From positions 2,381-66,380 of the forward strand of contig JAAXHH010000011.1 of assembly GCA_012270975.1 (NCBI GenBank): DNA of 64,000 nt, given 5' to 3'. The stretch is from Candidatus Latescibacterota bacterium. GTDB lineage: Bacteria > JAAXHH01. The notes beneath the pieces are model-generated. The model was given only the letters and a program-made list of their open reading frames with translations. It did no database searches and was not told where the DNA came from. Below are positions 1-64,000 of this stretch, one piece after another; the stretch's first letter is position 1; the number at the start of each line of letters is the position of its first letter. The position numbers and the translations under genes are program-made.

Positions 1-24
1 AGACAGACAGACAGACAGACAGAC
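1..24. repeat. (AGAC)6 tetranucleotide tract at the window edge
   Basis: Six perfect AGAC units run from the first base. The tract may be longer, because it is cut by the window edge. It is in the open frame of the methyltransferase-like sequence that follows (reading D-R-Q-T repeats). Tetranucleotide tracts inside DNA methyltransferase genes are the classic basis of phase variation in Haemophilus and Neisseria mod genes. Here the link is inference only, and a contig break at a simple repeat is an equally good explanation. Confidence 0.9.
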
Positions 25-865
25 TACTACATCTCAATCCGGCTTATCACAAGAGCTACAGACTCTCGGACGATATTCGTCACTGTTCTACCGCGATGCG
101 GTCTGGGGCACAAAGGAGCAGTTATACGGATCGAGGATGGAGTTTGGCGTTGAGACTGATTACGACATCAACCAATCAGAGAACGATAATAGCGTCTTTG
201 ATTCCTCCTACAGCTTTGGGGCACAAGGGGGCGATTATCGATGTTCATACTGGCTTCTTCCAGTGAGGAAGACAACAAATGCGACAAACGAACGAACCTG
301 CATCGTATCTATGGTTCCAAGGACGGGAATGAGCGACCGCGCACCATTACTTCGCGTTCCCCATGTTAAGACTGCTGCACTGTTAGCCGCTGGTTTGAAT
401 AGTATCGTGGTGGACTTCGCTGCTAGAACTGCGGTTGGTGGTACAGATCTCAGCTATTTTATTATTAAGCAGCTTCCTTTACTACCACCGGAGGCATTCT
501 TGGAGCAGTTCAGACCAGGGATGACCTATACAGATTTTGTATTGCCCCGAGTGTTAGAATTGACCTACACATCTTACGAATTAGAATCATTCGCCCAAGA
601 CTTGGGTTACGAAGGACCACCGTTTACTTGGAATGAGGAACGGCGCCATCATCTGAAATGCGAACTTGATGCAATGTTCGCTCATATGTATGGACTCGAC
701 CGCACCGACTTGGAGTGGATCCTTGACGCTCCGTCTCCAAGCTATTCATTCCCACGTTTAAAACTCAATGAAATGAAGAAGTTTGGAGAGTATCGTACCA
801 AGCGTTTGGTGTTGGAAGCATTCGACCAATTAGCTCGTGGTGTTATTCCCAGTATTGGGACATAG
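2..865 (+). CDS. C-terminal part of a DNA methyltransferase / type IIG-like R-M protein (5' partial, possibly degraded)
   Basis: The frame is open from base 2 to the stop at 863-865, so the ATG at 137 is probably not the true start. From about base 255 the protein matches the C-terminal region of large Eco57I/type IIG or DISARM-type N6-adenine methyltransferases. It has a TNATNERT block followed by VP, then GLNSIVVDFAARTAVGGTDL, FIIKQLPLLPPEAF, a HMYGLDRTDLEWIL segment, and the closing GEYRTKRLVLEAFD. These elements belong to the target-recognition/C-terminal part; the catalytic NPPY domain would lie off the window. Bases 2-255 in this frame do not look like the family, whereas frames 1 and 3 there carry related motifs (see the 113-bp repeat entry). 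The 5' part may therefore be rearranged, frameshifted or misassembled. Family is fairly sure; subtype is not. Confidence 0.65.
   Translation, partial: DRQTDRQTTTSQSGLSQELQTLGRYSSLFYRDAVWGTKEQLYGSRMEFGVETDYDINQSENDNSVFDSSYSFGAQGGDYRCSYWLLPVRKTTNATNERTCIVSMVPRTGMSDRAPLLRVPHVKTAALLAAGLNSIVVDFAARTAVGGTDLSYFIIKQLPLLPPEAFLEQFRPGMTYTDFVLPRVLELTYTSYELESFAQDLGYEGPPFTWNEERRHHLKCELDAMFAHMYGLDRTDLEWILDAPSPSYSFPRLKLNEMKKFGEYRTKRLVLEAFDQLARGVIPSIGT
40..378 (+). repeat. Three 113-bp-spaced blocks encoding the same motif in three frames
   Basis: Blocks start at 40 (frame 1), 153 (frame 3) and 266 (frame 2). Translated, they read RLITRATDSRTIFVTVLP, RLITTSTNQRTIIASLIP and RKTTNATNERTCIVSMVP. Blocks 1 and 2 continue with LGHKGA, block 3 with MSDRAP. 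The conserved residues in blocks 1 and 2 mostly use different synonymous codons (for example cgg/aga, ctt/ctg, gga/ggg), which implies each block evolved as coding sequence. Because 113 is not a multiple of three, no single frame reads all three. Only block 3 is continuous with the rest of the methyltransferase C-terminus. Confidence 0.7.
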
Positions 866-1192
866 TACATGTGGGAATCTGATGCTTGGACAAATGATTC
901 CGTCGGTTTAATCGAACTAATCTGTCTCCTACAAGTATAAGTTACATAGAACAAAGATAGTGTACTAATGCCGGACTGCAGAACCACAGTTACACGGTAT
1001 CAATGCCATGTATTTGGCTTGACATGGTTTGTACGATAAACAAGCTTTTGAAGTTTATTGGTAGCAATACAAGAAAGTCATAACTAGGATCTATGTAGTT
1101 GAAGATCGGATACAAAAGTGGGTTTGTTTAAGAAATAGAGAGTAGTCTCGAATTCACTTAGTATCTATAGTGACTATAATAGGAGTAGCAGC
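866..1192. other. AT-rich intergenic stretch, nothing recognised
   Basis: About 327 bases between the methyltransferase end and the next gene. I see no convincing gene, RNA or terminator hairpin. The only functional element is an AGGAG ribosome binding site at 1181-1185, seven bases before the TTG start at 1193. Confidence 0.5.
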
Positions 1193-1864
1193 TTGAATCT
1201 AAGTCTTTTTGAATTCTCAGTAGTCTTATTGGCGGATTCTAACAACCCTTCAATTTTGAACCCAGACTTTCTTCGCTATACTGGGATCGTAAAGAATCCA
1301 TGGCAGATTCTTGATGTACCGGATGCGGTTATTTCCATCCCTGGGTTTTCTCAGGTTAAGTACAATGATGGGCTCACTATACGAGCAGAACCAAATCGTG
1401 TGGTTTTTGAACAAACTGGAGATCCATTAGAGCTCGGTAACATCTCTTGTATTGAGATGGCAAGACACTATTTAGATGCCGTACCTCACGTAAAGTACGG
1501 TGCTATAGGAATTAACCCTAAAGGATATAAGACGTTGCACTCAGCGGAACGAGAAAGTGTATCTAATGCGCTAAAAAACAGTGGAGACTGGATGGAGTTC
1601 AAAAACGTTAATCCGGAGATTCAACTAAAAGCGATTTACGACTTGAATGATAAGAGAATAGTACTAGATGTATCACAAGCTAGAAAGCGTGTAGCTACTG
1701 GATCTGATGTACATGCTATTATATTTCAGGCAAATATCCATCGAGATATTACAGAATCTGAACAGCCTAATCGTATCGATAAGTTGGTATCTGTACTTAA
1801 TGAATGGGAAACCGATCTATCGGATTTCCAAGAACTTGTAAACATTTTCATGCGAATAAAGTGA
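1193..1864 (+). CDS. Hypothetical protein, 223 aa, first gene of a three-gene accessory cluster
   Basis: TTG start chosen because AGGAG lies seven bases upstream. No signal peptide or membrane helix. The N-terminus has a conserved-looking NPSILNPDFLRYTGIV segment, followed by a predicted beta-rich region (VPDAVISIPGF, LTIRAEPNRVVFEQTGD) and a helical half. I have the impression of having seen the NPSILNPDFL motif in uncharacterised proteins that travel with similar small partners, but I cannot name a family. It is a single base away from the next gene, so the two are translationally linked. Codon use is AT-rich compared with the chromosome from 3230 onward, which fits horizontal transfer together with the methyltransferase upstream. 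Function unknown. Confidence 0.7.
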   Translation: MNLSLFEFSVVLLADSNNPSILNPDFLRYTGIVKNPWQILDVPDAVISIPGFSQVKYNDGLTIRAEPNRVVFEQTGDPLELGNISCIEMARHYLDAVPHVKYGAIGINPKGYKTLHSAERESVSNALKNSGDWMEFKNVNPEIQLKAIYDLNDKRIVLDVSQARKRVATGSDVHAIIFQANIHRDITESEQPNRIDKLVSVLNEWETDLSDFQELVNIFMRIK

Positions 1865-1865
1865 C

Positions 1866-2633
1866 ATGTGGACAATAAAAAAACCTGTAATAGCTACAAC
1901 AAGCCAAAGTGGAATTGGGGAATTGCAACATATAGCCAATTCTTGCGATACCTGGCCTGATCAGATTAGCGACAGTGACTGGTTAGTTTCCTCTTTTGAG
2001 GAAGGGGTTAAAGACACTTCTCTTGAAGAAGGAATCTCAGTTACACCCCATGAGCCAGATATAACCGAATATTGGAAAGATCTAAGTTTCTCAAGTAACT
2101 ATGTTCCAAATATCCACTGGTTAAGTCAGAATATAGTTTCATTATTGATGTATTACGACAATGGAACCATTGTAAATGAGACTGATCCTGATGATCAATT
2201 AAGGGATACTGTTCTCGATAGTATCTTAAAGGAACTCAATGATTTGGAGAACGAAACCCTTGAAGAAGGATCCCCACCACCATCGCCCATTGCTTTGGCT
2301 CATGCCGGTCGTCTAATACGTGAAATGTACAGGTTGTTACCTCGTCAGTTTTTAATAGATCCTATGCCTGAAGAAGGTGTTGCGATAAGTGTAACAGGGG
2401 GTTACAAAAGCTCAGTTTTGTTAGTTTGCGAGCCCGATGGCGGAGCGTTGTGTTCTGTTAACATGGATGGTGAACATAGGCGAGCTCGGTATACAAATGC
2501 AGAAGTGCTTCCAGATGGGTTTCTGCGTGAAGCACTTGCAGAACTAGAAAAGAGGGAGTTTGTTGAATTCTATAGATATTCTTGGTCGTATTTCTCCGAG
2601 GGAAATTCTTGGAAGAGGAGTTTTTTCAAGTAA
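1866..2633 (+). CDS. Hypothetical protein, 255 aa, second gene of the accessory cluster
   Basis: ATG start one base after the preceding stop. The first ~130 residues are low in recognisable features. The second half carries a compact pattern of PIALAHAGRLIREMYRLLP, then MPEEGVAISVTGGYKSSVLLVCEPDGG, and LPDGFLREALAELE. This resembles small uncharacterised proteins with a P..DGG..LEW-type beta-hairpin core often found as partners of an unknown neighbour. No catalytic motif seen. The gene overlaps the next one by about 74 bases in another frame, so the C-terminal ~25 residues may be less constrained or the downstream start may be later. Function unknown; the three-gene order looks like a mobile accessory module. 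Confidence 0.65.
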   Translation: MWTIKKPVIATTSQSGIGELQHIANSCDTWPDQISDSDWLVSSFEEGVKDTSLEEGISVTPHEPDITEYWKDLSFSSNYVPNIHWLSQNIVSLLMYYDNGTIVNETDPDDQLRDTVLDSILKELNDLENETLEEGSPPPSPIALAHAGRLIREMYRLLPRQFLIDPMPEEGVAISVTGGYKSSVLLVCEPDGGALCSVNMDGEHRRARYTNAEVLPDGFLREALAELEKREFVEFYRYSWSYFSEGNSWKRSFFK

Positions 2634-3003
2634 CGATGCAAGAAAGGCTAGGCTTAGACGTAAGGTAACTTTTCGGATATTCTTAGAAAGCGCTGGTACA
2701 TTGGAGATTTCCGTTGACAGACTTGATTTAGTGGACAACGAGGAAGCGATTGAAATCGGCGATAATGTCGCAGCCAATCGTACATGTATGTCAAATCGAA
2801 ATGTTCGGTTTTATGGTTGGGCAGTTGTTTCTTCAGAGGATGCACTTAGAAATGGTCGGCTGGTGAATGCCTCTCCACTAGAATCGAATCCATATCATGC
2901 TGATATAATCCTACCTGAACTTGCTAGAGAAATGCGAGATGAGCAGGTAAGGCATGCCCAAGAATTGGCTGATGCTTCTCGCTGGCGTGACCGAACAGAA
3001 TAG
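2560..3003 (+). CDS. Hypothetical protein, up to 147 aa, third gene of the accessory cluster
   Basis: The frame opens with a TTG at 2560, overlapping the previous gene; a later start is possible, since the overlap of 74 bases is unusually long. The body has features of a real family: EISVDRLDLV, RFYGWAVVSSEDAL, GRLVNASP and SNPYHADIILP, ending in a helix (HAQELADASRWRDR). I recognise this ISVDRL...FYGWA...NPYHADI layout as a recurrent small accessory protein but know no function. No membrane segment, no signal peptide. Gene order with the two upstream genes suggests a co-inherited module. Confidence 0.65.
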   Translation: MLNSIDILGRISPREILGRGVFSSNDARKARLRRKVTFRIFLESAGTLEISVDRLDLVDNEEAIEIGDNVAANRTCMSNRNVRFYGWAVVSSEDALRNGRLVNASPLESNPYHADIILPELAREMRDEQVRHAQELADASRWRDRTE

Positions 3004-3229
3004 AAACAGAGGTGTCAATTACAGCAATTTGTTTCATCATATCCCACCAAAGTACCAAGACTTTGAATCAGTCGTTCCTCACGATTGCTATGGTACACAA
3101 TTTCAGGCTATTCCATTCTGTATTTGTGAACAGATCGAATTGTAAGCTAAAGTATGGGTGCAAGTTCAGTTGATTCATGCACACCAGGTCAACTTACTGT
3201 TTCATGTCTAACTTAAAAGAGGTACTCCC

Positions 3230-4369
3230 ATGCCAGTTACCCGCCGCGCTTTTCTGGAAACCTCCGCCCTCGCGCTGACCGGCCTCGCCGCGTCCTCGAA
3301 GGCTCACGCCGCACCTGTACCCACCAACCACGGCGCACCCGCGCCGCCAACCATTGTCGCGTCTCGGAACGGGATCCGCGGTGTCAGGAAGGCCTACGAG
3401 ATGATGACGAACGACCAGACCGACCCCCTCGACGCGGTCATCGCCGGCGTGAACATCCAGGAGCTGGACCCGAATGACCAGTCCGTGGGATTGGGCGGGC
3501 GTCCGAACGCGGACGGCGTCGTCACCCTGGACGCGTCGGTCATGCACGGACCCACCCGGCGGGCCGGTTCCGTCGCCGCGCTGGAGGACATCGCCTCGGC
3601 CTCGCTGGTGGCCAAGGCGATCATGGATTACACCGACCACATCATGCTGGTCGGCAAGGGCGCAAAGCGCTTCGCCCTGGGCATGGGTTTCAAGGAGCAG
3701 AACCTGCTCTCCGAGGAGAGCAGGCAGGACTGGCTGCGCTGGCGTTCCCAGCTCAACCCGGACGACGACTGGCTCGACCATGAGGACGATATCGTGATCG
3801 ATCGTCCGGGCGGCACCATCAACATGTGCGGCGTGGACGCCAACGGAGATATCGGCAGCGTGACGACCACGAGCGGCCTGTCCTGGAAGATCCCGGGCCG
3901 CGTGGGCGACAGCCCCATCATCGGCACCGGGCAGTATTGCGATAACGAAGTCGGCGCCGCCGGTTCCACGGGTCGTGGCGAAGCGAACATCAAGGTTTGC
4001 GGCGCTTTTCTCATCGTGGAGTTCATGCGGCAGGGCAAATCACCCCAAGAAGCCTGTCTGGCTACGCTCGAGCGGGCCGTGGCCATGACGGAGGACCGCC
4101 TGCTGACGGACGACGGCCGGCCCATGTTCAGCCTGAACTTCTACGCCGTGGCCAAGGACGGCCGGTTCGGCGGGGCGACCATGTACCAGATGCCGGATGA
4201 ATACCTGGAGTATTTCCCCGGACGGGACAGCTACGCCGTGGCCAACGCCGACGGCGCCCGGCTGGTACCCCTGGCGTACGTCTATGACAAATCCAGGATC
4301 CCCGCGCCGACGATGGAACGGTTGATGGAACGGGTGGAAGAAAGGAAGTTGGAGCGGCAGCAGAGATAA
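3230..4369 (+). CDS. N4-(beta-N-acetylglucosaminyl)-L-asparaginase (glycosylasparaginase), Tat-exported
   Basis: N-terminal nucleophile hydrolase that cleaves the GlcNAc-Asn bond of N-glycopeptides. The N-terminus TRRAFLETSALALTGLA is a twin-arginine signal, followed by an A-rich cleavage region ending near AHA, so the enzyme acts outside the cytoplasm. The autocleavage site is the GGTINMCGVD motif, which makes Thr196 the likely new N-terminus and nucleophile. The small subunit keeps GDIGSVTTTSGLSWKIPGRVGDSP and GTGQYCDNEVGAA, the substrate-binding region of the family. At 379 aa it has the usual precursor length. Ribosome binding site GAGG lies seven bases before the ATG. It is the first GC-rich gene after the AT-rich left end and is followed 63 bases later by a PhyH gene. 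A plain isoaspartyl peptidase is less likely given the GTI...GLSWK pattern. Confidence 0.88.
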   Translation: MPVTRRAFLETSALALTGLAASSKAHAAPVPTNHGAPAPPTIVASRNGIRGVRKAYEMMTNDQTDPLDAVIAGVNIQELDPNDQSVGLGGRPNADGVVTLDASVMHGPTRRAGSVAALEDIASASLVAKAIMDYTDHIMLVGKGAKRFALGMGFKEQNLLSEESRQDWLRWRSQLNPDDDWLDHEDDIVIDRPGGTINMCGVDANGDIGSVTTTSGLSWKIPGRVGDSPIIGTGQYCDNEVGAAGSTGRGEANIKVCGAFLIVEFMRQGKSPQEACLATLERAVAMTEDRLLTDDGRPMFSLNFYAVAKDGRFGGATMYQMPDEYLEYFPGRDSYAVANADGARLVPLAYVYDKSRIPAPTMERLMERVEERKLERQQR

Positions 4370-4432
4370 ACCTGTCGGCCTGACCTGGGACACCGAAGGG
4401 TATCCGGACGACTGCGAATATTGAGGTAAGGA

Positions 4433-5248
4433 ATGACGCTTAACGACCAGCAGATCGCTGCGTTCCGCGAATCGGGTTACCTGTTCTTCGCCGGATTGCT
4501 CGACGAACAGGAAGTGAGGACGCTTAAGGACGCGGTGCCGGACGTGCTCAGCCGGGAGGGACCGGAGGTGGTGCGGGAGAAGGACGACCCCACGGCCGCC
4601 CGGTTGGCCTTCGGGGCCCATACCTACTCCGAGCCCTTCGAACGGTTGGCGCGGCTTCCCCGCCTGATGGACCCGGTCCGCCAGTTGCTGGGGGACGAGG
4701 TCTACCTGCACCAGACCCGCATGAACCCCAAGCAGGGCTTCGGGAGCGGGGCGTCGTGGACCTGGCACCAGGATTTCCCGTCATGGTACAAGGTCGACGG
4801 CATGCCCGAGCCGAATTGCATCATGGCGTCGGTGTTCATCGACGACTGCACGCCCGTTACCTCGCCGCTCCTGATCATTCCGGGTTCGCACCGGTGGGGC
4901 CTGCTGGACTCGGAACTGCACGAGGACGCGAAGGGCCGCGGCTACGACCTTTTCCACATCGACCAGTCGACGCTGCAACAACTGGCCGACGAGAACGGCA
5001 TCGAACCGCTGATCGGTCCGGCGGGTTCGGTCGCCCTGATCCACAGTAACATCGTCCACGGATCGGCCGACAACGTCTCGCCCTGGCGGCGGGCCATCTT
5101 CTACCTGATCTACAACGCCGTCGGCAACGCCTGCACACGCGAGGTCAGGCCCTGGTACCAGAACAACCGGAACTTCACGCCCCTGGAGCCGATTGAGGAC
5201 GATGGGTTGCGGGCCTACAGTGCCGCGCAGGCCACCCCGGCTCGCTAA
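4433..5248 (+). CDS. Phytanoyl-CoA dioxygenase (PhyH) family Fe(II)/2-oxoglutarate oxygenase
   Basis: Double-stranded beta-helix dioxygenase. The iron triad is visible: H112 and D114 in TWHQDFPSW and the distal H209 in NIVHGSADN. The 2-oxoglutarate-binding arginine is in SPWRRAIFY just after. The N-terminus (QIAAFRESGYLFFAGLL) and the SPLLIIPGSHRWG motif are typical of the family. Length 271 aa is normal. It is one of three PhyH paralogues in the window and sits between a secreted glycosylasparaginase and, converging from the other strand, a mannonate dehydratase-like enzyme. The substrate cannot be told from sequence; bacterial members hydroxylate diverse small molecules. Confidence 0.9.
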   Translation: MTLNDQQIAAFRESGYLFFAGLLDEQEVRTLKDAVPDVLSREGPEVVREKDDPTAARLAFGAHTYSEPFERLARLPRLMDPVRQLLGDEVYLHQTRMNPKQGFGSGASWTWHQDFPSWYKVDGMPEPNCIMASVFIDDCTPVTSPLLIIPGSHRWGLLDSELHEDAKGRGYDLFHIDQSTLQQLADENGIEPLIGPAGSVALIHSNIVHGSADNVSPWRRAIFYLIYNAVGNACTREVRPWYQNNRNFTPLEPIEDDGLRAYSAAQATPAR

Positions 5249-5304
5249 TCCGATCCAGTCCTCCCTGGTCCAGGCTAGTTCGCTCTAATCCAGGCTAGTC
5301 CACC

Positions 5305-6291
5305 CTAGTCCGCGGCATTCGCCGCCTGGATCGCCGCGTGGATGTACCCGTAGGCGTAGGCGAACCCCACCTGGCCCGCTTCGGGCCCCGAAATCCCGGG
5401 TACGTGGTCCGGCATGATCATGTACTCGTACCCCACTTCCTTGTAGGTGCGCATCGCCTTCAGCATGTCGACGTCGCCCTCGTCGGGGAAGACCTCCACG
5501 AATTTGTTCAGCCGTCCCTTGATGTTCCGGAAGTGGACGTTGAAGATCTTCTTCCGGGTACCGAAATAGCGGATCACGTCGTAGATCTCCTCCGCGGGGT
5601 TCTCCAGGCTCTCCGACATGCACCCCTGGCAGAAGTTCAGCCCGTTGTAGGGACTGTCGTACAGGTCGATCAGCTTCTTGAAACCGTCCGACATGCCCAG
5701 CACGCGGGCGACGCCGCGGTACGTCCGGCCGTGCCCGATGCCCGGGTCCGACGGGTGGCAGGCCATCTGTACCTTGTATTCCTCGGCCACGGGGATGATC
5801 GTCTTCAGCCAGTGGTCGATGCGCTCCCACATCTCGTCCTCGTCGGCTGGACCGCCTTCGAATTCAGGCCGGGACTGGTCCAGCTTGTCGTAATCGAAGG
5901 ACGACAGCTTCGCGCCGCCGCGGCCGTACCTGGGCTCGGTACGCAGGTGGCCCAGCAGGGTGATGTTGTAGTTCAGCCCCCGTATCCCGGCCTCCGAAGC
6001 CATGCGCACAGTCTCGCACATGCGGTCCAGCGCGCGGTCACGCTCATCGCTCTTGCCCAGGAATATGGCCCCGGCCTCGTTGTGAAAGGCGCTCGCGGAG
6101 CCCAGGGGGATATGGATCATCTCGAGGTTGATCCCGTACCGGGCGAATCGCTCGCGCTGGGCTTTCAACAGATCGGTCGTCCACTCGGCCCAGGGTTCCG
6201 CCGGCGTCTGGTCCACGTTGAATACGCCCAGTTGAGCCAGGACCTCGATATCCGTATCGTTGCGGCACCGGGTCTGCGTTCCGATGTACAT
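5305..6291 (-). CDS. D-mannonate dehydratase-like (UxuA family) TIM-barrel enzyme
   Basis: Xylose-isomerase-like TIM barrel of 328 aa. The C-terminal signature is IFNVHFRNIKG, then FVEVFPDEGDVDMLKAM, and YEYMIMPDHVPG followed by GFAYAYGYI, which is the UxuA layout (dehydration of D-mannonate to 2-keto-3-deoxygluconate). The central VQMACHPSDPG and NGLNFCQGCMSE segments hold further metal and substrate ligands. Many environmental UxuA paralogues have unknown substrates, so the reaction is probable rather than certain. GGAGG lies six bases before the ATG. It is the second gene of a minus-strand pair behind the AmpG-like permease (24-base gap), so the permease may bring in its substrate. The short gap to the converging PhyH gene holds three copies of a CTAGT-type short repeat. 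Confidence 0.82.
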   Translation of the reverse strand: MYIGTQTRCRNDTDIEVLAQLGVFNVDQTPAEPWAEWTTDLLKAQRERFARYGINLEMIHIPLGSASAFHNEAGAIFLGKSDERDRALDRMCETVRMASEAGIRGLNYNITLLGHLRTEPRYGRGGAKLSSFDYDKLDQSRPEFEGGPADEDEMWERIDHWLKTIIPVAEEYKVQMACHPSDPGIGHGRTYRGVARVLGMSDGFKKLIDLYDSPYNGLNFCQGCMSESLENPAEEIYDVIRYFGTRKKIFNVHFRNIKGRLNKFVEVFPDEGDVDMLKAMRTYKEVGYEYMIMPDHVPGISGPEAGQVGFAYAYGYIHAAIQAANAAD

Positions 6292-6314
6292 GTATGTCCT
6301 CCATGTTTGTGTGA

Positions 6315-7733
6315 TCAGGTCGCTTTATCGGGTTCTTCCTGCATGGTCTTGCCGAAAATCCGTACGCGCTTGCCGGCGAGCAGGTCCCTCAGCTTGGTCC
6401 GGATGGCCCAGAGACACGCGAGAGACGGGATTACCATCAGCGCCGTGATGATGAAAAAGGTCCCCCAGTCGCCATCGAGCCAGTCGACCATCGCGCCGGA
6501 GGACGCCGCGAAGAGGGTTCGCCCCGCCGTTCCGATCGAGGCGAGCAGCGCGTATTGCGTGGCCGTATAGGTCCGGTCGACGAGCATCGAGATAAAGGCG
6601 ACGAATATGACTGTAGCAAAGGAACCCGTAATGTCGTCCGCCACCACGGCGATCGCGAACATCAACTCGGACTTGCCCGTCCAGGCAAGGGTGGCGAACA
6701 GTAGATTGGTGGCCGCCATGGCGATCCCTGCCGCGAACATGGCCGGCACCAGTCCGACCCGAATGGCGAAGAAACCGCCCAGCACGGTGAAGGCCACGGT
6801 GACGACCCATCCCAGCCCCTTGGAATAGAGGGCGATGTCCGACAGGGTGAATCCGATCTCCCGGTAGAAGATGAGGGACATGCGGCCCAGGAACGCTTCG
6901 CCGATCTTGAACAGGAAGACGAATCCGAGCACGGCGGCGGCGATGGCGATCCCGTTGCGCCGGAAGAAGCTCGTCAACGGATTGGCCACGGTACCCGCGA
7001 ACCAGGCGACGACGCGCCCGAACCCGCTCGGTAGCGCCAGGCCGGAGGCGATTCGTTCGTCGTCCTCGGCCTGTGCCGCGATGCGATCGGCGGCGGTGGA
7101 TTCCCGAACGAAGGCGAGGCCGATGTTGCAGAGAATAACCACCGTCCCGAGACAGAGAAAGGTGGTCTGCCAGTAGTCTTCGACGCCGGCGTTCTGCAAG
7201 GCCTGCGCGGTCTCCAGGGCGATCACGCCGCCGAGTTTGAACCCCGTCCACCACCCGACGACGGCCGTGGCCGCGCCGGCGGCCATGGCTTCGGATTCCG
7301 AGGTGCCGATCTGCTCGATGCGCAGCGCGTCGATCGCGATGTCCTGGGTGGCGGACGCGATGGCTATGACGAGACCGATCGCTACGACAACGCTGAGGTC
7401 CGCCGTCGGTTGGGCGAGACTCCAGAGGACCAGGCAAGCCAGGATGACGGCCTGAAGCGCAACGATCCAGGCCCGCCGGTGGCCGAGCCATCCGGTAAGC
7501 AGCGGCAACCTTATGCGGTCGATCAGCGGCGCCCAGAGGAAGTTGAAGGCATACACGCCGAAGATCAGGCTCGCCCAGCCTATGGCCGTGCGGGAAAGCC
7601 CGTCTTCTTTCAACCAGAGATTGAGGCAGCTGCCGATGAGCACCCAGGGGAATCCGCTGATGATCCCGAGCAGCAGGATGCGGGCCATGCGGCGCTCGAA
7701 GTAGATCGACAGCGATTCCCTGAAACTTCGCAA
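6315..7733 (-). CDS. AmpG-like MFS permease (muropeptide/anhydro-sugar transporter family)
   Basis: About 472 aa with some 12 hydrophobic segments. The N-terminal RMARILLLGIISGFPWVLIG, the LGHRRAWI loop and SATQDIAIDALRIEQIG are the hallmark of the PAT/AmpG branch of the major facilitator superfamily. AmpG imports GlcNAc-anhydro-MurNAc peptides in Gram-negatives. I place the start at the TTG at 7733 because GGGGAG lies five bases upstream and the protein then begins LRSFRESLSIYFERRMA as in AmpG. A longer frame to an ATG at 7820 has no ribosome binding site. Its downstream partner is the mannonate dehydratase-like gene. A role in peptidoglycan recycling fits the sugar kinase/MurU-like pair at 31862-34086, but an uptake role for another sugar acid is possible. 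Confidence 0.82.
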   Translation of the reverse strand: MRSFRESLSIYFERRMARILLLGIISGFPWVLIGSCLNLWLKEDGLSRTAIGWASLIFGVYAFNFLWAPLIDRIRLPLLTGWLGHRRAWIVALQAVILACLVLWSLAQPTADLSVVVAIGLVIAIASATQDIAIDALRIEQIGTSESEAMAAGAATAVVGWWTGFKLGGVIALETAQALQNAGVEDYWQTTFLCLGTVVILCNIGLAFVRESTAADRIAAQAEDDERIASGLALPSGFGRVVAWFAGTVANPLTSFFRRNGIAIAAAVLGFVFLFKIGEAFLGRMSLIFYREIGFTLSDIALYSKGLGWVVTVAFTVLGGFFAIRVGLVPAMFAAGIAMAATNLLFATLAWTGKSELMFAIAVVADDITGSFATVIFVAFISMLVDRTYTATQYALLASIGTAGRTLFAASSGAMVDWLDGDWGTFFIITALMVIPSLACLWAIRTKLRDLLAGKRVRIFGKTMQEEPDKAT

Positions 7734-7911
7734 GGTGTCTCCCCGGTTGCGGTTCGTGCCCGATCCGGCCGTGGTTTGGATGAGGTTTTGAAGACGACGG
7801 GAATGTATGCACCCCCACATGCATCGTCAATTGAATTGCAGGGGGTCCGGATCATCATCTCCCGGCGCCCCGGACCGCCCGATCCGGTGGTGAATACGAA
7901 GGCGGTAGTCG

Positions 7912-7940
7912 TTGACAGGGAAGCGGTATTCCCATAGGAT
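7912..7940 (+). promoter_or_regulatory. Sigma-70-type promoter for the copper/cytochrome operon
   Basis: TTGACA (7912-7917), a 17-base spacer and TAGGAT (7935-7940). The -10 ends only six bases before the ATG at 7947, so transcription would start at or next to the start codon (leaderless mRNA). The same bases contain AGGA, which could instead be the ribosome binding site with a promoter further upstream. Confidence 0.5.
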
Positions 7941-7946
7941 AGAACC

Positions 7947-8504
7947 ATGTTTTCGGCTGGGACAACGTGGTTGAAGCCGTCTCGGGCACTACGGCTTTGC
8001 GGCGGCATATGGTTCGTCGGTGTGCTGGTGCTTTTTGTTGCCGGTTGCGGCTCGTCCGGTTCGGACGCGGATCCAGATGACAAGGAGGCCGTCGCCCGGG
8101 CGTTCATGACCCAACTGGTCGAAGGCACGATCACGCCGGGGACGATCGGCTTCCACGAGATCCCCTGGGAGTTCGTGCAGGACGGAAAGGCGCTGTATGC
8201 CCGGTACGGCTGTACCGTATGCCACGGTATGGACGGTCATGGCGACGGCCCGATTTCCTACACGCTGAAACCCCCGCCCCGCGATTTCCGGGACCCTGGG
8301 GCCTATCGTATCGGCCGCGACGTGGTCACGATCGCCCGCACGCTCAGGGACGGCATGCCCGACAGCCCGTCCATGGTGCCCTTTCCCCATATCAAGGACG
8401 AAGAGCGCTTCAAGATCGCCATGTACGTGGCTTCGCTTCAGCCGCCTGCGGACGCGCCTTCATTCGATGAATCGCCTGCGGACGCGCCTTCATCCGAACC
8501 ATAG
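7947..8504 (+). CDS. Mono-haem cytochrome c lipoprotein
   Basis: Lipoprotein signal with lipobox VAGC (Cys34) after a hydrophobic stretch, so it is membrane-anchored on the outer face of the inner membrane or in the outer membrane. One c-type haem site, C89-T-V-C92-H93, with a likely Met ligand at M137 or M143 in GMPDSPSMVPF. The YGCTVCHGMDGHGDGP context is that of small electron-carrier cytochromes. The C-terminus carries a 30-bp tandem duplication giving a repeated PADAPS segment. It is the first gene of a three-gene operon with PCuAC and SCO proteins (8-base gap to the next), so it probably serves a copper-dependent terminal oxidase, although the oxidase genes are not in the window. Confidence 0.88.
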   Translation: MFSAGTTWLKPSRALRLCGGIWFVGVLVLFVAGCGSSGSDADPDDKEAVARAFMTQLVEGTITPGTIGFHEIPWEFVQDGKALYARYGCTVCHGMDGHGDGPISYTLKPPPRDFRDPGAYRIGRDVVTIARTLRDGMPDSPSMVPFPHIKDEERFKIAMYVASLQPPADAPSFDESPADAPSSEP

Positions 8505-8512
8505 TAAACGAT

Positions 8513-8962
8513 ATGACGAACAATACGTTTCATGGGTGTGTTTTCTGTATCTGGATTTTGATGTTGATCGTCACGTCCAATTGCCAGCCGGCGGACGAAC
8601 TGGAGATCGACGGAGCCTGGGTCCGGGCCACGCCGCCGAACAGGGACGTCACCGCCGCCTACCTGGTGATCCGGAACCTGTCGGATCAGCCCAGGGAACT
8701 GCTGTCCGTGGAGACGCCGGCCGCGGAATACACGGAGCTGCACACCATGCGCCAGGTCGACGACATGATGGAGATGAAGAAGATTGAACACCTGGTGGTC
8801 CCGCCGCAAGGCGCGGCCGTACTGGAACCCGGCGGCAACCACATCATGTTGTTTGGTGTGAGCAGGTCGCTGGCGGAAGGCGATTCGGTCTCCCTCACGT
8901 TGCGTTTCGCCGACCAGTCGACCCGGACGGTCACGGCCGAGGTGCTGAAAAGCCATCCGTAG
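8513..8962 (+). CDS. PCu(A)C-type periplasmic copper chaperone
   Basis: 149 aa with an N-terminal membrane segment and a possible weak lipobox at Cys24, then a beta-sandwich DUF461/PCuAC domain. The copper motif H-x10-M-x21-H-x-M is complete: H77, M88, H110 and M112. Family members deliver Cu(I) to the CuA site of cytochrome c oxidase, directly or through SCO. The neighbours agree: a cytochrome c immediately upstream and a SCO protein downstream. The gene starts eight bases after the cytochrome stop, consistent with one mRNA. Confidence 0.9.
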   Translation: MTNNTFHGCVFCIWILMLIVTSNCQPADELEIDGAWVRATPPNRDVTAAYLVIRNLSDQPRELLSVETPAAEYTELHTMRQVDDMMEMKKIEHLVVPPQGAAVLEPGGNHIMLFGVSRSLAEGDSVSLTLRFADQSTRTVTAEVLKSHP

Positions 8963-9033
8963 GCGCGTTGATTTTGTGAGTTGATCTGTTTGCGTAGCTG
9001 ATCAATTTATGCGGCAAATCTAAAGGTATTCCA

Positions 9034-9675
9034 TTGGGTACAAAGAAGCTTGGCTATCATTCGACGACTTCGATCCTCGCCGGTCTGACCACCCTGGTCG
9101 CCGCGGCCGTGCTGCTCATTCCCGGATGCCGCGCAGACCCGCCCCCACCGCCCCGGATCGATATCCCCGAGTTGCTGGACTACGGCGAACGCTTCGGCGG
9201 CGATTTCACGCTGACCGACCAGGACGAAGCGCGGTTCGACCTCTCAGAACACCGCGGCGACGCCTTCCTGATCTTCTTCGGCTACACCTACTGTCCCGAC
9301 GCCTGCCCCCTCATGCTCTCCAAACTGGCGGCCGTCTACGACGTGCTCGATCTCGAACCCGGCCAGAATGTGCGCACGATATACATTACCGTCGATCCCT
9401 CGCGCGACACGCCGAAGCAGCTCAGGGATTACCTGGCCTACTTCTCCACGGTGGACGTCCGTGGTCTCACGGGATCGCGGGAGGAGATCGACGCGGTCAC
9501 CGAACGTTACGGCGTGCTGTATAAGTTTCAGGAACCGAACGAAGCGGGCCACTACCTGGTCGCCCACACGACTACGCTGTTCCTTGTGGACCGGGAAGGC
9601 CGGCTGCGCTACCGGTTCCATCCGAGCGACACCCCCGAATACATCGCGACCGGCGTTAAACTGCTCTTCGACTAG
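9034..9675 (+). CDS. SCO1/SenC family copper chaperone lipoprotein
   Basis: 213 aa. Lipobox IPGC (Cys32) after a hydrophobic helix anchors it on the outer face of the inner membrane. The thioredoxin-like SCO fold has the copper motif C87-P-D-A-C91 in FFGYTYCPDACPLML and the third ligand H178 in LVAHTTTLFLVD. Role: metallation or thiol maintenance of the CuA site of cytochrome c oxidase. I use the TTG start at 9034, with AAAGG about seven bases upstream, because it gives a complete signal peptide. Third gene of the cytochrome c/PCuAC/SCO operon. Confidence 0.9.
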   Translation: MGTKKLGYHSTTSILAGLTTLVAAAVLLIPGCRADPPPPPRIDIPELLDYGERFGGDFTLTDQDEARFDLSEHRGDAFLIFFGYTYCPDACPLMLSKLAAVYDVLDLEPGQNVRTIYITVDPSRDTPKQLRDYLAYFSTVDVRGLTGSREEIDAVTERYGVLYKFQEPNEAGHYLVAHTTTLFLVDREGRLRYRFHPSDTPEYIATGVKLLFD

Positions 9676-9711
9676 CCTGGTACTGGTCCGATGCGCCGAT
9701 TTTCAGGCAGC

Positions 9712-12114
9712 CTATTGATCGCGGCGAAGCGAATCGACCGGGTTCATAGCGGCGGCTCGAAGCGTCTGGGAACTGACCGTGATCCAGGCGATCAGCAGTC
9801 CGAGCAGGCCGGCCGCGGGGAACAGCAACAGCGAGATCTCCGCGTGGTAAGCGTACTCCTGTAGCCACTGCCGCATGACGAAGTAGGCCACCGGCCAGGC
9901 GATCAAATTGGCGATAACCACGAGGATGGTGTATTCCCGGGAAAGCAGCGTGACGAGTTGGCGCGTCGACGCGCCCAGCGCCTTTCGTATACCGACCTCC
10001 CTCGTTCGCTGTTTTGCCGAAAAGACCGCCAGCCCGAATAGGCCAAGACAGGCGGTGAAGACCGCTAGCCCGGCGAACATGGTGACGAGCCGGCCCAGCA
10101 ACTGATCTGACCGATACAGCCGTTCCACGTCTTCGTCGAGGAACGAGTATGTGAAGGGTATGTGCGGGGTGGATGCCTTCCACGTGGCTTCCAGGTCCCG
10201 AAGGGTGTTCTGCGGATCGCCGGGAACGAACCGAATGGCGAACACACCGGCGCCGCCGACGGCAATAAGCAACGGTTCAATCTGGTCGTGCAATGTTCTG
10301 AGGTGAAAGTCCTCGACCACGCCGACGACCCTCATCTGCCGGTCCGCCACCTGGACGAACCGGTCCAGCGCTTCTACCGGGTTTGTCCATCCCAGGCGGC
10401 CGGCGGCCTCCGCGTTGAGCAGACATCCGACCGACGTATAGATCGTGCTGCCATCCGGCTGTTCTATCTCCTTGAAATCCCGTTCGAAAGAAACATCGCG
10501 CCCTGCGAGCAACTTCAGGCCGAGGGTGCGCACGTATCCACCGGTCGTGATCAGCATCTGCGCGGTTACGGAAGGCTCTGCGGGCCGATCGACGCTTCGC
10601 ACCGGAAAGATCGGCAGCGTGCCTCGTCCCGCGCTGCGTCCGGGCACGTAGTTCGCTCCGGTTACGCTCACCACATCCGCATGTTCGGGGAACCGTCCCA
10701 TGATCATACCGAAGTTCATGCCCTGGAGATGGGGCATGATCACAACGTGTTCCTTCTCGAATCCCAGGTACTTGTCCCGCATGAATTCAAGCTGCTGATA
10801 AACGACCGCGGTTCCGATCATCATCAATATGGCGATAGAGAACTGGGCGGCCACCAGCGCTTTGCGAAGGAAGGCCGCGCCGGTGTCGGATGCGGCCCGG
10901 AAGATCGCGGCGGGACTGATCCGAGACAGTACGAGGGCCGGATAACTCCCGGCGACAATGCCGACCCCGATTACGATGCCCGCGCCGCCGAGGATGGACC
11001 ACGGCTCCAGTGACGGCATGGCCAGCAGGTGGCCCGTCAGCGTGCGGAAAATGGGAAGGACGACTGAGACGATACCGAGGGCGGCCAGGAAGGCCAGGAG
11101 ACTGATGAGCATGGTTTCGCCCAGGAACTGACGGACGATCTGCCCCCTCGTCGCGCCGGCGACCTTGCGCATGCCGATTTCCCTGGCCTTGCCCATGGAT
11201 CGAACGGTGGCGAGGTTGGTGAAGTTCATGCAGGCGATCAGGAGAATAAAGACCGAGATCGCGATCATCATCCAGATGAAGGATACGTCTCCATTCGTCT
11301 CCATTTCGTATTCCAGGTGGGAATAGAGATGGATGTCCAAAAGAGGCTGCAGCGTATAGGATTGGGTGAACGCGACCATGCGCGCGTCGGAGTCCAGGCG
11401 TTCTTCCAGGCGTCGCCGCAGCAGGCCTCCTACTTCGTCTCGAGGTGTTCCGGGCGCCAGCAGCAGGTAGGTGTAATACTCACTGCTCGCCCAATTACTT
11501 AGTAGCCGGAGTGGATCGCCCCTCCCCGTCGTGGTCGCGATGGAAATGTAGAAATCCGGATGATAATGGGCGTAGGTCGGAGCATCTTCCATGATCGCGG
11601 TGATGGTGAAGGAAAACTGGTGGTCCCCGGTGATCACCTTGCCGACCGGATCGGCGTCCCCGAAATACTTGCGGGCCATGGACGCGCTGATGACCATGGT
11701 ATTCGGAGCTGTGAGCGCGGTGGCGGGATTGCCCTGGACGAGCGGCACGTCGAACACGTCGAAAAGGTTGCCGTCGGCCCAGTATACCCCCTGCTCGTAG
11801 AACTGCTTGTCCTCGGTCGTGAACAGCCAGGTGCCGATGGTCGCCCTCAGGCGCAGCACTTCCTCCGCTTCCGGCAGCTGAGTCCTGATGAATTCGCCCA
11901 GGGCGCCGGGTGTCCGCGCCGTTCGATCCGTCACGACCCGGTAGGTACGGTCCCCCCGCGTGTTATGGCGGTCGTAGCTCAATTCATCGCGGATGTAGAG
12001 CAGGATGACCAGGCAGCAGGCCATGCCGATGGCGAATCCGATGACGTTGATAGCGGCGTGGGACCGGGACTTGAGGATATTCCGCCAGGCGGTGAGGAGG
12101 TAGTGTCCGATCAT
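9712..12114 (-). CDS. MacB/FtsX-type ABC transporter permease, 800 aa
   Basis: Large permease with two MacB periplasmic core plus FtsX units. The N-terminus (LTAWRNILKSRSHAAINVIGFAIG in two overlapping pieces: LTAWRNILKSR and HAAINVIGFAIGMACC) leads into a first membrane helix, then an extracytoplasmic domain. FtsX helices follow near residues 280-420 with the EIGMRKVAGATRGQIV motif, then a second extracytoplasmic domain and C-terminal helices with REVGIRKALGASTRQLV. This family works with a LolD/MacA-like ATPase in lipoprotein or peptide export; no ATPase is adjacent. The architecture matches the partial permease at 61615, so the genome carries a paralogue family. It is the downstream member behind the sialidase gene (41-base gap). 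Confidence 0.88.
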   Translation of the reverse strand: MIGHYLLTAWRNILKSRSHAAINVIGFAIGMACCLVILLYIRDELSYDRHNTRGDRTYRVVTDRTARTPGALGEFIRTQLPEAEEVLRLRATIGTWLFTTEDKQFYEQGVYWADGNLFDVFDVPLVQGNPATALTAPNTMVISASMARKYFGDADPVGKVITGDHQFSFTITAIMEDAPTYAHYHPDFYISIATTTGRGDPLRLLSNWASSEYYTYLLLAPGTPRDEVGGLLRRRLEERLDSDARMVAFTQSYTLQPLLDIHLYSHLEYEMETNGDVSFIWMMIAISVFILLIACMNFTNLATVRSMGKAREIGMRKVAGATRGQIVRQFLGETMLISLLAFLAALGIVSVVLPIFRTLTGHLLAMPSLEPWSILGGAGIVIGVGIVAGSYPALVLSRISPAAIFRAASDTGAAFLRKALVAAQFSIAILMMIGTAVVYQQLEFMRDKYLGFEKEHVVIMPHLQGMNFGMIMGRFPEHADVVSVTGANYVPGRSAGRGTLPIFPVRSVDRPAEPSVTAQMLITTGGYVRTLGLKLLAGRDVSFERDFKEIEQPDGSTIYTSVGCLLNAEAAGRLGWTNPVEALDRFVQVADRQMRVVGVVEDFHLRTLHDQIEPLLIAVGGAGVFAIRFVPGDPQNTLRDLEATWKASTPHIPFTYSFLDEDVERLYRSDQLLGRLVTMFAGLAVFTACLGLFGLAVFSAKQRTREVGIRKALGASTRQLVTLLSREYTILVVIANLIAWPVAYFVMRQWLQEYAYHAEISLLLFPAAGLLGLLIAWITVSSQTLRAAAMNPVDSLRRDQ

Positions 12115-12155
12115 GGTTCGGTGCTTCCGCGTAGCTCCTGTGAATCAGAAAGGCC

Positions 12156-13262
12156 TCAGGGCGCCAGCCGGGTCCAGTGGACATCCATGGAGGTTTCAGT
12201 TCCCGCGTAGTAGACCACCATGACCGTACCGTCGGAAAGGGCTTCCGCGTATGGCAGGCCGAAGGACCACACCGAGAAACCCAGCGCTCCCTTGGGATCT
12301 TCCTTCGGCGCTTCGTGGGTGTACAGTGTCACCTCGGATTCCGGATCGAACGCCCCGTCGATGGACGGCGCGACACGGGCCTTGATGGACTGGGTCCGGA
12401 AGCGGTCCACCCAGGGCAGGACGACGCGCCCGTCCGGCAGAACGGCGGGATGGGCCGCCTGGTCGGTAACGCCGATGTCCTCCGGGTCCGACCAGGTCCG
12501 CCCGCCGTCGGAACTTACGCGGCGGTGGATGTTCAGGTAGGATTCCGTTTCGGTGTTGTACGTCCAGGCAAAGGCCCCGATTCTACCGTCCGGCGACACG
12601 GCCGACCGCAGGTCCCAGTTGAAGATCAGGCCCGTTGGGTCGAACCCGATATCGACCGGTGTGCCCCAGGTCCTTCCCCCATCCGTGGAGTGAAAGGCCA
12701 CGACTCGCTGGTACCATTTCGACGTGTCGAGATAGTGCTTGTTGCTTTCGATGGTCATGACCAAGGTGCCGTCCGGCAGTTGCATGACGGGATTGGTAAG
12801 GCTCGCCGGACCGATCAACTCCGGTATGGGCGCTTCGCGCCAGGAAGACCAAGTCTCCCCGCCGTCCTCCGAATCCGCCAGGAGGATGTACATGGGCACG
12901 CATCCCTCGGTCTCTGGATTGAAGAGCCCCGGCGCATCCGGGTAGGTCTCGCGGTCGATCCACATAGCCGCGGCCATGAGCCTTCCCGGAGCCAGTTCCG
13001 TGAGGTAGACGATCTTGATCGATCCCCTTACCCCGTGGAGGACCGGGGATTCGAAGGGCCGTTCGGGCGCGCTCCAGGTCTTCCCGAAGTCAAAGGAACG
13101 GCTGACTTCTATCACTTCATCCGCGCAGTCCTTCGTCAAACCGCTGTGCCAGGTGGCGATCAGCATCCCGTCGGCCTTGTTGAGCACGGCGGGGAAGGTG
13201 AGGTTCGCGCGGTCGGTGCCGGGTATGCTTCGGCTGATGACGCCGGAGTCGATGATGCGCAT
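12156..13262 (-). CDS. Sialidase/BNR-repeat glycosyl hydrolase-like protein
   Basis: 368 aa six-bladed beta-propeller. Four Asp-box (S-x-D-x-G-x-T-W) motifs are visible: SFDFGKTW, SEDGGETW, STDGGRTW and SSDGGRTW. The N-terminal RSIPGTDRANLTFPAVL and TWHSGLTKD positions fit the exo-sialidase (GH33-like) fold, but I cannot confirm the arginine triad. No signal peptide is evident, which is unusual for a sialidase acting on external glycans, so an intracellular or different-substrate role is possible. AGAGGA lies before the ATG. Nearby glycan-related genes are the glycosylasparaginase at 3230 and the phosphohexomutase just upstream at 13351. Confidence 0.8.
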   Translation of the reverse strand: MRIIDSGVISRSIPGTDRANLTFPAVLNKADGMLIATWHSGLTKDCADEVIEVSRSFDFGKTWSAPERPFESPVLHGVRGSIKIVYLTELAPGRLMAAAMWIDRETYPDAPGLFNPETEGCVPMYILLADSEDGGETWSSWREAPIPELIGPASLTNPVMQLPDGTLVMTIESNKHYLDTSKWYQRVVAFHSTDGGRTWGTPVDIGFDPTGLIFNWDLRSAVSPDGRIGAFAWTYNTETESYLNIHRRVSSDGGRTWSDPEDIGVTDQAAHPAVLPDGRVVLPWVDRFRTQSIKARVAPSIDGAFDPESEVTLYTHEAPKEDPKGALGFSVWSFGLPYAEALSDGTVMVVYYAGTETSMDVHWTRLAP

Positions 13263-13350
13263 GGAGAATTCCTCTCTGAATGGATTGATAGCCCTGCCTG
13301 TTTTGCGGTTCTGACCAGGTTGCCCGGTTCTCTATGCGGTATACAGTACC

Positions 13351-15219
13351 TTACATTCTATCGCACAGATCGACCATGTCAGCAAGCATGGATTCCGCCA
13401 GGCTGTCGATCGACTCCCGTGTTCCAGGCAGGTCGACCGTCGAAGCCGCCACGTAGAACTTCATCGTGGGTTCTGTGCCAGACGGGCGCACGATGACCCG
13501 CGTGTGTCCGGCTTCCGAGAGCGTGAAGATCAGGATGTTTACCCGGTCTCCACCGGCCGAATCAGTGGTTCCTGTGCGAAGATCCAGCGCCTGGCCGCTC
13601 TGCCGGTCGATCACGCGGCATACGGCGTGTCCGCCTGTCCGCCTGGGGGGTGTCGCGCGCAGGGCGGTCATGATGTCCTCGATCCTGCGTGTGCCTTCCG
13701 CGCCCGGGAGGGCGACCGACCGCTGAACTTCCCTGAAATACCCGTACGTTTGGTAGATGTCGTTCAGTTCGTCGCGCAAGGTGCGGCCGTTCTTTTTCAC
13801 CAGGGCGGCATACTCGGCGAGCAGGATGCCGGTGGCGGCCTCCTTGTCCCGTATCCGCGCATCCGCCAGGTACCCGTGGCTCTCCTCGGTCCCAAACACG
13901 AAGGCCATACCCGGTGGCAAGTTCTCTATCGCCGCGCCAACGTGCTTGAAGCCGACGGGGAGGTCGGCCACGACCTCCAGGCCGTGGGATCGGGCGATGA
14001 GCGCGGACAGGTCCGACGTGACCGCGGTCTTGCAGAACAATCCCCGCTCGGGCAGCGTCCCCGCCGCGCGTTTCCGGCTCAGTATGTAGTGGCAAAGAAG
14101 GGCGCCGATCTGGTGACCGTTGAGCGCCAGGGCGTCTGGAGGAGCCGACCATCCCCGCCCGGGCAGCGGTAGCGCGCATCCCGCGCGGTCGGCGTCGGGG
14201 TCGCTGGCCAGGACGAGGTCCGCGCCGGTTTCCGCGGCCTTCCGTGTGCCGAGGAGGAACGCTTCCGGCCTTTCTGGATTCGCGATGCCGTCCGCGAGCG
14301 TGGGGAATGCACCATCGGGCGCGGCCTGCTCTTCCACGTAATATACGTCCTCGTAACCCAACCTATCCAGCGCCTTCGCCACCGAGGTCATCCCCACGCC
14401 GTGCAGGGGGGTATACACTATCCGTACCTCCCGGGCGCAAGCAAGGGAAAGGTCCGCGAGGACGCCGATGTATTGGTCGTCCACCGCCGGGTCGATCGTC
14501 TGGATCAGACCGCGGTGGACGCCATCTTCATAGTCGATCCGCGAAATTTCGGTGACACGCCGCATTTCCTGGGTGATCCGCGCGTCGCGGGGTGCCACGA
14601 TCTGGCCGCCGTCGGGACCGTACACCTTGAATCCGTTATCGCCGGGCGGGTTGTGGCTGGCGCTGATCATCACGCCGGCCGCCGCTCGAAGCTCACGTAC
14701 GGCGAAGGAAAGGGAGGGAGTCGAGCGATAGCCGTCGAAAATCAGCACCGGTATGCCGTTGGCGGCGAGCACCCGGGCCGTTTCCCTCGCGAACGTTTCC
14801 GAGTTGTGCCGGGTGTCCCACGCTATAACGACACCGCGCGTGCCACCGAAGCCGCGTCGGTCCACACCACCATTCCCATCGCTGCCGGTTGGTCCATCAT
14901 CGTCGTTCCTATCCCCGTCTTCCGCCCCGGCGAGATACCGGGCAAGTCCCTGCGCGGCCACACCCACGGTGCGGGCGTTGAACCGGTTCGGCCCCGGACC
15001 CATTCTTCCGCGGAGGCCGCCTGTTCCGAAGGCGATGGTCGAACCGAAGGCGTCTTCCAGCTCATGGGTGTCGCCCGTTTCGACGAGGGTTCGGATTTCC
15101 GCTCCGAACGCCGCGAAGGCTGCCTCGGTCAGCCACCGCACGATGGTCTCGCCCGCCGTCTGGGAAAGGACACCGCCGCCGACCCACGCGTTGATTTTCA
15201 GGACGGCCTGCTCGCTCAT
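13351..15219 (-). CDS. Phosphoglucomutase/phosphomannomutase (alpha-D-phosphohexomutase)
   Basis: About 622 aa. All four family signatures are present: the phosphoserine loop MISASHNPPGDNGFK, the metal loop DPDADRAG, the sugar-binding loop FGTEESHGY, and the phosphate-binding loop IVRPSGTEPTMKFY. It interconverts hexose 1- and 6-phosphates (glucose or mannose, possibly ribose as in the long PgcA/PGM2-like class, whose length it matches). I place the start at 15219 (MSEQAVLK), with GGAG seven bases upstream; a frame to 15309 lacks a ribosome binding site. An acidic Gly-rich insertion (GDRNDDDGPTGSDGNGG) near residue 130 is unusual. Confidence 0.9.
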   Translation of the reverse strand: MSEQAVLKINAWVGGGVLSQTAGETIVRWLTEAAFAAFGAEIRTLVETGDTHELEDAFGSTIAFGTGGLRGRMGPGPNRFNARTVGVAAQGLARYLAGAEDGDRNDDDGPTGSDGNGGVDRRGFGGTRGVVIAWDTRHNSETFARETARVLAANGIPVLIFDGYRSTPSLSFAVRELRAAAGVMISASHNPPGDNGFKVYGPDGGQIVAPRDARITQEMRRVTEISRIDYEDGVHRGLIQTIDPAVDDQYIGVLADLSLACAREVRIVYTPLHGVGMTSVAKALDRLGYEDVYYVEEQAAPDGAFPTLADGIANPERPEAFLLGTRKAAETGADLVLASDPDADRAGCALPLPGRGWSAPPDALALNGHQIGALLCHYILSRKRAAGTLPERGLFCKTAVTSDLSALIARSHGLEVVADLPVGFKHVGAAIENLPPGMAFVFGTEESHGYLADARIRDKEAATGILLAEYAALVKKNGRTLRDELNDIYQTYGYFREVQRSVALPGAEGTRRIEDIMTALRATPPRRTGGHAVCRVIDRQSGQALDLRTGTTDSAGGDRVNILIFTLSEAGHTRVIVRPSGTEPTMKFYVAASTVDLPGTRESIDSLAESMLADMVDLCDRM

Positions 15220-15325
15220 TCGTGATCTCCACCGGGGGAATCCCGGACGTCCGGGGAATTCCGGGCGCCTTGGAGGCCATGTGGTTCGCTCCACAGGGCC
15301 CATACCCATCCCGGGGTATGCAAGT

Positions 15326-16030
15326 CTACACTTCGCCCCGCAGGTATCTGCCTCTTTCGTCCTCCGGGAATCGCTCTATCGCGTAGCGCAGCATCGTGCG
15401 GGGCATCCGCCGGTAACGGGTCTTCAGAAATGTCAGCTCAACGGTCAGATCCCGCTTTCCGATCTCTCTGAGCATCCAGCCCACGGCTTTGTGGATCAAA
15501 TCTTCTTCGTCGTTCAACAGGCGCTCCGACAACTTCAGCGCATCGGCATAATCGTGCTGCCTGATGAAATACAGACAGGCCATGATGGCTATTCTGCGTT
15601 CCCATATCGATTCCGAGTCCGCCAGCAGGTAGAGTGGTTTCCTGTCCCGCGCGTCCAGGTAGCCTCCCAGAATGGGATGGGCGGAGCAGTCGACGAGGTC
15701 CCAGTTGTTGATGAAGGCCGTATGGCCGATATACGCTTCGTAGATCGCCCTTTTTTCCCGCTCTTCGCCCTTGTTGAATTTCAAAACCAGCAACAGAAGC
15801 GAAAACATGCGTGCTTCATGATAGGGAGACACGAGCAGGCGCAGTGTCTCGCGCATGGAGAGATCGCGGTATCTACGCACCTGGGCGCGTACTACGGGAA
15901 TCCTGATCCCGAGGAACCGATCGCCTTCGCCGTATTCTCCTGGTCCGGTCTTGAAGAATCGCTTCGAATGCGCGGCGATTGCGGGATCGCCCAGCGCCTC
16001 GAGGACGCCGTGTATTTCTTTCGATGTCAC
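15326..16030 (-). CDS. AlkD-type DNA alkylation repair HEAT-like glycosylase
   Basis: About 234 aa, all alpha-helical. Matches the AlkD family, which removes bulky or charged alkylated bases without base flipping. Recognisable features are GDRFLGIRIPVVRAQVRRY, HEARMFSLLLLV, FINNWDLVDCSAHPILG and HKAVGWMLREIGKRD, the last two being the family signature. I choose the GTG at 16030 because TGAGG lies five bases upstream and the length then fits the family. An ATG at 16072 would add 14 residues encoded partly by a short repeat. Stand-alone gene downstream of a DUF6785 membrane protein gene on the other side of a tandem repeat. Confidence 0.88.
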   Translation of the reverse strand: MTSKEIHGVLEALGDPAIAAHSKRFFKTGPGEYGEGDRFLGIRIPVVRAQVRRYRDLSMRETLRLLVSPYHEARMFSLLLLVLKFNKGEEREKRAIYEAYIGHTAFINNWDLVDCSAHPILGGYLDARDRKPLYLLADSESIWERRIAIMACLYFIRQHDYADALKLSERLLNDEEDLIHKAVGWMLREIGKRDLTVELTFLKTRYRRMPRTMLRYAIERFPEDERGRYLRGEV

Positions 16031-16067
16031 GCTGGCCTCATAACGCGATATACCTTCCGGACCCTCG

Positions 16068-16102
16068 GACATCCTCGGATACCTCGGATACCTCGGACAC
16101 CC
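16068..16102. repeat. Short tandem repeat, CCTCGGATA-type units
   Basis: About four imperfect 9-10-base units (cctcggaca, cctcggata, cctcggata, cctcggaca) fill the gap between two minus-strand genes. No hairpin or terminator is formed; it looks like local slippage duplication. Confidence 0.75.
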
Positions 16103-18058
16103 CTAGTAGAACTGCAGTTCGTGTATTGTACCGCGAAAATACCAGAAATCCGCCAGGATCGCAACGGCCGCGCCGAGGACGTAGCCGACCATGATGCCGA
16201 TCATCAGCGGCTGCACCGCTTGATAGAGCCGCACGCCGCCTGTCCGGATCAGAATGGTTTTCAACAGCCACGCGAGGAAGACGGGAAAGAAGGCGTTGCG
16301 GGCCGGTCCGCCGGCCGCCACCACGAATCCGATGGGCGATATGGGCCACCAGCTGAAGTAGTATCGGGCCACGGTCATCCCCGTGACCATCAGCATGCCG
16401 GAGACAAGGAAGAACACTTCCGCGCCCGAGATGGTGGTACTGTTCTGCATCCAGGTGACGATCAGGTTATAGAAGCCGGGATCGCCGGCGATATTGTTGT
16501 AGTAGTTCGCCGCGCCGCCCATCCGGTACCCGGAATAGGCGGAGAAACCGATGGCGGTGACCGCGCTCACGGCGAAGGTGACGGCGCACCATAAGAACAG
16601 CACGCGGCCTGAAACACCCATCACCGACTGCAGACGGGCCACGTGAGATGGAATGATCATCGTAAAGGTCTTCCAGTTGCGCGCGAAGGCGCTTCCGAGG
16701 CCGAGGACCGTCAGGTTATGGGGCGACAGCGAGGCGGAGCCCAGCATGCCCACCGTAAACTGGTGGGCGTTGATGGGCAGGTCCAGGAACACCAGGCCCG
16801 ATTCCGCCATCACGCGGCACAGCGCGAAGTAGAAGAGAAAGAGCAGTGTGAGGAAGACGGCGATCACGGGAAAGGACATGCCCGCCGCGTTCAGCCACCA
16901 GACGACGTATCCCAGGCCGCAGACGCCCATGACCAGGGCGGCCCGGTAGGAGACGAACTCGTCTTCCTCGCTCAGGTTCGTCTTCCGTCTACGTATGTGG
17001 CGCCAGACCGTCCCCAGGTGGCGCCGGGCGATCCAGAACCCCCAGAGCGCGAAGGCGATCATGCCCCCGATGAACTGGACCGCCACGAGACCGCCGGGCA
17101 CGGCGGTTCCCGAGTCGGCCACGACACCCAGGCGGGCCAGGCCCCCCGATTCCAGCGTGCGGATGATCTGGAACAGCCAGACGCTGAACAGGATGTCCAC
17201 GTTGATGAAGTAGGAGAAGGCGAAGGTGAGGATATTCATGCGGATGGGATGGGCGGGGAAGGCGCGTCCGAATTCGATATTGAGTACGGCGTTCGCGTCG
17301 ACGGGAAACGCGGTCCATTGCGTCCAGTAGGACACGGTGTTCCAGAGCATGACGGAGAAGGTGACCACGGCGCCGGCAATGAACAGACGATTCCGCATGA
17401 TCGACGGCAGAACCGCGTCTCGTTCGTCGTGCGTTTCCGTCAGGACGACCGGTACCTGCGCGATGGGATAGGAAAGCCGTTCGTGCTCGACCCACTGCCT
17501 GCGCATCAGGATGACGAAGCAGATGCCTACGGCCAGGAGGCCGGCGAAGAAAGACAGCCACCAGAACGAGGGGATGATCCACGCCGCCCATGGAATCGGC
17601 GCGTTAGCCGGAAGACTCCAGTAGTAGTTGCGGTTCGCGTTCTGTTCGTTCGTGACGATGAGCCAGTCGGGCAGGTAGGGGAAGAACAGCTCGCGCCACT
17701 GGTTCTCGGGCGAAGCGTAGTATTCCGCCGAGGCCATCACGCTGACCACGTAATTGGACATCCCCCACGTGGGCACCATGAACCCGATCCACCCGAGGAC
17801 GAAGACGAACAGGAGCTCCCTGTCCCGCAGTCCCCACGACGGCCGGATCGCCTTGACGAGGATGTTGGGACCCAGAACGCCCAGTAAAAAAGGGATCAGG
17901 AGGGCAAGATCGATGTGGGCGAAGGTAAGGTGGACATACCCCAGGAGGTAGTTGCTCGACACCGAAAAGAGGTTGACGACGATCGCCAGCGCCAGGCCGA
18001 TCAGCACGGCCCGCGGCGTCGCTACGCCTGCGGTGGAGGAGTCGCCCACGGTTTTCAT
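16103..18058 (-). CDS. DUF6785/DUF6784-type multipass membrane protein
   Basis: About 651 aa with 13-14 hydrophobic segments. The layout HIDLALLIPFLLGVLGPN, a LGWIGFMVPTWGMSNYV segment, the long WWLSFFAGLL region and the PINAHQFTVGMLGS motif correspond to a family of large membrane proteins common in Planctomycetes-like and Latescibacteria-like genomes, annotated only by DUF numbers. They have a peptide-transporter-like appearance, but transport has not been shown to my knowledge. Start at 18058 because the ATG overlaps the stop of the M32 carboxypeptidase gene in an ATGA junction, so the two are translationally coupled. The coupling with a peptidase makes peptide uptake an attractive inference. 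Confidence 0.75.
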   Translation of the reverse strand: MKTVGDSSTAGVATPRAVLIGLALAIVVNLFSVSSNYLLGYVHLTFAHIDLALLIPFLLGVLGPNILVKAIRPSWGLRDRELLFVFVLGWIGFMVPTWGMSNYVVSVMASAEYYASPENQWRELFFPYLPDWLIVTNEQNANRNYYWSLPANAPIPWAAWIIPSFWWLSFFAGLLAVGICFVILMRRQWVEHERLSYPIAQVPVVLTETHDERDAVLPSIMRNRLFIAGAVVTFSVMLWNTVSYWTQWTAFPVDANAVLNIEFGRAFPAHPIRMNILTFAFSYFINVDILFSVWLFQIIRTLESGGLARLGVVADSGTAVPGGLVAVQFIGGMIAFALWGFWIARRHLGTVWRHIRRRKTNLSEEDEFVSYRAALVMGVCGLGYVVWWLNAAGMSFPVIAVFLTLLFLFYFALCRVMAESGLVFLDLPINAHQFTVGMLGSASLSPHNLTVLGLGSAFARNWKTFTMIIPSHVARLQSVMGVSGRVLFLWCAVTFAVSAVTAIGFSAYSGYRMGGAANYYNNIAGDPGFYNLIVTWMQNSTTISGAEVFFLVSGMLMVTGMTVARYYFSWWPISPIGFVVAAGGPARNAFFPVFLAWLLKTILIRTGGVRLYQAVQPLMIGIMVGYVLGAAVAILADFWYFRGTIHELQFY

Positions 18059-19548
18059 AGGCGGTACAGCGCGCTGTACTTGTCGTGGATATAGTCCAGG
18101 AAGTAATCCGCGTTGAGCGGTTCGCGAGTGACGTGCTTTACGAGGTCCCCGGCGCGGTAGGTCATGCCGGGCCGATGGATGTGATCCCTGAGCCATTCCC
18201 GCAGCGGCAGCAGTTCCCCGCGGGCGATCCGGTCCGTCAGGCCGGGCAGGTCGCGCTCGGCGGCGCGGTAGAACTGGGCGGCGTAGAGATTCCCCAGGGT
18301 ATAGGTGGGAAAATACCCGAAACTCCCGTGCGACCAGTGGATGTCCTGAAGCACGCCGTCCCTGTCGTCCGGCGGCTCGATGCCGAGAAAGGCCTTCATC
18401 TTCTCGTTCCAGACCGCGGACAGATCGCCGGCCGCGAACTCGTCCGTGAACAGTCCGCGCTCAATTTCGAACCGGAGCAGGATGTGCAGGTTGTAGGTGA
18501 TTTCATCCGCTTCGACCCGGATGAGCGAGGGTTTCACCTCGTTGACCGCGGCATAGACTTCCTCTTCGTTGACATCCGCGGTCTGATCGGCAAAAACGGC
18601 GGTGAATTCGGGGTAGAAGTACCGCCAGAAGGCCCGGCTGCGGCCGACCATGTTCTCCCACAGGCGCGACTGGGATTCGTGGATGCCCAGGGACACGGAC
18701 GCGCCCCGGGGCGTGCCTTCGTGGACCGGGTCCTGGCCCTGCTCGTAGAGGCCGTGTCCCGCTTCGTGGATGACGCCGTAGAAGGACTGCATGGGCAGGG
18801 TCTCGGAGTACCGGGTCGTCAGGCGGACGTCCTGCACACCCATGTGCGTACAGAAGGGATGGGGGGAGATATCCAGGCGGCCGGCCTCGAAGTCGAAGCC
18901 CATGCGCTCGGCCGCCCTGACGCCCATGCGACGCTGGTCGTCGATGGGGTAGTTCCTTTCCAGGAAATCGGTGCGGGGCTTGATCCCGGAGGACGCGATG
19001 CGCTGCACCAGGTCCACGAGAGGCGCGCGAATCGAATCGAAGACCGCCGCGGTATCTTTCGTGGTGGCATAGGGTTCGTATTCATCGAGCAGCGCGTCGT
19101 AGGGTTCGTCCTCGTATCCGACCGCCTCGGCGACTTCGCGCTGTAGGGTGACCAGTTTGTCGATCCACGGCGCAAAGGTCTTGAAATCATCTTCCTGCCG
19201 GGCCTTGATCCACACCCCGATGGCCGCGGAACTCGTTTCCGCGATGGATTTGACCAGGTCGACGGGAATTTTGACTGCCCGATCGCTGGAACGGGCGATC
19301 TCGCGGATGTTGACCTCCTCGTCGGCCGTCAGCGATTCCGACCGGGCGGAATCCAGTTCCGCCCGCATCTCATCGCATGTAATCCTTTCGTGTGCCATCC
19401 CGGAGAGGGTGGCGAGTTGCCGTCCCCTGCTGGCCGCGCCTTTGGGGGGCATGTAGGTTTCCTGGTCCCATCCCATCAGGGCCAGGGCCCCGTACAGGTC
19501 GCTTACCTCCCGGTAGATCTCCATTACTCGCTCGTAGTGCTTTGACAC
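18055..19548 (-). CDS. M32 family metallocarboxypeptidase (Taq/Pfu type)
   Basis: 497 aa, cytosolic zinc carboxypeptidase that removes C-terminal residues from peptides. The zinc motif HEAGH is in YGVIHEAGHGLYEQG. The third ligand glutamate and the family signature GIHESQSRLWENMVGRS follow, as does IRVEADEITYNLHI with RFEIERGL. The N-terminal LMGWDQETYMPPKGA is also diagnostic. GTG start at 19548 with GGGAGA eight bases before. Its stop overlaps the ATG of the DUF6785 membrane protein gene by four bases. Confidence 0.93.
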   Translation of the reverse strand: MSKHYERVMEIYREVSDLYGALALMGWDQETYMPPKGAASRGRQLATLSGMAHERITCDEMRAELDSARSESLTADEEVNIREIARSSDRAVKIPVDLVKSIAETSSAAIGVWIKARQEDDFKTFAPWIDKLVTLQREVAEAVGYEDEPYDALLDEYEPYATTKDTAAVFDSIRAPLVDLVQRIASSGIKPRTDFLERNYPIDDQRRMGVRAAERMGFDFEAGRLDISPHPFCTHMGVQDVRLTTRYSETLPMQSFYGVIHEAGHGLYEQGQDPVHEGTPRGASVSLGIHESQSRLWENMVGRSRAFWRYFYPEFTAVFADQTADVNEEEVYAAVNEVKPSLIRVEADEITYNLHILLRFEIERGLFTDEFAAGDLSAVWNEKMKAFLGIEPPDDRDGVLQDIHWSHGSFGYFPTYTLGNLYAAQFYRAAERDLPGLTDRIARGELLPLREWLRDHIHRPGMTYRAGDLVKHVTREPLNADYFLDYIHDKYSALYRL

Positions 19549-19574
19549 GGTTCTAGTCTCCCTTTTGGATTATA

Positions 19575-20918
19575 TCACGCGGGCAGGACCGCTTTGACGC
19601 GCAAATGAAGCCGGCCATGGGCCGTACGCAGCACCTGCTCCACCTGGCCGGGCTCGTCCCCTTTTGCAAAGATGAAACCAGGGTAGCTGGCGCCTTCCGG
19701 CAGCGGGGTCAGCATGTCGCCTTCCCCGGCGGTGATGACCACGTCCTCCACGCCCGGGACCTTCTTCGCCGCGTCCACGCCGTCATATCCCTGGAACAGT
19801 CCGCCTTCCGGCACGGGCAGCATCATCACGCCCGCGGCCTTCGTACAGGCTGCCGCTCTGACAGGGTCGTCCGGGTGGCCTGAGGCTGTCGTCCCGCCTC
19901 CCGCCCCGGCTCGGTCTTCCGTCTTGCCGCCGATACCGTCCACGTCCTCGCCCAGGGCGTGACGCAGGATGAGTTCCTCAAGGCTTACTCCCAGTCCGAG
20001 TTCCAGGACCCGCGAGCACAGGCCCCCGATGGACCGGCCGGCGATTTCGATCATCCGGGCCCTGCCGTGGCGGACCCGCAGCTCGGCGTGGACGGGCCCT
20101 TCCGAGAGACCTACGGCCGTGGACGCCCGTTGGACGGTTTCGGCCACGGCGTGTTGCGTCGCTTCGGGCAAACGCGAAGGCGTAACGTAAATCGTCTCCT
20201 CGAAAAAGGGACCTTCCAGCGGATCGGGTTTGTCGAACAGCGCCAGCACGCGCAGGCGGCCGCCGGTCAACAGGCCCTCCAGGGCCACCTCCTCGCCCGG
20301 AATATAGGATTCCACCATGATGCGGTTGGCGTCGGGGTCCGGGTCCGGTGGTCTGTCCGACGACCTGGCGAACATGCGGCCTATTCGACCAAAGGCTTCT
20401 ATGAACTCCGCGGGCGAATCCGCCCGGATCACACCCCGGCTGCCCGAAAGCAGGATGGGCTTAAGTACACAGGGATAGGGCTGCTCCAGCGCGATTTCCT
20501 CTACCGGGATCGATACGTCGAAGCGAGCGAAATACGGAGACCACTCTCCGGACGCGGAGAGCATTTCGCGCATGCGGTGCTTGTTGCGTGCCGCAACGGC
20601 CGCTTCGGGCTTGTTGTGCGGCAAGCCCAGGACCTCGCACGCCCTGGCCGCGATCTCGGTCGTATAGTCGTCGACGGGTATGATGGCATCAAGGCTATGG
20701 TCCCGGGCATAAGCGACGATATCCTCCACCGCCTGAGACACGTACCGGAATCTCAGCGAAAGCGGGATGTCCCATTCGTCCGCCAGCACGTGACAGAAGT
20801 CTGAACCCTTGACGACATACAGGTTCAACCGGCGGGCGGCGTCCAGAAAAGGACCGGCCCGGTAGGTCGTCGTCGGCATCAGGAGCAGAATGGTTTTAGA
20901 CGGAGGCTTGTCTGGCAT
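19575..20918 (-). CDS. ATP-grasp family ligase
   Basis: 447 aa. N-terminal Rossmann-like preATP-grasp domain (TILLLMPTTTYRAGPFLDAA, DAIIPVDDYTTEIAARA), then an ATP-grasp fold with KHRMREMLSASGEW, PYPCVLKPILLSGSRGV, ESYIPGEEVALEGLL and, near residue 285, HAELRVRHGRARMIEIAGRS. The C-terminal ~120 residues form an extra domain (VMMLPVPEGGLFQGYDGVD). The pattern is that of carboxylate-amine ligases of the BL00235/biotin-carboxylase-like group (L-amino acid ligases and similar). Substrates are unknown. It is divergent from the HU gene, with the intergenic region holding the HU promoter. Confidence 0.82.
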   Translation of the reverse strand: MPDKPPSKTILLLMPTTTYRAGPFLDAARRLNLYVVKGSDFCHVLADEWDIPLSLRFRYVSQAVEDIVAYARDHSLDAIIPVDDYTTEIAARACEVLGLPHNKPEAAVAARNKHRMREMLSASGEWSPYFARFDVSIPVEEIALEQPYPCVLKPILLSGSRGVIRADSPAEFIEAFGRIGRMFARSSDRPPDPDPDANRIMVESYIPGEEVALEGLLTGGRLRVLALFDKPDPLEGPFFEETIYVTPSRLPEATQHAVAETVQRASTAVGLSEGPVHAELRVRHGRARMIEIAGRSIGGLCSRVLELGLGVSLEELILRHALGEDVDGIGGKTEDRAGAGGGTTASGHPDDPVRAAACTKAAGVMMLPVPEGGLFQGYDGVDAAKKVPGVEDVVITAGEGDMLTPLPEGASYPGFIFAKGDEPGQVEQVLRTAHGRLHLRVKAVLPA

Positions 20919-21009
20919 GTTAAGACTGGAAAATAGAGATTTCGACGCTCGAAATCAATGAAATCGCCCGGCCTGTCGCAGTGCCACACAGATGTACAGT
21001 GAAAAAAAC

Positions 21010-21038
21010 TTGCATACGGAATGGCGTACAGATATATA
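21010..21038 (+). promoter_or_regulatory. Sigma-70-type promoter for the HU gene
   Basis: TTGCAT (21010-21015), 17-base spacer, TATATA (21033-21038), in the AT-rich gap between divergent genes. Predicted start near 21045 gives a leader of about 110 bases before the HU start. Confidence 0.6.
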
Positions 21039-21156
21039 TTGCTCGTACAATTCGTGTAAATCGCCCGCAAGCACAGGACCTTATACGGTCTGTCGCGGGA
21101 ATTCTCGCACTCTATCGGGGTGCATTACTCCCAATATTCTATCTGGAGGGTAATCA

Positions 21157-21429
21157 ATGAATCGCACAGAATTGGCCGGTAAGGTTGCTGATGCTACCGG
21201 GTTGTCCAAGGCACAGGCCGATAGCGCAGTCGCCGCAGCACTCGACGCCATCAAGGGCAGTCTCAGTGACGGCGATTCCGTCACGCTGATCGGCTTCGGC
21301 ACGTTCAGCGTATCGAAGCGTGCTGCTCGCCAGGGGCGAAATCCCGGTACGGGCGAGTCCATTACGATCGCGGCGAGAAACGTGGCCAAGTTTACGGCGG
21401 GCAAGGCTTTAAAAGACGCCATAGGCTAA
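21157..21429 (+). CDS. HU/IHF family nucleoid DNA-binding protein
   Basis: 90 aa, full length. N-terminal dimerisation helices NRTELAGKVADATGLSKAQADSAV (shown here as NRTELAGKVADATGL and SKAQADSAVAA), then GDSVTLIGFGTFSVSKRAAR and the DNA-bending arm GRNPGTGESITI with the intercalating proline, and the closing FTAGKALKDAIG. Canonical homodimeric HU rather than IHF. A strong TGGAGGG ribosome binding site precedes the ATG. Stand-alone gene with its own promoter and a downstream hairpin, as expected for an abundant architectural protein. Confidence 0.95.
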   Translation: MNRTELAGKVADATGLSKAQADSAVAAALDAIKGSLSDGDSVTLIGFGTFSVSKRAARQGRNPGTGESITIAARNVAKFTAGKALKDAIG

Positions 21430-21444
21430 CGAACGCTTGACAGG

Positions 21445-21470
21445 CCGGTCCGGTCATCAGGCCGGACCGG
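21445..21470 (+). terminator. GC-rich hairpin downstream of HU
   Basis: Perfect 9-bp stem (21445-21453 pairing 21462-21470, ccggtccgg/ccggaccgg) with an eight-base loop, 16 bases after the HU stop. No T-run follows, so it could be a Rho-assisted terminator or an mRNA-stabilising 3' end. The rest of the 376-base gap to tRNA-Leu shows no gene. Confidence 0.55.
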
Positions 21471-21741
21471 TACCTGTTAGTCAGTGATGTGACATGGCGA
21501 GGCGGGACCGGTCGACCTGCCGGATGCATGAAGGCGATGCTCGTCCCGGTTCCTTCCGACCTGTTTCTTTGTCAGAAGCAGGATTTCTGAAGTTTCGTTT
21601 TTTTGACCGGAACTGCACACGTGTTCATTTGTGGTTCAACGGTTTCGCGCGCATATTCGGTCGCGATTCGATCTGACAATTCGGAGAAATGCGACTGGTT
21701 GCATCCGGCCCCCGGGCAGACCGGGAGCGAACCAATTTCCC

Positions 21742-21770
21742 TTGACTTGCCGGGGTGCTCGCCGTACCAT
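21742..21770 (+). promoter_or_regulatory. Promoter for the tRNA-Leu/tRNA-Val unit
   Basis: TTGACT (21742-21747), 17-base spacer, TACCAT (21765-21770), about 35 bases before tRNA-Leu. The two tRNAs are 39 bases apart and probably share this promoter. Confidence 0.55.
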
Positions 21771-21805
21771 GTTGCCGTTGTGTTGGGAGATATCGGGACG
21801 GGTAT

Positions 21806-21892
21806 GCCGGGGTGGTGGAATTGGTAGACACAGGAGACTTAAAATCTCCCGGACCTCAATAGTCCGTGCCGGTTCGAGTCCGGCCCTCGGCA
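21806..21892 (+). tRNA. tRNA-Leu (anticodon UAA)
   Basis: 87-base class II tRNA. Acceptor GCCGGGG pairs with CCTCGGC (one G-T wobble), with discriminator A. Anticodon stem GGAGA/TCTCC holds loop CTTAAAA with anticodon TAA at 21840-21842. A long variable arm follows, and a T-arm with TTCGAGT. CCA is not encoded. Confidence 0.97.
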
Positions 21893-21931
21893 TTCGGGGT
21901 CGCGAACACATTTTGGAATGCGCGTAATGCA

Positions 21932-22005
21932 GGGCGCTTAGCTCAGATGGTTAGAGTGCCACGTTGACATCGTGGAGGTCAGTGGTTCGATCCCACTAGC
22001 GCCCA
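21932..22005 (+). tRNA. tRNA-Val (anticodon GAC)
   Basis: 74-base tRNA. Acceptor GGGCGCT/AGCGCCC is perfectly paired, with discriminator A. The D-loop has AGCTCAGATGGTTAGAG. Anticodon stem CCACG/CGTGG carries loop TTGACAT with GAC at 21966-21968. T-arm GTGG-TTCGATC-CCAC. CCA is not encoded. Confidence 0.97.
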
Positions 22006-22097
22006 TTAACCAAACCGTACCCATGCATGCCCCGCCTCGGGTATAGTCCCGCCTTTCGTATCGCTCAAACGCAACGCGCCAGGCATTCCGGACAGAC

Positions 22098-23147
22098 ATG
22101 AAAATCACGGATGTAAAGGCCGTCTATCCAGCATGGAAAAGGAAAGGGACGGGTGCCTGGCAGGAATACTTCTGGCAGATCGTGGTTCGGATCGAGACGG
22201 ATGCCGGGGTGGTGGGATACGGGTACGGCGGGGGCGGGGAACCGGGCAAGCTGATCGTCAACGGACACCTGCGCGACGCCCTGGTCGGCAGGACGATCGG
22301 CCACGTGGACGATATCCGCGATACCTGGGACCATCTCTATTTCAAATCCCTGCCTTACGGCCGCAACGGTATCGTGATCATGGCCCTGAGCGGTATCGAC
22401 CTGGCCCTTTGGGACCTGCTGGGCAAGGCCGAAGGCAAGCCGGTCTACGAACTGATCGGGGGGTTGAAGAAGGAAACGGTGCGCGCCTACGCGACGGGGG
22501 GCGATCCGGTCCGGGTCCGCGACCGGGGATACACCGCCGTAAAGTGCTCCCACCAGTGGCGGACAGACGCCGACTATGAGAAGGCCGCGGCACTGGCGGC
22601 CCGAATCCGCGGGATATTCGGCCGGGATGCGCTGCTCATGTTCGACTGCTACATGTCCTGGGACGCCGAAGTCGCCCTGCGGATGCGCGAACTCCTGGGT
22701 GAATACGAACCCTACTGGTTCGAGGATCTCATCACGCCCGATCATCTGGACGAGCTGGCCGGACTCCGGCCCCGGCTGGCGCCGGTCCTCCTGGCCGGTG
22801 GCGAGCACGATTTCTCTCACCATGCCTTCGGCGCCATCGCCCGCGCCGGGGCCCTGGATCTGTGGCAGCCCGATATCACCTGGTGCGGAGGCATTACCGC
22901 GGGTCTGCGCATCCTGGAACTGGCCAGGTCACATGACATACCCGTATGCCCCCACCGGGGCGGCGAGATCTGGGGGCTGCACCTGGTCGCCGCGACCGAC
23001 TGTCTGGATCTCGCGGAGACCCATCCCGACCGATGGAACGACCCGGAGGACACAATCCTGCTGGACGAGCCCGTGGTGTCCGGCGGTGTGATCGCACCGC
23101 CGGACCGCCCCGGCTTCGGGGTCGCGCTGAAACCGGAGTACGCGTAG
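22098..23147 (+). CDS. Enolase-superfamily dehydratase (mandelate racemase/L-rhamnonate dehydratase-like)
   Basis: 349 aa. N-terminal capping domain, then the (beta/alpha)7-beta barrel. Metal ligands are D183 (LMFDCYMSWD), E209 (YWFEDLITPD) and E236 (LLAGGEHDFS). The likely catalytic His is H286 in PVCPHRGGEIWG. The metal-ligand spacing (26 and 27) and the EH after the third ligand resemble L-rhamnonate dehydratase more than mandelate racemase. It probably dehydrates an acid sugar to a 2-keto-3-deoxy sugar; the exact substrate is unknown. Starts about 90 bases after tRNA-Val. Just after the stop, a 13-base unit (cgcgtagatgat) occurs in near-tandem copies. Confidence 0.85.
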   Translation: MKITDVKAVYPAWKRKGTGAWQEYFWQIVVRIETDAGVVGYGYGGGGEPGKLIVNGHLRDALVGRTIGHVDDIRDTWDHLYFKSLPYGRNGIVIMALSGIDLALWDLLGKAEGKPVYELIGGLKKETVRAYATGGDPVRVRDRGYTAVKCSHQWRTDADYEKAAALAARIRGIFGRDALLMFDCYMSWDAEVALRMRELLGEYEPYWFEDLITPDHLDELAGLRPRLAPVLLAGGEHDFSHHAFGAIARAGALDLWQPDITWCGGITAGLRILELARSHDIPVCPHRGGEIWGLHLVAATDCLDLAETHPDRWNDPEDTILLDEPVVSGGVIAPPDRPGFGVALKPEYA

Positions 23148-23293
23148 ATGATTCGCGTAGATGATCCGCGTACATGGTAGCGACCGGTGTGGATAATTGG
23201 GTCGCGAACCCGTAAACGTGCATCCGCTCCCGTGGAATCTCAGGAGACATTTCGGCATTCCTATCTTGATGAGAAAATAGAACTTGCGGAATT

Positions 23294-23337
23294 AATCCCC
23301 GGCTGTTGCGGGGATTTGACGCCGGATCATGTCCGGC
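23294..23337 (+). ncRNA. Two consecutive hairpins in the leader of a possible mini-gene
   Basis: Hairpin 1 is 23294-23301/23309-23316 (8 bp, aatccccg/cggggatt, seven-base loop). Hairpin 2 is 23321-23326/23332-23337 (6 bp, gccgga/tccggc, five-base loop). They lie in a non-coding gap between the dehydratase stop and a strong ribosome binding site at 23394-23400, which is followed by a Rho-independent terminator at 23469. The arrangement suggests a short discrete transcript, but no clear promoter was found. Confidence 0.4.
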
Positions 23338-23404
23338 ATGTTGATGCATCGGCATGGACCGCGTCCCGTACTGCAGCACGGCGGCGCAAAAGAAAGGAGG
23401 AAGT

Positions 23405-23437
23405 ATGATATCTAAACAACGGAGGTGTGACGACTGA
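23405..23437 (+). CDS. Possible 10-codon mini-ORF with an ideal ribosome binding site
   Basis: ATG at 23405 preceded by AAAGGAGG with a four-base spacer, the strongest Shine-Dalgarno in the area. It encodes MISKQRRCDD and stops at 23437. A terminator hairpin starts 31 bases later. Such a strong site ahead of a ten-residue frame could be a leader peptide, a regulatory uORF or a tiny secreted-signal-free peptide; it could also be the remnant of a lost gene. The larger frame 23187-23408 that ends here resembles nothing and overlaps the hairpins. Confidence 0.35.
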   Translation: MISKQRRCDD

Positions 23438-23468
23438 TCTGATCAGTTGACATTCCTCCAGACGCAAG

Positions 23469-23506
23469 CCGGGTGCCTTGCCCTGCGCGAGGCGCCCGGT
23501 TTTTTT
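23469..23506 (+). terminator. Strong Rho-independent terminator
   Basis: 10-bp GC-rich stem (23469-23478 ccgggtgcct with 23490-23499 aggcgcccgg, one G-T pair), 11-base loop and seven T residues at 23500-23506. It closes whatever transcript crosses 23200-23470 and insulates the dihydroorotate dehydrogenase gene that starts at 23587. Confidence 0.9.
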
Positions 23507-23586
23507 GTACTTGCGCCGCTTACCGGACCGCTGTAATCGTGAAGGAATGAATTGGAATCAAAGATCTGACTGAAAAAGCCAGTGCC

Positions 23587-24738
23587 ATGTCGCTCTATCG
23601 CCTCCTTCGCCCCGTATTCTTCAGCCTGGATCCCGAGTGGATTCATCGCGCCACGCTGTCCGCGGTCGGTGCGGCAGGGCGCATTCCGCCCGTTCGCGGC
23701 CTGCTTCGGAGCCTGTTCGCCGCAGATGATCCGCGGCTCAGGGTGGAAGCGGGAGGACTCGTCTTCCCCAATCCGGTCGGCCTGGCCGCCGGGTTCGACA
23801 AGAACGGGGTCGCCATAGAGGGGCTCGCGGCGGCCGGTTTCGGATTCGTGGAGGTCGGCTCGGTCTCGGCATATCCGTCGGCCGGCAATCCCAGGCGCCC
23901 GAGACTGTTCCGGGTGCCGGAGGACGAGGCGATCGTGGTCAACTACGGGGTGCCCAACGACGGCGCGGAAGCGGTGGCGCGGCGGTTCGCATCCGCCGGA
24001 CCGCCCGGACCGCCCGGACCGTCCAGACCACCCAGGCTGCCCGTCCCCCTCGGCATCAACCTGGTCGAAACGAACACCGGGAGGCCGGCGGCCACGGACG
24101 AGGTGGTCGAAGAACTGGTCGCGGCGGTGCAACCCTTCCTCGGCCTCGCCGACTACGTGACGCTCAATCTGAACTGCCCCAATACCACTTCTGGCCGGAG
24201 TCCCTTCGACGATCCGGGCACCTTACGGACGTTGCTCGCCGGATACGCCCGTTACGACGCCATGCCGCCCACGTTCCTCAAGGTGGTGCCTACGACCGAT
24301 CCCGGCGCCATTGAGGGGACGCTCGCGGCCATGGATCCATTCCCCTTCGTAAAGGGGATCGTTTTCGGCCTGCCGACGGGAAAACCCTATGCCGATCTGA
24401 AGTCCCCGCAACGCCTGCTCGACGCCATGCCCGGGACGCTTTGCGGACGGCCTGTCCGGGGTCTGATCGACGCGTCCATCCGGGCCTGGTATCCGCGGAT
24501 GGATCCCGGCCGCCACGTGATCGTGGGTACGGGCGGCATATTCACCGTCGAGGACGTCTACGAGAAGATCCGCCTGGGCGCGACTATTGTACAACTGTAC
24601 ACATCATTAATCTATCATGGTCCGAGTCTGGTAAAGCGTATCAACCGGGGCCTGTGCCGCTTGCTGGCGCGGGATGGCCTGAGCCGGATTTCCGATGCTG
24701 TGGGCGTGGACAATCCGGACCGGGGCAATCCGCCCTAA
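23587..24738 (+). CDS. Dihydroorotate dehydrogenase-like protein, class 2 scaffold with a class 1-type active-site Cys
   Basis: 383 aa FMN TIM barrel. The N-terminal helix (SLYRLLRPVFFSLDPEWIH) is the membrane-associating element of quinone-dependent class 2 enzymes, and NPVGLAAGFDKNG, VGSVSAYPSAGNPRPR-like and GTGGIFTVEDVYEKI segments fit PyrD. The catalytic-base segment reads LNLNCPNTTSG with C197, whereas class 2 enzymes have a serine in SSPNTPGL. The Cys form is typical of class 1. The usual NRMGFNNDG segment is replaced by NYGVPNDGA, and a proline-rich insertion (PPGPPGPSRPP) lies at about 139-149. It may be the pyrimidine-pathway enzyme of a divergent lineage or a paralogue with another substrate. 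The stop overlaps the convergent Gfo/Idh gene by four bases. Confidence 0.78.
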   Translation: MSLYRLLRPVFFSLDPEWIHRATLSAVGAAGRIPPVRGLLRSLFAADDPRLRVEAGGLVFPNPVGLAAGFDKNGVAIEGLAAAGFGFVEVGSVSAYPSAGNPRRPRLFRVPEDEAIVVNYGVPNDGAEAVARRFASAGPPGPPGPSRPPRLPVPLGINLVETNTGRPAATDEVVEELVAAVQPFLGLADYVTLNLNCPNTTSGRSPFDDPGTLRTLLAGYARYDAMPPTFLKVVPTTDPGAIEGTLAAMDPFPFVKGIVFGLPTGKPYADLKSPQRLLDAMPGTLCGRPVRGLIDASIRAWYPRMDPGRHVIVGTGGIFTVEDVYEKIRLGATIVQLYTSLIYHGPSLVKRINRGLCRLLARDGLSRISDAVGVDNPDRGNPP

Positions 24739-25895
24739 AACGTGCCTTCAACGCTCAGCGTCGCACCGCCGGAATCCGTTTTGCGCACCGTGGACGCCTG
24801 GACCCGCTCCTGCAGTTTCTCGTAGTACAGTGTTTCGTCCACCGGGATATCGACCCAGTCGTCCAACCAGGCGGACAGTAGCATGGCGTTGGCGAGCTCG
24901 ACGCCCCGGATGCCCTCGACCCCTGGCGCGATCAGAGGGGTTCCCTCCAGGATCGCGCGAATCCAGTCCCGGGTGATGCCCCGGTGCTCCTCGCCGCCGG
25001 CCTGGAACGGGATCTCGCACTTCCAGGTCTCCGGGCTCCCGAAACCGCCCTTCCACTCCCGGTTGAATACATCCGCCGGTGTCCGGTTGCGCCAGAAGGT
25101 GATCCTGCCTTCCTCCATGACCACCTTGCCGTTGTCGCCCGTGATTTCCATGCGGTTGGTCCCCGGGGATTCGCCCGTGGTGGTGATGAATATGCCCGTG
25201 GCGCCGTTTTCGTACTCGGCGTAGGCCGTCACGTCGTCCTCCACCTCGATGTCGTGGTACTTGCCGAAGCCGCAGAACGCCCGGATGCGCACGGGCATGC
25301 CGCAGATCCACTGCCAGAGATCGAGGTTGTGGGGACACTGGTTGGCGAGCACGCCGCCGCCTTCGCCGGACCACGTGGCGCGCCAGCCACCCGAGTCGTA
25401 GTAGCTCTGCGCGCGGAACCAGTTCGTGATGATGTAGTTGGTACGGCGGAGTTCGCCCAGTTCGCCCGACGCCACGAGTTCCTTGAGCTTCCGGTGTTCT
25501 CCGAGAGTCCGCTGGTTGAACATCAGGCCGAATACCAGTCCGCTCTTTTCGGCCGCCGCGTTCATTTCGCGCACCTGGCGCGTATACACGCCGGCCGGTT
25601 TCTCGCAGAGGACGTGAAGCCCCCGGTCAAAGGTCTTGATCGCCAGCGGCGGATGATCGTAATGGGGCGTCGCGATGATCACGGCGTCGATGGCCGTTGA
25701 AGCCAATAGTTCGTCTGCGTCGGCGAAAGTCTCGACACCATCGCCGGCGAGCGATTTCGCGTGCGCCAGTTGATCCGGATCGACATCGCAGACGGCCGTC
25801 AGCACCGCGCCCGGCACTTCGTTCCCGGTGAGGTATTCGACGTGGAACCCGCCCATGTTCCCGAGGCCGATCACACCGATGCGTACGACGTCCAT
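24735..25895 (-). CDS. Gfo/Idh/MocA family NAD(P)-dependent oxidoreductase
   Basis: 386 aa. Rossmann domain with IGVIGLGNMGGFHVEYL near the N-terminus, DAVIIATPHYDH, and the family signature CEKPAGVYTRQ with the catalytic Lys. The C-terminal alpha/beta domain has GGWRATWSGEGGGVLANQ and CPHNLDLWQW with the catalytic His region. Substrates of such proteins are usually cyclitols, sugars or sugar acids. AAGGAG six bases before the ATG. It lies 40 bases downstream of a PhyH gene on the same strand and is likely co-transcribed, an association repeated often in genomes of this type. Confidence 0.88.
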   Translation of the reverse strand: MDVVRIGVIGLGNMGGFHVEYLTGNEVPGAVLTAVCDVDPDQLAHAKSLAGDGVETFADADELLASTAIDAVIIATPHYDHPPLAIKTFDRGLHVLCEKPAGVYTRQVREMNAAAEKSGLVFGLMFNQRTLGEHRKLKELVASGELGELRRTNYIITNWFRAQSYYDSGGWRATWSGEGGGVLANQCPHNLDLWQWICGMPVRIRAFCGFGKYHDIEVEDDVTAYAEYENGATGIFITTTGESPGTNRMEITGDNGKVVMEEGRITFWRNRTPADVFNREWKGGFGSPETWKCEIPFQAGGEEHRGITRDWIRAILEGTPLIAPGVEGIRGVELANAMLLSAWLDDWVDIPVDETLYYEKLQERVQASTVRKTDSGGATLSVEGTF

Positions 25896-25935
25896 GGATC
25901 ACTCCTTCCGGTGCCGCGCCCAGTCCGGGATGCGT

Positions 25936-26799
25936 TTACCCGGCGAGGGCGGCCGGCTTGCCGTTTCTCATTACAAAGGGGAAGTGTTCACCCGCCTGGT
26001 TCATGGGCGCTCCGTCTGGCAGGTCGACGAAGGCTTTCATGACGTGCTGGCCGGAGGCGACGAAGCGGGACTCGCCGGTCATGTAGTGCATGGCGATAGC
26101 GCGCCGCGGCAGTCCGGACCGGTTGAAGGGAGAGCCGTGCCACGTCAGCGAATGGTGGAACGACACCTCGCCGGCCTTCACCGGCCAGGGCCGGGGTTCC
26201 ACGGAGGACGTCCCGGTATCGCCAGGAGGCGTAAAGCCCTCGATCTGTCCAAAGTCCTCGGTCTGCTTCAGGTGGGCCTGCGTCCGCAGGAATTCGATCT
26301 GGTTGCCCCACCTGTGGCTGCCCGGCGTCATCCACATGCACCCGTTTTCCACCGTCGCGTCGTCCAGTGCGACCCAGGCCGATACCGGGGTCATGGGCCG
26401 GATGATCGGCCACAGGGGCGCATCCTGGTGCCAGCTTGTGACGCCGCCGTAGCCCGGCGGCTTGTACTGGATCTGGTCGTGCCATACCAGCAGTTCGTCG
26501 GCTTCCGTGAGCTGGCTGATGGCCTGGACGATAAAGGGGTGGTGGATCAGGCGGTGGTACGCGTCGGACACTTCCCAGATGTTCACGATCTGCCAGACGC
26601 AGCGTTCCGGTTCCCGATCGCGGACCATGTTGTGGAACAGCACCGGCCTCGGTCCCTCCTCGGGGAATCCCTCCGGTCCGATATCGAGGACGCGCTTCAA
26701 TTCGTCGCGAAGTTCCTTGATTCCGTCATCGTCCAGGACGCGGCCACCATTGAGGAACCCGTTACAGTGGAATTCGGCTACCTGTTCATCGGTCAGCAT
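25936..26799 (-). CDS. Phytanoyl-CoA dioxygenase (PhyH) family oxygenase
   Basis: 287 aa. Iron ligands H124 and D126 in TSWHQDAPLWP and distal H221 in SLTWHGSPFNRSG, with R232/R233 just after as the likely 2-oxoglutarate contact. The CMWMTPGSHRWG loop and N-terminal FHCNGFLNGGRVLDD are typical. GGGAGG seven bases before the ATG. First gene of a pair with the Gfo/Idh oxidoreductase and divergent from htpG. Substrate unknown. Confidence 0.9.
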   Translation of the reverse strand: MLTDEQVAEFHCNGFLNGGRVLDDDGIKELRDELKRVLDIGPEGFPEEGPRPVLFHNMVRDREPERCVWQIVNIWEVSDAYHRLIHHPFIVQAISQLTEADELLVWHDQIQYKPPGYGGVTSWHQDAPLWPIIRPMTPVSAWVALDDATVENGCMWMTPGSHRWGNQIEFLRTQAHLKQTEDFGQIEGFTPPGDTGTSSVEPRPWPVKAGEVSFHHSLTWHGSPFNRSGLPRRAIAMHYMTGESRFVASGQHVMKAFVDLPDGAPMNQAGEHFPFVMRNGKPAALAG

Positions 26800-26949
26800 C
26801 CCGGCGCCTCCCGTTTCGTCCGAATACGATGCACTGGGACACTAAGTGCCTTCGACGCATTTTCGCTCTCCATTTATGAGTGAATGGCAGGTTACCAATT
26901 TACCCCCTGGCACGACACCGCCAAAGCCTTTTTTGAAGGAAGCCCCGTG

Positions 26950-26978
26950 TTGACATAAACGGCGGAAATCCCTATAAT
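26950..26978 (+). promoter_or_regulatory. Perfect sigma-70 consensus promoter for htpG
   Basis: TTGACA (26950-26955), exactly 17 bases, TATAAT (26973-26978). Predicted start near 26985, giving a leader of about 160 bases. No CIRCE inverted repeat (HrcA) was seen nearby. Confidence 0.85.
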
Positions 26979-27065
26979 ACGCATGTTGTCCGGCCCGGCG
27001 CGAACGCGTGTAAATGGGGCATGCGGCAGCAAGTTTTCGTCCGACATAAGACAAACCAAGCCGTA

Positions 27066-27121
27066 TCCAGGCTCGTTGTCGAGACCTGGACGGGGTGACA
27101 CACCGGGAGCAACCGGCTCCC
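27066..27121 (+). promoter_or_regulatory. Structured 5' leader of htpG (two hairpins)
   Basis: Hairpin A: tccaggctcg (27066-27075) pairs with cgag-a-cctgga (27080-27090), ten pairs with one bulged A and a TTGT loop. Hairpin B: gggagc (27105-27110) with gctccc (27116-27121), loop aaccg, ending ten bases before the ribosome binding site at 27131. A leader structure in front of a chaperone gene invites an RNA-thermometer or stability role; this is inference. Confidence 0.45.
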
Positions 27122-27144
27122 ACGCTCACGAGGAAAGGCTAAAG

Positions 27145-29073
27145 ATGTCCGAAGCACCTACCGCGTCCACCGAAACCATGGAATTCAAGAGCGAGTTGCG
27201 GCAGATCCTTCACCTGATCACCCATTCGCTCTATTCCAACAAGGAGATCTTCCTCCGCGAGCTGATCAGCAACGCCAGCGACGCGATCAACAAGATCCGC
27301 TTCAATTCCATCAACAACAGCGACCTGCTGGACGGCGACACCGAGTGGAAGATCAAGCTCATCGTCGACAAGGACAAGAACACGCTGACGGTTTCCGACA
27401 ACGGTACGGGGATGTCCCGCGAAACCATCATCGACCAGTTGGGTACGATCGCGAAGTCCGGCACCAGGGCCTTCCTTGAGACCCTGCAGCAGGCCGACGA
27501 AGCCAGCCGTCCCGATTTGATTGGACAGTTCGGCGTGGGGTTTTACTCCGCCTTCATGGTGGCGGACCGGGTGACGGTGGTCTCCCGCCTGGCGGGCGAT
27601 CCGACGGACCAGGGCGTCCGATGGGTCTCCGCGGGAGAGGGCGAGTTTACCATCAAGACGGTGGAGAAGGAGACGCACGGGACCGACGTCACGCTCCATC
27701 TCAAGGAGGACGAGAAGGAGTTCCTGGAGGAATGGCGGCTCCGGCAGGTGGTCAAGGAGTTCTCCGACTTCATCGAATACCCGGTCGTCATGGACGTGGA
27801 ACGGCACGAACCCGTCGAAGGCGAGGACGACAAGACGGAGGCGGTGGTCCGGGAAGAGACGCTCAATTCCATGAAGGCGCTCTGGCTGCGATCGAAAGAC
27901 GAGATCGAAGAAGACGAGTACAACGCCTTCTACCGCCAGATCTCCCACGATTACGGCGATCCGGCCAGGGTGATCCACTACACGGCCGAGGGGCTGACGG
28001 AGTTCAAGGTGCTGCTCTTCATCCCGGCGAAGCGGCCCTTCGACATGATGTTCGGCGATCCCAAGGTGGGGCCCAGGCTGTACGTGCAGCGGGTCCAGAT
28101 CATGGAGAACTGCGAGGAACTGTTGCCGCCCTACCTGCGCTTCATCAAGGGCGTGGTGGACTGCGCGGACCTGCCCCTCAACGTCTCCCGCGAGATCCTG
28201 CAGCAGAATCCCATCCTCGACCGCATCCGGAAGAACATCGTCAAGCGGATCTTCACCGTGCTGGAGGAGATGAAGAAGGACGAGTTCGACAAGTACGTCG
28301 CGTTCTACGGGGAACTGGGCCTGATCCTCAAGGAGGGGATGGCGCAGGACTTCGAGAACCGGGACACCCTGACTTCCCTGGCCGTGTACGAATCCATGAA
28401 CACCGAGGCCGGGAAGTACATTTCCATGGATGAATACGTCGACCAGATGCCGCCCGATCAGGAGGAGATCTACTACCTGACCGGCGAGCACCGCGGCATG
28501 CTCGAGCGGACGCCGTACCTGGAGGTCTTCCGGGACCGCGGCTGGAACGTCCTCTTCATGACGGACCCCATCGACGAATTCGTCATGTCGTCGGTGACCG
28601 AGTACCGCGAGAAGAAGTACAAGGCGGCCGATAAAGGCGACATCGCGGCGGACGAAGAAGGCAAGGCCAGGGCGGAGGACGACGAGAAGACCTTCAAGGC
28701 CCTGATCGAAGCCCTGAAGGGCAAGATTCCGGAGGTGCAGGATATCCGGCTGTCCACGCGCCTCAAGGACAGTGCCTCCTGCCTGGTGGCCGACGAGGGC
28801 GCCATGAGCGCCCACATGGAACGGCTCATGCAGCGCATGGGCGAGGGCGGCGGCCACGATTCGAAGCGCATCCTGGAACTCAACGCCGCCCATCCGGTCG
28901 TCCAGGGCCTGCAGAAGCTCCACGACAGCGACAGCGGCGACGCCCGCGTCGAATCCATCGGCCGCCTGCTGTACGAGCAGGCCGTGGTGGCCGAAGGTTC
29001 CAAGCTCGACGATCCCGTGGGTTTCGCGAGCCGGATAAACGACCTGCTCGTCAAGGAACTGATCCGGATTTAG
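27145..29073 (+). CDS. htpG: Molecular chaperone HtpG (bacterial Hsp90)
   Basis: 642 aa, full length. N-terminal GHKL ATPase: LFLRELISNASDA-like SLYSNKEIFLRELISNASDA (27-residue region), DNGTGM, and GQFGVGFYSAFMVAD. Middle domain with VQIMENCEELLPPYLRFI, and VDCADLPLNVSREILQQN. C-terminal dimerisation domain to the end. It is a cytosolic ATP-dependent chaperone working with DnaK. The ATG at 27145 is preceded by AGGAAAGG at seven bases; a longer frame from 26983 would start inside the promoter and is rejected. Monocistronic-looking, with its own consensus promoter. Confidence 0.97.
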   Translation: MSEAPTASTETMEFKSELRQILHLITHSLYSNKEIFLRELISNASDAINKIRFNSINNSDLLDGDTEWKIKLIVDKDKNTLTVSDNGTGMSRETIIDQLGTIAKSGTRAFLETLQQADEASRPDLIGQFGVGFYSAFMVADRVTVVSRLAGDPTDQGVRWVSAGEGEFTIKTVEKETHGTDVTLHLKEDEKEFLEEWRLRQVVKEFSDFIEYPVVMDVERHEPVEGEDDKTEAVVREETLNSMKALWLRSKDEIEEDEYNAFYRQISHDYGDPARVIHYTAEGLTEFKVLLFIPAKRPFDMMFGDPKVGPRLYVQRVQIMENCEELLPPYLRFIKGVVDCADLPLNVSREILQQNPILDRIRKNIVKRIFTVLEEMKKDEFDKYVAFYGELGLILKEGMAQDFENRDTLTSLAVYESMNTEAGKYISMDEYVDQMPPDQEEIYYLTGEHRGMLERTPYLEVFRDRGWNVLFMTDPIDEFVMSSVTEYREKKYKAADKGDIAADEEGKARAEDDEKTFKALIEALKGKIPEVQDIRLSTRLKDSASCLVADEGAMSAHMERLMQRMGEGGGHDSKRILELNAAHPVVQGLQKLHDSDSGDARVESIGRLLYEQAVVAEGSKLDDPVGFASRINDLLVKELIRI

Positions 29074-29112
29074 GGTGCCGGGTCTGACGGCATAACGAGA
29101 CGACGGTACACT

Positions 29113-30792
29113 ATGCGCACTCCCGCAGTACTGATATCGATCCTCTTGCTGATCTCCTGCGGCGAAGGCGAACGCGGCGGGGAACAGACAGGGTCCACCA
29201 CGGAAGGCGGCCGCGTAAACTCGATCGGCGTGGTCCTCCCGGACGACGCCGTGGACGCCTCCCGCCAGGTGCTGCGGTCCATGAGTCCGGAGCCGAAGAG
29301 CCTGGACCCCAGTATCGAGCCCTACGATACCGAGCAGACGATCCTGCCCTTCGAGGCCCTGCTGTTCAAGGACGAGCACCGGAACCCGATCCCGGGCGCC
29401 GCGCACAGCTGGGGCTCGGATGACGGGATAGTCTGGACCTTCAACCTCAGGTCCGGGATGCGCTGGAGCGACGGATCGCCGCTGACGGCCCACGACTTCG
29501 TGTACTCCTACCGCCGGATGCTCGATCCCGAATCCACCAACATCTACGCCTTCTTCTATTACGACATCAAGAACGCCGAAGCGATCGTCAAGGGTGAGAA
29601 CAAGGATCTCACGTCCCTGGGCATCCGGGCCGTGGACGATACGACCCTGGTCATCGAGACGGAAAAGCGGGCGCCCTACCTGCCCCATATCGTTTCCTTC
29701 GGCGACGCCATGCCGGTGCCGAAGCGGCTCGTGGACAAATACGGCCGCAAGTGGACTGAACCGCAGAACATCATCACGAATTCCGGCTTCATGGTCACGG
29801 AGTGGGTCAACGGCAGCCACATGACGCTTGTTCCCAATCCCTACTACAACGGCCCCCACAAGCCCTTTCTGGAGAAGGTGATACACCCTTTTCGCAACGC
29901 GGCCGCGGCCACCATCCTTCCTTACGAGAGCGACGAGGTCGACATGGAGAACGTGGACGTGAACGACCTGGAACGCATCGAGCGCGATCCCGATTTGAAG
30001 CAAGATCTCGTGCGCTTTCACGGACTGAATACCTGGTATCTCTTCTTCAGGACGCAGCTGCCGCCCTTCGACGACATTCGCGTCCGGGAAGCCTTCACGC
30101 GGGTGATGGACCGCGACAACATCTGCAACATCATCCTGCGGGGCGGGGCCGTACCGGCCTATTCCATGATCCCGCCCGGCTTCAGGGAATTCGAGGGCGA
30201 CAGGCACGCCTCGGTGCAGGGCTTCGATCCCGAACGGGCGCGGCAACTGATGCGCGAGGCCGGATATCCGGGCGGACAGGGATTCCCCCGCCAGGAACTG
30301 TGGCTCCGGGCCCCGACGCCCTCCGACCGCCTGATCGGCGTGGCGATACAGAGCATGCTGAAAGAGCATCTCGGCGTCGACGTGGACATCCGGACGGCCG
30401 ACCTGCACACCTACATGGACCATCTGTACGAGTGGAACATGAACCTCGGGCTGATCGCCTTCGGCGCCGATTTCCTCGACCCCCGCAACATACTGGACAT
30501 GATCTGGCACTCCCAGCCCCGGGGCCACGGCCGGCAGGACTGGCACAACCCCGACTTCGACCACCTCGTGGATGCGGCCGCGGCCGAACTGAATCCGGAG
30601 ATCCGGGAAAGACTGTACCGGGAAGCCTCGGCCATCCACGTGGCGGACTATCCCGGCGCGTTTCTCTATCACAAGATGGGCCTGCAGCTCCGGAAGCCCT
30701 GGCTGAAGGGCTATGCCGTAAACGACGACGGCACCGTGGGTTCCTTCCGCTGGCACAAGTTATACATCGCCGAGGTGGAAGATGGGGAGTAG
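29113..30792 (+). CDS. Oligopeptide ABC transporter substrate-binding lipoprotein (OppA/SBP_bac_5 family)
   Basis: 559 aa. Short lipoprotein signal with lipobox-like LISC (Cys16). Family 5 binding-protein features: LDPSIEPYDTEQTI near the mature start, LRSGMRWSDGSPLTAHDFVYSY, the NPYYNGP segment, and the C-terminal DFLDPRNILDMIWHSQ. It binds peptides or similar ligands and hands them to an Opp/Dpp permease. No permease or ATPase genes are beside it, so it is an orphan receptor in this window. Its 3' end overlaps the next gene by 11 bases, so they are coupled. Confidence 0.9.
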   Translation: MRTPAVLISILLLISCGEGERGGEQTGSTTEGGRVNSIGVVLPDDAVDASRQVLRSMSPEPKSLDPSIEPYDTEQTILPFEALLFKDEHRNPIPGAAHSWGSDDGIVWTFNLRSGMRWSDGSPLTAHDFVYSYRRMLDPESTNIYAFFYYDIKNAEAIVKGENKDLTSLGIRAVDDTTLVIETEKRAPYLPHIVSFGDAMPVPKRLVDKYGRKWTEPQNIITNSGFMVTEWVNGSHMTLVPNPYYNGPHKPFLEKVIHPFRNAAAATILPYESDEVDMENVDVNDLERIERDPDLKQDLVRFHGLNTWYLFFRTQLPPFDDIRVREAFTRVMDRDNICNIILRGGAVPAYSMIPPGFREFEGDRHASVQGFDPERARQLMREAGYPGGQGFPRQELWLRAPTPSDRLIGVAIQSMLKEHLGVDVDIRTADLHTYMDHLYEWNMNLGLIAFGADFLDPRNILDMIWHSQPRGHGRQDWHNPDFDHLVDAAAAELNPEIRERLYREASAIHVADYPGAFLYHKMGLQLRKPWLKGYAVNDDGTVGSFRWHKLYIAEVEDGE

Positions 30793-31756
30793 GGGGCTTT
30801 CCGGGGGTAAGCGGGGCCCGGCCGCGATTCGTCTATCGGCCGCGCTACGCCTGCCGCTCGGATTCCGCCTCCTTCTCGCGCCGCTCGCCCTATGCGCTTC
30901 GGCCTTGCTTTGGATGCCCGGACCGGCCGCAGCGCAGGAAAGCCCGGTCGACCTGGAAGCCATCCGCGTCCTCCCCGTCGAGGGTCCCGAATCCAACCAG
31001 CCATCGGGACTCTTCGTCCACAACGACACCCTGTATACCGTTTCCGACAAACACGACGATACCATCTTCCGGATCGAGCTTCGGGAGGATGCCGCGGTGT
31101 TCGTACCCCACGTCCGGTTCGACGCCCCCAGACCCTTCGGCGTGTTCAGGCTGGATCTGGAGGGCATCACCCGCGATGAAGATGGAAGTTTCTATCTCGC
31201 AAGCGAAGGCGCGTTCGCCATTCTGAAGGTCGACGCGGACGGGAAGAAGGCGTCCTGGGTCACCACGAGTCTCCGCAAAGTGGGCGCTTCGGCGGGGCTC
31301 TTCCAGACGCGCGGTGGTTATCTCGAGGGAATCACGCTGATGGCCCGGGACCGGTTCCTGGTCACCGCGGAACGGCAGCCTTGCGGCCTGATCGAAGTCG
31401 ACATGGCCCCGGTGCAAAGGATCGTGGAGATCGCGAATCATGGATCGGCGAACAGTTACACGGGTCTGCACCGAGAGGTCGAAAACGTATACATCCTGCA
31501 GCGCAGCACCGCGACGATACGGAAAACCATCCGGTACCTGGATATCGACGCGCCGTCCACGATCTGGTCCTTTGCCCATATCGTCAACGATCCGGAGTAC
31601 CTCTATCAGCACGAGCAGTTCGGCGCGAAAACGGCAGAAGGGCTCGCCATGGACCACGACCGGGTCTATGTCATCCTCGACAACAACAACGACGTGCGCA
31701 GGATGTATCCCACCGATCACAGGCCCCTGCTCCTGATCATGAAGCGGCCCGGGTGA
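30782..31756 (+). CDS. Secreted beta-propeller-like protein (SdiA-regulated/phytase-like esterase family resemblance)
   Basis: 324 aa. Signal peptide with a long hydrophobic core (LLLAPLALCASALLWM) and AAA-Q cleavage. The body has repeated four-stranded blades: SGLFVHNDTLYTVSDKHDDTIF, LDLEGITRDEDGSFYLASEG, YLEGITLMARDRFLVTAE and AEGLAMDHDRVYVILDNNND (each partly shown). This EGI...LASEG/DGRVYVLSDN pattern is shared by SdiA-regulated and esterase-like-phytase families, which are calcium-binding propellers. Enzymatic activity cannot be inferred. It overlaps the OppA-like gene and precedes the kinase/RapZ fusion by about 105 bases. Confidence 0.7.
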   Translation: MGSRGLSGGKRGPAAIRLSAALRLPLGFRLLLAPLALCASALLWMPGPAAAQESPVDLEAIRVLPVEGPESNQPSGLFVHNDTLYTVSDKHDDTIFRIELREDAAVFVPHVRFDAPRPFGVFRLDLEGITRDEDGSFYLASEGAFAILKVDADGKKASWVTTSLRKVGASAGLFQTRGGYLEGITLMARDRFLVTAERQPCGLIEVDMAPVQRIVEIANHGSANSYTGLHREVENVYILQRSTATIRKTIRYLDIDAPSTIWSFAHIVNDPEYLYQHEQFGAKTAEGLAMDHDRVYVILDNNNDVRRMYPTDHRPLLLIMKRPG

Positions 31757-31861
31757 AATCCCGCCGCCTGCAACCTTCCGACCGCGTCGTGACGAGTCAC
31801 AAGCCGTGCAGCGATCCGGACAAACGCCGGTTGCGCTCGCCGGGAAAAGGAAACGGCGGTC

Positions 31862-33334
31862 ATGAATCGCGATGCCCAGGACAGGTTGGTACGTCTCTAC
31901 CGCCTCACGTTCGGCCGTGCGCCCGCGCGCATCGCCGCCCTGGGCGCGGACGGGTCGAGTCGGAAGTACTTCCGGTTGGCGGACGGGGGACGGACGGTCA
32001 TCGACGGACGGACCGACATCGACGGTCGGACCTTCATCGGGACGGCAAACGACGACCGCCGGGAGAACGTCGCCTTTCTTTCCCTGTCTCGCCACTTCCG
32101 CCGTCATGGCCTGCCGGTGCCCGAGATCTTCGCCGAGAACCTGGAACAGGGCGTCTACCTGCAGCAGGATCTGGGAGACGAGACCCTGTTCAGCCTGGTG
32201 GCCGCCGCCCGCGCGGAGGCAGGAACTTTTTCGGACCGGCTGGTCGCGATGTACCGGCAGGTGCTCGATGATCTGCCCCGCTTCCAGGTCGCCGCGGCGG
32301 AGGATCTGGATTTCTCGGTCTGCTATCCCAGGAGCCGGTTCGACGCGCAGTCGATCCGGTGGGACCTGAACTACTTCAAGTACCACTTCCTGAAGCTCGT
32401 GCCTATCGACTTCGACGAACAGGCCCTCGAAGACGATTTCGAGCGGTTCACGGCGTTCCTCCTGGAAGCGGATACCAGTTACTTTCTGTACCGCGACTTC
32501 CAGTCCCGCAACATCATGTGGCACGACAGCCGACCGCACTACATCGACTACCAGGGCGGGCGGCGGGGCGCGCTTCAATACGACGTGGCGTCTCTCCTTC
32601 AGGATGCCAAGGCTGACATCCCGTGGGAGATCCGGGACGAATTCCTGGACTACTACGTCGAAGCGGCCGGCAAGTATGCCCCCCTTCGCCGGGATGCGTT
32701 CCTCGCCCACTACTACGGATACGCCCTGGTCCGCCTCATGCAGGCCCTGGGCGCCTATGGTTACCGGGGGCTTTACGAAGGCAAGTCCCACTTCCTCACC
32801 AGCATCTCCCACGGCGTCCGCAACCTCGAGGGCCTGCTGGCGCGGGCCAGCCTGCCGGTCAACCTGCCTGAACTGGGCCGGGCTTGGTCGCGCATCGTCG
32901 ACGATCCGGCGCTCAGGCGAATGGGCGAGGTTTCCGGCGAAGGACTGACCGTCCACCTCTGGAGTTTTTCCTATCACCTCGGCCTGCCCCGGGATCCGAG
33001 CGGAAACGGCGGCGGGTTCATCTTCGACTGCCGGATCGTGAAGAACCCCGGCCGTATTCCGGCATACGCGGACCTGACGGGAAAGGACGCGCCGGTGGCC
33101 GCCTTCCTGGATGAACTCGATGAGGCACGGTCCTTCCTGGGGGATGCCAAAACCATGGTCGACCGGGCGGTCGAACACCACCAGCGCCGCGGGTTCTCAG
33201 ACCTGACCGTCGCCTTCGGGTGCACGGGCGGCCAGCATCGCTCGGTGTACTTCGCGGAGCGGCTGGCGGCGCATCTGAAGGAGCGCCCGGGCTTGACGGT
33301 CCGGCTGAGACACCGGGAGCAGGAGGATTCGTGA
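31862..33334 (+). CDS. Fusion of an AmgK-like sugar kinase (APH fold) with a RapZ C-terminal domain
   Basis: 490 aa. Residues 1-340 are an aminoglycoside-phosphotransferase fold like AmgK, the anomeric MurNAc/GlcNAc kinase. The catalytic loop is YRDFQSRNIMW (D212, N217) and the metal loop YIDYQGG (D229). Residues ~361-487 match the C-terminal domain of RapZ: LWSFSYHLGLP, FIFDCRIVKNPG, LTGKDAPVAAFLD and LTVAFGCTGGQHRSVYFAERL. In E. coli that domain binds glucosamine-6-phosphate and controls GlmZ/GlmS. The N-terminal kinase-like P-loop half of RapZ is absent. The stop overlaps the GTG of the MurU-like gene (GTGA), so kinase and nucleotidyltransferase are coupled. I infer an amino-sugar recycling kinase with a built-in amino-sugar-phosphate sensor. 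Confidence 0.85.
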   Translation: MNRDAQDRLVRLYRLTFGRAPARIAALGADGSSRKYFRLADGGRTVIDGRTDIDGRTFIGTANDDRRENVAFLSLSRHFRRHGLPVPEIFAENLEQGVYLQQDLGDETLFSLVAAARAEAGTFSDRLVAMYRQVLDDLPRFQVAAAEDLDFSVCYPRSRFDAQSIRWDLNYFKYHFLKLVPIDFDEQALEDDFERFTAFLLEADTSYFLYRDFQSRNIMWHDSRPHYIDYQGGRRGALQYDVASLLQDAKADIPWEIRDEFLDYYVEAAGKYAPLRRDAFLAHYYGYALVRLMQALGAYGYRGLYEGKSHFLTSISHGVRNLEGLLARASLPVNLPELGRAWSRIVDDPALRRMGEVSGEGLTVHLWSFSYHLGLPRDPSGNGGGFIFDCRIVKNPGRIPAYADLTGKDAPVAAFLDELDEARSFLGDAKTMVDRAVEHHQRRGFSDLTVAFGCTGGQHRSVYFAERLAAHLKERPGLTVRLRHREQEDS

Positions 33335-34086
33335 AGGCCATGATCCTCGCGGCGGGCCTGGGTACCCGGCTCCAGCCCCTCACGGACGACCGGCCCAAGG
33401 CCCTGGTAGAGGTGGCCGGCCGGCCCATGCTTTACTGGGTGATCGCGCGGCTCGCCCGCCATGGCTTCACCGACATCATCATCAATGCCCACCATTTCGC
33501 GGAGCAGATCGAGGCCTTCTCGGCCGCGTATGATGGTCCCGGCGTGTCACTTACCGTTTCCGTGGAGGAGGAGATCCTGGATACGGGCGGCGGGGTGCGC
33601 AATGCCGCGTGGTTCTTCGACCGCGAGGAGCCGTTCCTGGTGCACAACGTGGACGTGCTGACCGACCTGGATCTGTCCGAGCTGATGACGGCTCACCGGG
33701 CATCGGAAGCCGGTTCGGCGTCGGGCGCCCTGGTCACCCTGGCCGTGAAGGGAAGGAAGAGTTCGCGTCACCTGCTTTTCGATAGGGCGGGACGGTTGGG
33801 CGGCTGGCGTTCGGATATCACGGGAGAGACGCGCACGGTTCGGCCGATGGAGGGTCCCGTCACCGCCCTGCCCTTCATGGGCGTCTACGTCATGTCCCCG
33901 GCGGCGTTGGGCAAGATGACCGGTACCGGTCCTTTTTCGATCATCGATTTCTTTCTGGACCTGGTGCGCACGGGCGGGACAATTCAGGCTTATCGAGCCG
34001 AAGAAGCCCGGTGGGCGGATCTCGGAAGCGTAGACCGAATCGCGCATGCGGAGCGACTATTCGGAACGGACTGGTTCGAGGGGTAA
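33331..34086 (+). CDS. MurU-like sugar-1-phosphate nucleotidyltransferase
   Basis: About 251 aa. N-terminal MILAAGLGTRLQPLTDDRPK with the nucleotide-binding GxGTR and the catalytic Lys region, then VEVAGRPMLYWVIARL, TDIIINAHHFAEQI, HNVDVLTDLDLSELM (metal-binding D) and the closing WADLGSVDRI. It would convert a sugar 1-phosphate made by the upstream kinase to a nucleotide sugar, as MurU does with MurNAc-1-P in the AmgK/MurU bypass of peptidoglycan recycling. GTG start at 33331, with AGGAGG four bases upstream and a four-base overlap with the kinase fusion. A general mannose/glucose-1-P transferase is the alternative. Confidence 0.87.
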   Translation: MKAMILAAGLGTRLQPLTDDRPKALVEVAGRPMLYWVIARLARHGFTDIIINAHHFAEQIEAFSAAYDGPGVSLTVSVEEEILDTGGGVRNAAWFFDREEPFLVHNVDVLTDLDLSELMTAHRASEAGSASGALVTLAVKGRKSSRHLLFDRAGRLGGWRSDITGETRTVRPMEGPVTALPFMGVYVMSPAALGKMTGTGPFSIIDFFLDLVRTGGTIQAYRAEEARWADLGSVDRIAHAERLFGTDWFEG

Positions 34087-34136
34087 GGTGTGATTAACCG
34101 GTATTTTATGTTGTAGAGGTGAGATGAAGAAAAGCT

Positions 34137-34742
34137 CTACGGAAACTCGAGAGTCATTGGCTCGTCCGGTATTTCAAACACGATCCCGTCCTTTTTCTTT
34201 TCGTAGTATATAATCTGGATGTTTATAGAATCTTGAATGGTTGATTTTTTTGAAGTGTAGGAAACTGGTTTGATAGAAAACGCTTCTTCTCCAACGAATC
34301 CATCTATTCCCTTAGATTCCTCGTACGGGTCAGATAACCTATAGTCACAGCCTCTGATTTCAGCAAGTTTCCTGAGAATAGCTTCCTGGAACTTGAGTCC
34401 AGCAAAGGTTTTAACCAGAACGAGATCCTCTACCCACGATCGAACCATTTCTCGATCGATTTTAGGCGATGCTTCGTTCAGGTTTTCTATCATTGAATAC
34501 ACTCGATCTGTCGCGTTGCTGATAGCATCAGGGTGTTTTTCCCTGTACCATTGAACCCATTCATCGAACGTCCGACACTGACATTCCTGAATCAGATCGC
34601 TCATTTGGCCAACGATTTTAGCACGAGTACCCTGTGAGTTTTGATTTGCAAGGTTCATCAATTGTGTCGTGTACCTTGGAAACTCACAAGCAGGTGCATT
34701 AAGGTACTCCTGAATCTCAGCGGTTTTGAGTTTGATTCTCAC
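34137..34742 (-). CDS. MjaI-family type II restriction endonuclease
   Basis: 201 aa. FPRYTTQLMNLANQNSQGTR with AKIVGQMSDLIQE is the strong family signature of MjaI-type enzymes (prototype cuts CTAG). The likely PD-(D/E)xK core is GIDGFVGEEAFSIKP, giving Asp plus a SIK lysine. GTG start, placed three bases after the stop of the methyltransferase on the same strand, so the pair is co-expressed with the methylase first. The DNA is AT-richer than the flanks, which fits transfer. Target CTAG is inferred from the family only. Confidence 0.85.
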   Translation of the reverse strand: MRIKLKTAEIQEYLNAPACEFPRYTTQLMNLANQNSQGTRAKIVGQMSDLIQECQCRTFDEWVQWYREKHPDAISNATDRVYSMIENLNEASPKIDREMVRSWVEDLVLVKTFAGLKFQEAILRKLAEIRGCDYRLSDPYEESKGIDGFVGEEAFSIKPVSYTSKKSTIQDSINIQIIYYEKKKDGIVFEIPDEPMTLEFP

Positions 34743-34744
34743 GG

Positions 34745-35929
34745 TTATCTGGCCTTTGGAACGTGTTGTTTCGGGTTGCTTAGCAAATCGAGTTGAGGAT
34801 GTGACCGACGTTTCTTTATGTCTTGCTGGCCTCGGGCACTCTCACGAGTTCCGGTGCGCCAGTTAGAAAAACAGTGTTTTACCTCCGGCGTTTCTAAATA
34901 CTCAACCTCAAACGTGTTTTCCCCACGATTTCTCACTTCTTCTAAACTGTTCAAAGCAATGAACTGTTCTTGGCTTGTCACTACAGGACAACCATGAGGT
35001 CCGTTTTCATACTTCAATGATCCTGAGGTTTGAAGTCGATTCTCGACAAAATCAAAATGCCGTAATAACCTATCAAGCAAGTACTCATTGGAAAAACCCA
35101 CAATCTGATTTGTAATCGAACAAACGGCATTGCTGAAGCTCTCGTCGATCTCTATGCCGATACAGTTTCTTCCCGATGTCATTGCAGCCGCGACGGTGGT
35201 TCCTGTTCCAAGAAACGGGTCAAGGACTACATCCCCTTTTACCGAGTACATACTGATAAGTCGATAAGCCAATTCAAAGGGGAAAGCGGCGCTTCTTAGT
35301 CGTGACGTGTCGTCGTATAAACGCTGACCTGTTCCCTTAATGTCAAACCAGATATCCGAGTACCAGGCATTTCTTTCTTCCCAAAACATAGCACTCTCAC
35401 GTCTGTTCTTCTTTTCTTCCTCTGTTTTGAACTCCCTTTTCGGTCCTTTCCTCACAATCAGTATATACTCGTGCTCCAGTGTCACATAAGCACCGGCAGG
35501 TAACATACCCGATCCCATAAACTTATTCGGTGCGTTGGTCTGCTTACGCCATAGAATATCTGGCAGAGCGGAAAATCCGAGATTTAACAGATAATTCAAG
35601 ATTCTTGCGTGATTTGGATAGAGGCAAAAATCACCATTTAGTTTTCTCGTTGCATCTCCAATGTTTATGCACGCGAATCGACCGTTTTTAAGGACTCTGT
35701 ATACTTCTTTCCATACGACATCAAGTATGCCGTGCATCATCTCGAATGCTCGAATTCCGTCCGAGATTTTCAAAGCTTTTGATATTTCAGGGTTTTGATG
35801 ATCGAATATCTTGTCCCACATTTCAATCATGGGATAGGGCGGAGAGGTTACGACCAGATCGACGCTGCTCGTGGGTACTTCCGATAGGTTTATTGCATCT
35901 TGGAACAATACCCGATGGTTTGTGATCAT
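34745..35929 (-). CDS. DNA methyltransferase partner of the MjaI-type enzyme (beta class, TSPPYP)
   Basis: 394 aa. Catalytic motif IV VVTSPPYPMIEMWD comes first and the AdoMet motif I DPFLGTGTTVAAA near residue 240, the beta-class order. TSPPY is typical of N4-cytosine methylases, and M.MjaI-type partners fit. A middle region (ARILNYLLNLGFSALPDILWRKQTNAPN) and a C-terminal extension of about 100 residues, probably target recognition, are present. ATG at 35929 with a weak GGAGTG eleven bases upstream. First gene of the R-M operon. Divergent from the ATPase/DUF4276 pair, so the two defence modules share an intergenic region. Confidence 0.88.
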   Translation of the reverse strand: MITNHRVLFQDAINLSEVPTSSVDLVVTSPPYPMIEMWDKIFDHQNPEISKALKISDGIRAFEMMHGILDVVWKEVYRVLKNGRFACINIGDATRKLNGDFCLYPNHARILNYLLNLGFSALPDILWRKQTNAPNKFMGSGMLPAGAYVTLEHEYILIVRKGPKREFKTEEEKKNRRESAMFWEERNAWYSDIWFDIKGTGQRLYDDTSRLRSAAFPFELAYRLISMYSVKGDVVLDPFLGTGTTVAAAMTSGRNCIGIEIDESFSNAVCSITNQIVGFSNEYLLDRLLRHFDFVENRLQTSGSLKYENGPHGCPVVTSQEQFIALNSLEEVRNRGENTFEVEYLETPEVKHCFSNWRTGTRESARGQQDIKKRRSHPQLDLLSNPKQHVPKAR

Positions 35930-36247
35930 TTATAAATTCACTCCGATTATCGACTTGCAAACTGCTTTTCGTAAGGCAGTCTTACAATCAATGTTTCCAA
36001 TAGACCAACCCCCCATAATACGGTTGACCTGTGACTTCGATTGAGTTTCCTTCTTTCCATCCCCAATGCCTTTGTTTCGGGGGAATCAGGTTATCGTTCA
36101 CCTTTCAATCTACCCTATCGGAAGTGCTTTAGCCATAACAAACTCCTTCCTGTATGATGAAATTCAACCTGGATTTGGCGATCGAAGGGTGTTGTCTTAA
36201 ACAAGAAACTGCTTTAGAAACGCGTGAAGTCGACCCGAGGTACGACG
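35930..36247. other. AT-rich divergent intergenic region between two defence modules
   Basis: About 318 bases separating the methyltransferase (leftward) from the AAA ATPase (rightward). No small controller gene is visible, and no convincing -35/-10 pair was found on either strand. A short ctgc/gcag hairpin occurs near 35963-35980. A GAGG ribosome binding site lies seven bases before the ATG at 36248. Confidence 0.45.
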
Positions 36248-37480
36248 ATGTCGAGTCCTAAACTTCGTAAACTCAAACTGCACCGATTTCGAAGCTTTGA
36301 AAAGGATGTTGTGGAATTTGACAATCCGACCTTTCTGGTAGGTCAGAATGGCTCTGGCAAGAGTAACTTTGCCGATGCTTTCGCTTTTTTGGCTGAAGCG
36401 ATGTCATCTCCTTTACAAGCTGTTCTCGAACACAGAGGCGGATTTCCAGCGGTAGGCCACAGGAGCTCTGCAAGGGGTCGTCCATCCAATTTGGGCCTGG
36501 CAGTGACAATAGACAACTTGGATAGTGACACGGTCTTGGCGGATTATGCCTTCGAACTGCGGGCGCTCAGGGGTAGTTATGGTTTCGAGGTGGTGCGTGA
36601 GCGATGTACTTTGGAGAGGACCGATGGCCAGATCGACCTCTTCGATCGCCATTTGCTACCCAAAGAATCCAAGATGAGTCGGTTAACACTCGGAGACGTT
36701 TCAGATTTGGTCATGGATCGTAGCGCGTTAGCTCTTCCGATTGTCGGGGGCGACGCAAGGTTTAAATCCATTTCCAGATTCCTGTCGGAAATGCGTGTAT
36801 GCCGGATTGAGCCAATTGCCTTGAGAGGTATGCAGGATCCTGACGGAGGTTTGCGTTTACATTCGGATGGTAGTAACGCGGCCAGCGTGTTGCGCGAAAT
36901 CCAGCGCGAAGCCCCGGATGACTGGGAACTAATACGTGAGGTTCTCGAAAGTATCGTTCCTGGAACTATTGGTGTTCAACCCAAAAAGCATGGTAATAAG
37001 TTAACGTTAGAGTTCAAGCAAGACTGGGCCAAGAAGGAACCTGTGAGATTCGAAGCCTTTAACATGTCAGATGGAACGCTACGTATACTTGGGCTCCTTA
37101 CGGCGGTTTTCCAGCCGCAAAAACCTTCACTTCTTGTTATTGAGGAACCCGAAGCCACGATGCATCAGGGTGCTTTGGGCTCAATTCTCGATGTACTAAG
37201 GCACGCCGCCCGCTTCATGCAAGTAGTAGTTACAACCCACAGTCCTGATGTTTTGGACGCTAAGTGGATTGAAGATCGACACCTGCGGATAGCAACCTGG
37301 AGTAAAGGCGTGACCCGCGTAAACGTGATTTCCCAAGCTTCAAGACAGGCACTGTGTGATCACTTAATGGGGGCGGGAGAGTTGTTAAGATCGAACGCAC
37401 TGACACCAATGTCCGAGGATTTGTTCCATGACGAGATAAAGTACCAGTACGAGTTGTTTCCAGAGGGAAACGCGCATTGA
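36248..37480 (+). CDS. AAA family ATPase (OLD/AAA_21 type), probable defence component
   Basis: About 410 aa. ABC-like/SMC-like head: N-terminal KLHRFRSFEKDVVEF, Walker A GQNGSGKS (32-39), a long helical insertion, then the SDGTLRILGLL signature region, Walker B LLVIEEPEATMH (around 295) and the VVTTHSPDVLD switch His (around 325). This is the layout of OLD-family, RecF-like ATPases found in Gabija-, PARIS- and retron-type systems. Start at the ATG at 36248 (GAGG seven bases upstream); a GTG at 36224 is a less likely alternative. The stop overlaps the TTG start of the DUF4276 gene (TTGA), so the two are a translational unit. A GTP/ATP sensor coupled to a Toprim-like effector is the inferred role. 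Confidence 0.85.
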   Translation: MSSPKLRKLKLHRFRSFEKDVVEFDNPTFLVGQNGSGKSNFADAFAFLAEAMSSPLQAVLEHRGGFPAVGHRSSARGRPSNLGLAVTIDNLDSDTVLADYAFELRALRGSYGFEVVRERCTLERTDGQIDLFDRHLLPKESKMSRLTLGDVSDLVMDRSALALPIVGGDARFKSISRFLSEMRVCRIEPIALRGMQDPDGGLRLHSDGSNAASVLREIQREAPDDWELIREVLESIVPGTIGVQPKKHGNKLTLEFKQDWAKKEPVRFEAFNMSDGTLRILGLLTAVFQPQKPSLLVIEEPEATMHQGALGSILDVLRHAARFMQVVVTTHSPDVLDAKWIEDRHLRIATWSKGVTRVNVISQASRQALCDHLMGAGELLRSNALTPMSEDLFHDEIKYQYELFPEGNAH

Positions 37481-38106
37481 ATATCCAGCCTATCGTAGAA
37501 GGTCACGGGGACGTAGTAGCTTTTCCAGTATTGTTGCGCCGTCTTCTCGCGGAAGCCGGCAGATCGACAATCGGCGTTGGACGCCCGATACGGAGGCGAC
37601 GCCACGAACTCGTTCGCGAATTAGACGTTCAAAAGGCGGTGCGGTTAGCGCTCTCGAAACAATATTGCCGTGCGATTCTCATTCTTTTCGACGGTGATTC
37701 TGATTGCCCTGCGGAGTTGGGACCCGCAGTTCGAGCATGGGCAACTGCATCTGCCGGTGGTATTCCGTGTGAAGTCGTACTAGCACATCGAGAGTACGAG
37801 GCTTGGTTTCTGGCCGCAATAGAGTCGATCAGAGGACGTAGAGGTATTCTTAGCGACGCCGAATCTCACCCCTCTCCTGAGGAACCACGGGGGGCAAAGG
37901 AGCAACTCGAAGCAAGAATGCGAGCTGGTACAAGTTACATTGAAACTATAGATCAGCCTGCATTAAGTGCCTTGTTCTCAATGTCGGATGCATATCGAAG
38001 GTCGCGGTCTTTTAGAAAACTTACAAGATCGATAGGTGCTCTGTTAAGCAGCTTGCAACAGGATGTAGGGATCTGGCCTCCTGCTTCATGGAACTCCCAA
38101 GATTGA
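37477..38106 (+). CDS. DUF4276 family protein (Toprim-like), partner of the ATPase
   Basis: 209 aa. N-terminal IQPIVEGHGDVVAFPVLLRRL with the conserved Glu (E8), then LILFDGDSDCPAELGP, VVLAHREYEAWFLAAIESIRG and the GAKEQLE...SYIETIDQPALSALF tail (given in parts). These are the DUF4276 hallmarks, and the E...D-x-D arrangement resembles a Toprim metal site. Such proteins almost always follow an AAA_21 ATPase, and the pair is the split equivalent of an OLD nuclease. TTG start overlapping the ATPase stop by four bases. Nuclease activity is inferred. Confidence 0.87.
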   Translation: MNIQPIVEGHGDVVAFPVLLRRLLAEAGRSTIGVGRPIRRRRHELVRELDVQKAVRLALSKQYCRAILILFDGDSDCPAELGPAVRAWATASAGGIPCEVVLAHREYEAWFLAAIESIRGRRGILSDAESHPSPEEPRGAKEQLEARMRAGTSYIETIDQPALSALFSMSDAYRRSRSFRKLTRSIGALLSSLQQDVGIWPPASWNSQD

Positions 38107-38124
38107 GAATGGAATACGCTCGTC

Positions 38125-38318
38125 ACCCGCTCACCGCTTCATCAACCTTTCTCCCACCCACCGACGGGTACTCAGGCCAACTTACCTTGGCCGCCTCGGC
38201 TGCGGCAGCATGTATTCTGGATCACTTCGTAAAAGGATCCTGCCCGAATAACGTATATTCGGGGTTTCGTCACATTCTTTAAGATCGTGGAACACGATCA
38301 GCATCTCGCACGACATCC
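38125..38318 (-). pseudogene. Decayed HicB antitoxin gene (frameshift and internal deletion)
   Basis: Read on the minus strand, the segment gives LIVFHDLKECDETPN then YSGRILLRSDPE. After loss of one A at the DPE codon it continues in another frame as IHAAAAEAAKV. The intact HicB at 40424-40762 has ITFHGES, SCDERGETPNKPYSG, LLLRIDPE and IHAAVAEAAEV in the same order. The stretch between FHG and SCDE (about 20 residues) is missing, and the N-terminal third cannot be found. It is therefore a relic of a second HicB copy next to the defence island. Confidence 0.75.
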
Positions 38319-38984
38319 GTAACTTGGAAGGTATATCTCGAAAAGACTTGAAGCACGGTGCGTCTGCGGTTATCTTGAAACTGTACCTATCTTCCTCTAT
38401 ACACGCCCTCACCCAAAGGAGGTTTAAGTGGACGTATCGTCCTCCCGCGGCGCGAGGCAGTGTCTGCGTAGTCTGCTCTATCGCGATTGTTGTCCCCGCC
38501 GAAAATTGTCTCCCACATAACCGGCGACAGCGGGTAATTGCGCGACAAAGATTTATCCCACGGGATTCGCGCTCATTGAGTGTCTCTAGTTGAGCGTCTC
38601 CGGTTAAGCTATCCAGTAACTCTCGCGGAACGGCTTGCTCTCCATTTACGGCCCGGACGGCCTTCTTGTTCGTACCACCTGGGGCGATGGCGGCTCGTGA
38701 ATGCACGGGCATCCCTTGCTTGAAGCCACCTGGATTCCGATCCAGTCCCAGCCTTTCTCTCCGCCCCGCACGGATCGTACTTCAGGGGCCGAGCCGTGTT
38801 CTATGGGTCTGACGCCGTTTGTGGGTCTGTAGTCATAATTGGGTCCGTCGCCATTATTGAGCCAACGCCGTTTTGGGGGCCGCCCCGCCCCGTCGCTACC
38901 CGAAGACGAGTCGAGTTGCGAGGAATACGCGGCGCGGTTCCGATTTCCGGACGCCGGATCTCCGTTATCAGTAAGGAAGGTACC
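38319..38984. other. Non-coding stretch with no recognised gene
   Basis: About 665 bases of intermediate base composition between the HicB relic and the aminomutase-like gene. Reading frames here have no family resemblance. The only supported element is the AAGGAAGG ribosome binding site at 38973-38980 for the ATG at 38985. It looks like decayed island edge. Confidence 0.4.
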
Positions 38985-40378
38985 ATGATTCGAAGCATGA
39001 ACGGCAAGACCCCCAGGTTGCGGATATACGATCTCAGGAACTACAGGAAAATACTGCAGATCGACAGACTACCGGACGACCTGAAATTCGAAATGGAAGT
39101 CGTGGCGCGGGTACTGCCGTTCCGGACCAATTCGCACGTGGTGGAGCACCTGATCCAATGGGAGAACATCCCCGAGGATCCCATGTTCCAGCTCACTTTT
39201 CCTCAGCGGGATATGCTGTCTCCGGACCACTACGATGAGGTGGCGGCCTTGGTGAAAAAAGGGGCGGGGGATGCGGAAATGGCACGGACCGTGAACCGGA
39301 TCCGATGGGATCTGAATCCACAACCCGCGGGTCAACTGGAGCACAACGTCCCCAGGGAGGACGACGAAAAACTGGACGGCATGCAGCACAAGTACCGGGA
39401 AACGGTCCTGTTTTTCCGTCCCAGGGACAGACCTGCCACGCCTATTGTACCTTCTGCTTTCGCTGGCCCCAGTTCGTGGGCATCGATGAACTGAAGTTCG
39501 CCAGCCGCGAGGTCGAGAGTCTCATCAGGTATCTCGAAGACAATCCCCAGGTCACCGATGTGCTTTTCACGGGCGGCGATCCCATGGTCATGCGGGCAAA
39601 GAATCTCAGCGTGCATATCGATGCGTTGCTGAAGGCCGATCTGCCCAATCTGCACACGATCCGGATCGGGACGAAATCGCTGGCCTACTGGCCTTACAAG
39701 TACCTCACCGACCCGGATGCGGACGACGTGCTGGCGCTGTTCGAACGGATCACCCGCGCCGGCAAGCACCTGGCGGTCATGGCCCATTGCAGCCATCCCG
39801 CCGAACTCCAGCCCGACGTGGTGTCAAAGGCGGTCAGCCGGATCCGCGGAACGGGAGCGAAAGTTTACACGCAGTCGCCCATCCTGAGGAACATCAACGA
39901 CGATCCGGGCACATGGGCGTCCATGTGGCGCAGGCAGGTGGACCTGGGGATGGTACCGTACTACATGTTCATGGTGCGGGACACCGGCGTGCAGCATTTC
40001 TTCGCCGTGCCGATGGTACGGGCCTGGGAGATCTTCCAGAACGCTTATCAGCAGGTAAGCGGGATCTGCCGAACCGTGCGCGGACCCAGCATGTCGGCAC
40101 ATCCCGGCAAGGTTCACGTACTGGGTATCAGCGAGATCCACGGAGAAAAGATCATCGCCCTCCGGTTCCTGCAGGGACGCAATCCCGACTGGGTCCTGCG
40201 GCCGTTCTTCGCCCGATACGAAGAAGAAGCCATCTGGCTGGACGACCTTGAGCCGGCCTTCGGCGAGGAATCGTTTTTCTTCGAGAAGGAACTGGCGCAG
40301 TTGTGCGAGGAGGATCTGCCTTCCGGCCAGTGGGATGAAATGGAATCGCTTGTACTGGAAGGAGTGGGATGGAATTGA
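38985..40378 (+). pseudogene. Lysine 2,3-aminomutase-like radical SAM/PLP enzyme gene with a 1-base frameshift
   Basis: The first part (from MIRSMNGKTPRLRIYDLR at 38985 to YRETVLFF near 39410) and the second part (PSQGQTCHAYCTFCFRWPQF onward, stop at 40378) are consecutive halves of one KamA-family protein of about 464 aa. The radical SAM cysteines are in CHAYCTFC. The frame changes by one base at the run TTTTTCC (39411-39417); adding one base there restores YRETVLFFPSQGQTCHAYC. Later features are DVLFTGGDPMVM and YTQSPILRNINDDP with VPYYMFMVRDTG. It is either a sequencing/assembly slip, a real inactivation, or a slippage-controlled gene. The family interconverts alpha- and beta-lysine or related amino acids; this one resembles KamA-like proteins of unknown substrate. 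Confidence 0.85.
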
Positions 40379-40423
40379 TGCGCGGTACAGGTTAAAATAC
40401 GGTACCTGACGACCTATACGGGA

Positions 40424-40762
40424 TTAGTGCTTTTGTACTACAGCCTCAGAAAGCCTCTCCCCCGCCCACTGGTTTATACTCACGCCGTCGACTTCGGCCG
40501 CCTCGGCTACCGCTGCGTGGATTTCAGGATCAATTCGCAACAGGAGTTTCCCCGAATAAGGCTTGTTCGGAGTCTCACCCCGTTCGTCACAGCTTTCCAG
40601 ATAGAACTCAACCGCCTCTTCAAAAGCCTCACGAACTTCTCCGACGCTTTCTCCGTGAAACGTAATGATGTCGCGTATACCAGCCACGCGGCCAACGAAA
40701 CATCCGTCCTCGTCACTGTATTCGATTCGTGCTGGATATCCCCTATAGCGCATCGGCTTCAT
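40424..40762 (-). CDS. HicB family antitoxin, orphan
   Basis: 112 aa. N-terminal partial RNase-H-like HicB fold (YRGYPARIEYSDEDGCFVGRV, then GIRDIITFHGESVGEVREAF) and a C-terminal ribbon-helix-helix (LLRIDPEIHAAVAEAAEVDG, then VSINQWAGERL) that binds DNA. GGGAG lies seven bases before the ATG. No HicA toxin frame was found on either side, so it is solitary; such HicBs can act as plain regulators. A palindrome with an embedded TATAAT sits 53 bases upstream and is a likely autoregulatory operator. Converges with the aminomutase-like gene. Confidence 0.9.
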   Translation of the reverse strand: MKPMRYRGYPARIEYSDEDGCFVGRVAGIRDIITFHGESVGEVREAFEEAVEFYLESCDERGETPNKPYSGKLLLRIDPEIHAAVAEAAEVDGVSINQWAGERLSEAVVQKH

Positions 40763-40814
40763 GGTATTACTCCCGCCTTCAAGGAGGGTTTACGCTGACG
40801 ACTATTCATGTCAT

Positions 40815-40837
40815 ATGATATCACATTATAATATCAT
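40815..40837 (-). promoter_or_regulatory. Inverted repeat with embedded -10 box, probable HicB operator
   Basis: ATGATAT (40815-40821) and ATATCAT (40831-40837) form a perfect 7-bp inverted repeat with a nine-base spacer. On the minus strand the sequence TATAAT (40830-40825) lies inside it, so a bound ribbon-helix-helix dimer would block the promoter of the HicB gene. The -35 is weak. Confidence 0.55.
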
Positions 40838-40873
40838 TGGCAAGTGTTTTAGTCGTTACAGCAAGCGCTAAGT

Positions 40874-42334
40874 TCAGTCCCCCAACCCCGCATACCGACA
40901 AACAATCTCCACGGCCCTGACCAGGGTCTTCGCTCCGAGAACCGCGTATTCCTCGATCAGGTTGCCTTCTTGGTCGAGCGTGCCCAGGCCGGGCCCGAGG
41001 AACATCTTCCCGCTGTAGATCGTGGCGGGTTCGACGCCCATGTGCTCCTGGGCGAGCACGATGGGGTTGGTGTTGGCCCACAGGTCTTCGAGGTTGAAGA
41101 TCGGGATGCCGAAGGCGCCGTCCTTCCACGTGCGCTCGTAGTTGAGCTCGGTGCCGCCCAACTGGTAGGTCTTCGTGAAGATCAGGTCGTCGCGGAAGCG
41201 CGCGGGCTTCATCTGCGCGAACTCCTCCACGATGATTTCGTGGAAGCGGTCCACGGGGTCGGTGACCAGATGGGGCCGGTTGCGCAGGACCTTCAGGTAG
41301 GCGGTCAAACCCACCAGGGTGTCCCGCCCTGGATCGCTGAAGGTGTAGACCGCTTTTCCGTGGGAGGACAGTTCACCGTACCGCTGCCCGCCGAGACCCA
41401 TGCCCTTGCGGATCGGGTTGATGGTCTCTTCCCGGCCGATCAGCAGTCCCGACGCGGGCGCGCGGCCCGGCTTGTCCATGCTGTAGGTGATGATGTCGCA
41501 GCCGATGTCCCGCGGGTCCATGCCGACGATGGGAATCGAGCCTCCCGTGTCGACGATGTAGGGGACGTCGTAGTCCCGGGCGACGCCGGCCAGTCGCTTC
41601 AGGAGGATGGGCGCGCCTTTCTCGTCCTGTTCGCCGAGCCCGTAGCTGGGGGTGTCGTATCCCACCGTGGCGATGCCCGTGAGCAGCGAAGCGTTTCGCT
41701 CGGCGGCTTTCTTCACGTTTTCGATGGTGCCGTCCACATCGACGGCGGTAAGCAGCGATGTGGGATTATACCGGATCCCGTGGGGATCGTACTTCGCGCC
41801 GGCCATGCGGACGTAGAGCGTCTCGAGGTTCGCCAGGCTCTTGTTCTCGATGCCCAGTTCGCCGCCGGCGATGGTCCGGTCCACGAGCAGGTTCTTGTAC
41901 CGCGGCGGAAAGGCCCGGCCGTATCCGCCGATCCATTCGTAATCCTCCCCGTAGGGCATGAGCAGCCGGCCGCGGTAGATGTCGCCGTGGCGCATGGAGG
42001 GCGGTGCGCACAGGGTCTCGAGCGTGAGGCGCAGCAGCGCTTCGCAGGTATTGGCAGCCACCGCGTCGTACTCGTCGCCGTAGACGTCCTTGACGACTTC
42101 ACGGAGTTCGTCTTCGATCACCCGGACCGGGTAGGTCTTGCCGCCCTGGTTGGCCTCCACGATCGCGTCGAGGACGTAATCGGGCAGGTTGCCCGGCCTG
42201 GCCGAGCTGCCGGCGTACAGGCCGATGTCCTGCTTCAGTTTCAGCGTGCCGATCTCTTCGCCGTACCGCCGGGCTTCTTCGGTGATTTTGCTAAAGTTCT
42301 CGTAGATCGACTGGTACCACTGATACTTGTACAT
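40874..42334 (-). CDS. PLP-dependent fold type I enzyme of unknown substrate
   Basis: 486 aa. The PLP region reads VPYIVDTGGSIPIVG followed by DIITYSMDKPGRAPASGLL, where the Asp binds the pyridine nitrogen and the Lys in YSMDK is the likely Schiff-base residue. An N-terminal LYAGSSARPGNLPDYVLDAI segment and the large middle domain do not match a family I can name with certainty. It is nearest to SelA/class V-like enzymes. Last gene of a four-gene minus-strand cluster with two aminotransferases and an ornithine cyclodeaminase-like protein. Probably an amino-acid lyase or transferase in the same pathway. Confidence 0.7.
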   Translation of the reverse strand: MYKYQWYQSIYENFSKITEEARRYGEEIGTLKLKQDIGLYAGSSARPGNLPDYVLDAIVEANQGGKTYPVRVIEDELREVVKDVYGDEYDAVAANTCEALLRLTLETLCAPPSMRHGDIYRGRLLMPYGEDYEWIGGYGRAFPPRYKNLLVDRTIAGGELGIENKSLANLETLYVRMAGAKYDPHGIRYNPTSLLTAVDVDGTIENVKKAAERNASLLTGIATVGYDTPSYGLGEQDEKGAPILLKRLAGVARDYDVPYIVDTGGSIPIVGMDPRDIGCDIITYSMDKPGRAPASGLLIGREETINPIRKGMGLGGQRYGELSSHGKAVYTFSDPGRDTLVGLTAYLKVLRNRPHLVTDPVDRFHEIIVEEFAQMKPARFRDDLIFTKTYQLGGTELNYERTWKDGAFGIPIFNLEDLWANTNPIVLAQEHMGVEPATIYSGKMFLGPGLGTLDQEGNLIEEYAVLGAKTLVRAVEIVCRYAGLGD

Positions 42335-42418
42335 GGTTGTTCTTTTTTGGATCGGCCCAGCATCGGCCAGGGCGGATGGGTACCTACGGGCGGTTTCACG
42401 CCGGATCGGTGGGTGGAT

Positions 42419-43570
42419 TCAGGGCATTTCCGAAATCACTTCGAGCGCCCGTTCCACGTCGGTCATCCTGTTGTACAGGTGGGGCGAGAACCGGATCACG
42501 TCGCCGCGCAGGGCGACCATGACGCCGGACTGCTTCAGGTGCTGCGCCACGTCGGCCATCCGGCGGCCGGGGAAGCGGGCGGTTACGATGGCCGAGCGTT
42601 CGTCGGCGTTCCGGGGGGAAGTGACCTCGGCGCCGATCGCGGTCAGGCCGTCGATGAGCTGGTCGGCCAGCACCTGGTTGTGGGCGAAGATTCGGTCGAT
42701 ACCCGTGTCCACGAGGAACTCGATCGATTTCGCGAACCCGCCGGACAACCCGTAGGCCATCGTGCTGAACTCGAAACGGGACGCGTCCTCCGGGTAGTCC
42801 GGCGGATCGGTCCGGATATCCCAGATGTCCTTTTGGCTTCGGAAGCCCACCAGGCCGGGTTCGAGGCTCGTGGCGAGGTGTGGCGCGAGGTACATGACCG
42901 CGATTCCGAAGGGCCCGCACAGCCATTTGTACGCACCCGTGGCAACGGCGTCCACGCCCATGCCGGGGGCGTCGGTGGGCACCGCTCCGGCCGACTGCGT
43001 GGCGTCCACGACGAGCAGGGCGCCGTGGCGGTGCGCGATTTCCGCGAATTCGGCGAGATCCCAGCGCTGGCCGCTGCGGAACTCCACGTGGGACAGGGCC
43101 ACCACCGCCGTATTGTCGTCCACCAGGTCCCTGACTCGTTCGGGGTCGACGGTGTCTCCCTGCGCGTGCGCCAGCCGGATCTCGCAACCCGTGTGGTTGG
43201 CGACGCGTCTCCAGGGGTACACCGATGCGGGGAAGGCGACGTCGGTGCTGACGACGTTGGTATCCGCGCCGGGCATGACTGCCCACGCGAGGGAACTCAG
43301 GAGTTCCGTGGTGCTGGAACCGGCGGCGATGTCCGCCGGTGACGCGTTAAAGAGTCTGGCCCCCTGCCGGTGGAGTTCGTCGAATACCGTGGCCTCGGCT
43401 TCTTCGTCGAAGTGGTTGCTGCCGTGTTCGGCGACGTCCCGGTACCAGTCGGTGATCGCCTCGGCCGCCGGACGGTACATGGGCGTCACGTTGGCCGCGT
43501 TGATGTACGTGCAGGTCTGCGCTACGGGGAATTCATCGACCGGTACCAGGGGATCGAGGGACGATGGCAT
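42419..43570 (-). CDS. Class V aminotransferase/cysteine desulfurase-like PLP enzyme
   Basis: 383 aa. Features: FNASPADIAAGSSTTELLSSL, VVALSHVEFRSGQRWDL, LLVVDATQSAGAVPTDA with the pyridine-binding Asp, and VATGAYKWLCGPFGIAVMYL with the PLP lysine. The active-site Cys loop of desulfurases is not evident, so a kynureninase- or isopenicillin-N epimerase-like role is more plausible than sulfur transfer. Third gene of the PLP operon, 18 bases downstream of the class I aminotransferase. Confidence 0.83.
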   Translation of the reverse strand: MPSSLDPLVPVDEFPVAQTCTYINAANVTPMYRPAAEAITDWYRDVAEHGSNHFDEEAEATVFDELHRQGARLFNASPADIAAGSSTTELLSSLAWAVMPGADTNVVSTDVAFPASVYPWRRVANHTGCEIRLAHAQGDTVDPERVRDLVDDNTAVVALSHVEFRSGQRWDLAEFAEIAHRHGALLVVDATQSAGAVPTDAPGMGVDAVATGAYKWLCGPFGIAVMYLAPHLATSLEPGLVGFRSQKDIWDIRTDPPDYPEDASRFEFSTMAYGLSGGFAKSIEFLVDTGIDRIFAHNQVLADQLIDGLTAIGAEVTSPRNADERSAIVTARFPGRRMADVAQHLKQSGVMVALRGDVIRFSPHLYNRMTDVERALEVISEMP

Positions 43571-43588
43571 GGCAGGCCCTTCCCGAGG

Positions 43589-44767
43589 TCAACCGGCGGC
43601 CGCGCCGCGCTCGTTTTCCGACCCCGCGGCCTCTTCCTCGGCCACCTGGCGGAGCATACTGGAAATACGGCGCAGCCCCTCGTTCAGGTAGTCGGGCGGC
43701 AGGCCGTAGCTGATGCGGAGATGGTTGGGCACGCCGAAGTAGTCGCCGGGACCGATGAGTACCGATTTCTCCTGGATCAGTCGGTTCGCCAGCGTCGCGG
43801 AATCCGTCTTCAGGTTGTACCGGACGAAGGAAATGGCCGTCGCCTGGGGCGGCACGAGACTCAGGATGTCCGCGTTATCGCCGATCCAGGTCTGGTAGTT
43901 ATCCCATCCACTCCGTATGTAGCCCCGCGTCCGCTCGAAGATGGCCTTCCGCACGTCCGGGCGCAGCGCCAGCGGCGCGAGGAAGTGGTTGGACAGCTTG
44001 GCCGTGCTCAGCGTCAGGTACTCGTGTCGCTTCCAGAGCTCCCTGATCAGGTCTTCGGGACCCACGAGCCAGCCGATCCGAAGGCCGGGCATGGCGAAGG
44101 ACTTGGACATGCTGCCCGCCGCGATAACCCGGTCGTACCGTCCGTAGAAGGAAGGCGAAACCTCGTCGCGTTCCCGTTCGGACCCGGCGTAGATCTCGTC
44201 CGCGAGCAGGTAGGCGCCACTGCGTTCTGCCGTGCGGACGACGGCATCCATTTCGGACTCGGTCAGGATCTGTCCGGTGGGGTTGTTCGGGTTGCAGATG
44301 GAGATCAGTTTCGTCCGGTTCGTAACCGCGGCTTCCAGGCTGTCGGTGTCAAGCGCCCAGCCGCGGTCCGGATCGAGGGTGAACGTCCTGCGCACGGCCC
44401 CCAGGTTGTGCGCGAGCCCCCAGCTCTGGAGGTAGCAGGGCACCTGGACGGCCACCTCTTTGCCGCCTTCCAGCAGGGTCTGGAACGTAATGTAATTTGC
44501 CTCGATACATCCAATGGTTACCAGCACGTTTTCGGCTGTCGCACCAGGATAGTACTGGGCGATAGCCTCCCGCAGTTCCGGCGAGCCGTTGGCGTATCCG
44601 TAACCCAGTTCGGTCTCCAGCATGCGATCCAGGACGTCCGGATCGTGTTCGATCAGTTCCCTTACTGTAACCGGGTGCGCGCCGCTCTCGGACAGGTTGT
44701 ATTCGACGACCTGTTCCCAGTCCGACATGATCCGTTCCAATTCGAATGTCTGGAAGGCCGCTGCCAT
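43589..44767 (-). CDS. Class I/II aminotransferase
   Basis: 392 aa fold type I aminotransferase. SICNPNNPTGQILTESEMD, LLADEIYAGSERERD with the pyridine-binding Asp, and AAGSMSKSFAMPGLRIGWLVG with the PLP lysine, plus the C-terminal LRISYGLPPDYLNEGLRRI. AAGGAG seven bases before the ATG. Second gene in the operon after the ornithine cyclodeaminase-like gene. Substrate not determinable; the layout resembles aspartate/aromatic aminotransferases and capreomycidine-synthase-like enzymes. Confidence 0.87.
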   Translation of the reverse strand: MAAAFQTFELERIMSDWEQVVEYNLSESGAHPVTVRELIEHDPDVLDRMLETELGYGYANGSPELREAIAQYYPGATAENVLVTIGCIEANYITFQTLLEGGKEVAVQVPCYLQSWGLAHNLGAVRRTFTLDPDRGWALDTDSLEAAVTNRTKLISICNPNNPTGQILTESEMDAVVRTAERSGAYLLADEIYAGSERERDEVSPSFYGRYDRVIAAGSMSKSFAMPGLRIGWLVGPEDLIRELWKRHEYLTLSTAKLSNHFLAPLALRPDVRKAIFERTRGYIRSGWDNYQTWIGDNADILSLVPPQATAISFVRYNLKTDSATLANRLIQEKSVLIGPGDYFGVPNHLRISYGLPPDYLNEGLRRISSMLRQVAEEEAAGSENERGAAAG

Positions 44768-44831
44768 GTGCTTGCTCCTTGGTTTTATGTGCCGCCGACC
44801 AGCCTGGTTATGCCGGCCGTTGTCCGTTGCG

Positions 44832-45779
44832 CTACTTTACGGCGTGGTAGACGGCCTTGGATATCTGGATGTCCTGCACAGCGACGCCCGTCGAATCGGC
44901 GATCGTGATCTGGTCGTCGGAAGTGCGGCCCAGGGAAGGATTCTGGATCACGTTTCCGAGCTCGACCACCTTGTCTTCACCAATGGCGCCCGCCATCATC
45001 GCCTGCGCAATCTCGCCCCGCAGCCTGCACTGCGGAATGCTGTCCGCCACTACCACGTCGGCTTTTGCGAGGACACCGGGATCGAGTTCGATCTTGTCCG
45101 GCGTGTCGGATCCCATGGCCGTGATATGGGTGCCGGGCCGAACCTGGCCAGCGGTCAGCAGCGGAGACAGGGACGGGGTGGACATGATGATGAGATTACT
45201 TGTCGCCGCCACGGCTCCGGCGTCGTCCGTTATCTCGACGGTATATCCCTGGGATTCCATTTCCTGCTTGTAGGAAGCCTTGCTCTCGGCGGAACGGCCC
45301 CAGGCGATCACGTCCGTACAGTCCACAACGCTCTTGAGATATTCGACCTGCATGCGCGCCTGCAGCCCCGTGCCAAACACGCCGATGCGGCTTACGTTCT
45401 TAGGCGCCAGGGCCTTCGCCACCACGGGCCCCATGGCGGCCGTGCGCACGGACGTCAGGTAGCCCTCGTCGAGTAGAATCGCCACCGGCTGGCCGGTCCG
45501 CTGGTTGAAGATCAACATCATGCCCTGGACGCGGGGAACGCCGAGATTCGGGTTGTCCGTGAACCCGGACGCCAGCTTGATGACGTAGTAGTCGTCGTCG
45601 TTGATCGCGCCGTACTTGATGTGCACGTTCCCGGGAGGATCCTCGAAGTGCATCTCGCCGACCGGCGGCACTTGCACCTTCCCCTGCGAATAGGCGACGA
45701 AACCGTCTTCTATATCCTGAATGACGTCAATGCCCTCTACGGCTTCCTTGATGCGGTCCAGCTCGACGATGAGCGGCAT
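44832..45779 (-). CDS. Ornithine cyclodeaminase/mu-crystallin family NAD(P)-binding protein
   Basis: 315 aa. Rossmann motif RIGVFGTGLQARMQVEYL, an upstream catalytic-lysine region (NDDDYYVIKLASGF, MMLIFNQRTGQPVAILLDEG), and ITAMGSDTPDKIELDPGVL with the conserved Asp after GSD. Members deaminate ornithine to proline, reduce ketimines, or act as alanine/tauropine-type dehydrogenases. AGGAG-rich ribosome binding site before the ATG at 45779. First gene of the four-gene PLP cluster, driven by the promoter at 45868-45896. Confidence 0.88.
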   Translation of the reverse strand: MPLIVELDRIKEAVEGIDVIQDIEDGFVAYSQGKVQVPPVGEMHFEDPPGNVHIKYGAINDDDYYVIKLASGFTDNPNLGVPRVQGMMLIFNQRTGQPVAILLDEGYLTSVRTAAMGPVVAKALAPKNVSRIGVFGTGLQARMQVEYLKSVVDCTDVIAWGRSAESKASYKQEMESQGYTVEITDDAGAVAATSNLIIMSTPSLSPLLTAGQVRPGTHITAMGSDTPDKIELDPGVLAKADVVVADSIPQCRLRGEIAQAMMAGAIGEDKVVELGNVIQNPSLGRTSDDQITIADSTGVAVQDIQISKAVYHAVK

Positions 45780-45867
45780 GGTAAGACTCCTCCCGGCAGT
45801 CTCCGGTTATCTGGGGTTTGCGCACGGCGCAACAGGCAAGTGGATTGTTTCCCGAAAATGAGCAGAC

Positions 45868-45896
45868 AAAATAACGTTTTTTGGGGGTAAAGTCAA
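45868..45896 (-). promoter_or_regulatory. Promoter for the ornithine cyclodeaminase/PLP operon
   Basis: On the minus strand: TTGACT (45896-45891), 17-base spacer, TATTTT (45873-45868). Predicted start near 45861, giving an ~80-base leader before the start codon at 45779. Confidence 0.55.
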
Positions 45897-45987
45897 ATAA
45901 AACCGCGCCGAACGGGGATTCCGCTCGCCAGGTCGAAGACCCGCCGGGACGGCCGCCGGGGCACGCCCTTCAAGGCGGGATATTGTG

Positions 45988-46016
45988 TTGACAAAACCCC
46001 CGGCGTGTCGCACACT
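45988..46016 (+). promoter_or_regulatory. Candidate promoter for the ABC ATPase gene
   Basis: Perfect TTGACA (45988-45993), 17-base spacer, then CACACT, a weak -10. It lies 48 bases before the ATPase start. Only the -35 is convincing. Confidence 0.35.
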
Positions 46017-46063
46017 ACGGGAGTCTCACAGGCACATCGGTAGATCTCCGGAGGAATACCCGC

Positions 46064-47164
46064 ATGGCGGATGTGGTCCTGAAGAACGTGGACAAGCGGT
46101 TCGACAAGAACACGGTGGTCCGAAACGTCAACCTGGAAATCAGGGACCGGGAGTTCGTCGTGCTCGTCGGACCCTCCGGATGCGGCAAGTCCACCACGCT
46201 GCGCATGATCGCCGGCCTTGAAGAGGTGACTTCCGGCGAAATCCACATCGACGGGAAACGCGTGAACGACGTCCCGCCGAAGGACCGTGACATCGCCATG
46301 GTATTCCAGAACTACGCGCTGTATCCCCACATGACGGTATACGAGAACATGGCCTTCGGGCTCAAGCTGCGCAAGTACCCCCGCTCCGAGATCGAGGCGC
46401 GGGTCAACGAGACCGCCGGCATCTTGGGTATCGGGCATCTCCTCGCGCGCAAGCCGAAGGCGCTCTCGGGTGGTGAACGGCAGCGCGTGGCGGTGGGCCG
46501 TGCCATCGTGCGCAAGCCCAAGGTGTTTCTCTTCGACGAACCTCTTTCCAACCTGGACGCCAAGTTGCGCGTGCAGATGCGGACGGAGATCAGCAAGCTA
46601 CACAACAGCCTGGAAGCGACCATCGTCTACGTCACCCATGACCAGGTCGAGGCCATGACCATGGGCGACCGGATCGCCGTGATGAAAGACGGCGAGGTGC
46701 AGCAGGTCGCCGCGCCCCTCGAGCTTTACGAGAAACCGGCGAACCGGTTCGTCGCGGGCTTCATCGGCAGTCCGGGCATGAACTTCCTGGAGGGCAGGGT
46801 CGTATTCGACAACGGGCATGCGGAGTTCGACGAAGGCAACCTCCGGCTTCCCATTCCGGATGGTATGCGGGAAGCCCTGGCGCCCTGGCGGGACAGGGAG
46901 GTCACCTTTGGCATCCGCCCGGAGGACATCACTTCCGTGGATGCGAACAAGGACTGGAAAGAGGCCCGTCAGATCAAGGCGACCGTCGAAGTGGTGGAAC
47001 CCATGGGAAGCGAAACCTTCCTGTACCTGACTACCGGCCGTTATCCGTTCATCGCCAGGGTGGACGCCTTCGTGGATCCCGGTTTAAACACGGAAATGCC
47101 GCTCCTCGTGAACATGGCCAGGGCCCACTTCTTCTCCAGAGACGACGAGGCGGCGATCGTTTGA
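46064..47164 (+). CDS. Sugar ABC transporter ATP-binding protein (MalK/UgpC type)
   Basis: 366 aa. Walker A GPSGCGKST (36-44), Q-loop FQNYALYPHM, signature LSGGERQ (134-140), Walker B FLFDE (155-159), DPLSNLD-type D-loop and the switch His in YVTHDQVEAMTM. A C-terminal TOBE/OB regulatory domain begins about residue 240 (MNFLEGRVVF, FGIRPEDI). This shared ATPase type energises several carbohydrate permeases. No permease or binding protein is adjacent, so it may serve systems elsewhere. GGAGG nine bases before the ATG. Confidence 0.95.
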   Translation: MADVVLKNVDKRFDKNTVVRNVNLEIRDREFVVLVGPSGCGKSTTLRMIAGLEEVTSGEIHIDGKRVNDVPPKDRDIAMVFQNYALYPHMTVYENMAFGLKLRKYPRSEIEARVNETAGILGIGHLLARKPKALSGGERQRVAVGRAIVRKPKVFLFDEPLSNLDAKLRVQMRTEISKLHNSLEATIVYVTHDQVEAMTMGDRIAVMKDGEVQQVAAPLELYEKPANRFVAGFIGSPGMNFLEGRVVFDNGHAEFDEGNLRLPIPDGMREALAPWRDREVTFGIRPEDITSVDANKDWKEARQIKATVEVVEPMGSETFLYLTTGRYPFIARVDAFVDPGLNTEMPLLVNMARAHFFSRDDEAAIV

Positions 47165-47183
47165 CCGGATGAGTAGTCGAGCG

Positions 47184-48104
47184 TCAACCCAGGTGGGCGC
47201 GTTTGGCGAGGAAGGTCAATAGGGCCAGATCGAATGGCGTGCCGGTGTCCAGGCTGAGATAGTCCGCCGCGTTCTCCCTGCAGACGCGGGTATACAGCGC
47301 GTCCTGTTCCTTCAGGTCGCCCAGGTAGGCTTCCCGGATAACGTGCGGGTGGGTGTATACCTCTTCCCCGGTCTCCATGTCGCGGAAACGGGCGGGGTGC
47401 CGAAAGGAAAAGTCCTTCTCGGCGGGATCAAGCAGACGAAACACGATCACTTCATGTTTTCGATGGCGGAAATGCCGGATGCTGTCGACGATGTCTCCGG
47501 GGTCGTCGAACAGGTCGGAAATGATGATGATCAGCCCGCGCCGCTTGATCCGTTCCGCCAGCGAGTGAAAAGTCGCCCGGCTTCGCGTTCCGGACCCGGG
47601 TTCCACGGCGTGCAGCCGCTGCAGAATGGCGTGCAGGTGGTTGCGGATCGACCGCGGGGGAACGTATTGCCGTATGCGCTCGTCGTACAGCACCAGGCCT
47701 ACGGAGTCCTGCTGGCTCAGCATGAGGTAGGTGAGGGCGGCCGCCAGGTACCGGCCGTATTCCAGCTTGCTGATGCCGTTGGACGCGTATTCCATCGACG
47801 CGCTGACGTCCAGGAAGATATAGGACTTCAGGTTGGTTTCTTCTTCGTATTCCTTGATGTAGAACCGATCGGACTTGGCGAAGACCTTCCAGTCGACATG
47901 CTTGATGTGATCGCCGGGCATATACTGCCGATGTTCCGCGTACTCGACACTGAACCCATGGTAGGGACTGCTGTGCAGTCCGGCGATGAACCCTTCCACG
48001 ACCAGGCGAGCCTTGAGGTCCAGCCGGGCGAGCCGGGACACGGTCATTGGATCGAGGTACTTGCGATAGTCGGGCGTGTTCGGCGTATTCATGGATAACT
48101 GCAA
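47184..48104 (-). CDS. DUF58 domain protein
   Basis: 306 aa. DUF58 core with GFSVEYAEHRQYMPGDHIKHVDWKVFAKSD (in parts: EYAEHRQYMPGD, HVDWKVFAKSD) followed by a VWA-like domain beginning IFLDVSASMEYAS, a DxSxS metal site, and RGLIIIISDLFDD. DUF58 proteins are partners of MoxR ATPases in chaperone-like complexes that mature other proteins or act on the envelope. It starts 13 bases after the MoxR gene. The usual BatA/BatB membrane VWA proteins are not present here. Confidence 0.92.
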   Translation of the reverse strand: MQLSMNTPNTPDYRKYLDPMTVSRLARLDLKARLVVEGFIAGLHSSPYHGFSVEYAEHRQYMPGDHIKHVDWKVFAKSDRFYIKEYEEETNLKSYIFLDVSASMEYASNGISKLEYGRYLAAALTYLMLSQQDSVGLVLYDERIRQYVPPRSIRNHLHAILQRLHAVEPGSGTRSRATFHSLAERIKRRGLIIIISDLFDDPGDIVDSIRHFRHRKHEVIVFRLLDPAEKDFSFRHPARFRDMETGEEVYTHPHVIREAYLGDLKEQDALYTRVCRENAADYLSLDTGTPFDLALLTFLAKRAHLG

Positions 48105-48117
48105 CGCGTAAAGAAGG

Positions 48118-49125
48118 CTAGGACGCCTTCATTTCATCTATCAACTGCGTGATGATGTCATCGGCGGTGACGCCGTCCGCGTCCGCGTTGAAATTGGTCA
48201 CTATGCGGTGTCTCAGCACCGGCTGAGCCAGGGCACGCACATCTTCCGGAGTGGGCGTGTAGTTTCCCGAGAGCACCGCGCGCGCCTTCGCGCCCAGGAT
48301 CAGGTACTGGGAAGCCCGGGGTCCGGCGCCCCAGCTGACCCTGTCCCGGATGAACGGCGGGGCGTCCGGCTCGATCGGACGGGTCATGCGCGCCAGCGTG
48401 ACGGCGTATTCGACGACGTGGTCCGCCACGGGCACCCTTCGGACCAGTTGCTGCAGTTTCTTCACGTCGTCCCCCGTCAGGATATGCTCCGGCACGGCCT
48501 CCTGGACGCTCGTCGTACTCCGGGCGATTTCGATCTCTTCGCTGCGGGACGGATAATCCATGTAGATACTGAACATGAAGCGGTCCAACTGGGCCTCCGG
48601 CAGGGGATAGGTGCCTTCCTGCTCGATGGGATTCTGCGTCGCCAGGACAAAAAACGGCTCGTCGAGCTTCATGGAATCCCCCGCGGCCGTCACTTCGTGT
48701 TCCTGCATCGCCTGCAACAGCGCCGCCTGGGTCTTGGGCGGCGTACGGTTGACTTCGTCAGCCAGGATTACGTTTGCGAAAATCGGTCCGCGGATGAACT
48801 TGAATTCCCGGTGGCCGGTCGTCCGGTCCTCTTCCAGGATTTCCGTTCCCGTGATATCGGACGGCATCAGGTCGGGAGTGAACTGTATGCGGCTGAACTT
48901 GAGATCGAGTGTCCTGGAAAGCGTATTGATCAGCAGCGTCTTGGCCAGCCCCGGGACACCGATCAGCAGTGCGTGACCGTTGGCCAAGAGGACGGTCAGG
49001 AGTTGCTGAATGACATCCTGCTGGCCGATGATGACCTTGGAAATCTCTTTGCGTATGCCTATGCCCGCTTCTTTGAGTTCCTCTACGATCCTCAGATCGT
49101 CGTCGTGTTGCCGTTCTTCATTCAT
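48118..49125 (-). CDS. MoxR family AAA+ ATPase
   Basis: About 335 aa. Walker A GVPGLAKT, Walker B VILADEVNR with TPPKTQAALLQAMQE, sensor 1 FVLATQNPIEQEGTYPLPEAQLDRF (in parts: FVLATQNPIEQ, PLPEAQLDRFM) and the C-terminal lid with WGAGPRASQYLI. Acts as a chaperone with the co-transcribed DUF58 protein. I place the start at 49125 (MNEERQHDD) with AGGA seven bases upstream. The frame extends to 49206, but that part is a 33-bp tandem duplication that also duplicates the ribosome binding site. Confidence 0.93.
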   Translation of the reverse strand: MNEERQHDDDLRIVEELKEAGIGIRKEISKVIIGQQDVIQQLLTVLLANGHALLIGVPGLAKTLLINTLSRTLDLKFSRIQFTPDLMPSDITGTEILEEDRTTGHREFKFIRGPIFANVILADEVNRTPPKTQAALLQAMQEHEVTAAGDSMKLDEPFFVLATQNPIEQEGTYPLPEAQLDRFMFSIYMDYPSRSEEIEIARSTTSVQEAVPEHILTGDDVKKLQQLVRRVPVADHVVEYAVTLARMTRPIEPDAPPFIRDRVSWGAGPRASQYLILGAKARAVLSGNYTPTPEDVRALAQPVLRHRIVTNFNADADGVTADDIITQLIDEMKAS

Positions 49126-49127
49126 TT

Positions 49128-49193
49128 GCACTTCCTGCTGAGATGAGCATCCGTTTCCATGCACTTCCTGCTGAGATGAGCACCCGTTTCCAT
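49128..49193. repeat. 33-bp tandem duplication at the start of the MoxR gene
   Basis: Two copies (49128-49160 and 49161-49193) differing at one base. Each carries the AGGAAG ribosome binding element of the MoxR gene on the minus strand. The duplication keeps the frame open upstream and yields a repeated GNGCSSQQEV if translated. Confidence 0.9.
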
Positions 49194-49383
49194 CGTCGCG
49201 CGACATCAGTACCCAATTCCTGATACCTGGTCCGATCCCGCGGTCTTCAGGGTCCCGGCCCCGTCAGCGCGCCGATACCGGCAAGATACAGCCTGAAAAG
49301 ATACAGAATCGCTGGGAAGGCTTTCAAGAGGTTTAAACGGTAGGTGGGACCTCCTTTATCGCTTTTTCGGTTGATTCGAAATG

Positions 49384-49854
49384 CTATTTTCCTAGTTTTC
49401 TGATCAGGATATCCTTGATCTCCGCCACGTCGGTCTCAATCCGATCCAACCGCTGATCAACGGCGTCGAGTCTTTGTTCAACGGCGTCGAGTCTTTGTTC
49501 AACGGCGTCGAGTCTTTGTTCAACGGCGTCGAGTCTCTGATCAACGGCGTCGAGCCGCTTGTCTACAGTATCGAGCCGTTGGTCAACAGCCTCGAACCGT
49601 TGATCTACGGTATCGAACTGTCGGTCCACGGCCTCAAACCGCTGGTCAACGCTATCGAATCGCCGGTCTACGCACCCGTGCAGGGCGCTGATCTTCCGCG
49701 TAACTTCCCTGCCAAAGACATTGAATCTGTTGATCATACCTTCCTCAAACACATTCAACCTCTTGGTCAGGTCTTTCCCTAAGACATCAAACCTGTCGGT
49801 CATTCTTTTCTCTAAGACATCGAACCTCTTGTTTACATCTTCGTTGGTCGCCAT
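49384..49854 (-). CDS. Heptad-repeat coiled-coil protein
   Basis: 156 aa, almost wholly coiled coil. It is made of seven-residue units such as LDAVDQR, LDAVEQR and FEAVDQR from about residue 60 to 140, with a more diverged first half (FDVLEKRMTD) and a short tail (DILIRKLGK). No signal peptide or membrane helix. The DNA behind the repeats is a 21-bp tandem array, so the length can vary by slippage without loss of frame. Similar proteins are annotated only as hypothetical or apolipoprotein-like; function unknown. The gene stands alone between the MoxR/DUF58 pair and the DUF6807 operon. Confidence 0.75.
   Translation of the reverse strand: MATNEDVNKRFDVLEKRMTDRFDVLGKDLTKRLNVFEEGMINRFNVFGREVTRKISALHGCVDRRFDSVDQRFEAVDRQFDTVDQRFEAVDQRLDTVDKRLDAVDQRLDAVEQRLDAVEQRLDAVEQRLDAVDQRLDRIETDVAEIKDILIRKLGK
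49455..49560. repeat. 21-bp tandem repeat array inside the coiled-coil gene
   Basis: About five near-identical units of the type caacggcgtcgagtctttgtt, each encoding one heptad. Three successive units are identical, which indicates recent expansion. Older, diverged units continue to about 49660. Confidence 0.9.
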
Positions 49855-49949
49855 AGACGCCTCCTGTGAGAGATATTCCTTCAGGCTACGAAAGTGTCAC
49901 TCTCGGTATTGGTCGACGCTATGGCGATTTTCTCGAACAATGTGAGATT

Positions 49950-51041
49950 TTAAGATTCCCAGTTCGCCCTCGGTCCATCCACGTAATCCAGGAAGCGGTC
50001 TGCGATGGCCGCCTCCCGCGTATCGCCCGTGTGTATGACGACACGCCACCGGAATGTGGTTTCGGTGTCCGCGGCGCAGTGACAGTCGTCCCAGACCATC
50101 CAGCAGTTCGCGGCGAAGAGTCCGTACCCCCGCACGTGCCAGGCCGTGGGATAACGCAGATTATCCGGGTGGTCGAACACGGCGAACCCGGCGGTTTCGT
50201 TACCTACCGGACCGCAGTAGTCCATCCAGTGGGCCCGCCGGGACCAGCACCCGGTCTCATCGCCCGCGCCGTAGGCGTTGCGCATCCTGCCGTCGCCCGA
50301 GGCGTTCATGGAAGGGTTGACGCGGATGCTCAGGAATCCGCCTTCCTTCGTGGACCCGATCGTAACGGGGCCGTGATCGGCGATCAGTGTGAAGAGAACG
50401 TCCAGCACGACGGCGTTCCGGCCGGTGTCGAACAGGCGGTACCACCGGCGGTCGGACATGAGCGGCCGGTCTCCTTCGTACCAGGTGTTGTGTGTGGCGA
50501 TGGTCAGCGAGAGGGGCCCCTGGTGGATAGCCATCTCGTCCTGGACGGTCCTCCCGAACCCGGGCCGGTCGAACTCTCCCCAGCAGTCCACGCCGTTGAT
50601 GGCGCCCTGCATGAGGGTAAGTCCCCGCTGCCAGGGATGCTCGCCCTCGCTGTAAGCCGGCATAGGCTCCCTGAGCATGTTGACCCTGCCGGGCGTCAGG
50701 ATGGGATTGATGACGGGCTTGGGGTATCCGGCGCCGTGGTGGAAAGTCATAAACGGCGCTCCCCCCAGCGATACTTCCACCAGGTCTGTCCGGCATTCGT
50801 ATCCTATCCCGCGGGCGGTCACTGCGTCGTCGATCGCGGCAGCTTCCCAGGTCCCTTCCTCACCCGCTTCCATGGCGGGCAGGATGGCATGATATACCGG
50901 CGACAGGGGGTCCCGCTCGGCGAGCAGGACCGCGCCTTCTCGAGAAGAAAGGCGGAGGACCGGCGCATTGCAGTCCGCAGGCGCCGGGATGGGGGCCAAC
51001 TGGGCCGTTCTGGATCGTGGCGACGTCAGGGTCAATTTCAT
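49950..51041 (-). CDS. DUF6807 (PmoA-like) family protein
   Basis: 363 aa, beta-rich. The layout matches DUF6807: YPKPVINPILTPGRVNMLRE, the HPWQRGLTLMQGAINGVDCWGE block (in parts: HPWQRGLTLMQ, INGVDCWGE), a VLDVLFTLIADHGPVTIG strand set, GGFLSIRVNPSM and WMDYCGPV. Members are usually linked to sugar or acid-sugar degradation genes and are probably cytosolic; the reaction is not known to me. Last gene of the six-gene minus-strand cluster. Confidence 0.8.
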   Translation of the reverse strand: MKLTLTSPRSRTAQLAPIPAPADCNAPVLRLSSREGAVLLAERDPLSPVYHAILPAMEAGEEGTWEAAAIDDAVTARGIGYECRTDLVEVSLGGAPFMTFHHGAGYPKPVINPILTPGRVNMLREPMPAYSEGEHPWQRGLTLMQGAINGVDCWGEFDRPGFGRTVQDEMAIHQGPLSLTIATHNTWYEGDRPLMSDRRWYRLFDTGRNAVVLDVLFTLIADHGPVTIGSTKEGGFLSIRVNPSMNASGDGRMRNAYGAGDETGCWSRRAHWMDYCGPVGNETAGFAVFDHPDNLRYPTAWHVRGYGLFAANCWMVWDDCHCAADTETTFRWRVVIHTGDTREAAIADRFLDYVDGPRANWES

Positions 51042-51130
51042 GGATTTTTGTTCTCCCCTGCTTCAAATCGGGTTGTCGTTCGGTTGCGTCGCCTCCGCGT
51101 CGCGCAATTCGTACTTAGTCCGGCGCGAAA

Positions 51131-52501
51131 TCACTTCAGTGTCGCGATCATATGCTCCCGTACCAGGGCGCGTATGACTTCTCCGAAGGCGTCGAGGGTC
51201 AATTCGATGTCCTCTTCGGTATGGGCGGAGGAAGTGACTCCACCCGTATAGGAGACGAGGTCGATGCCCCTGGCGAGCAGCATCTTTTGGAAGGCGGCGA
51301 CGAGCGGAGCCGGGATCCCCTTCAGGACGTTCACGTCCTGGGTGATCAGTTGCTCCCGGTTGAAAGCGCCGCTTCCGGGATAGGCCTCCAGGTATACATG
51401 GAAGATGGACACATCCCCGTAGACATAACCCGCCACGCGTTCCTCGCGGAGGATGTCATCCATGCCCTGGCGGAGGCGGTCGGCCAGTTGGTTCGCCCGT
51501 TCGTGGGGAAGACCGGTGGCTACTCGTTTCAGCGTGGCGATCCCGGCCGCCGTTGAGACCGGGTTGGCGTTGAAAGTCCCCAGGTGATGCACCCGTTCGT
51601 ACCGGTCCCGGTGCGCGTCCCCAGTGTAGTCGAAGACTTCCATGATGTCGGCGCGTCCCGCGACCACGCCGCCCGGCATGCCGCCGGCCACGATCTTGCC
51701 GTGAAAGCTCATGTCCGGTGTGATCCCCGAGTACTCCTGGTAGCCCCCGGGGGCGTAACGGAAACCGGTAATGACTTCATCGTAGACCAGGAGCACGCCG
51801 TAGGTTTCCGTCAACGCGCGAAGTCCTTCGTTGAACGCCACCGTCAGGGGTTCCGTGCCCCAGGAGGCGCCGGAGGGCTCCAGCATTACCGCGGCAATGT
51901 CCCGGTCTTTCTCCAGTAGCCCGGCGACCCGGTCGAGATCCGCCGGGATGACTTCGATCGTGTCAAGCACGCATTGGGGGATCCCCGCCGAGACGGGTTC
52001 GTAGAAGGGGATCATCGCGCCCTTTCCCACGCCGTCATGCCACCCGCTGAAATGGCCCTCGAAACGCAACACCTTCGTCTTGCCGGTGAACGCGCGGGCG
52101 ACGCGGAGGGCCAGCATGCTGCCTTCAGATCCCGAGTTTACGAACCGTACGCGTTCCGCGCAGGGGACCAATCGCTGGATCAATTCGGCCCATTCCACCT
52201 GCATCGGATGGTCGTTGCCGAAATGGAAGCCGAGGTCGAGGGCGTCGTGCATGGCCCGGCACACCTCCGGCGGCGCGTGCCCCAGCAGCAGCGCGGCGTT
52301 GCCCATACCGTAGTCGATATATTCCCGGCCGTCTTCGTCCCACTTGCGGGAGCCCGCCGCCTTCGACATGTACAGCGGCAGGGGATGGCCCCTGCGCAGG
52401 TCGTGCCCTACGCCGCCGGCAAGCGACGCCAGGGCCCGGGAATACAGTTCCACGGCATGGGGCCGGGTCTTTCTGTGCGCCTGGAAGGTAACTTCATCCA
52501 T
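51131..52501 (-). CDS. Class III aminotransferase, glutamate-1-semialdehyde aminomutase-like
   Basis: About 456 aa fold type I PLP enzyme. RVRFVNSGSEGSMLALRVAR, GHFSGWHDGVGKG, LLVYDEVITGFRYAPGG with the pyridine-binding Asp, and MSFHGKIVAGGMPGGVVAG with the PLP lysine. It resembles GSA aminomutase but sits in a catabolic-looking operon rather than with haem genes, so transamination of an amino-sugar or amino-acid derivative is more likely. I use the ATG at 52501 (MDEVTFQ), with AGGA upstream; another ATG lies at 52531. Confidence 0.85.
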   Translation of the reverse strand: MDEVTFQAHRKTRPHAVELYSRALASLAGGVGHDLRRGHPLPLYMSKAAGSRKWDEDGREYIDYGMGNAALLLGHAPPEVCRAMHDALDLGFHFGNDHPMQVEWAELIQRLVPCAERVRFVNSGSEGSMLALRVARAFTGKTKVLRFEGHFSGWHDGVGKGAMIPFYEPVSAGIPQCVLDTIEVIPADLDRVAGLLEKDRDIAAVMLEPSGASWGTEPLTVAFNEGLRALTETYGVLLVYDEVITGFRYAPGGYQEYSGITPDMSFHGKIVAGGMPGGVVAGRADIMEVFDYTGDAHRDRYERVHHLGTFNANPVSTAAGIATLKRVATGLPHERANQLADRLRQGMDDILREERVAGYVYGDVSIFHVYLEAYPGSGAFNREQLITQDVNVLKGIPAPLVAAFQKMLLARGIDLVSYTGGVTSSAHTEEDIELTLDAFGEVIRALVREHMIATLK

Positions 52502-52625
52502 GCATGATCCTCGCTCGGGCCGCCCGATCATGAGATTCCGATTCCATAGGTCGAACTCGCTCGATCAATTTGACAGGTCGAACCCATCCGTACTGCTCTA
52601 CCGTCCGTACAACTCAACCGCTTGT

Positions 52626-54062
52626 TCAACGCAACCTTTCGATCAACGCCAGCGTTCGGTCGACGACTCGTTGCTCCGAATCCGGGTGGATGGCCGTTGG
52701 AAGACTGTAAGCCTGGAACAACAGATCGGGAACGCCGTACCAGCGCTTGTGGATGTCCCACCCACCGGGGGGCAGATCCGCCGCCCGCGGCAGGTAGCAT
52801 ACACACCCGTTGGTGTAGCCCAGGACCTGGGTATGCGGGAAGGGCGAGGCGGCCTTGATCGCCAAGCCGGTCTCGTAGAAGGCTTCCGTGCTGTTGGCCG
52901 CCAGGACGAAGTCGTTGATCCGAATGACCTGGATGACGATTTCGAAGTGGTTTCTTCCGTGCTCAATCGCTTCGACAAGCCGGTCGCTCCAATCGGCAAA
53001 TCTCGTATTTACAAGGATTTCCCACTCCCGGCCGCCACCCAGAGCCCGGTCCTTCGCTTGGCGACACTCCTCCCGGATGGCCTCCGCCTCGGCGAGCGAC
53101 GGCAGGTCGATGAATTCGATGGAAAGGACCTCATCCAGGGCGTCCAGCCGGGTGCAGCTTTCTCCGGTGACCGGCTCCCAGGGCCAGACGGATATGCGGG
53201 ACAGGGATCCCATGCTCTGGCGTTCCCCGCGCTTCCTGTGGGTGTGGATCGCCGAGGCGGTTTTGACGACTTCAGCCCCCAGCGTGTATCCGGTCCGGTT
53301 CTTTTCGTCCCGGCAGTCCGCGTCCATGCTCAGGCCACCTTGGGGCATGATGTTTCCTCCGCATCCCTGGAGGAACAGCGACAGCCCGCCCATCGTATTT
53401 TCGACCAAGGCGCGCGCCGCCCCCGGGAAATCAGGCGAGGCCACCAGCGACCGGGGACCTATGGTCACGGGGTGACAGCCGTAGCTGAACAGCGTGGCAA
53501 TGGGTTGGCCTTCTGTATCGTCCACACGCAGGACGCCAACGGCCGGATCGGTCGGATGATCCGGTACTTCCCCGAGGAAGACGTCGCCGTTGGGATCGGT
53601 CTCCCGGCGGTACACCCCCAGGTGACATTCACCCCAACCCGCGCCGATGCGCGCGGGGACTAGGCAGGCGTCGGCATCACGCGCCGCTTCCGTGATCCAC
53701 CCGCGGAGATCCTCCTGGTAGCGCGACTGAAGGGCGATCTGGCCGGATTCGTCGGGGAACCACTCGGGCATGGCCGGGGAGCTGTGGGTGTGATTCAGGT
53801 TGATCATGACGTGGGAGGCCGTCGTGCCCACCGCATCGGCAACCGTTGCCCGCAGACCGTTCATAACTTCCAGTTCCATCCAGCCCGTATCCGTCGCCAC
53901 GATCACGATCTTTGTCTTGCCGTCCGTCAGCACCAGCGCCGTGGCCGTCAGATCGCTTTCGATCGCCTGGACGAGCCCCTCCCTCGAACTGAAGCCAAAG
54001 GTCCGGATTCCCAGCGGCGGATTAATCACCCGCCGGCCGGCACCGGCGTACAGGTCGGGCAT
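52626..54062 (-). CDS. Neutral/alkaline ceramidase-like N-terminal domain protein
   Basis: About 478 aa. AGAGRRVINPPLGIRTFGF at the N-terminus, VMINLNHTHSSPAMPEWF with metal-type histidines, LFSYGCHPVTIGP with a His after GC, and LFLQGCGGNIMPQGG form the pattern of the neutral ceramidase N-terminal domain, a zinc amidase fold. There is no signal peptide and the Ig-like C-terminal domain of true ceramidases is missing. Many such proteins in environmental bacteria have unknown amide substrates. Start at 54062, 26 bases after the upstream gene stop. Confidence 0.78.
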   Translation of the reverse strand: MPDLYAGAGRRVINPPLGIRTFGFSSREGLVQAIESDLTATALVLTDGKTKIVIVATDTGWMELEVMNGLRATVADAVGTTASHVMINLNHTHSSPAMPEWFPDESGQIALQSRYQEDLRGWITEAARDADACLVPARIGAGWGECHLGVYRRETDPNGDVFLGEVPDHPTDPAVGVLRVDDTEGQPIATLFSYGCHPVTIGPRSLVASPDFPGAARALVENTMGGLSLFLQGCGGNIMPQGGLSMDADCRDEKNRTGYTLGAEVVKTASAIHTHRKRGERQSMGSLSRISVWPWEPVTGESCTRLDALDEVLSIEFIDLPSLAEAEAIREECRQAKDRALGGGREWEILVNTRFADWSDRLVEAIEHGRNHFEIVIQVIRINDFVLAANSTEAFYETGLAIKAASPFPHTQVLGYTNGCVCYLPRAADLPPGGWDIHKRWYGVPDLLFQAYSLPTAIHPDSEQRVVDRTLALIERLR

Positions 54063-54088
54063 GGCGGTGAATCTCCGGAGGACGCCGC

Positions 54089-54931
54089 CTACATCGGCAC
54101 GTGCTCCTGCATCAGGTCCTTCGTGAAGATCGTTTCCGTCAGGCAATCGACCTGGTTGCAATCGTACCAGGTCATGTAGACGAACTCGATGGATAGGCAC
54201 CGCCGGTAATCCAGCGCTCTGAGACGCCGGGCGATATCGACGAAATCGATGGTGTTCTCGTCGAGTCTGGACTGCAGCTTGCCGGGGCGCGCCGCGCGGA
54301 TGTGGAAATGGTCGGTGTGGGCCAGGAGCGGGTGGATGCGCTCGTCCGGGATGTACTGCATGACGAAATGGGAATAGTCGAGGGTGACTGTGGCCCGGGG
54401 CGCCCGCTCCAGCAGGGCCAGTGTCCGTTCAGGCGTATCGACGACGGACTGGGCGTGGGGTTCGAAGCGGACCGTGACGTCCCGTTCGCCCGCCATATCG
54501 GTCAGTTCGTTCATGGCGGCAGCCGTAGTCTCGAGGTTCTCCTCGAAGGCGCGGTCCGGGTGATGCATGCCCGGACTGATCGTAAATCCCGGAATGCCGA
54601 CGTCCTCGCAGAAGCGGATGATGCCTTTGAACGAGGTGCTGTTCTGCCGCCTCACTGCCGTTTCGGGCGAGTTGAAGGAGCGCTCGTCGAGGGATGCGCC
54701 GAACTGGGGGAAGAAATCGACGGCCTCCAGTTCGTATTTGTCCAGCAACCGGTTGATGCGGTCCGCGTGGCCCTGAGGATCGGCGCCCACTTCGTCCGGT
54801 TCCAGGCTGCATCGCCCGCGGTCGTGAAAACCCGCTATGTCCACGCCCCTGAAACCCATGGCCCTGGCCAGCGCCAGCGTGCCTTCCAGGTCGAGGTATT
54901 CGAAGGAGTGGTTGCTAAGTGTCAGACGCAT
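54089..54931 (-). CDS. Sugar phosphate isomerase/epimerase-like TIM barrel
   Basis: 280 aa xylose-isomerase-like (AP endonuclease 2 superfamily) barrel. Motifs: GFRGVDIAGFHDRG, PGFTISPGMHHPD, VRFEPHAQSVVDTPERTLAL with the metal Glu and His, TVTLDYSHFVMQYI with Asp/His, and CLSIEFVYMTWYDCN. Members isomerise or epimerise keto-sugars and inositol derivatives. GGGAG six bases before the ATG, which overlaps the PhyH gene by 17 bases, so the two are tightly coupled. Confidence 0.85.
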   Translation of the reverse strand: MRLTLSNHSFEYLDLEGTLALARAMGFRGVDIAGFHDRGRCSLEPDEVGADPQGHADRINRLLDKYELEAVDFFPQFGASLDERSFNSPETAVRRQNSTSFKGIIRFCEDVGIPGFTISPGMHHPDRAFEENLETTAAAMNELTDMAGERDVTVRFEPHAQSVVDTPERTLALLERAPRATVTLDYSHFVMQYIPDERIHPLLAHTDHFHIRAARPGKLQSRLDENTIDFVDIARRLRALDYRRCLSIEFVYMTWYDCNQVDCLTETIFTKDLMQEHVPM

Positions 54932-55778
54932 CGGCGACTCCCAGCAGGTTGTTCCAGCATTTCCACCGTATCTGGCGCTCCTTGTAGTGATCGCTCTGTC
55001 CGACGCCGAGCGGGTTGCCGAAAGACAGCACGTTCTTGGGGTCTTCCCGTTTCCCGCCCCAGGCGGTGGGTACGTTCATGGCCTCGGGATCGTGGTTCCA
55101 CGTCGGCGCCTTGTTGTCCCGGACCCGCCTGAACAGGAACTTGATCATATGGCGCTTGAGCGGCGTACGGTTGGCGGCGGTGCCGTGCCAGAGGTCGTAG
55201 TGGGTCAGGGCCACGGTCCCGGCCTTGAGTACCATGGGCACCTGGCCGCGGATGTTGGTGTAGGTGGCCATGCGGTCCGTCGGCGCGTTGCGGAACTGGG
55301 TGCCCGGGACGATGATCGTCGGACCCATCTCCGGGGTGATGTCCGTCGGATAGTACAGCCCGAGGAGCCGGTCGATACGGGTATCCCGGCTGTTGGTGCT
55401 GTCCTGGTGCCAGGACATGTGGCCGGTGTGCGGCTGCTTGCAGTGCCAGTGGCGGTGGCCCTGTACTTCGTAGTCCTCGCCGAGCAGGCTGACCAGGGCG
55501 CCTTTCACGGCCGGATGTCCGATCACCTGCCACAGCTCCGGCACGACGTCCGCGATGGCGTCACCGGGATTGTGGTCCAGTTCGTCCAGCTGGCCGGCGA
55601 TGCGCTTGTTGAGTCCTCCGGGAAGATCGGGTTCGAGCAGGTGATAGCCGTTCACGAGAAAGCCGACCATCTCCATGTCTGTCAGGAGATGGGACTTGTC
55701 CGCTCCTGCTTCTGGCCGTTCCACGTCGGCGTGCGGCAACTCCGCGCCCCGTGCCGCCGACAAGCGGTTCCTATCCAT
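54915..55778 (-). CDS. Phytanoyl-CoA dioxygenase (PhyH) family oxygenase
   Basis: 287 aa. Iron ligands H124 and D126 in MSWHQDSTNSR and distal H198 in YDLWHGTAANR; the arginine that binds 2-oxoglutarate follows in PLKRHMIKFLFRR. PTIIVPGTQFRNAP is the family loop. The C-terminal ~70 residues (NVPTAWGGKREDP to the end) are longer than in the other two paralogues. GGAGG six bases before the ATG at 55778. Overlaps the 99-aa gene upstream by eight bases and the isomerase downstream by 17. Confidence 0.9.
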   Translation of the reverse strand: MDRNRLSAARGAELPHADVERPEAGADKSHLLTDMEMVGFLVNGYHLLEPDLPGGLNKRIAGQLDELDHNPGDAIADVVPELWQVIGHPAVKGALVSLLGEDYEVQGHRHWHCKQPHTGHMSWHQDSTNSRDTRIDRLLGLYYPTDITPEMGPTIIVPGTQFRNAPTDRMATYTNIRGQVPMVLKAGTVALTHYDLWHGTAANRTPLKRHMIKFLFRRVRDNKAPTWNHDPEAMNVPTAWGGKREDPKNVLSFGNPLGVGQSDHYKERQIRWKCWNNLLGVADASDT

Positions 55779-56070
55779 CCTGAACCTCCTCCAGTTTCTG
55801 CAAGATGAACTCGTATCCCACGACGTCCAGGTCCCTGTCGTCGATGGGTGCCTGGAGATGGGGGAACTGCACGATCTGCCAGCCGTCGACCAGGGCGTCG
55901 TGCACGGTATTGTAGGGCCAGTCCGGGACATCCGCAGTGATTTCGGCCCTGTAGTCCTTGACGGGTTCGATGGGGGTATATCCCAGGATCTCGGAGAAAA
56001 CGCTGGGCGTCCGCGCGTGCAGGTAAAGCAGCCGCTGCCTGACGCTGGGGTTCGGTTGTGAAGTAGTCAT
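55771..56070 (-). CDS. Small conserved-looking protein, 99 aa, first gene of the PhyH operon
   Basis: No family recognised. The protein is soluble, with VRQRLLYLHARTPSVFSEIL, IEPVKDYRAEI, DVPDWPYNTVHDALVDGW and QFPHLQAPIDDRDLDVVGYEFILQKLEEV (in parts) suggesting one compact alpha/beta domain. The overlap of eight bases with the following PhyH gene and the same codon use argue that it is real and may be its accessory subunit. The gene start has no clear ribosome binding site. Upstream lies a near-tandem ggcgataacagac-type repeat. Confidence 0.6.
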   Translation of the reverse strand: MTTSQPNPSVRQRLLYLHARTPSVFSEILGYTPIEPVKDYRAEITADVPDWPYNTVHDALVDGWQIVQFPHLQAPIDDRDLDVVGYEFILQKLEEVQDG

Positions 56071-56242
56071 GGCGATAACAGACCGATAACAGACTATGTG
56101 TAAGAGGTTTTAACGAGCGTGCGATCAAACGGTTAAGATAGCTGGTTCCGTTCAATTCGTCTACGAGAATCATGTACAATCAACCTGGAGTCGACCCAGA
56201 TGTTCCATAATGTTTATTATTTAGAATCTAAATAGTTTTTGC

Positions 56243-56270
56243 TTGACAGGTACGATTACAGACATACAAG
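56243..56270 (+). promoter_or_regulatory. Sigma-70-type promoter upstream of the sigma-54 activator gene
   Basis: TTGACA (56243-56248), 16-base spacer, TACAAG (56265-56270). It would give a ~400-base leader before the start at 56678. The 56071-56677 gap is otherwise AT-rich without a recognisable gene. Confidence 0.45.
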
Positions 56271-56677
56271 TTGCTTGGATTTTTGAGACATAGTGCGTGT
56301 TCTGTCATGCGTGTAGCGCATATAGCGTTCTGTTGTCCCGGACGAAGTTGTCTCATTCGGACAGGACTTAGTTCAAAGCCATGCTTGCAAGACTGCCCGT
56401 ACATCGATCCATTAGCGATCAATCAGTGCCTGAGTTTTCCAGCCGAGTTTCGTGTGTATCGCCCTGCTGTGACGTACACGTGGATCGCAAGCGCGTTTCG
56501 TCTGAATCCCGGGGCCGAATTCGCGGCTGCATTAGACTACAGCCCCTCCGTATTAGTTGTAACTCAATATTTATCAATAAGTTACGGATACATTTTCGGT
56601 TCCAAAGTAGATATTCGCTCATTACGTGGAATCTGCCAGTACAAGCGTTCGATGCCGGCCCATACACGGGAGGTTGC

Positions 56678-57700
56678 ATGGGATCATCTGGAAAGAATCG
56701 CCATAGTTCATCTGAGCAAGTCGAGAGTTATCATGAGCATTCTGCCTTTGAACCGATTGTTCACAAGAGCGACGCTATGAAACGTATCTGTTCGATGACC
56801 TTTCAGTATGCGCGGACGGATTTGCCGGTGTTGATAACGGGAGAAACCGGGACGGGGAAAGAACTGATCGCCAGAGCGATTCATGCGGCAAGCAGCCGTG
56901 CCGACCAACCCTTTGTCGTCGTGGATTGTGCCGCGCTGCCCGAGACGCTGATGGGAAATGAACTCTTCGGTCATGAGAGGGGTGCCTACACGGGCGCCGA
57001 CAGGAAGCAGCCGGGTCTGTTCGCCGCAGCGAATAAAGGCACGATCTTCCTCGACGAAATCGGCGAACTGCCCCGGAATGCACAGGCCGTATTACTCCGG
57101 GTACTGCAGGATGGATCATATCGGCCCTATGGTGGTGTCCGACAAATGAAAACGGATGTTCGAGTAATCGCAGCTACCAATCGAGATCTGCAGGAGGCTG
57201 TAGTTCAAGGGTCCTTCAGGCTGGATCTCTACCATCGAATCGGGAGCGCGGTTCTCCAACTGTCCGCGCTTCGGTCACGCACGGACGATATACCGCTGCT
57301 CGTCCGGCATTTCATGAGGAAATTGACCCCATCTGGAGTTCAGTCGTTGGAATTGTCACCAACAGTGATGCGCAGATTGCTTCAACACCGATGGGAGGGT
57401 AACGTGAGAGAACTTGAGAACAGGCTCAGATCGGCGATTGCGCTGGCGTCGAACGGTCAGATCACCGTTGAGGACCTCTTTCCTGAAGAAGTTGAGGGCA
57501 CAGACCGCAGTAACGAAATACCATCGCTCCGAACCGTCAGAACAGGTATGTCAAAGGATACGGAAGGTCAATATCTTGAGAACATTTTACGAGAGACGCA
57601 CGGAAACGTATCGAAGGCTGCGGAAATCGTCGGAGTACATCGCACACATCTGTATAAACTATTACGTAGTCATGGGATATCTCCGTCTTATTATCGGTGA
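56678..57700 (+). CDS. PspF-like sigma-54-dependent transcriptional activator without sensory domain
   Basis: About 340 aa. AAA+ domain: Walker A GETGTGKE (55-62), the sigma-54 contact loop GAYTGAD (102-108), Walker B GTIFLDE (121-127), then LPRNAQAVLLRVLQDG and DVRVIAATNRDL. The C-terminal Fis-type helix-turn-helix (LRETHGNVSKAAEIVGVHRT, then HLYKLLRSHGI) binds enhancer DNA. Fewer than 30 residues precede the AAA+ domain, so there is no receiver, GAF or PAS sensor. That is the PspF arrangement, in which a partner protein or the level of the activator sets activity. Start at the ATG 56678 with GGGAGG four bases upstream; frame sequence before it looks non-coding. A sigma-54 promoter lies 295 bases after the stop, making the thioredoxin/peptide operon the obvious target. 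Confidence 0.9.
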   Translation: MGSSGKNRHSSSEQVESYHEHSAFEPIVHKSDAMKRICSMTFQYARTDLPVLITGETGTGKELIARAIHAASSRADQPFVVVDCAALPETLMGNELFGHERGAYTGADRKQPGLFAAANKGTIFLDEIGELPRNAQAVLLRVLQDGSYRPYGGVRQMKTDVRVIAATNRDLQEAVVQGSFRLDLYHRIGSAVLQLSALRSRTDDIPLLVRHFMRKLTPSGVQSLELSPTVMRRLLQHRWEGNVRELENRLRSAIALASNGQITVEDLFPEEVEGTDRSNEIPSLRTVRTGMSKDTEGQYLENILRETHGNVSKAAEIVGVHRTHLYKLLRSHGISPSYYR

Positions 57701-57842
57701 ATGATCAACCCTCTGGAGGATTCTGTGCCTTGTATCAGTATTTCGTATGACTATCTGATTGCTGTGCTACCTCCCATACTTTTGCAATAGGAGAGTTCGG
57801 CTACATTATCAAGAACACAAAAGAATGACGCTATGTGGTCTG

Positions 57843-57862
57843 ATGTAGTCGGGAGTCTACAT
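57843..57862. promoter_or_regulatory. Inverted repeat, possible activator enhancer site
   Basis: ATGTAG (57843-57848) and CTACAT (57857-57862) with an eight-base spacer, about 135-150 bases upstream of the sigma-54 promoter, the usual distance for an enhancer bound by a Fis-type activator. Confidence 0.45.
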
Positions 57863-57994
57863 ATTGTGTATCAACGTCTAGAACACCAGGTACCATTCCT
57901 TCAATTTCTGTTGCTTCGATAAACATCACAAAATCAAGTATTTCAACAAGATACCTCCTTTTCATTAGCAAAATCAAAATTGGTAAGTACACGT

Positions 57995-58009
57995 TGGCAT
58001 GATATCTGC
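57995..58009 (+). promoter_or_regulatory. Sigma-54 (-24/-12) promoter
   Basis: TGGCAT-N5-CTGC with the invariant GG and GC separated by exactly ten bases; consensus is TGGCAC-N5-TTGC. Predicted start near 58021, giving a leader of about 155 bases before the thioredoxin-like gene. The upstream neighbour is a sigma-54 activator gene, which supports it. Confidence 0.7.
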
Positions 58010-58177
58010 GTAAGCCTATTATGAAAACGTGCACATCTTATGGAACAAGCCAGGAAATACACTTTACGACTCCGGCTGAACGACGCTGCAGCAAACATCC
58101 GTGTTGCAGTATCGTTACAGGTATTTGATTAAACCTTCATTCCCAACTCTCAAATCTAAGGAGCCAACCCAAACCCC

Positions 58178-58768
58178 ATGTCTTCAGTGAGTACAAAATC
58201 ACGACTATTCCTGTATCTCGCCATCACTGTCCTCGTTGTCTTAAACTGCGCCTTTCTATGGCGCGATTATCAGAAAGAGCTGGACCGGCGAGATCTTCTG
58301 CAGAGGCTATACCGTACTCAGGTGGAAGTTCGCGTGCTGAAGTCGGAGAAGATGTTCGGCGCGCCTTTTGTTCCCGAATTCCGTACGGTTGACTTGGACG
58401 GTGAGCCTGCAGCACTGCCGAATTTCGGTAAGGGGCAGTTGCTCATCTTGTTTTTCCAGCCGTCGCACTGCGGGTCCTGCCTCGAGGCGATGTCTTCATT
58501 TGAAGCGGTGATCGGGGACAATGTCCCGGTAATCGGCGTTGTCCAGGCAAAGTTGCCCGAGGAAATTATGCCGACCTTGGATGCGTACGAGTACGAATTC
58601 CCGGTGTATCTGGCCGTCGATTCCCCCTTCGATTTGTCAATTTCTTCCCCTTACAGCGTATTAATCAATGAACTCGGGATAGTGTTACACATGTCAGCCA
58701 TTGATCCCAATATCCGATCGGTGGAGGAACTTATCTCGGAATTTGCGCAGATACTGGAAAGGAGGTAG
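58178..58768 (+). CDS. Membrane-anchored thioredoxin-like protein (CGSC), partner of the Cys-rich peptides
   Basis: 196 aa. One N-terminal helix (FLYLAITVLVVLNCAFLW) anchors it, followed by a short coiled region and a TlpA/AhpC-type thioredoxin fold. The redox motif is C98-G-S-C101 in FFQPSHCGSCLEAMSSF. VYLAVDSPFDLS and SVLINELGIVLH are the usual later strands, though the cis-proline position is not the classic one. It probably faces the periplasm and reduces, oxidises or isomerises disulfides. The next two genes encode exported peptides with six Cys each, so they are its likely substrates. An AAGGAG site lies rather far (14 bases) from the ATG. Confidence 0.8.
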   Translation: MSSVSTKSRLFLYLAITVLVVLNCAFLWRDYQKELDRRDLLQRLYRTQVEVRVLKSEKMFGAPFVPEFRTVDLDGEPAALPNFGKGQLLILFFQPSHCGSCLEAMSSFEAVIGDNVPVIGVVQAKLPEEIMPTLDAYEYEFPVYLAVDSPFDLSISSPYSVLINELGIVLHMSAIDPNIRSVEELISEFAQILERR

Positions 58769-58835
58769 CCGACTGCGCAACCTGGTATTAGGTTCTGCTG
58801 GTTTCTATCTGTTTTCATCTTAGGAGGATGAACAA

Positions 58836-59075
58836 ATGACACGATCGATTCGCAGACTCGGTTTAGTAGGAGCAACGCTCGCGATTGTACTTATCGCCGG
58901 GCTCAATTTTGCGGCGTTAGGGCAGTGGAATGTCCCCTATATTGGGGTGCAGGAGGCGTACGCTTGGGGACATTGCGCTGTTGGCATTTGCAATGGTTAC
59001 GGCGGCTGTTTTTTTGTTGGGTGGTGGCAGGTTCTAGGCCCTTGTGAGTGGTGGACTACGTGTTACTACTGTTAA
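58836..59075 (+). CDS. Exported six-cysteine, Trp-rich peptide precursor, copy 1
   Basis: 79 aa. N-terminus MTRSIRRLG followed by a hydrophobic helix (residues 8-28) is a signal or anchor. Possible cleavages are after G29 (ALG-Q) or after A43 (AYA-W), the latter a perfect AxA site that would leave 36 residues. The C-terminal part has Cys at 47, 52, 58, 70, 76 and 79 and five Trp after residue 43, and ends in Cys. AGGAGG eight bases before the ATG. No RiPP maturase or bacteriocin ABC transporter is adjacent, but a thioredoxin-like protein precedes it. The layout (helix, ~12-residue linker, QEAYA-like motif, Cys-rich tail) is loosely like Bacteroidetes NVEALA peptides; I do not claim homology. 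Function unknown: toxin, signal or surface peptide are all possible. Confidence 0.8.
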   Translation: MTRSIRRLGLVGATLAIVLIAGLNFAALGQWNVPYIGVQEAYAWGHCAVGICNGYGGCFFVGWWQVLGPCEWWTTCYYC

Positions 59076-59215
59076 CAATTCGCTTTGTTTCGTGTAATGT
59101 GAGCCTGAATTGTATCGCGAGTTAACATGAAGGACCACTGAGTTATTGGAAGGCATGAACCCCTGATGTGAGGCGTTGCTAGTTTCTTCCGTTTTCATCT
59201 AAGGAGGATGAACGA

Positions 59216-59455
59216 ATGACACAATCGATTCGCAGACTCGGTTTAGTAGGAGCAACGCTCGCGATTGTACTTATCGCCGGGCTCAATTTCGCGGCGTTAG
59301 GGCAGTGGGATGTCCTCTATATTGGGGTGCAGGAGGCGTACGCTTGGGGACATTGCGCTGTTGGCATTTGCAATGGTTACGTTGGATGTTATTTTGTTGG
59401 GTGGTGGCAGGTTCTAGGCCCTTGTGAGTGGTGGACTATGTGTTACTCCTGTTAA
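59216..59455 (+). CDS. Exported six-cysteine, Trp-rich peptide precursor, copy 2
   Basis: 79 aa paralogue of the preceding gene with all six Cys and all Trp kept. Differences: R3Q, N32D, P34L, G56V, F59Y, T75M and Y78S, seven amino-acid changes against only two silent ones (F25, G57 codons). The signal part is nearly identical and most changes lie in the exported part, which hints at diversifying selection, though numbers are small. AGGAGG with the same spacing before the ATG. Co-transcribed with copy 1 from the sigma-54 promoter, as no other promoter is apparent. Confidence 0.8.
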   Translation: MTQSIRRLGLVGATLAIVLIAGLNFAALGQWDVLYIGVQEAYAWGHCAVGICNGYVGCYFVGWWQVLGPCEWWTMCYSC

Positions 59456-59591
59456 TAATTCGCTTTGTTTCGTGTATTGTTGTGAGCCTGAATTGTATCG
59501 CGAGTTAACATGAAGGCCACTGAGTTATTGGAAGGCATGAACCCCTGATGTGAGGCGTTGCTAGTTTCTTCTGTTTTCATCTTAGGAGGAT

Positions 59592-59800
59592 AGTCGACGG
59601 CCACGATCGATCCATAGACTTGATCTTCGTGGTAAAACGCCTCCGGTCAAGCAGTTCGGCCCGTTCTTCAGTGGTCAGGCCGGCTTCGCACCTGCCTTGA
59701 TCCTGGTCGACCTGCTTGACCCAGTTGCGGATGGCTCGGTCGGTGAGATCGAACTCCTTGGCCAGCACTTCTCCGGCTGTGGCCGGCACGAACCAGGTTG
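59592..59800 (-). mobile_element. Fragment of an IS3-family transposase orfA
   Basis: On the minus strand, bases 59789-59637 encode VLAKEFDLTDRAIRNWVKQ, then DQDQGRCEAGLTTEERAELL, the helix-turn-helix and leucine-zipper start of IS3-type OrfA (HTH_Tnp_1). The N-terminus, the rest of OrfA, OrfB and terminal repeats are missing. Its left border abuts the truncated third peptide unit at 59591, so an insertion and later deletion most likely destroyed that copy. Confidence 0.75.
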
Positions 59801-59835
59801 ACCATTTAGGCGCACCGCAAGGGTTTAGTACATTT

Positions 59836-61035
59836 ATGGTATTCAGAGTTGCCTTGTCGCTGATTTTGTTGTTCGAAATCGTAAGTTTCCGGATTTCGTC
59901 AGCCATTGCCCAGACCAGCACCCTGCCAGATTCACTGAGTGAAACGGAATTCGGCGCGTTGATTCAGGATCTGTCCGGAGTAGGTAGAGACTTCCACACG
60001 GACAACTTCACTTCCAACGAGTCTACGTATCTGAATCCTCTGCCGATCCTGCGCAGACACGATCTTTCCCGCGGGGTTTATGTGGGTGTGGGACCTGAAC
60101 AGAACTTTTCATATATTGGCGCAATCCAACCTACAATGGCTTTCATCGTGGATATCCGCCGCAACAACATGCTGCAGCATCTCATGTACAAAGCTCTGTT
60201 CGCTCTGTCTGACACGCGGGCGGTTTTCCTTTCGAAACTGTTAAGCAAGCCCCTCTATGAAGACCTGCCGCGTATCAACAGGCTGTTTCGACGGACACCG
60301 GCCTGGATTGCGGGCGGCCGAGAGGCCTCGATCGGAGAACTGGTCGAATACTTCGACAGCGTCGCCCCGGATCCGGACCTGTACGACGAGAATATCAAAC
60401 AGATCAAGGAATTGGTAAAGGTACACGGGGTCGATAATGCCAACGACATGAGTGCATTAGAATACATTTACCGTGCGTTCTACCAACGCCAGCTCGATAT
60501 TCGCTACGATCTGCTCGGAAGCGACGGGAAACAACTACGAGAGGCTGCGGATCTTCGCGATCTTCTGCAGGCAACAACCACGGACGGAGAACCGGCCAGC
60601 TTCTTGGCCAACGATCATATCTTTAGCTATCTGAGAGAGATGCAAAGCCGTAATCTCATCGTGCCCGTGGTAGGCGATTTCGGTGGAGACCATGCTCTTC
60701 GTGCTATCGCAGAATATGTCAAGGCGCACGAGGCGACCATTTCCGTATTCTACACGTCCAATGTGGAGAGCTATCTTATTGCGGAAGGATATACCAGGTT
60801 TTTAAGGTACATCGCAAACATCGAACGTTTCCCGATTGACGAAACAAGTGTTTTCATCAGATCTTTCGCTAACGACAGCGATCCTCTGATGAAGTCCCAT
60901 CCAGATCGCTCTGGTAATCATCCCTTCACCACTTTGGTGCAACCCATTTCGATCCTACTTGAAGACAAACCTTGGGATGAATTGAGGCGATTCGATCTTT
61001 ACCGCTATATTGTAACCACCGGGAACCTGAAATGA
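59836..61035 (+). CDS. LIC_10091-like secreted protein
   Basis: About 399 aa with a signal peptide (VFRVALSLILLFEIVSF and a SSAIAQ cleavage). The body matches the LIC_10091-type family: SNESTYLNPLPILRR, then GVYVGVGPEQNFSYIGAIQP and AFIVDIRRNNMLQHLMYKALF, and a Rossmann-like VVGDFGGDHALRAIAEYV with ISVFYTSNVESYL. Family function is unknown; the second half is methyltransferase-like in layout. ATG at 59836 chosen because it begins the signal peptide; a frame from 59716 would run through the IS fragment. Its stop overlaps the TonB-domain gene by four bases (ATGA). Confidence 0.78.
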   Translation: MVFRVALSLILLFEIVSFRISSAIAQTSTLPDSLSETEFGALIQDLSGVGRDFHTDNFTSNESTYLNPLPILRRHDLSRGVYVGVGPEQNFSYIGAIQPTMAFIVDIRRNNMLQHLMYKALFALSDTRAVFLSKLLSKPLYEDLPRINRLFRRTPAWIAGGREASIGELVEYFDSVAPDPDLYDENIKQIKELVKVHGVDNANDMSALEYIYRAFYQRQLDIRYDLLGSDGKQLREAADLRDLLQATTTDGEPASFLANDHIFSYLREMQSRNLIVPVVGDFGGDHALRAIAEYVKAHEATISVFYTSNVESYLIAEGYTRFLRYIANIERFPIDETSVFIRSFANDSDPLMKSHPDRSGNHPFTTLVQPISILLEDKPWDELRRFDLYRYIVTTGNLK

Positions 61036-61547
61036 CGAATATGCATTTCGTAAAATCGAAGGAAAATCTGATCATGATCGCTATTCGCAAGGTTCCAATG
61101 TTATCATTGGTCCTTTCTGTAGCCGGCTGTGGCAATGATGGTCAACCACCCCAGGATGGCCAACCACCTCCGGCAGTCCAGGCGAGTCAGCTAGGGCGAC
61201 CGGACCAGGCAGCCGATCAGAAAGCTGGTATTTACTGGGCCACTACTGTGGACACGAGAGCAAAGCTTGTTTATATTCCTACTATGCCCGATGGCGACGA
61301 TCTCAATTTCGATGGCGTCACAGTGATTCAAGTCGTGGTAGGTACTGATGGCATAGTGGAAACGGCTTTTGTCGAGGGAGCGTCGGGTCGCGTTTCTGTG
61401 GACTCTCTGACGCTGGATATTGTTCGAAAAACGATCTGGACGCCGGCAATACATGACGGTGCCGTCGTAAAGATGCGCCAGTCGCTACCGATTATTTACA
61501 GGAAATCATTACAAACCCCTGGCGAGGAGACCGTCACCGAAGAATGA
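61032..61547 (+). CDS. TonB C-terminal domain lipoprotein
   Basis: 171 aa. Lipobox-like VAGC (around Cys33) after a hydrophobic segment, a repeated QPPQDGQPPP linker, then a TonB/TolA-type C-terminal domain: DGVTVIQVVVGTDGIVETAFV, SVDSLTLDIVRKTIWTPAIHDG and VKMRQSLPIIYR. Such stand-alone TonB-box domains are common in this type of genome as energy-transducer-like or envelope proteins. No ExbB/ExbD nearby. Translationally coupled to the LIC_10091-like gene. Confidence 0.75.
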   Translation: MTNMHFVKSKENLIMIAIRKVPMLSLVLSVAGCGNDGQPPQDGQPPPAVQASQLGRPDQAADQKAGIYWATTVDTRAKLVYIPTMPDGDDLNFDGVTVIQVVVGTDGIVETAFVEGASGRVSVDSLTLDIVRKTIWTPAIHDGAVVKMRQSLPIIYRKSLQTPGEETVTEE

Positions 61548-61614
61548 AGTGTAACGCGAGACACCCTGATCGACCAGTAAACGGACGTACCTTGCCGTAG
61601 AGTGCGCAGATCGT

Positions 61615-64000
61615 ATGTTCTCCCACCACCTCACGATCACCCTAAGGTCCTTCCTCAAACAAAGATCCCATACCATCATCAACGTCATGGGGCTGGCCAT
61701 CGCCATGGCCGCGTGCGTACTCACGCTGTTGTACATAAAGGACGAATGGACCTACGATACGCACCACAAACACGCTCCGCAGGTCTTCCGGCTGATCCAT
61801 GGCAACAACACGCGCATGGCGGGCGCGGCGGGCTCCGCGCTGAAACAGCACTTCCCGGAGGTCGCAAGTGCCGTGCGCATGCGGGCGACGCGGGCCATAT
61901 GGCTCATACGGTTCGGCGACCGCGAGTTCTACGAAGACCGCGTCTACTGGACCGAGCCTTCGCTGTTCGACGTATTCACCATACCCCTGCTCAAGGGAAA
62001 CCCCGATTCCGCGTTGGAGGGGCAGTACAGAGCGGTCATCTCGGAGTCCATGGCCAAGAAGTACTTCGGCGACGCGGACCCCATGGGCGAGGTCATGCGC
62101 CTGGACAACACGTACAGCTTTACCATCACGGGCATCATGGAGGATTTCCCGAGCCACACGCATTTCACCGCGGATATGTTCCTGTCGTTTGGGCCCGAGT
62201 TGAACTTCATAGACAACTGGTGGAGTGCGACCTACTATACTTACCTGCGTCTGAACGATCAGCGTCTCGCTCCTGACCTGACGTCAAAGTTCCAGTCTTA
62301 TTTCGACACCGAAATCAAGCCCGCGAACCCGCAGAGCATCCAGGATTACCGGTTTGCCCTTCAGCCGTTGGCCTCGATACACCTGCGTTCCAATCTCCTC
62401 AACGAACTCGAATCGAACAGCAGCATGGCGTACCTTTACACCCTCATGACGGGGGCCGTTTTCCTGCTGCTGATCGCCTGCATCAACTTCATCAATCTGT
62501 CCATGGTCCAGTCGACCGCCAAGGCGAAGGAAGTGGGCCTCATGAAGGTGTTTGGCGCGGACCGTTCCCGTATCGTCATGCAGTATCTGAGCGGGTCCGT
62601 ACTGATCTCGGGTCTGGTACTCTTACTGGCCGTTCTGCTGGCCCGCCTTTCGCTTCCGGCCTTCAACGCCGTGACCGGGAAGGCGCTGTCCATGGACCTG
62701 ATGCAGCATCTCGACGTCTGGCTTGGCCTTATCGCCATCTCGGTACTGGCGGGCGTGTTGTCGGGGAGTTTTCCGGCCATGGTCCTGTCCGGATATCGCC
62801 CGATGGACGCCCTGAGCCGCCGATTAAGCCAGGCGATCGACTATCCTTTCGTAAAACGGGTGCTCATCACCGTGCAGTTCACCCTCTCCGTGATCCTGAT
62901 CACCAGCACGGGGGTGGTGTACAATCAGTTGCAGTACATGATGAATGAACCTCCTGGTTTCGAAAAGTCTGACGTGGTGGTTGCCCCCCTGATCTCGGGA
63001 TTCTTCGTGGATACCGATACACAGGAATCCTCCGAGGGTTCCCAACAGTTTAGCATGAGATCGTCCGAGGGATTCCAGAACGAGTTGCTTCAGTCACCGT
63101 ATATCCAGGGTGTTTCCCTGTCGGACTACGTACCCGGACTCGCGCCGGGGCGGGGAATGATCGGGGAAACCATGGTGCGCAGAGGAGACGGCAGCGATAT
63201 CCCCGCGTCCACGTCCATCCGCATAGTGAACGTCGAACACGATTTCTTCGAGACCCTGGGCATGAATCTGATCCTGGGGACGAATCTGAAGCCACGAGAT
63301 ATGAGGGTCTTCAATCCGTTCGCCGTTCTTGAGATCGTGCTGAACGAAACGGCGGTGCGGCATCTGGGATGGACTTCCCCCGAAGAGGCCCTGGACAAGC
63401 CGGTGGAACTGGTCCACCCACGGTTTGTAAACCGAGGCAGGGTCGTCGGTGTGGTCCAGGACACCCACTTTCGTTCCCTCTACCAGCCCGTAGAACCCAT
63501 GGTGTTCTTAAGCAGTACTTTCGGGGAACACATGAGCGTTCGATTGCAGCCGGGCAGTACGTCCTCCGCGCTTGAGTACCTCAATGGCGTCTGGCAATCT
63601 CACTATCCGGAGATTCCGCTTTTCTATTCCTTTCTCGAAGACGACATAGACCGACTGTATCTGCCCGAAGAGCGACTTGGCACGCTCCTCGGAATATGCG
63701 CGTTGCTAGCCATTGTTCTGACCTTCCTTGGGCTGTTCAACCTGGTCTCCCTTACCATGCACCAGCGGACGAGGGAAATCGGCGTTCGCAAGATACTCGG
63801 CTCGACCCGGCCGCAGCTTGTTCAGCTATTGTCGAAAGAGTTCGTGGTCATGGCTGTCGCGGGGAGTTTTACCGCCTGGCCGATCGTCTACTTCGTCATG
63901 GACAGCTGGCTGCGGGATTTCGCCTATCGCACGGCGCCCAGCCCGGCGCTCTTCTTCCTGGCGGGCCTGGCCGTACTGGCCATCGCGACGGCCACGGTCG
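61615..64000 (+). CDS. MacB/FtsX-type ABC transporter permease (3' partial at window end)
   Basis: At least 795 codons, open to the window edge. Same architecture as the permease at 9712: N-terminal LRSFLKQRSHTIINVMGLAI, a MacB-like periplasmic domain (SEPSLFDVFTIPLLKGNP-type segment, SESMAKKYFGDADPMG), FtsX helices with KEVGLMKVFGADRSRIV, a second periplasmic domain (DFFETLGMNLILGTN), and C-terminal helices with REIGVRKILGSTRPQLV. Nearly complete by comparison, lacking only the last few residues. It belongs to the putative-peptide or lipoprotein-export permeases that need a separate ATPase. Its position after the peptide cluster could be chance. Confidence 0.88.
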   Translation, partial: MFSHHLTITLRSFLKQRSHTIINVMGLAIAMAACVLTLLYIKDEWTYDTHHKHAPQVFRLIHGNNTRMAGAAGSALKQHFPEVASAVRMRATRAIWLIRFGDREFYEDRVYWTEPSLFDVFTIPLLKGNPDSALEGQYRAVISESMAKKYFGDADPMGEVMRLDNTYSFTITGIMEDFPSHTHFTADMFLSFGPELNFIDNWWSATYYTYLRLNDQRLAPDLTSKFQSYFDTEIKPANPQSIQDYRFALQPLASIHLRSNLLNELESNSSMAYLYTLMTGAVFLLLIACINFINLSMVQSTAKAKEVGLMKVFGADRSRIVMQYLSGSVLISGLVLLLAVLLARLSLPAFNAVTGKALSMDLMQHLDVWLGLIAISVLAGVLSGSFPAMVLSGYRPMDALSRRLSQAIDYPFVKRVLITVQFTLSVILITSTGVVYNQLQYMMNEPPGFEKSDVVVAPLISGFFVDTDTQESSEGSQQFSMRSSEGFQNELLQSPYIQGVSLSDYVPGLAPGRGMIGETMVRRGDGSDIPASTSIRIVNVEHDFFETLGMNLILGTNLKPRDMRVFNPFAVLEIVLNETAVRHLGWTSPEEALDKPVELVHPRFVNRGRVVGVVQDTHFRSLYQPVEPMVFLSSTFGEHMSVRLQPGSTSSALEYLNGVWQSHYPEIPLFYSFLEDDIDRLYLPEERLGTLLGICALLAIVLTFLGLFNLVSLTMHQRTREIGVRKILGSTRPQLVQLLSKEFVVMAVAGSFTAWPIVYFVMDSWLRDFAYRTAPSPALFFLAGLAVLAIATATV

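Follow-up and report, generated by a model that had tools for sequence, protein, structure and literature searches.

Control of natural-product genes by sigma-54 is established in Myxococcus (PMC7910581), and the excerpts of three further papers on which we drew describe thiol-disulfide proteins that accompany several bacteriocins (PMC4919988, PMC8620827, PMC6405829). The Latescibacterota of sponges have been named talented producers, and modified lasso clusters of sponge symbionts have also been highlighted (PMC9426513). Here, we analyzed a 64,000-nt stretch of DNA ("the window"; G000:C105:2381-66380) from a draft genome of 4.06 Mb, and compared it across the 12 species of its genus (the window's own genome, G000, and 11 others). 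Labels in a public collection disagree within this genus, with G008 listed as Candidatus Latescibacterota and G010 as Gemmatimonadetes (isolate IRC1_bin_16). The reading that we consider probable, with moderate confidence, is that a dedicated sensorless sigma-54 switch would drive the operon behind it, and that the switch would be the stable part of the locus while its exported-product cargo has been exchanged between species. Neither a self-contained switch that has one site and whose cargo can be exchanged nor the six-Cys peptide family described below was found in the sequence libraries and literature searched, a search that was not exhaustive.

From position 56678, the (+) strand carries, in order, an activator gene, a palindrome, a promoter, a TlpA-like gene, two peptide genes and genes for DUF7790, TonB_C and MacB/FtsX permease proteins, followed beyond the window by FMN_bind and ApbE genes. 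A first-pass annotation of the same DNA had described the activator, the palindrome, the −24/−12 promoter, a CGSC-bearing thioredoxin-like membrane protein and the six-Cys peptides, all of which were recovered at the positions it gave. It had also ended the unit at 59455, which proved too short, as the run of same-direction genes reaches at least 64059. Judged by the comparisons below, the locus is made up of two separable modules, (i) the activator, palindrome and promoter and (ii) the TlpA-peptide-DUF7790-TonB_C-FtsX genes.

The activator gene (56678..57700, + strand) encodes a predicted sigma-54 enhancer-binding protein with an AAA+ domain, a GAYTGA loop and a Fis-type HTH. Specifically, the Sigma54_activat AAA+ domain scored 218.3 bits (cut-off, 20.2), and both the AAA lid and HTH_8 were also matched. 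Because only ~26 residues precede the AAA+ domain, the protein lacks a sensor domain. The GAYTGA sigma-54 contact loop, which has been reported as a working variant of GAFTGA (PMC6615313), is present in all five activator orthologs, and the G000 genome contains one sigma-54 gene (rpoN; PF04552, 180 bits, G000:C140). The description of this activator as "PspF-like" is apt as far as the missing sensor goes, but the protein is not a PspF equivalog (246 bits against TIGR02974, with a cut-off of 443.55). Orthologs (76–87%) were found in 4 of the 11 other species of the genus, namely G008, G009, G010 and G011, and a scan of genome contigs from outside the genus returned only distant activators at other places.

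The palindrome TGTAG-N8-CTACA (57844..57861), a predicted activator binding site, is the single match to this pattern both in the window (0 in 100 shuffles) and across the whole 4.06-Mb genome. The −24/−12 promoter TGGCATGATATCTGC (57995..58009, + strand) lies 295 bases past the activator stop codon, as had been claimed, and is the only match to TGGYAYG-N4-YTGC in the window (0.19 expected from shuffles). A genome-wide scan for further promoters of this type, which the first-pass annotation had proposed, returned 16 matches compared with 37 for the reversed control, i.e., no enrichment. Since the motif alone is not enriched in the genome, the case for the promoter rests on its conserved position. 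The promoter occupies the same place as TGGCATGTTATCTGC in G008, TGGTATGACTTTTGC in G009 and TGGTACGTCATTTGC in G010, and the order of activator, palindrome and promoter is constant in all four species, with palindrome-to-promoter gaps of 134 bp (G000), 134 bp (G008), 215 bp (G009) and 217 bp (G010). The middle of the palindrome in G009 and G010 differs from that in G000. A 35-aa ORF directly after the promoter (58021-58128) was set aside because it is not conserved in G008.

Across the 12 species, the palindrome was present in four of the five genomes that carry the activator and in none of the seven that do not. The chance rate can be gauged from one additional palindrome in G010 and from G001 and G014, both more distant, which have two apiece. 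The second G010 palindrome (on C26) runs into the 5′ end of a lipoprotein gene; the sequence read there has no −24/−12 match, and this palindrome was judged to be a chance occurrence. The remaining activator-bearing species, G011, has kept the gene, but the palindrome, promoter and cargo are all missing beside it; an activator retained in the absence of its site could act on other targets, or it could be undergoing decay.

The first gene after the promoter (58178..58768, + strand) encodes a TlpA-like protein of thioredoxin fold with a CGSC motif, a hydrophobic N-terminus that would serve as a membrane anchor and a match to AhpC-TSA (27.4 bits; cut-off, 26). It is followed by two genes for 79-aa peptides (58836..59075 and 59216..59455, + strand), each with a signal-like leader and a six-Cys core, which form a tandem duplication with a period of 380 bp and 93% identity; peptide 2 is 91% identical to peptide 1. 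A remnant of a third repeat, covering the upstream region and the start of the leader, lies at 59559..59641 (+ strand). This broken repeat adjoins a transposase-OrfA-like remnant ORF (59577-59921, − strand) between peptide 2 and the DUF7790 gene; the same ORF is found in G008 and has no Pfam match.

The remaining genes of the run, all on the (+) strand, encode a DUF7790/LIC_10091-like protein with a signal-like N-terminus (59836..61035), for which a PDB search returned one weak, uncharacterised chain (6ulo), a lipoprotein-like TonB_C domain protein (61032..61547), and a MacB_PCD/FtsX permease (61615..64000) whose gene runs on to 64059, past the end of the window. Directly behind the permease are an FMN_bind protein with a flavinylation-like motif (DGITGATKSS) and an ApbE flavin transferase (window 64102 onward; L065:483-2198). 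These two genes show background divergence in G008 and are missing behind the corresponding operon of G011. A repeated small coiled-coil membrane protein (MEKVNWPMVGIQAIS...) is encoded farther on (65866-66739, − strand, L065) and has relatives in G002 and G012, at the variable chromosomal spot described below.

The peptides were found in three genomes (G000, G008 and G011), and searches of the rest of the phylum gave matches at chance level only. Their leaders are hydrophobic and Sec-signal-like as judged by eye, and are 86–88% identical between G000 and G008. The 36-residue cores of these two species, in comparison, are 42% identical, with 21 of the 36 codons differing nonsynonymously and 1 synonymously, a divergence for which either selection or recombination with a different allele could be responsible. 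All four peptide cores nonetheless contain six Cys, spaced x4-5, x4-14, x10-11, x3-5 and x2 (x4, x5, x11, x5 and x2 in G000). No known family was recognized, as neither the window's two peptides nor that of G008 had a Pfam match up to E = 10, the G011 peptide had a single irrelevant one (E 0.48), and the window peptides had no match in NCBIfam. RiPP modification enzymes were not recognized beside the peptides in the G000 operon, and G008 has the same genes. A likeness of the leader to Bacteroidetes NVEALA peptides was considered and dropped, there being no Pfam match and no paper with that word in the literature searched.

The association between thioredoxin and peptides proposed by the first-pass annotation is supported in that peptides occur only beside a CxxC-bearing TlpA protein (3/3 genomes), with the motif reading CGSC in G000, CGAC in G008 and CASC in G011. 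TlpA-TonB_C fusions that stand without a peptide have neither active-site cysteine (CxxC in 0/6). These fusions occur in six genomes of the genus, one each in G000 (L062:6290-7402, C85) and five relatives (L059-L061, L063, L064), and no peptide was detected in the five relatives. The three CxxC-bearing proteins form one set of close relatives (67–90% identical), so the correlation between CxxC and peptides may reflect a single event. Two observations, namely the distribution of CxxC and the conservation of leaders while cores diverge, are thus suggestive of a redox link between the TlpA-like protein and the peptides, and given the small sample and the close kinship of the CxxC proteins they fall short of proof.

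This evidence also bears on an alternative that we regard as unlikely, in which the TlpA-like protein serves envelope redox chemistry in general (in the manner of ResA/CcmG or for thiol maintenance), and the peptides encoded next to it are unrelated or are substrates of something else. Such a role would fit the weak family matches, the nearest solved chains (StoA and a putative thiol-disulfide oxidoreductase) and the electron-transfer pair FMN_bind and ApbE downstream, but it leaves unexplained why CxxC is confined to places where peptides are and why the TlpA-peptide order is kept in three species, the displaced copy in G011 included.

Behind the conserved switch, the cargo differs among species. 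In G000 and G008 it comprises TlpA, peptide(s), DUF7790, TonB_C and FtsX genes. G009 has PqqD, two radical SAM/SPASM proteins, an HprK-like kinase, Asn synthase, lasso B2 protease, a second PqqD and two ABC transporters at this position. The profile matches of this cargo (lasso_biosyn_B2, 58.6 bits with a cut-off of 33; Asn_synthase, 45.6 bits with a cut-off of 21; PqqD twice) supply the lasso components, and no convincing precursor candidate was found between the promoter and PqqD. The G009 lasso-type RiPP cluster spans L056:8757 to L073:6202. The cargo of G010 is a giant, presumably surface-located protein of 3,282 aa with many FN3 domains and an FlgD/secretion-tail-like end. In G011, the TlpA-peptide-DUF7790-TonB_C-FtsX operon lies on a contig other than that of the activator, near AlpA and integrase genes, and the stretch read upstream of it contained no activator, palindrome or recognizable −24/−12 site.

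These distributions weigh on the first-pass claim that activator, promoter, thioredoxin and peptides are one regulated unit. As an obligate device, in which the four parts evolved and work together, the idea is improbable and already largely refuted. All four elements do occur together in G000 and G008, and the CxxC of TlpA tracks the peptides; the full synteny extends to G008 and to no other relative. Measured against its own refuting condition, an absence of co-occurrence in relatives, the claim survives narrowly. What holds more widely is the togetherness of activator, palindrome and promoter in four species. Against an obligate device stand the unrelated cargo behind the switch in G009 and G010, the G011 peptide operon without a switch, and the different ages that synonymous divergence between G000 and G008 gives for switch and cargo (see below).

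The chromosomal setting of the activator is shared by most of its carriers. Its flanking genes are the same in G000, G008, G010 and G011, with a 245-aa gene on one side and a 99-aa/PhyH/TIM-barrel group on the other. In G003, G004 and G005 only about 140–190 bp lie between these two neighbours, and in G002, G007, G009 and G012 they flank 0.65–1.4 kb of other DNA that contains small genes. A lipoprotein with two TonB_C-like repeats, seen by eye and without a Pfam match (L106:1510-2223, L107, L108), fills the activator's spot in G009, G007 and G002. The G009 activator and RiPP cluster sit elsewhere, adjoining a stretch that matches 75 residues of the 99-aa neighbour gene, as if the piece had been copied out. 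On a tree of the neighbour genes, in which most branches are weak, the activator is patchy: the G000/G011/G008 group carries it and, separately, so do G009 and G010. Both repeated loss and transfer are possible explanations of that pattern.

Divergence between G000 and G008 separates the two modules. Outside the cargo block, dS was 0.47 for the activator, 0.48 for FMN_bind and 0.50 for ApbE; inside it, dS was 0.048 for TlpA, 0.056 for DUF7790 and 0.08 for TonB_C. In TlpA and TonB_C, dN was about equal to dS, which was not the case in DUF7790. The near-identical block lies downstream of the promoter, beginning just 5′ of the TlpA ribosome-binding site and tapering off within the FtsX gene. Such a pattern would be expected if the cargo had recently been exchanged while the switch stayed in place. 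Another alternative, to which we give little credence, takes the operon to be a mobile passenger swapped in by chance and outside the functional control of an activator whose real role is elsewhere; it draws on this low-divergence block, on the AlpA/integrase genes adjoining the G011 operon and on the G011 activator retained without a site, but four species have kept palindrome and promoter ahead of their cargo, and in three of them the genome contains a single copy of the palindrome, so those three genomes hold no other exact target for the activator.

Directly observed are the parts themselves and their conservation, the separate distributions of the two modules, the differences in cargo between species, the block of low divergence within the cargo and the variability of the peptide cores. 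The reading that we favor, a stable switch with exchanged cargo, could operate as follows. From co-occurrence and position, we infer that the activator would bind TGTAG-N8-CTACA at 134–217 bp 5′ of the −24/−12 promoter. The motif, its place and the GAYTGA loop (PMC6615313) suggest that the activator would then drive sigma-54 polymerase at 57995-58009. The peptides would, to judge by the leader, exit via Sec, after which the membrane-anchored TlpA-like thioredoxin may set or repair their disulfides outside the cytoplasm, as its anchor and the CxxC correlation imply. By conjecture, the permease, TonB_C and DUF7790 proteins might assist export, envelope passage or handling, or self-protection, and any purpose assigned to the peptides is likewise conjectural. 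More tentatively, and with somewhat less than even confidence, we propose a wider reading: the activator, the single palindrome and the −24/−12 promoter would form an "expression socket" for exchangeable exported-product operons, and the six-Cys peptides would make up a new family of exported mini-proteins that is diversifying rapidly and depends for folding on a thioredoxin-like protein, one with catalytic cysteines only when peptides are present.

If this is true, a one-site sigma-54 switch marks the place of some of the exchangeable exported products of this uncultured lineage, and the signature of activator, TGTAG-N8-CTACA and −24/−12 promoter would give a practical means of searching for new peptide families and for RiPP clusters without a recognizable precursor. 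G011 would then be a case of a regulator outlasting its neighbouring target. Proteins that are otherwise similar but either have or lack CxxC would make it possible to test directly how a thioredoxin comes to serve a single substrate.

Compared with described systems, the activator resembles PspF and other sensorless enhancer-binding proteins in combining AAA+ with a Fis-type HTH and no N-terminal sensor, and differs from PspF in falling below the equivalog cut-off and in having no psp genes in the neighbourhood read. As far as the excerpts consulted describe them, pediocin with PedC (PMC4919988) and enterocin F4-9 and other glycocins (PMC8620827, PMC6405829) likewise pair a small Cys-containing exported peptide with its own thiol-disulfide protein. 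Unlike those systems as there described, the locus here has a Sec-like leader and predicted sigma-54 control, with no double-glycine leader, peptidase-containing ABC exporter or glycosyltransferase. The G009 cargo shares PqqD, B2 protease, Asn synthase, ABC transporters and extra tailoring enzymes with the modified lasso clusters of sponge symbionts (PMC9426513), from which it differs by its two radical SAM/SPASM proteins, HprK-like kinase and predicted dedicated sigma-54 switch. Nla28 of Myxococcus xanthus (PMC7910581) offers the likeness in control, being an enhancer-binding protein with defined binding sites and −12/−24 promoters before secondary-product genes, an arrangement predicted here as well. 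However, Nla28 serves several natural-product promoters, mostly inside genes, whereas the activator described here has a single site in each genome (G010 has two, of which one is probably due to chance), placed beside its own gene, and the product genes behind that site vary by species.

What the first reader, a model, noticed from the sequence alone, without database searches (positions are those of the whole stretch)
58797..59600. Tandem array of exported six-Cys, Trp-rich peptides
Two 79-aa precursors with a shared signal helix, a perfect AYA cleavage-type site, six invariant cysteines and a C-terminal Cys are repeated every 380 bp. A third unit existed. Seven of nine coding differences between copies are amino-acid changes, mostly in the exported part. 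I do not recognise this peptide family, and no known RiPP maturation gene is adjacent.
Basis: partly seen in the sequence, partly recalled or inferred. Interest (0 to 1): 0.85.

Follow-up and report, generated by a model that had tools for sequence, protein, structure and literature searches.

The report
Hypervariable exported six-cysteine peptide cassette
A few uncultured Latescibacterota bacteria carry a compact gene cassette that appears to make tiny exported peptides held together by cysteine bridges; the export part stays nearly unchanged while the exported part changes very fast, as is typical of molecules used in contests or signalling between organisms.

Summary
Two 79-aa ORFs (58836-59075, 59216-59455) lie in a 380-bp tandem repeat followed by a truncated third unit. 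Homologues with six Cys occur in two other genomes of the same genus (Candidatus Latescibacterota) and nowhere else among 384 sampled genomes; there is no Pfam, NCBIfam, PHROG or PDB match. Between two species the leader DNA differs by 5-7% but the mature part by 41% (p~1e-10), inside a cassette otherwise mostly 1-5% diverged. The peptide gene always follows a membrane-anchored TlpA/ResA-like protein with CxxC and precedes an exported DUF7790 protein, a TonB_C lipoprotein and a MacB/FtsX-type permease. A paralogue (own genome and five sisters) fuses the TlpA-like and TonB_C parts, has lost all cysteines, and has no peptide beside it. Best reading: a secreted, disulfide-stapled peptide served by its own thiol-disulfide oxidoreductase, working like sublancin/BdbB but unrelated in sequence. 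Export, disulfides and activity are inferred; antagonism versus signalling is open.

The parts
56381..57700 (+). sigma-54 activator (AAA+ with Fis-type HTH); possible regulator of the cassette in G000 and G008
   Evidence: Pfam Sigma54_activat E 1.2e-64, HTH_8 3.5e-8; orthologue upstream in G008, absent in G011
57994..58009 (+). putative sigma-54 promoter TTGGCATGATATCTGC (GG-N10-GC)
   Evidence: pattern conserved in G008, absent in G011; one of 2 sites in 64 kb, shuffled mean 2.5: suggestive only
58178..58768 (+). membrane-anchored TlpA/ResA-like thiol-disulfide oxidoreductase, CxxC = CGSC
   Evidence: AhpC-TSA above cut-off; profile matches ResA structures E 0.0016; CxxC in all three peptide loci
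58822..58827 (+). ribosome-binding site AGGAGG of copy 1
   Evidence: sequence
58836..59075 (+). six-Cys precursor peptide, copy 1 (79 aa)
59216..59455 (+). six-Cys precursor peptide, copy 2 (79 aa)
59517..59620 (+). truncated remnant of a further copy (spacer, RBS and ruined start)
   Evidence: same remnant in G008
59600..59835 (-). fragment resembling a transposase HTH (IS remnant), below family cut-offs
   Evidence: PF01527 E 0.17 here, 0.018 in G008; shared with G008
59836..61035 (+). exported DUF7790 / LIC_10091-like protein, methyltransferase-like Rossmann fold
   Evidence: Pfam DUF7790 3.2e-33; model pLDDT 83, Foldseek 6ulo 4e-13
61032..61547 (+). TonB_C-domain lipoprotein
   Evidence: TonB_C 1.9e-6 above cut-off; 47-52% identical to the C-terminal half of the TlpA-TonB_C fusion protein
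61615..64000 (+). MacB/FtsX-type permease without its own ATPase (continues to about 64059)
   Evidence: MacB_PCD 8.5e-33, FtsX 7.2e-21, two stretches each

Best explanation
The array encodes precursors of small exported peptides that are locked by (probably three) disulfides. A conserved hydrophobic leader plus the motif QW[DN]V[PL]Y-G---A-A takes the peptide across the inner membrane; the leader is removed; the neighbouring membrane-anchored TlpA-like CxxC protein forms or proof-reads the disulfides; the TonB_C lipoprotein and MacB/FtsX permease act later, in release from or resistance to the peptide. The mature part evolves very fast on a fixed Cys and aromatic scaffold, with gene duplication and loss, which fits a secreted effector aimed at other organisms (bacteriocin-like) or a strain-specific signal. 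Shown: ORFs, array, six Cys in all homologues, fixed gene order, hypervariable mature part, CxxC/peptide association. Inferred: export, cleavage, disulfides, dependence on TlpA, roles of TonB_C and MacB, biological activity.
For: Leader DNA 5-7% versus mature DNA 41% diverged between G000 and G008, p~1e-10; mature dN 0.70-0.72 against leader 0.06 and DUF7790 0.008. Cassette otherwise mostly 1-5% diverged while flanks are 10-25%. Same order TlpA-peptide-DUF7790-TonB_C-FtsX in G000, G008 and, in different surroundings, G011. CxxC present in the 3 TlpA-like proteins with a peptide next door, no Cys at all in the 6 paralogues without one. Paralogue fuses TlpA-like and TonB_C parts, linking the two functionally. 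TonB_C and TlpA evolve with dN/dS near 1 while DUF7790 is near 0.15.
Against: No expression, mass or activity data. Only three independent loci, so the CxxC/peptide association may be a single historical event. Within the mature part alone dN>dS is weak (p 0.03 for copy 2, 0.24 for copy 1); part of the excess may come from exchange with a diverged array member. No dedicated protease or ABC ATPase in the cassette. AlphaFold model of the peptide is poor (pLDDT 57).
Confidence: 0.55

Rival explanations
1. The peptide is not released but is a periplasmic or membrane-tethered redox or metal-binding partner of the TlpA-like / TonB_C / FMN-protein machinery (a thiol relay).
For: Obligate neighbour of a CxxC TlpA-like protein; FMN_bind and ApbE genes follow in G000, G008 and G006; unusually conserved hydrophobic leader could be a retained anchor.
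Against: A redox partner should keep its sequence; the mature part is the fastest changing piece of the locus. FMN_bind/ApbE are absent beside the G011 cassette. No CxxCH or known metal motif.
Confidence: 0.2
2. A member or cousin of the Bacteroidota NVEALA-type exported small peptides (PF14055), which share a hydrophobic leader, a spacer, an xxEAxA motif and a Cys-rich tail.
For: Overall architecture: leader, spacer, VQEAYA/VQEAHA, Cys-rich tail (NVEALA architecture from memory, a lead only).
Against: No Pfam hit up to E 10 for the peptide; the NVEALA profile finds nothing in G000, G008 or G011 while it does ring in the Bacteroides control.
Confidence: 0.1
3. Structural role: a small Cys/aromatic-rich cell-envelope protein whose diversity reflects phage or predator escape rather than attack.
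For: Hypervariable exposed part, patchy presence, duplication and decay.
Against: No envelope anchor seen in the mature part; linked to oxidoreductase and permease rather than to envelope polymers.
Confidence: 0.12

Closest known systems
Sublancin / glycocin operons (sunA-sunT-bdbA-sunS-bdbB, Bacillus subtilis SPbeta)
   Same: Small exported Cys-rich peptide encoded with its own thiol-disulfide oxidoreductase (BdbB) and a transporter (PMC4336743)
   Different: No sequence similarity found; Gram-negative-type organism; hydrophobic Sec-like leader rather than a double-glycine leader; no glycosyltransferase; MacB/FtsX-type permease instead of a peptidase-containing ABC transporter
NVEALA peptide family, PF14055 (Bacteroidota)
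   Same: Hydrophobic leader, spacer, EAxA motif, Cys in the tail (from memory)
   Different: Profile does not match the peptides or these genomes
ResA/TlpA thiol-disulfide oxidoreductases
   Same: The upstream protein has the thioredoxin-like domain, membrane anchor and CxxC
   Different: Weak similarity; paired with a TonB_C partner and with a peptide gene; paralogue without Cys is fused to TonB_C
Methylamine dehydrogenase maturation (MauD with a Cys/Trp-rich small subunit)
   Same: Thioredoxin-like protein serving a disulfide-rich exported small protein (from memory)
   Different: No catalytic large subunit, no MauE or MauG homologue in the cassette

Membership tests
RiPP / bacteriocin with dedicated disulfide oxidoreductase (sublancin-like in function) | Short precursor with conserved leader and variable core | tested here: met
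   Leader 5-7% versus core 41% DNA divergence
RiPP / bacteriocin with dedicated disulfide oxidoreductase (sublancin-like in function) | Thiol-disulfide oxidoreductase gene in the operon | tested here: met
   TlpA/ResA-like protein with CxxC in all three loci
RiPP / bacteriocin with dedicated disulfide oxidoreductase (sublancin-like in function) | Dedicated peptidase-transporter or modifying enzyme | tested here: not met
   None recognised; MacB/FtsX permease without ATPase, DUF7790 of unknown activity. Not filed as a RiPP
RiPP / bacteriocin with dedicated disulfide oxidoreductase (sublancin-like in function) | Peptide released, disulfide-bonded and active | not testable with these tools
   needs expression and assay
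NVEALA (PF14055) | Match to the family profile | tested here: not met
   No match to E 10; 0 of 384 genomes, control positive
TlpA/ResA family (upstream protein) | Thioredoxin-like domain with CxxC, membrane anchor | tested here: met
MacB/FtsX permeases (downstream protein) | MacB_PCD and FtsX domains | tested here: met

The most novel reading that the evidence does not exclude
A new class of secreted disulfide-stapled peptides matured and handled by a so far undescribed TlpA-TonB_C-MacB-type envelope system, spread as a mobile cassette and diversifying in an arms race.
Probability: 0.35. Interest if true: 0.75.

Novelty: new variant of a known kind. Interest (0 to 1): 0.6.

Why it matters
If right, it adds a peptide family from an uncultured phylum whose secreted products are almost unknown, with a precursor short enough to synthesise or express directly. 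It also gives a testable rule, CxxC TlpA plus TonB_C plus MacB-type permease, for finding other such peptides that annotation pipelines skip because they are too short and too variable, and a handle on what TonB_C lipoproteins and orphan MacB-type permeases do.

Tried and rejected
Searches for further homologues: own family, phylum and 384 relatives, genome contigs, viral contigs and plasmids gave nothing beyond G008 and G011; the G010 hit (E 0.58) is part of a transmembrane protein and was dropped. NVEALA membership rejected. Positive selection between the two window copies rejected. AlphaFold of the peptide is too poor to use. Methylase-type modification by DUF7790 considered: its predicted fold is methyltransferase-like, but the protein appears exported, where no SAM would be available, and it has many paralogues without peptides, so it is not taken as a peptide-modifying enzyme. 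Literature searches for a TlpA/MacB/small-peptide system found none. G006 has the downstream part (96% DUF7790) but its contig ends just at the repeat region, so presence of the peptide there cannot be judged.

Full report
The window belongs to a 4.06-Mb, 160-contig genome whose relative with the same locus is titled Candidatus Latescibacterota. ORFs at 58836-59075 and 59216-59455 encode 79-aa proteins, each with a good ribosome-binding site, in a 380-bp direct repeat; a third unit survives only as spacer, RBS and a ruined start. They differ at nine codons, seven of them non-synonymous, four of the seven in the mature part. By itself this pair shows no positive selection.

Homologues. A profile of the family finds only G000 (two copies), G008 (one) and G011 (one) among the 16 held genomes of the phylum and among 384 relatives; there is nothing in viral contigs or plasmids, and no Pfam, NCBIfam, PHROG or PDB family. 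All copies have six Cys after a conserved leader, and all end in or one residue after a Cys. Cys spacing varies: C4C5C11C5C2C in the window copies, C5C4C11C5C2C in G008, C4C14C10C3C2C in G011. Trp in the window is often Tyr in G008, so aromatic character is kept rather than Trp. Invariant leader residues continue past the hydrophobic helix (Q30, W31, V33, Y35, G37, A41, A43), which suggests a propeptide recognition motif rather than a plain signal peptide. A generic scan for this kind of ORF in the window and about 240 kb of related loci, partly overlapping, returned only this family.

Evolution. Compared with G008, most of the cassette from about 58200 to 62000 is 1-5% diverged whereas the flanks are 10-25%, so the cassette was recently exchanged or homogenised between the two lineages. 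Within it the leader differs at 7-9 of 129 bases, but the mature part at 44-45 of 108 (p~1e-10). Mature dN is 0.70-0.72 and dS 0.25-0.35; neighbouring TlpA and DUF7790 have dS 0.05. The non-synonymous excess within the mature part alone is modest (p 0.03 and 0.24), so the data fit either strong diversifying selection or retention of different members of an older, diverged array. G008 has one copy plus the same truncated remnant and the same transposase-like fragment, so duplication and loss are under way.

Gene context. The order TlpA-like, peptide(s), DUF7790, TonB_C lipoprotein, MacB/FtsX permease is the same in G000, G008 and G011, although G011 has quite different surroundings, which points to a moving cassette. 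In G000, G008 and G006 the permease is followed by FMN_bind and ApbE proteins, but not in G011. A sigma-54 activator gene and a GG-N10-GC promoter-like site precede the cassette in G000 and G008.

The TlpA-like protein is the key neighbour. It has a membrane anchor and a thioredoxin-like domain closest to ResA, with CGSC, CGAC or CASC in the three peptide loci. Seven genomes of the genus carry traces of a paralogue: intact in G000, G002, G003, G005, G009 and G010, broken in G008. The intact paralogues are about 350-aa ORFs with no cysteine at all, and the CxxC is replaced by a sequence such as HFPGS. The C-terminal half is a TonB_C domain, checked by Pfam in G005 and G000 and by BLAST in G005, G000 and G010, 47-52% identical to the cassette's separate TonB_C lipoprotein. 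An ABC ATPase gene of MacB type lies beside it by sequence appearance (not run against Pfam). No peptide is found next to it. So the same two parts occur fused without cysteines and without peptide, or split with an active CxxC and with the peptide between them. This links TlpA, TonB_C and probably MacB-type transport, and associates the thiol chemistry with the peptide. It is one phylogenetic contrast, not many independent ones.

Mechanism proposed. Export by the hydrophobic leader, removal of the leader near G29 or A43, disulfide formation by the TlpA-like protein, and later handling by TonB_C and the permease. The sublancin operon, where the thiol-disulfide oxidoreductase BdbB is encoded with the peptide (PMC4336743), is the nearest functional parallel, but no sequence similarity was found and the defining transporter-peptidase is absent, so this is not filed as a member. 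Fast change on a fixed Cys scaffold favours an outward-acting molecule; a bacteriocin-like role is somewhat more likely than signalling, and neither is shown.

DUF7790 is modelled well (pLDDT 83) and matches the uncharacterised Leptospira structure 6ulo, with weak methyltransferase-like matches. It is strongly conserved and has paralogues in all 14 family genomes, so it is probably not specific to the peptide.

Noticed in passing
G000:C85 (L022 8289-9401), G005 (L024), G010 (L021): TlpA-like domain without any Cys fused to a TonB_C domain, conserved in the genus and sitting divergently beside an apparent MacB-type ABC ATPase gene.
   Followed up: partly
window 58200-62000 versus L006: Sharp drop of divergence between two species (1-5% against 10-25% in the flanks), a recombination or transfer tract centred on the DUF7790 gene.
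   Followed up: partly
G008:C49 about 231464-231676 (L027): The TlpA-TonB_C fusion gene is broken in G008 (N-terminal part missing, frame changes), while its peptide cassette is intact.
   Followed up: partly
L029 14482-16197 (just past the window end): FMN_bind protein (also with a CPVC motif) and ApbE flavin transferase follow the permease in G000, G008 and G006, suggesting a periplasmic flavin electron-transfer pair.
   Followed up: no
G006:C3 (L054): Contig ends just upstream of DUF7790, within the shared fragment next to the repeat array; the array probably broke the assembly, so short-read MAGs may hide further copies.
   Followed up: partly
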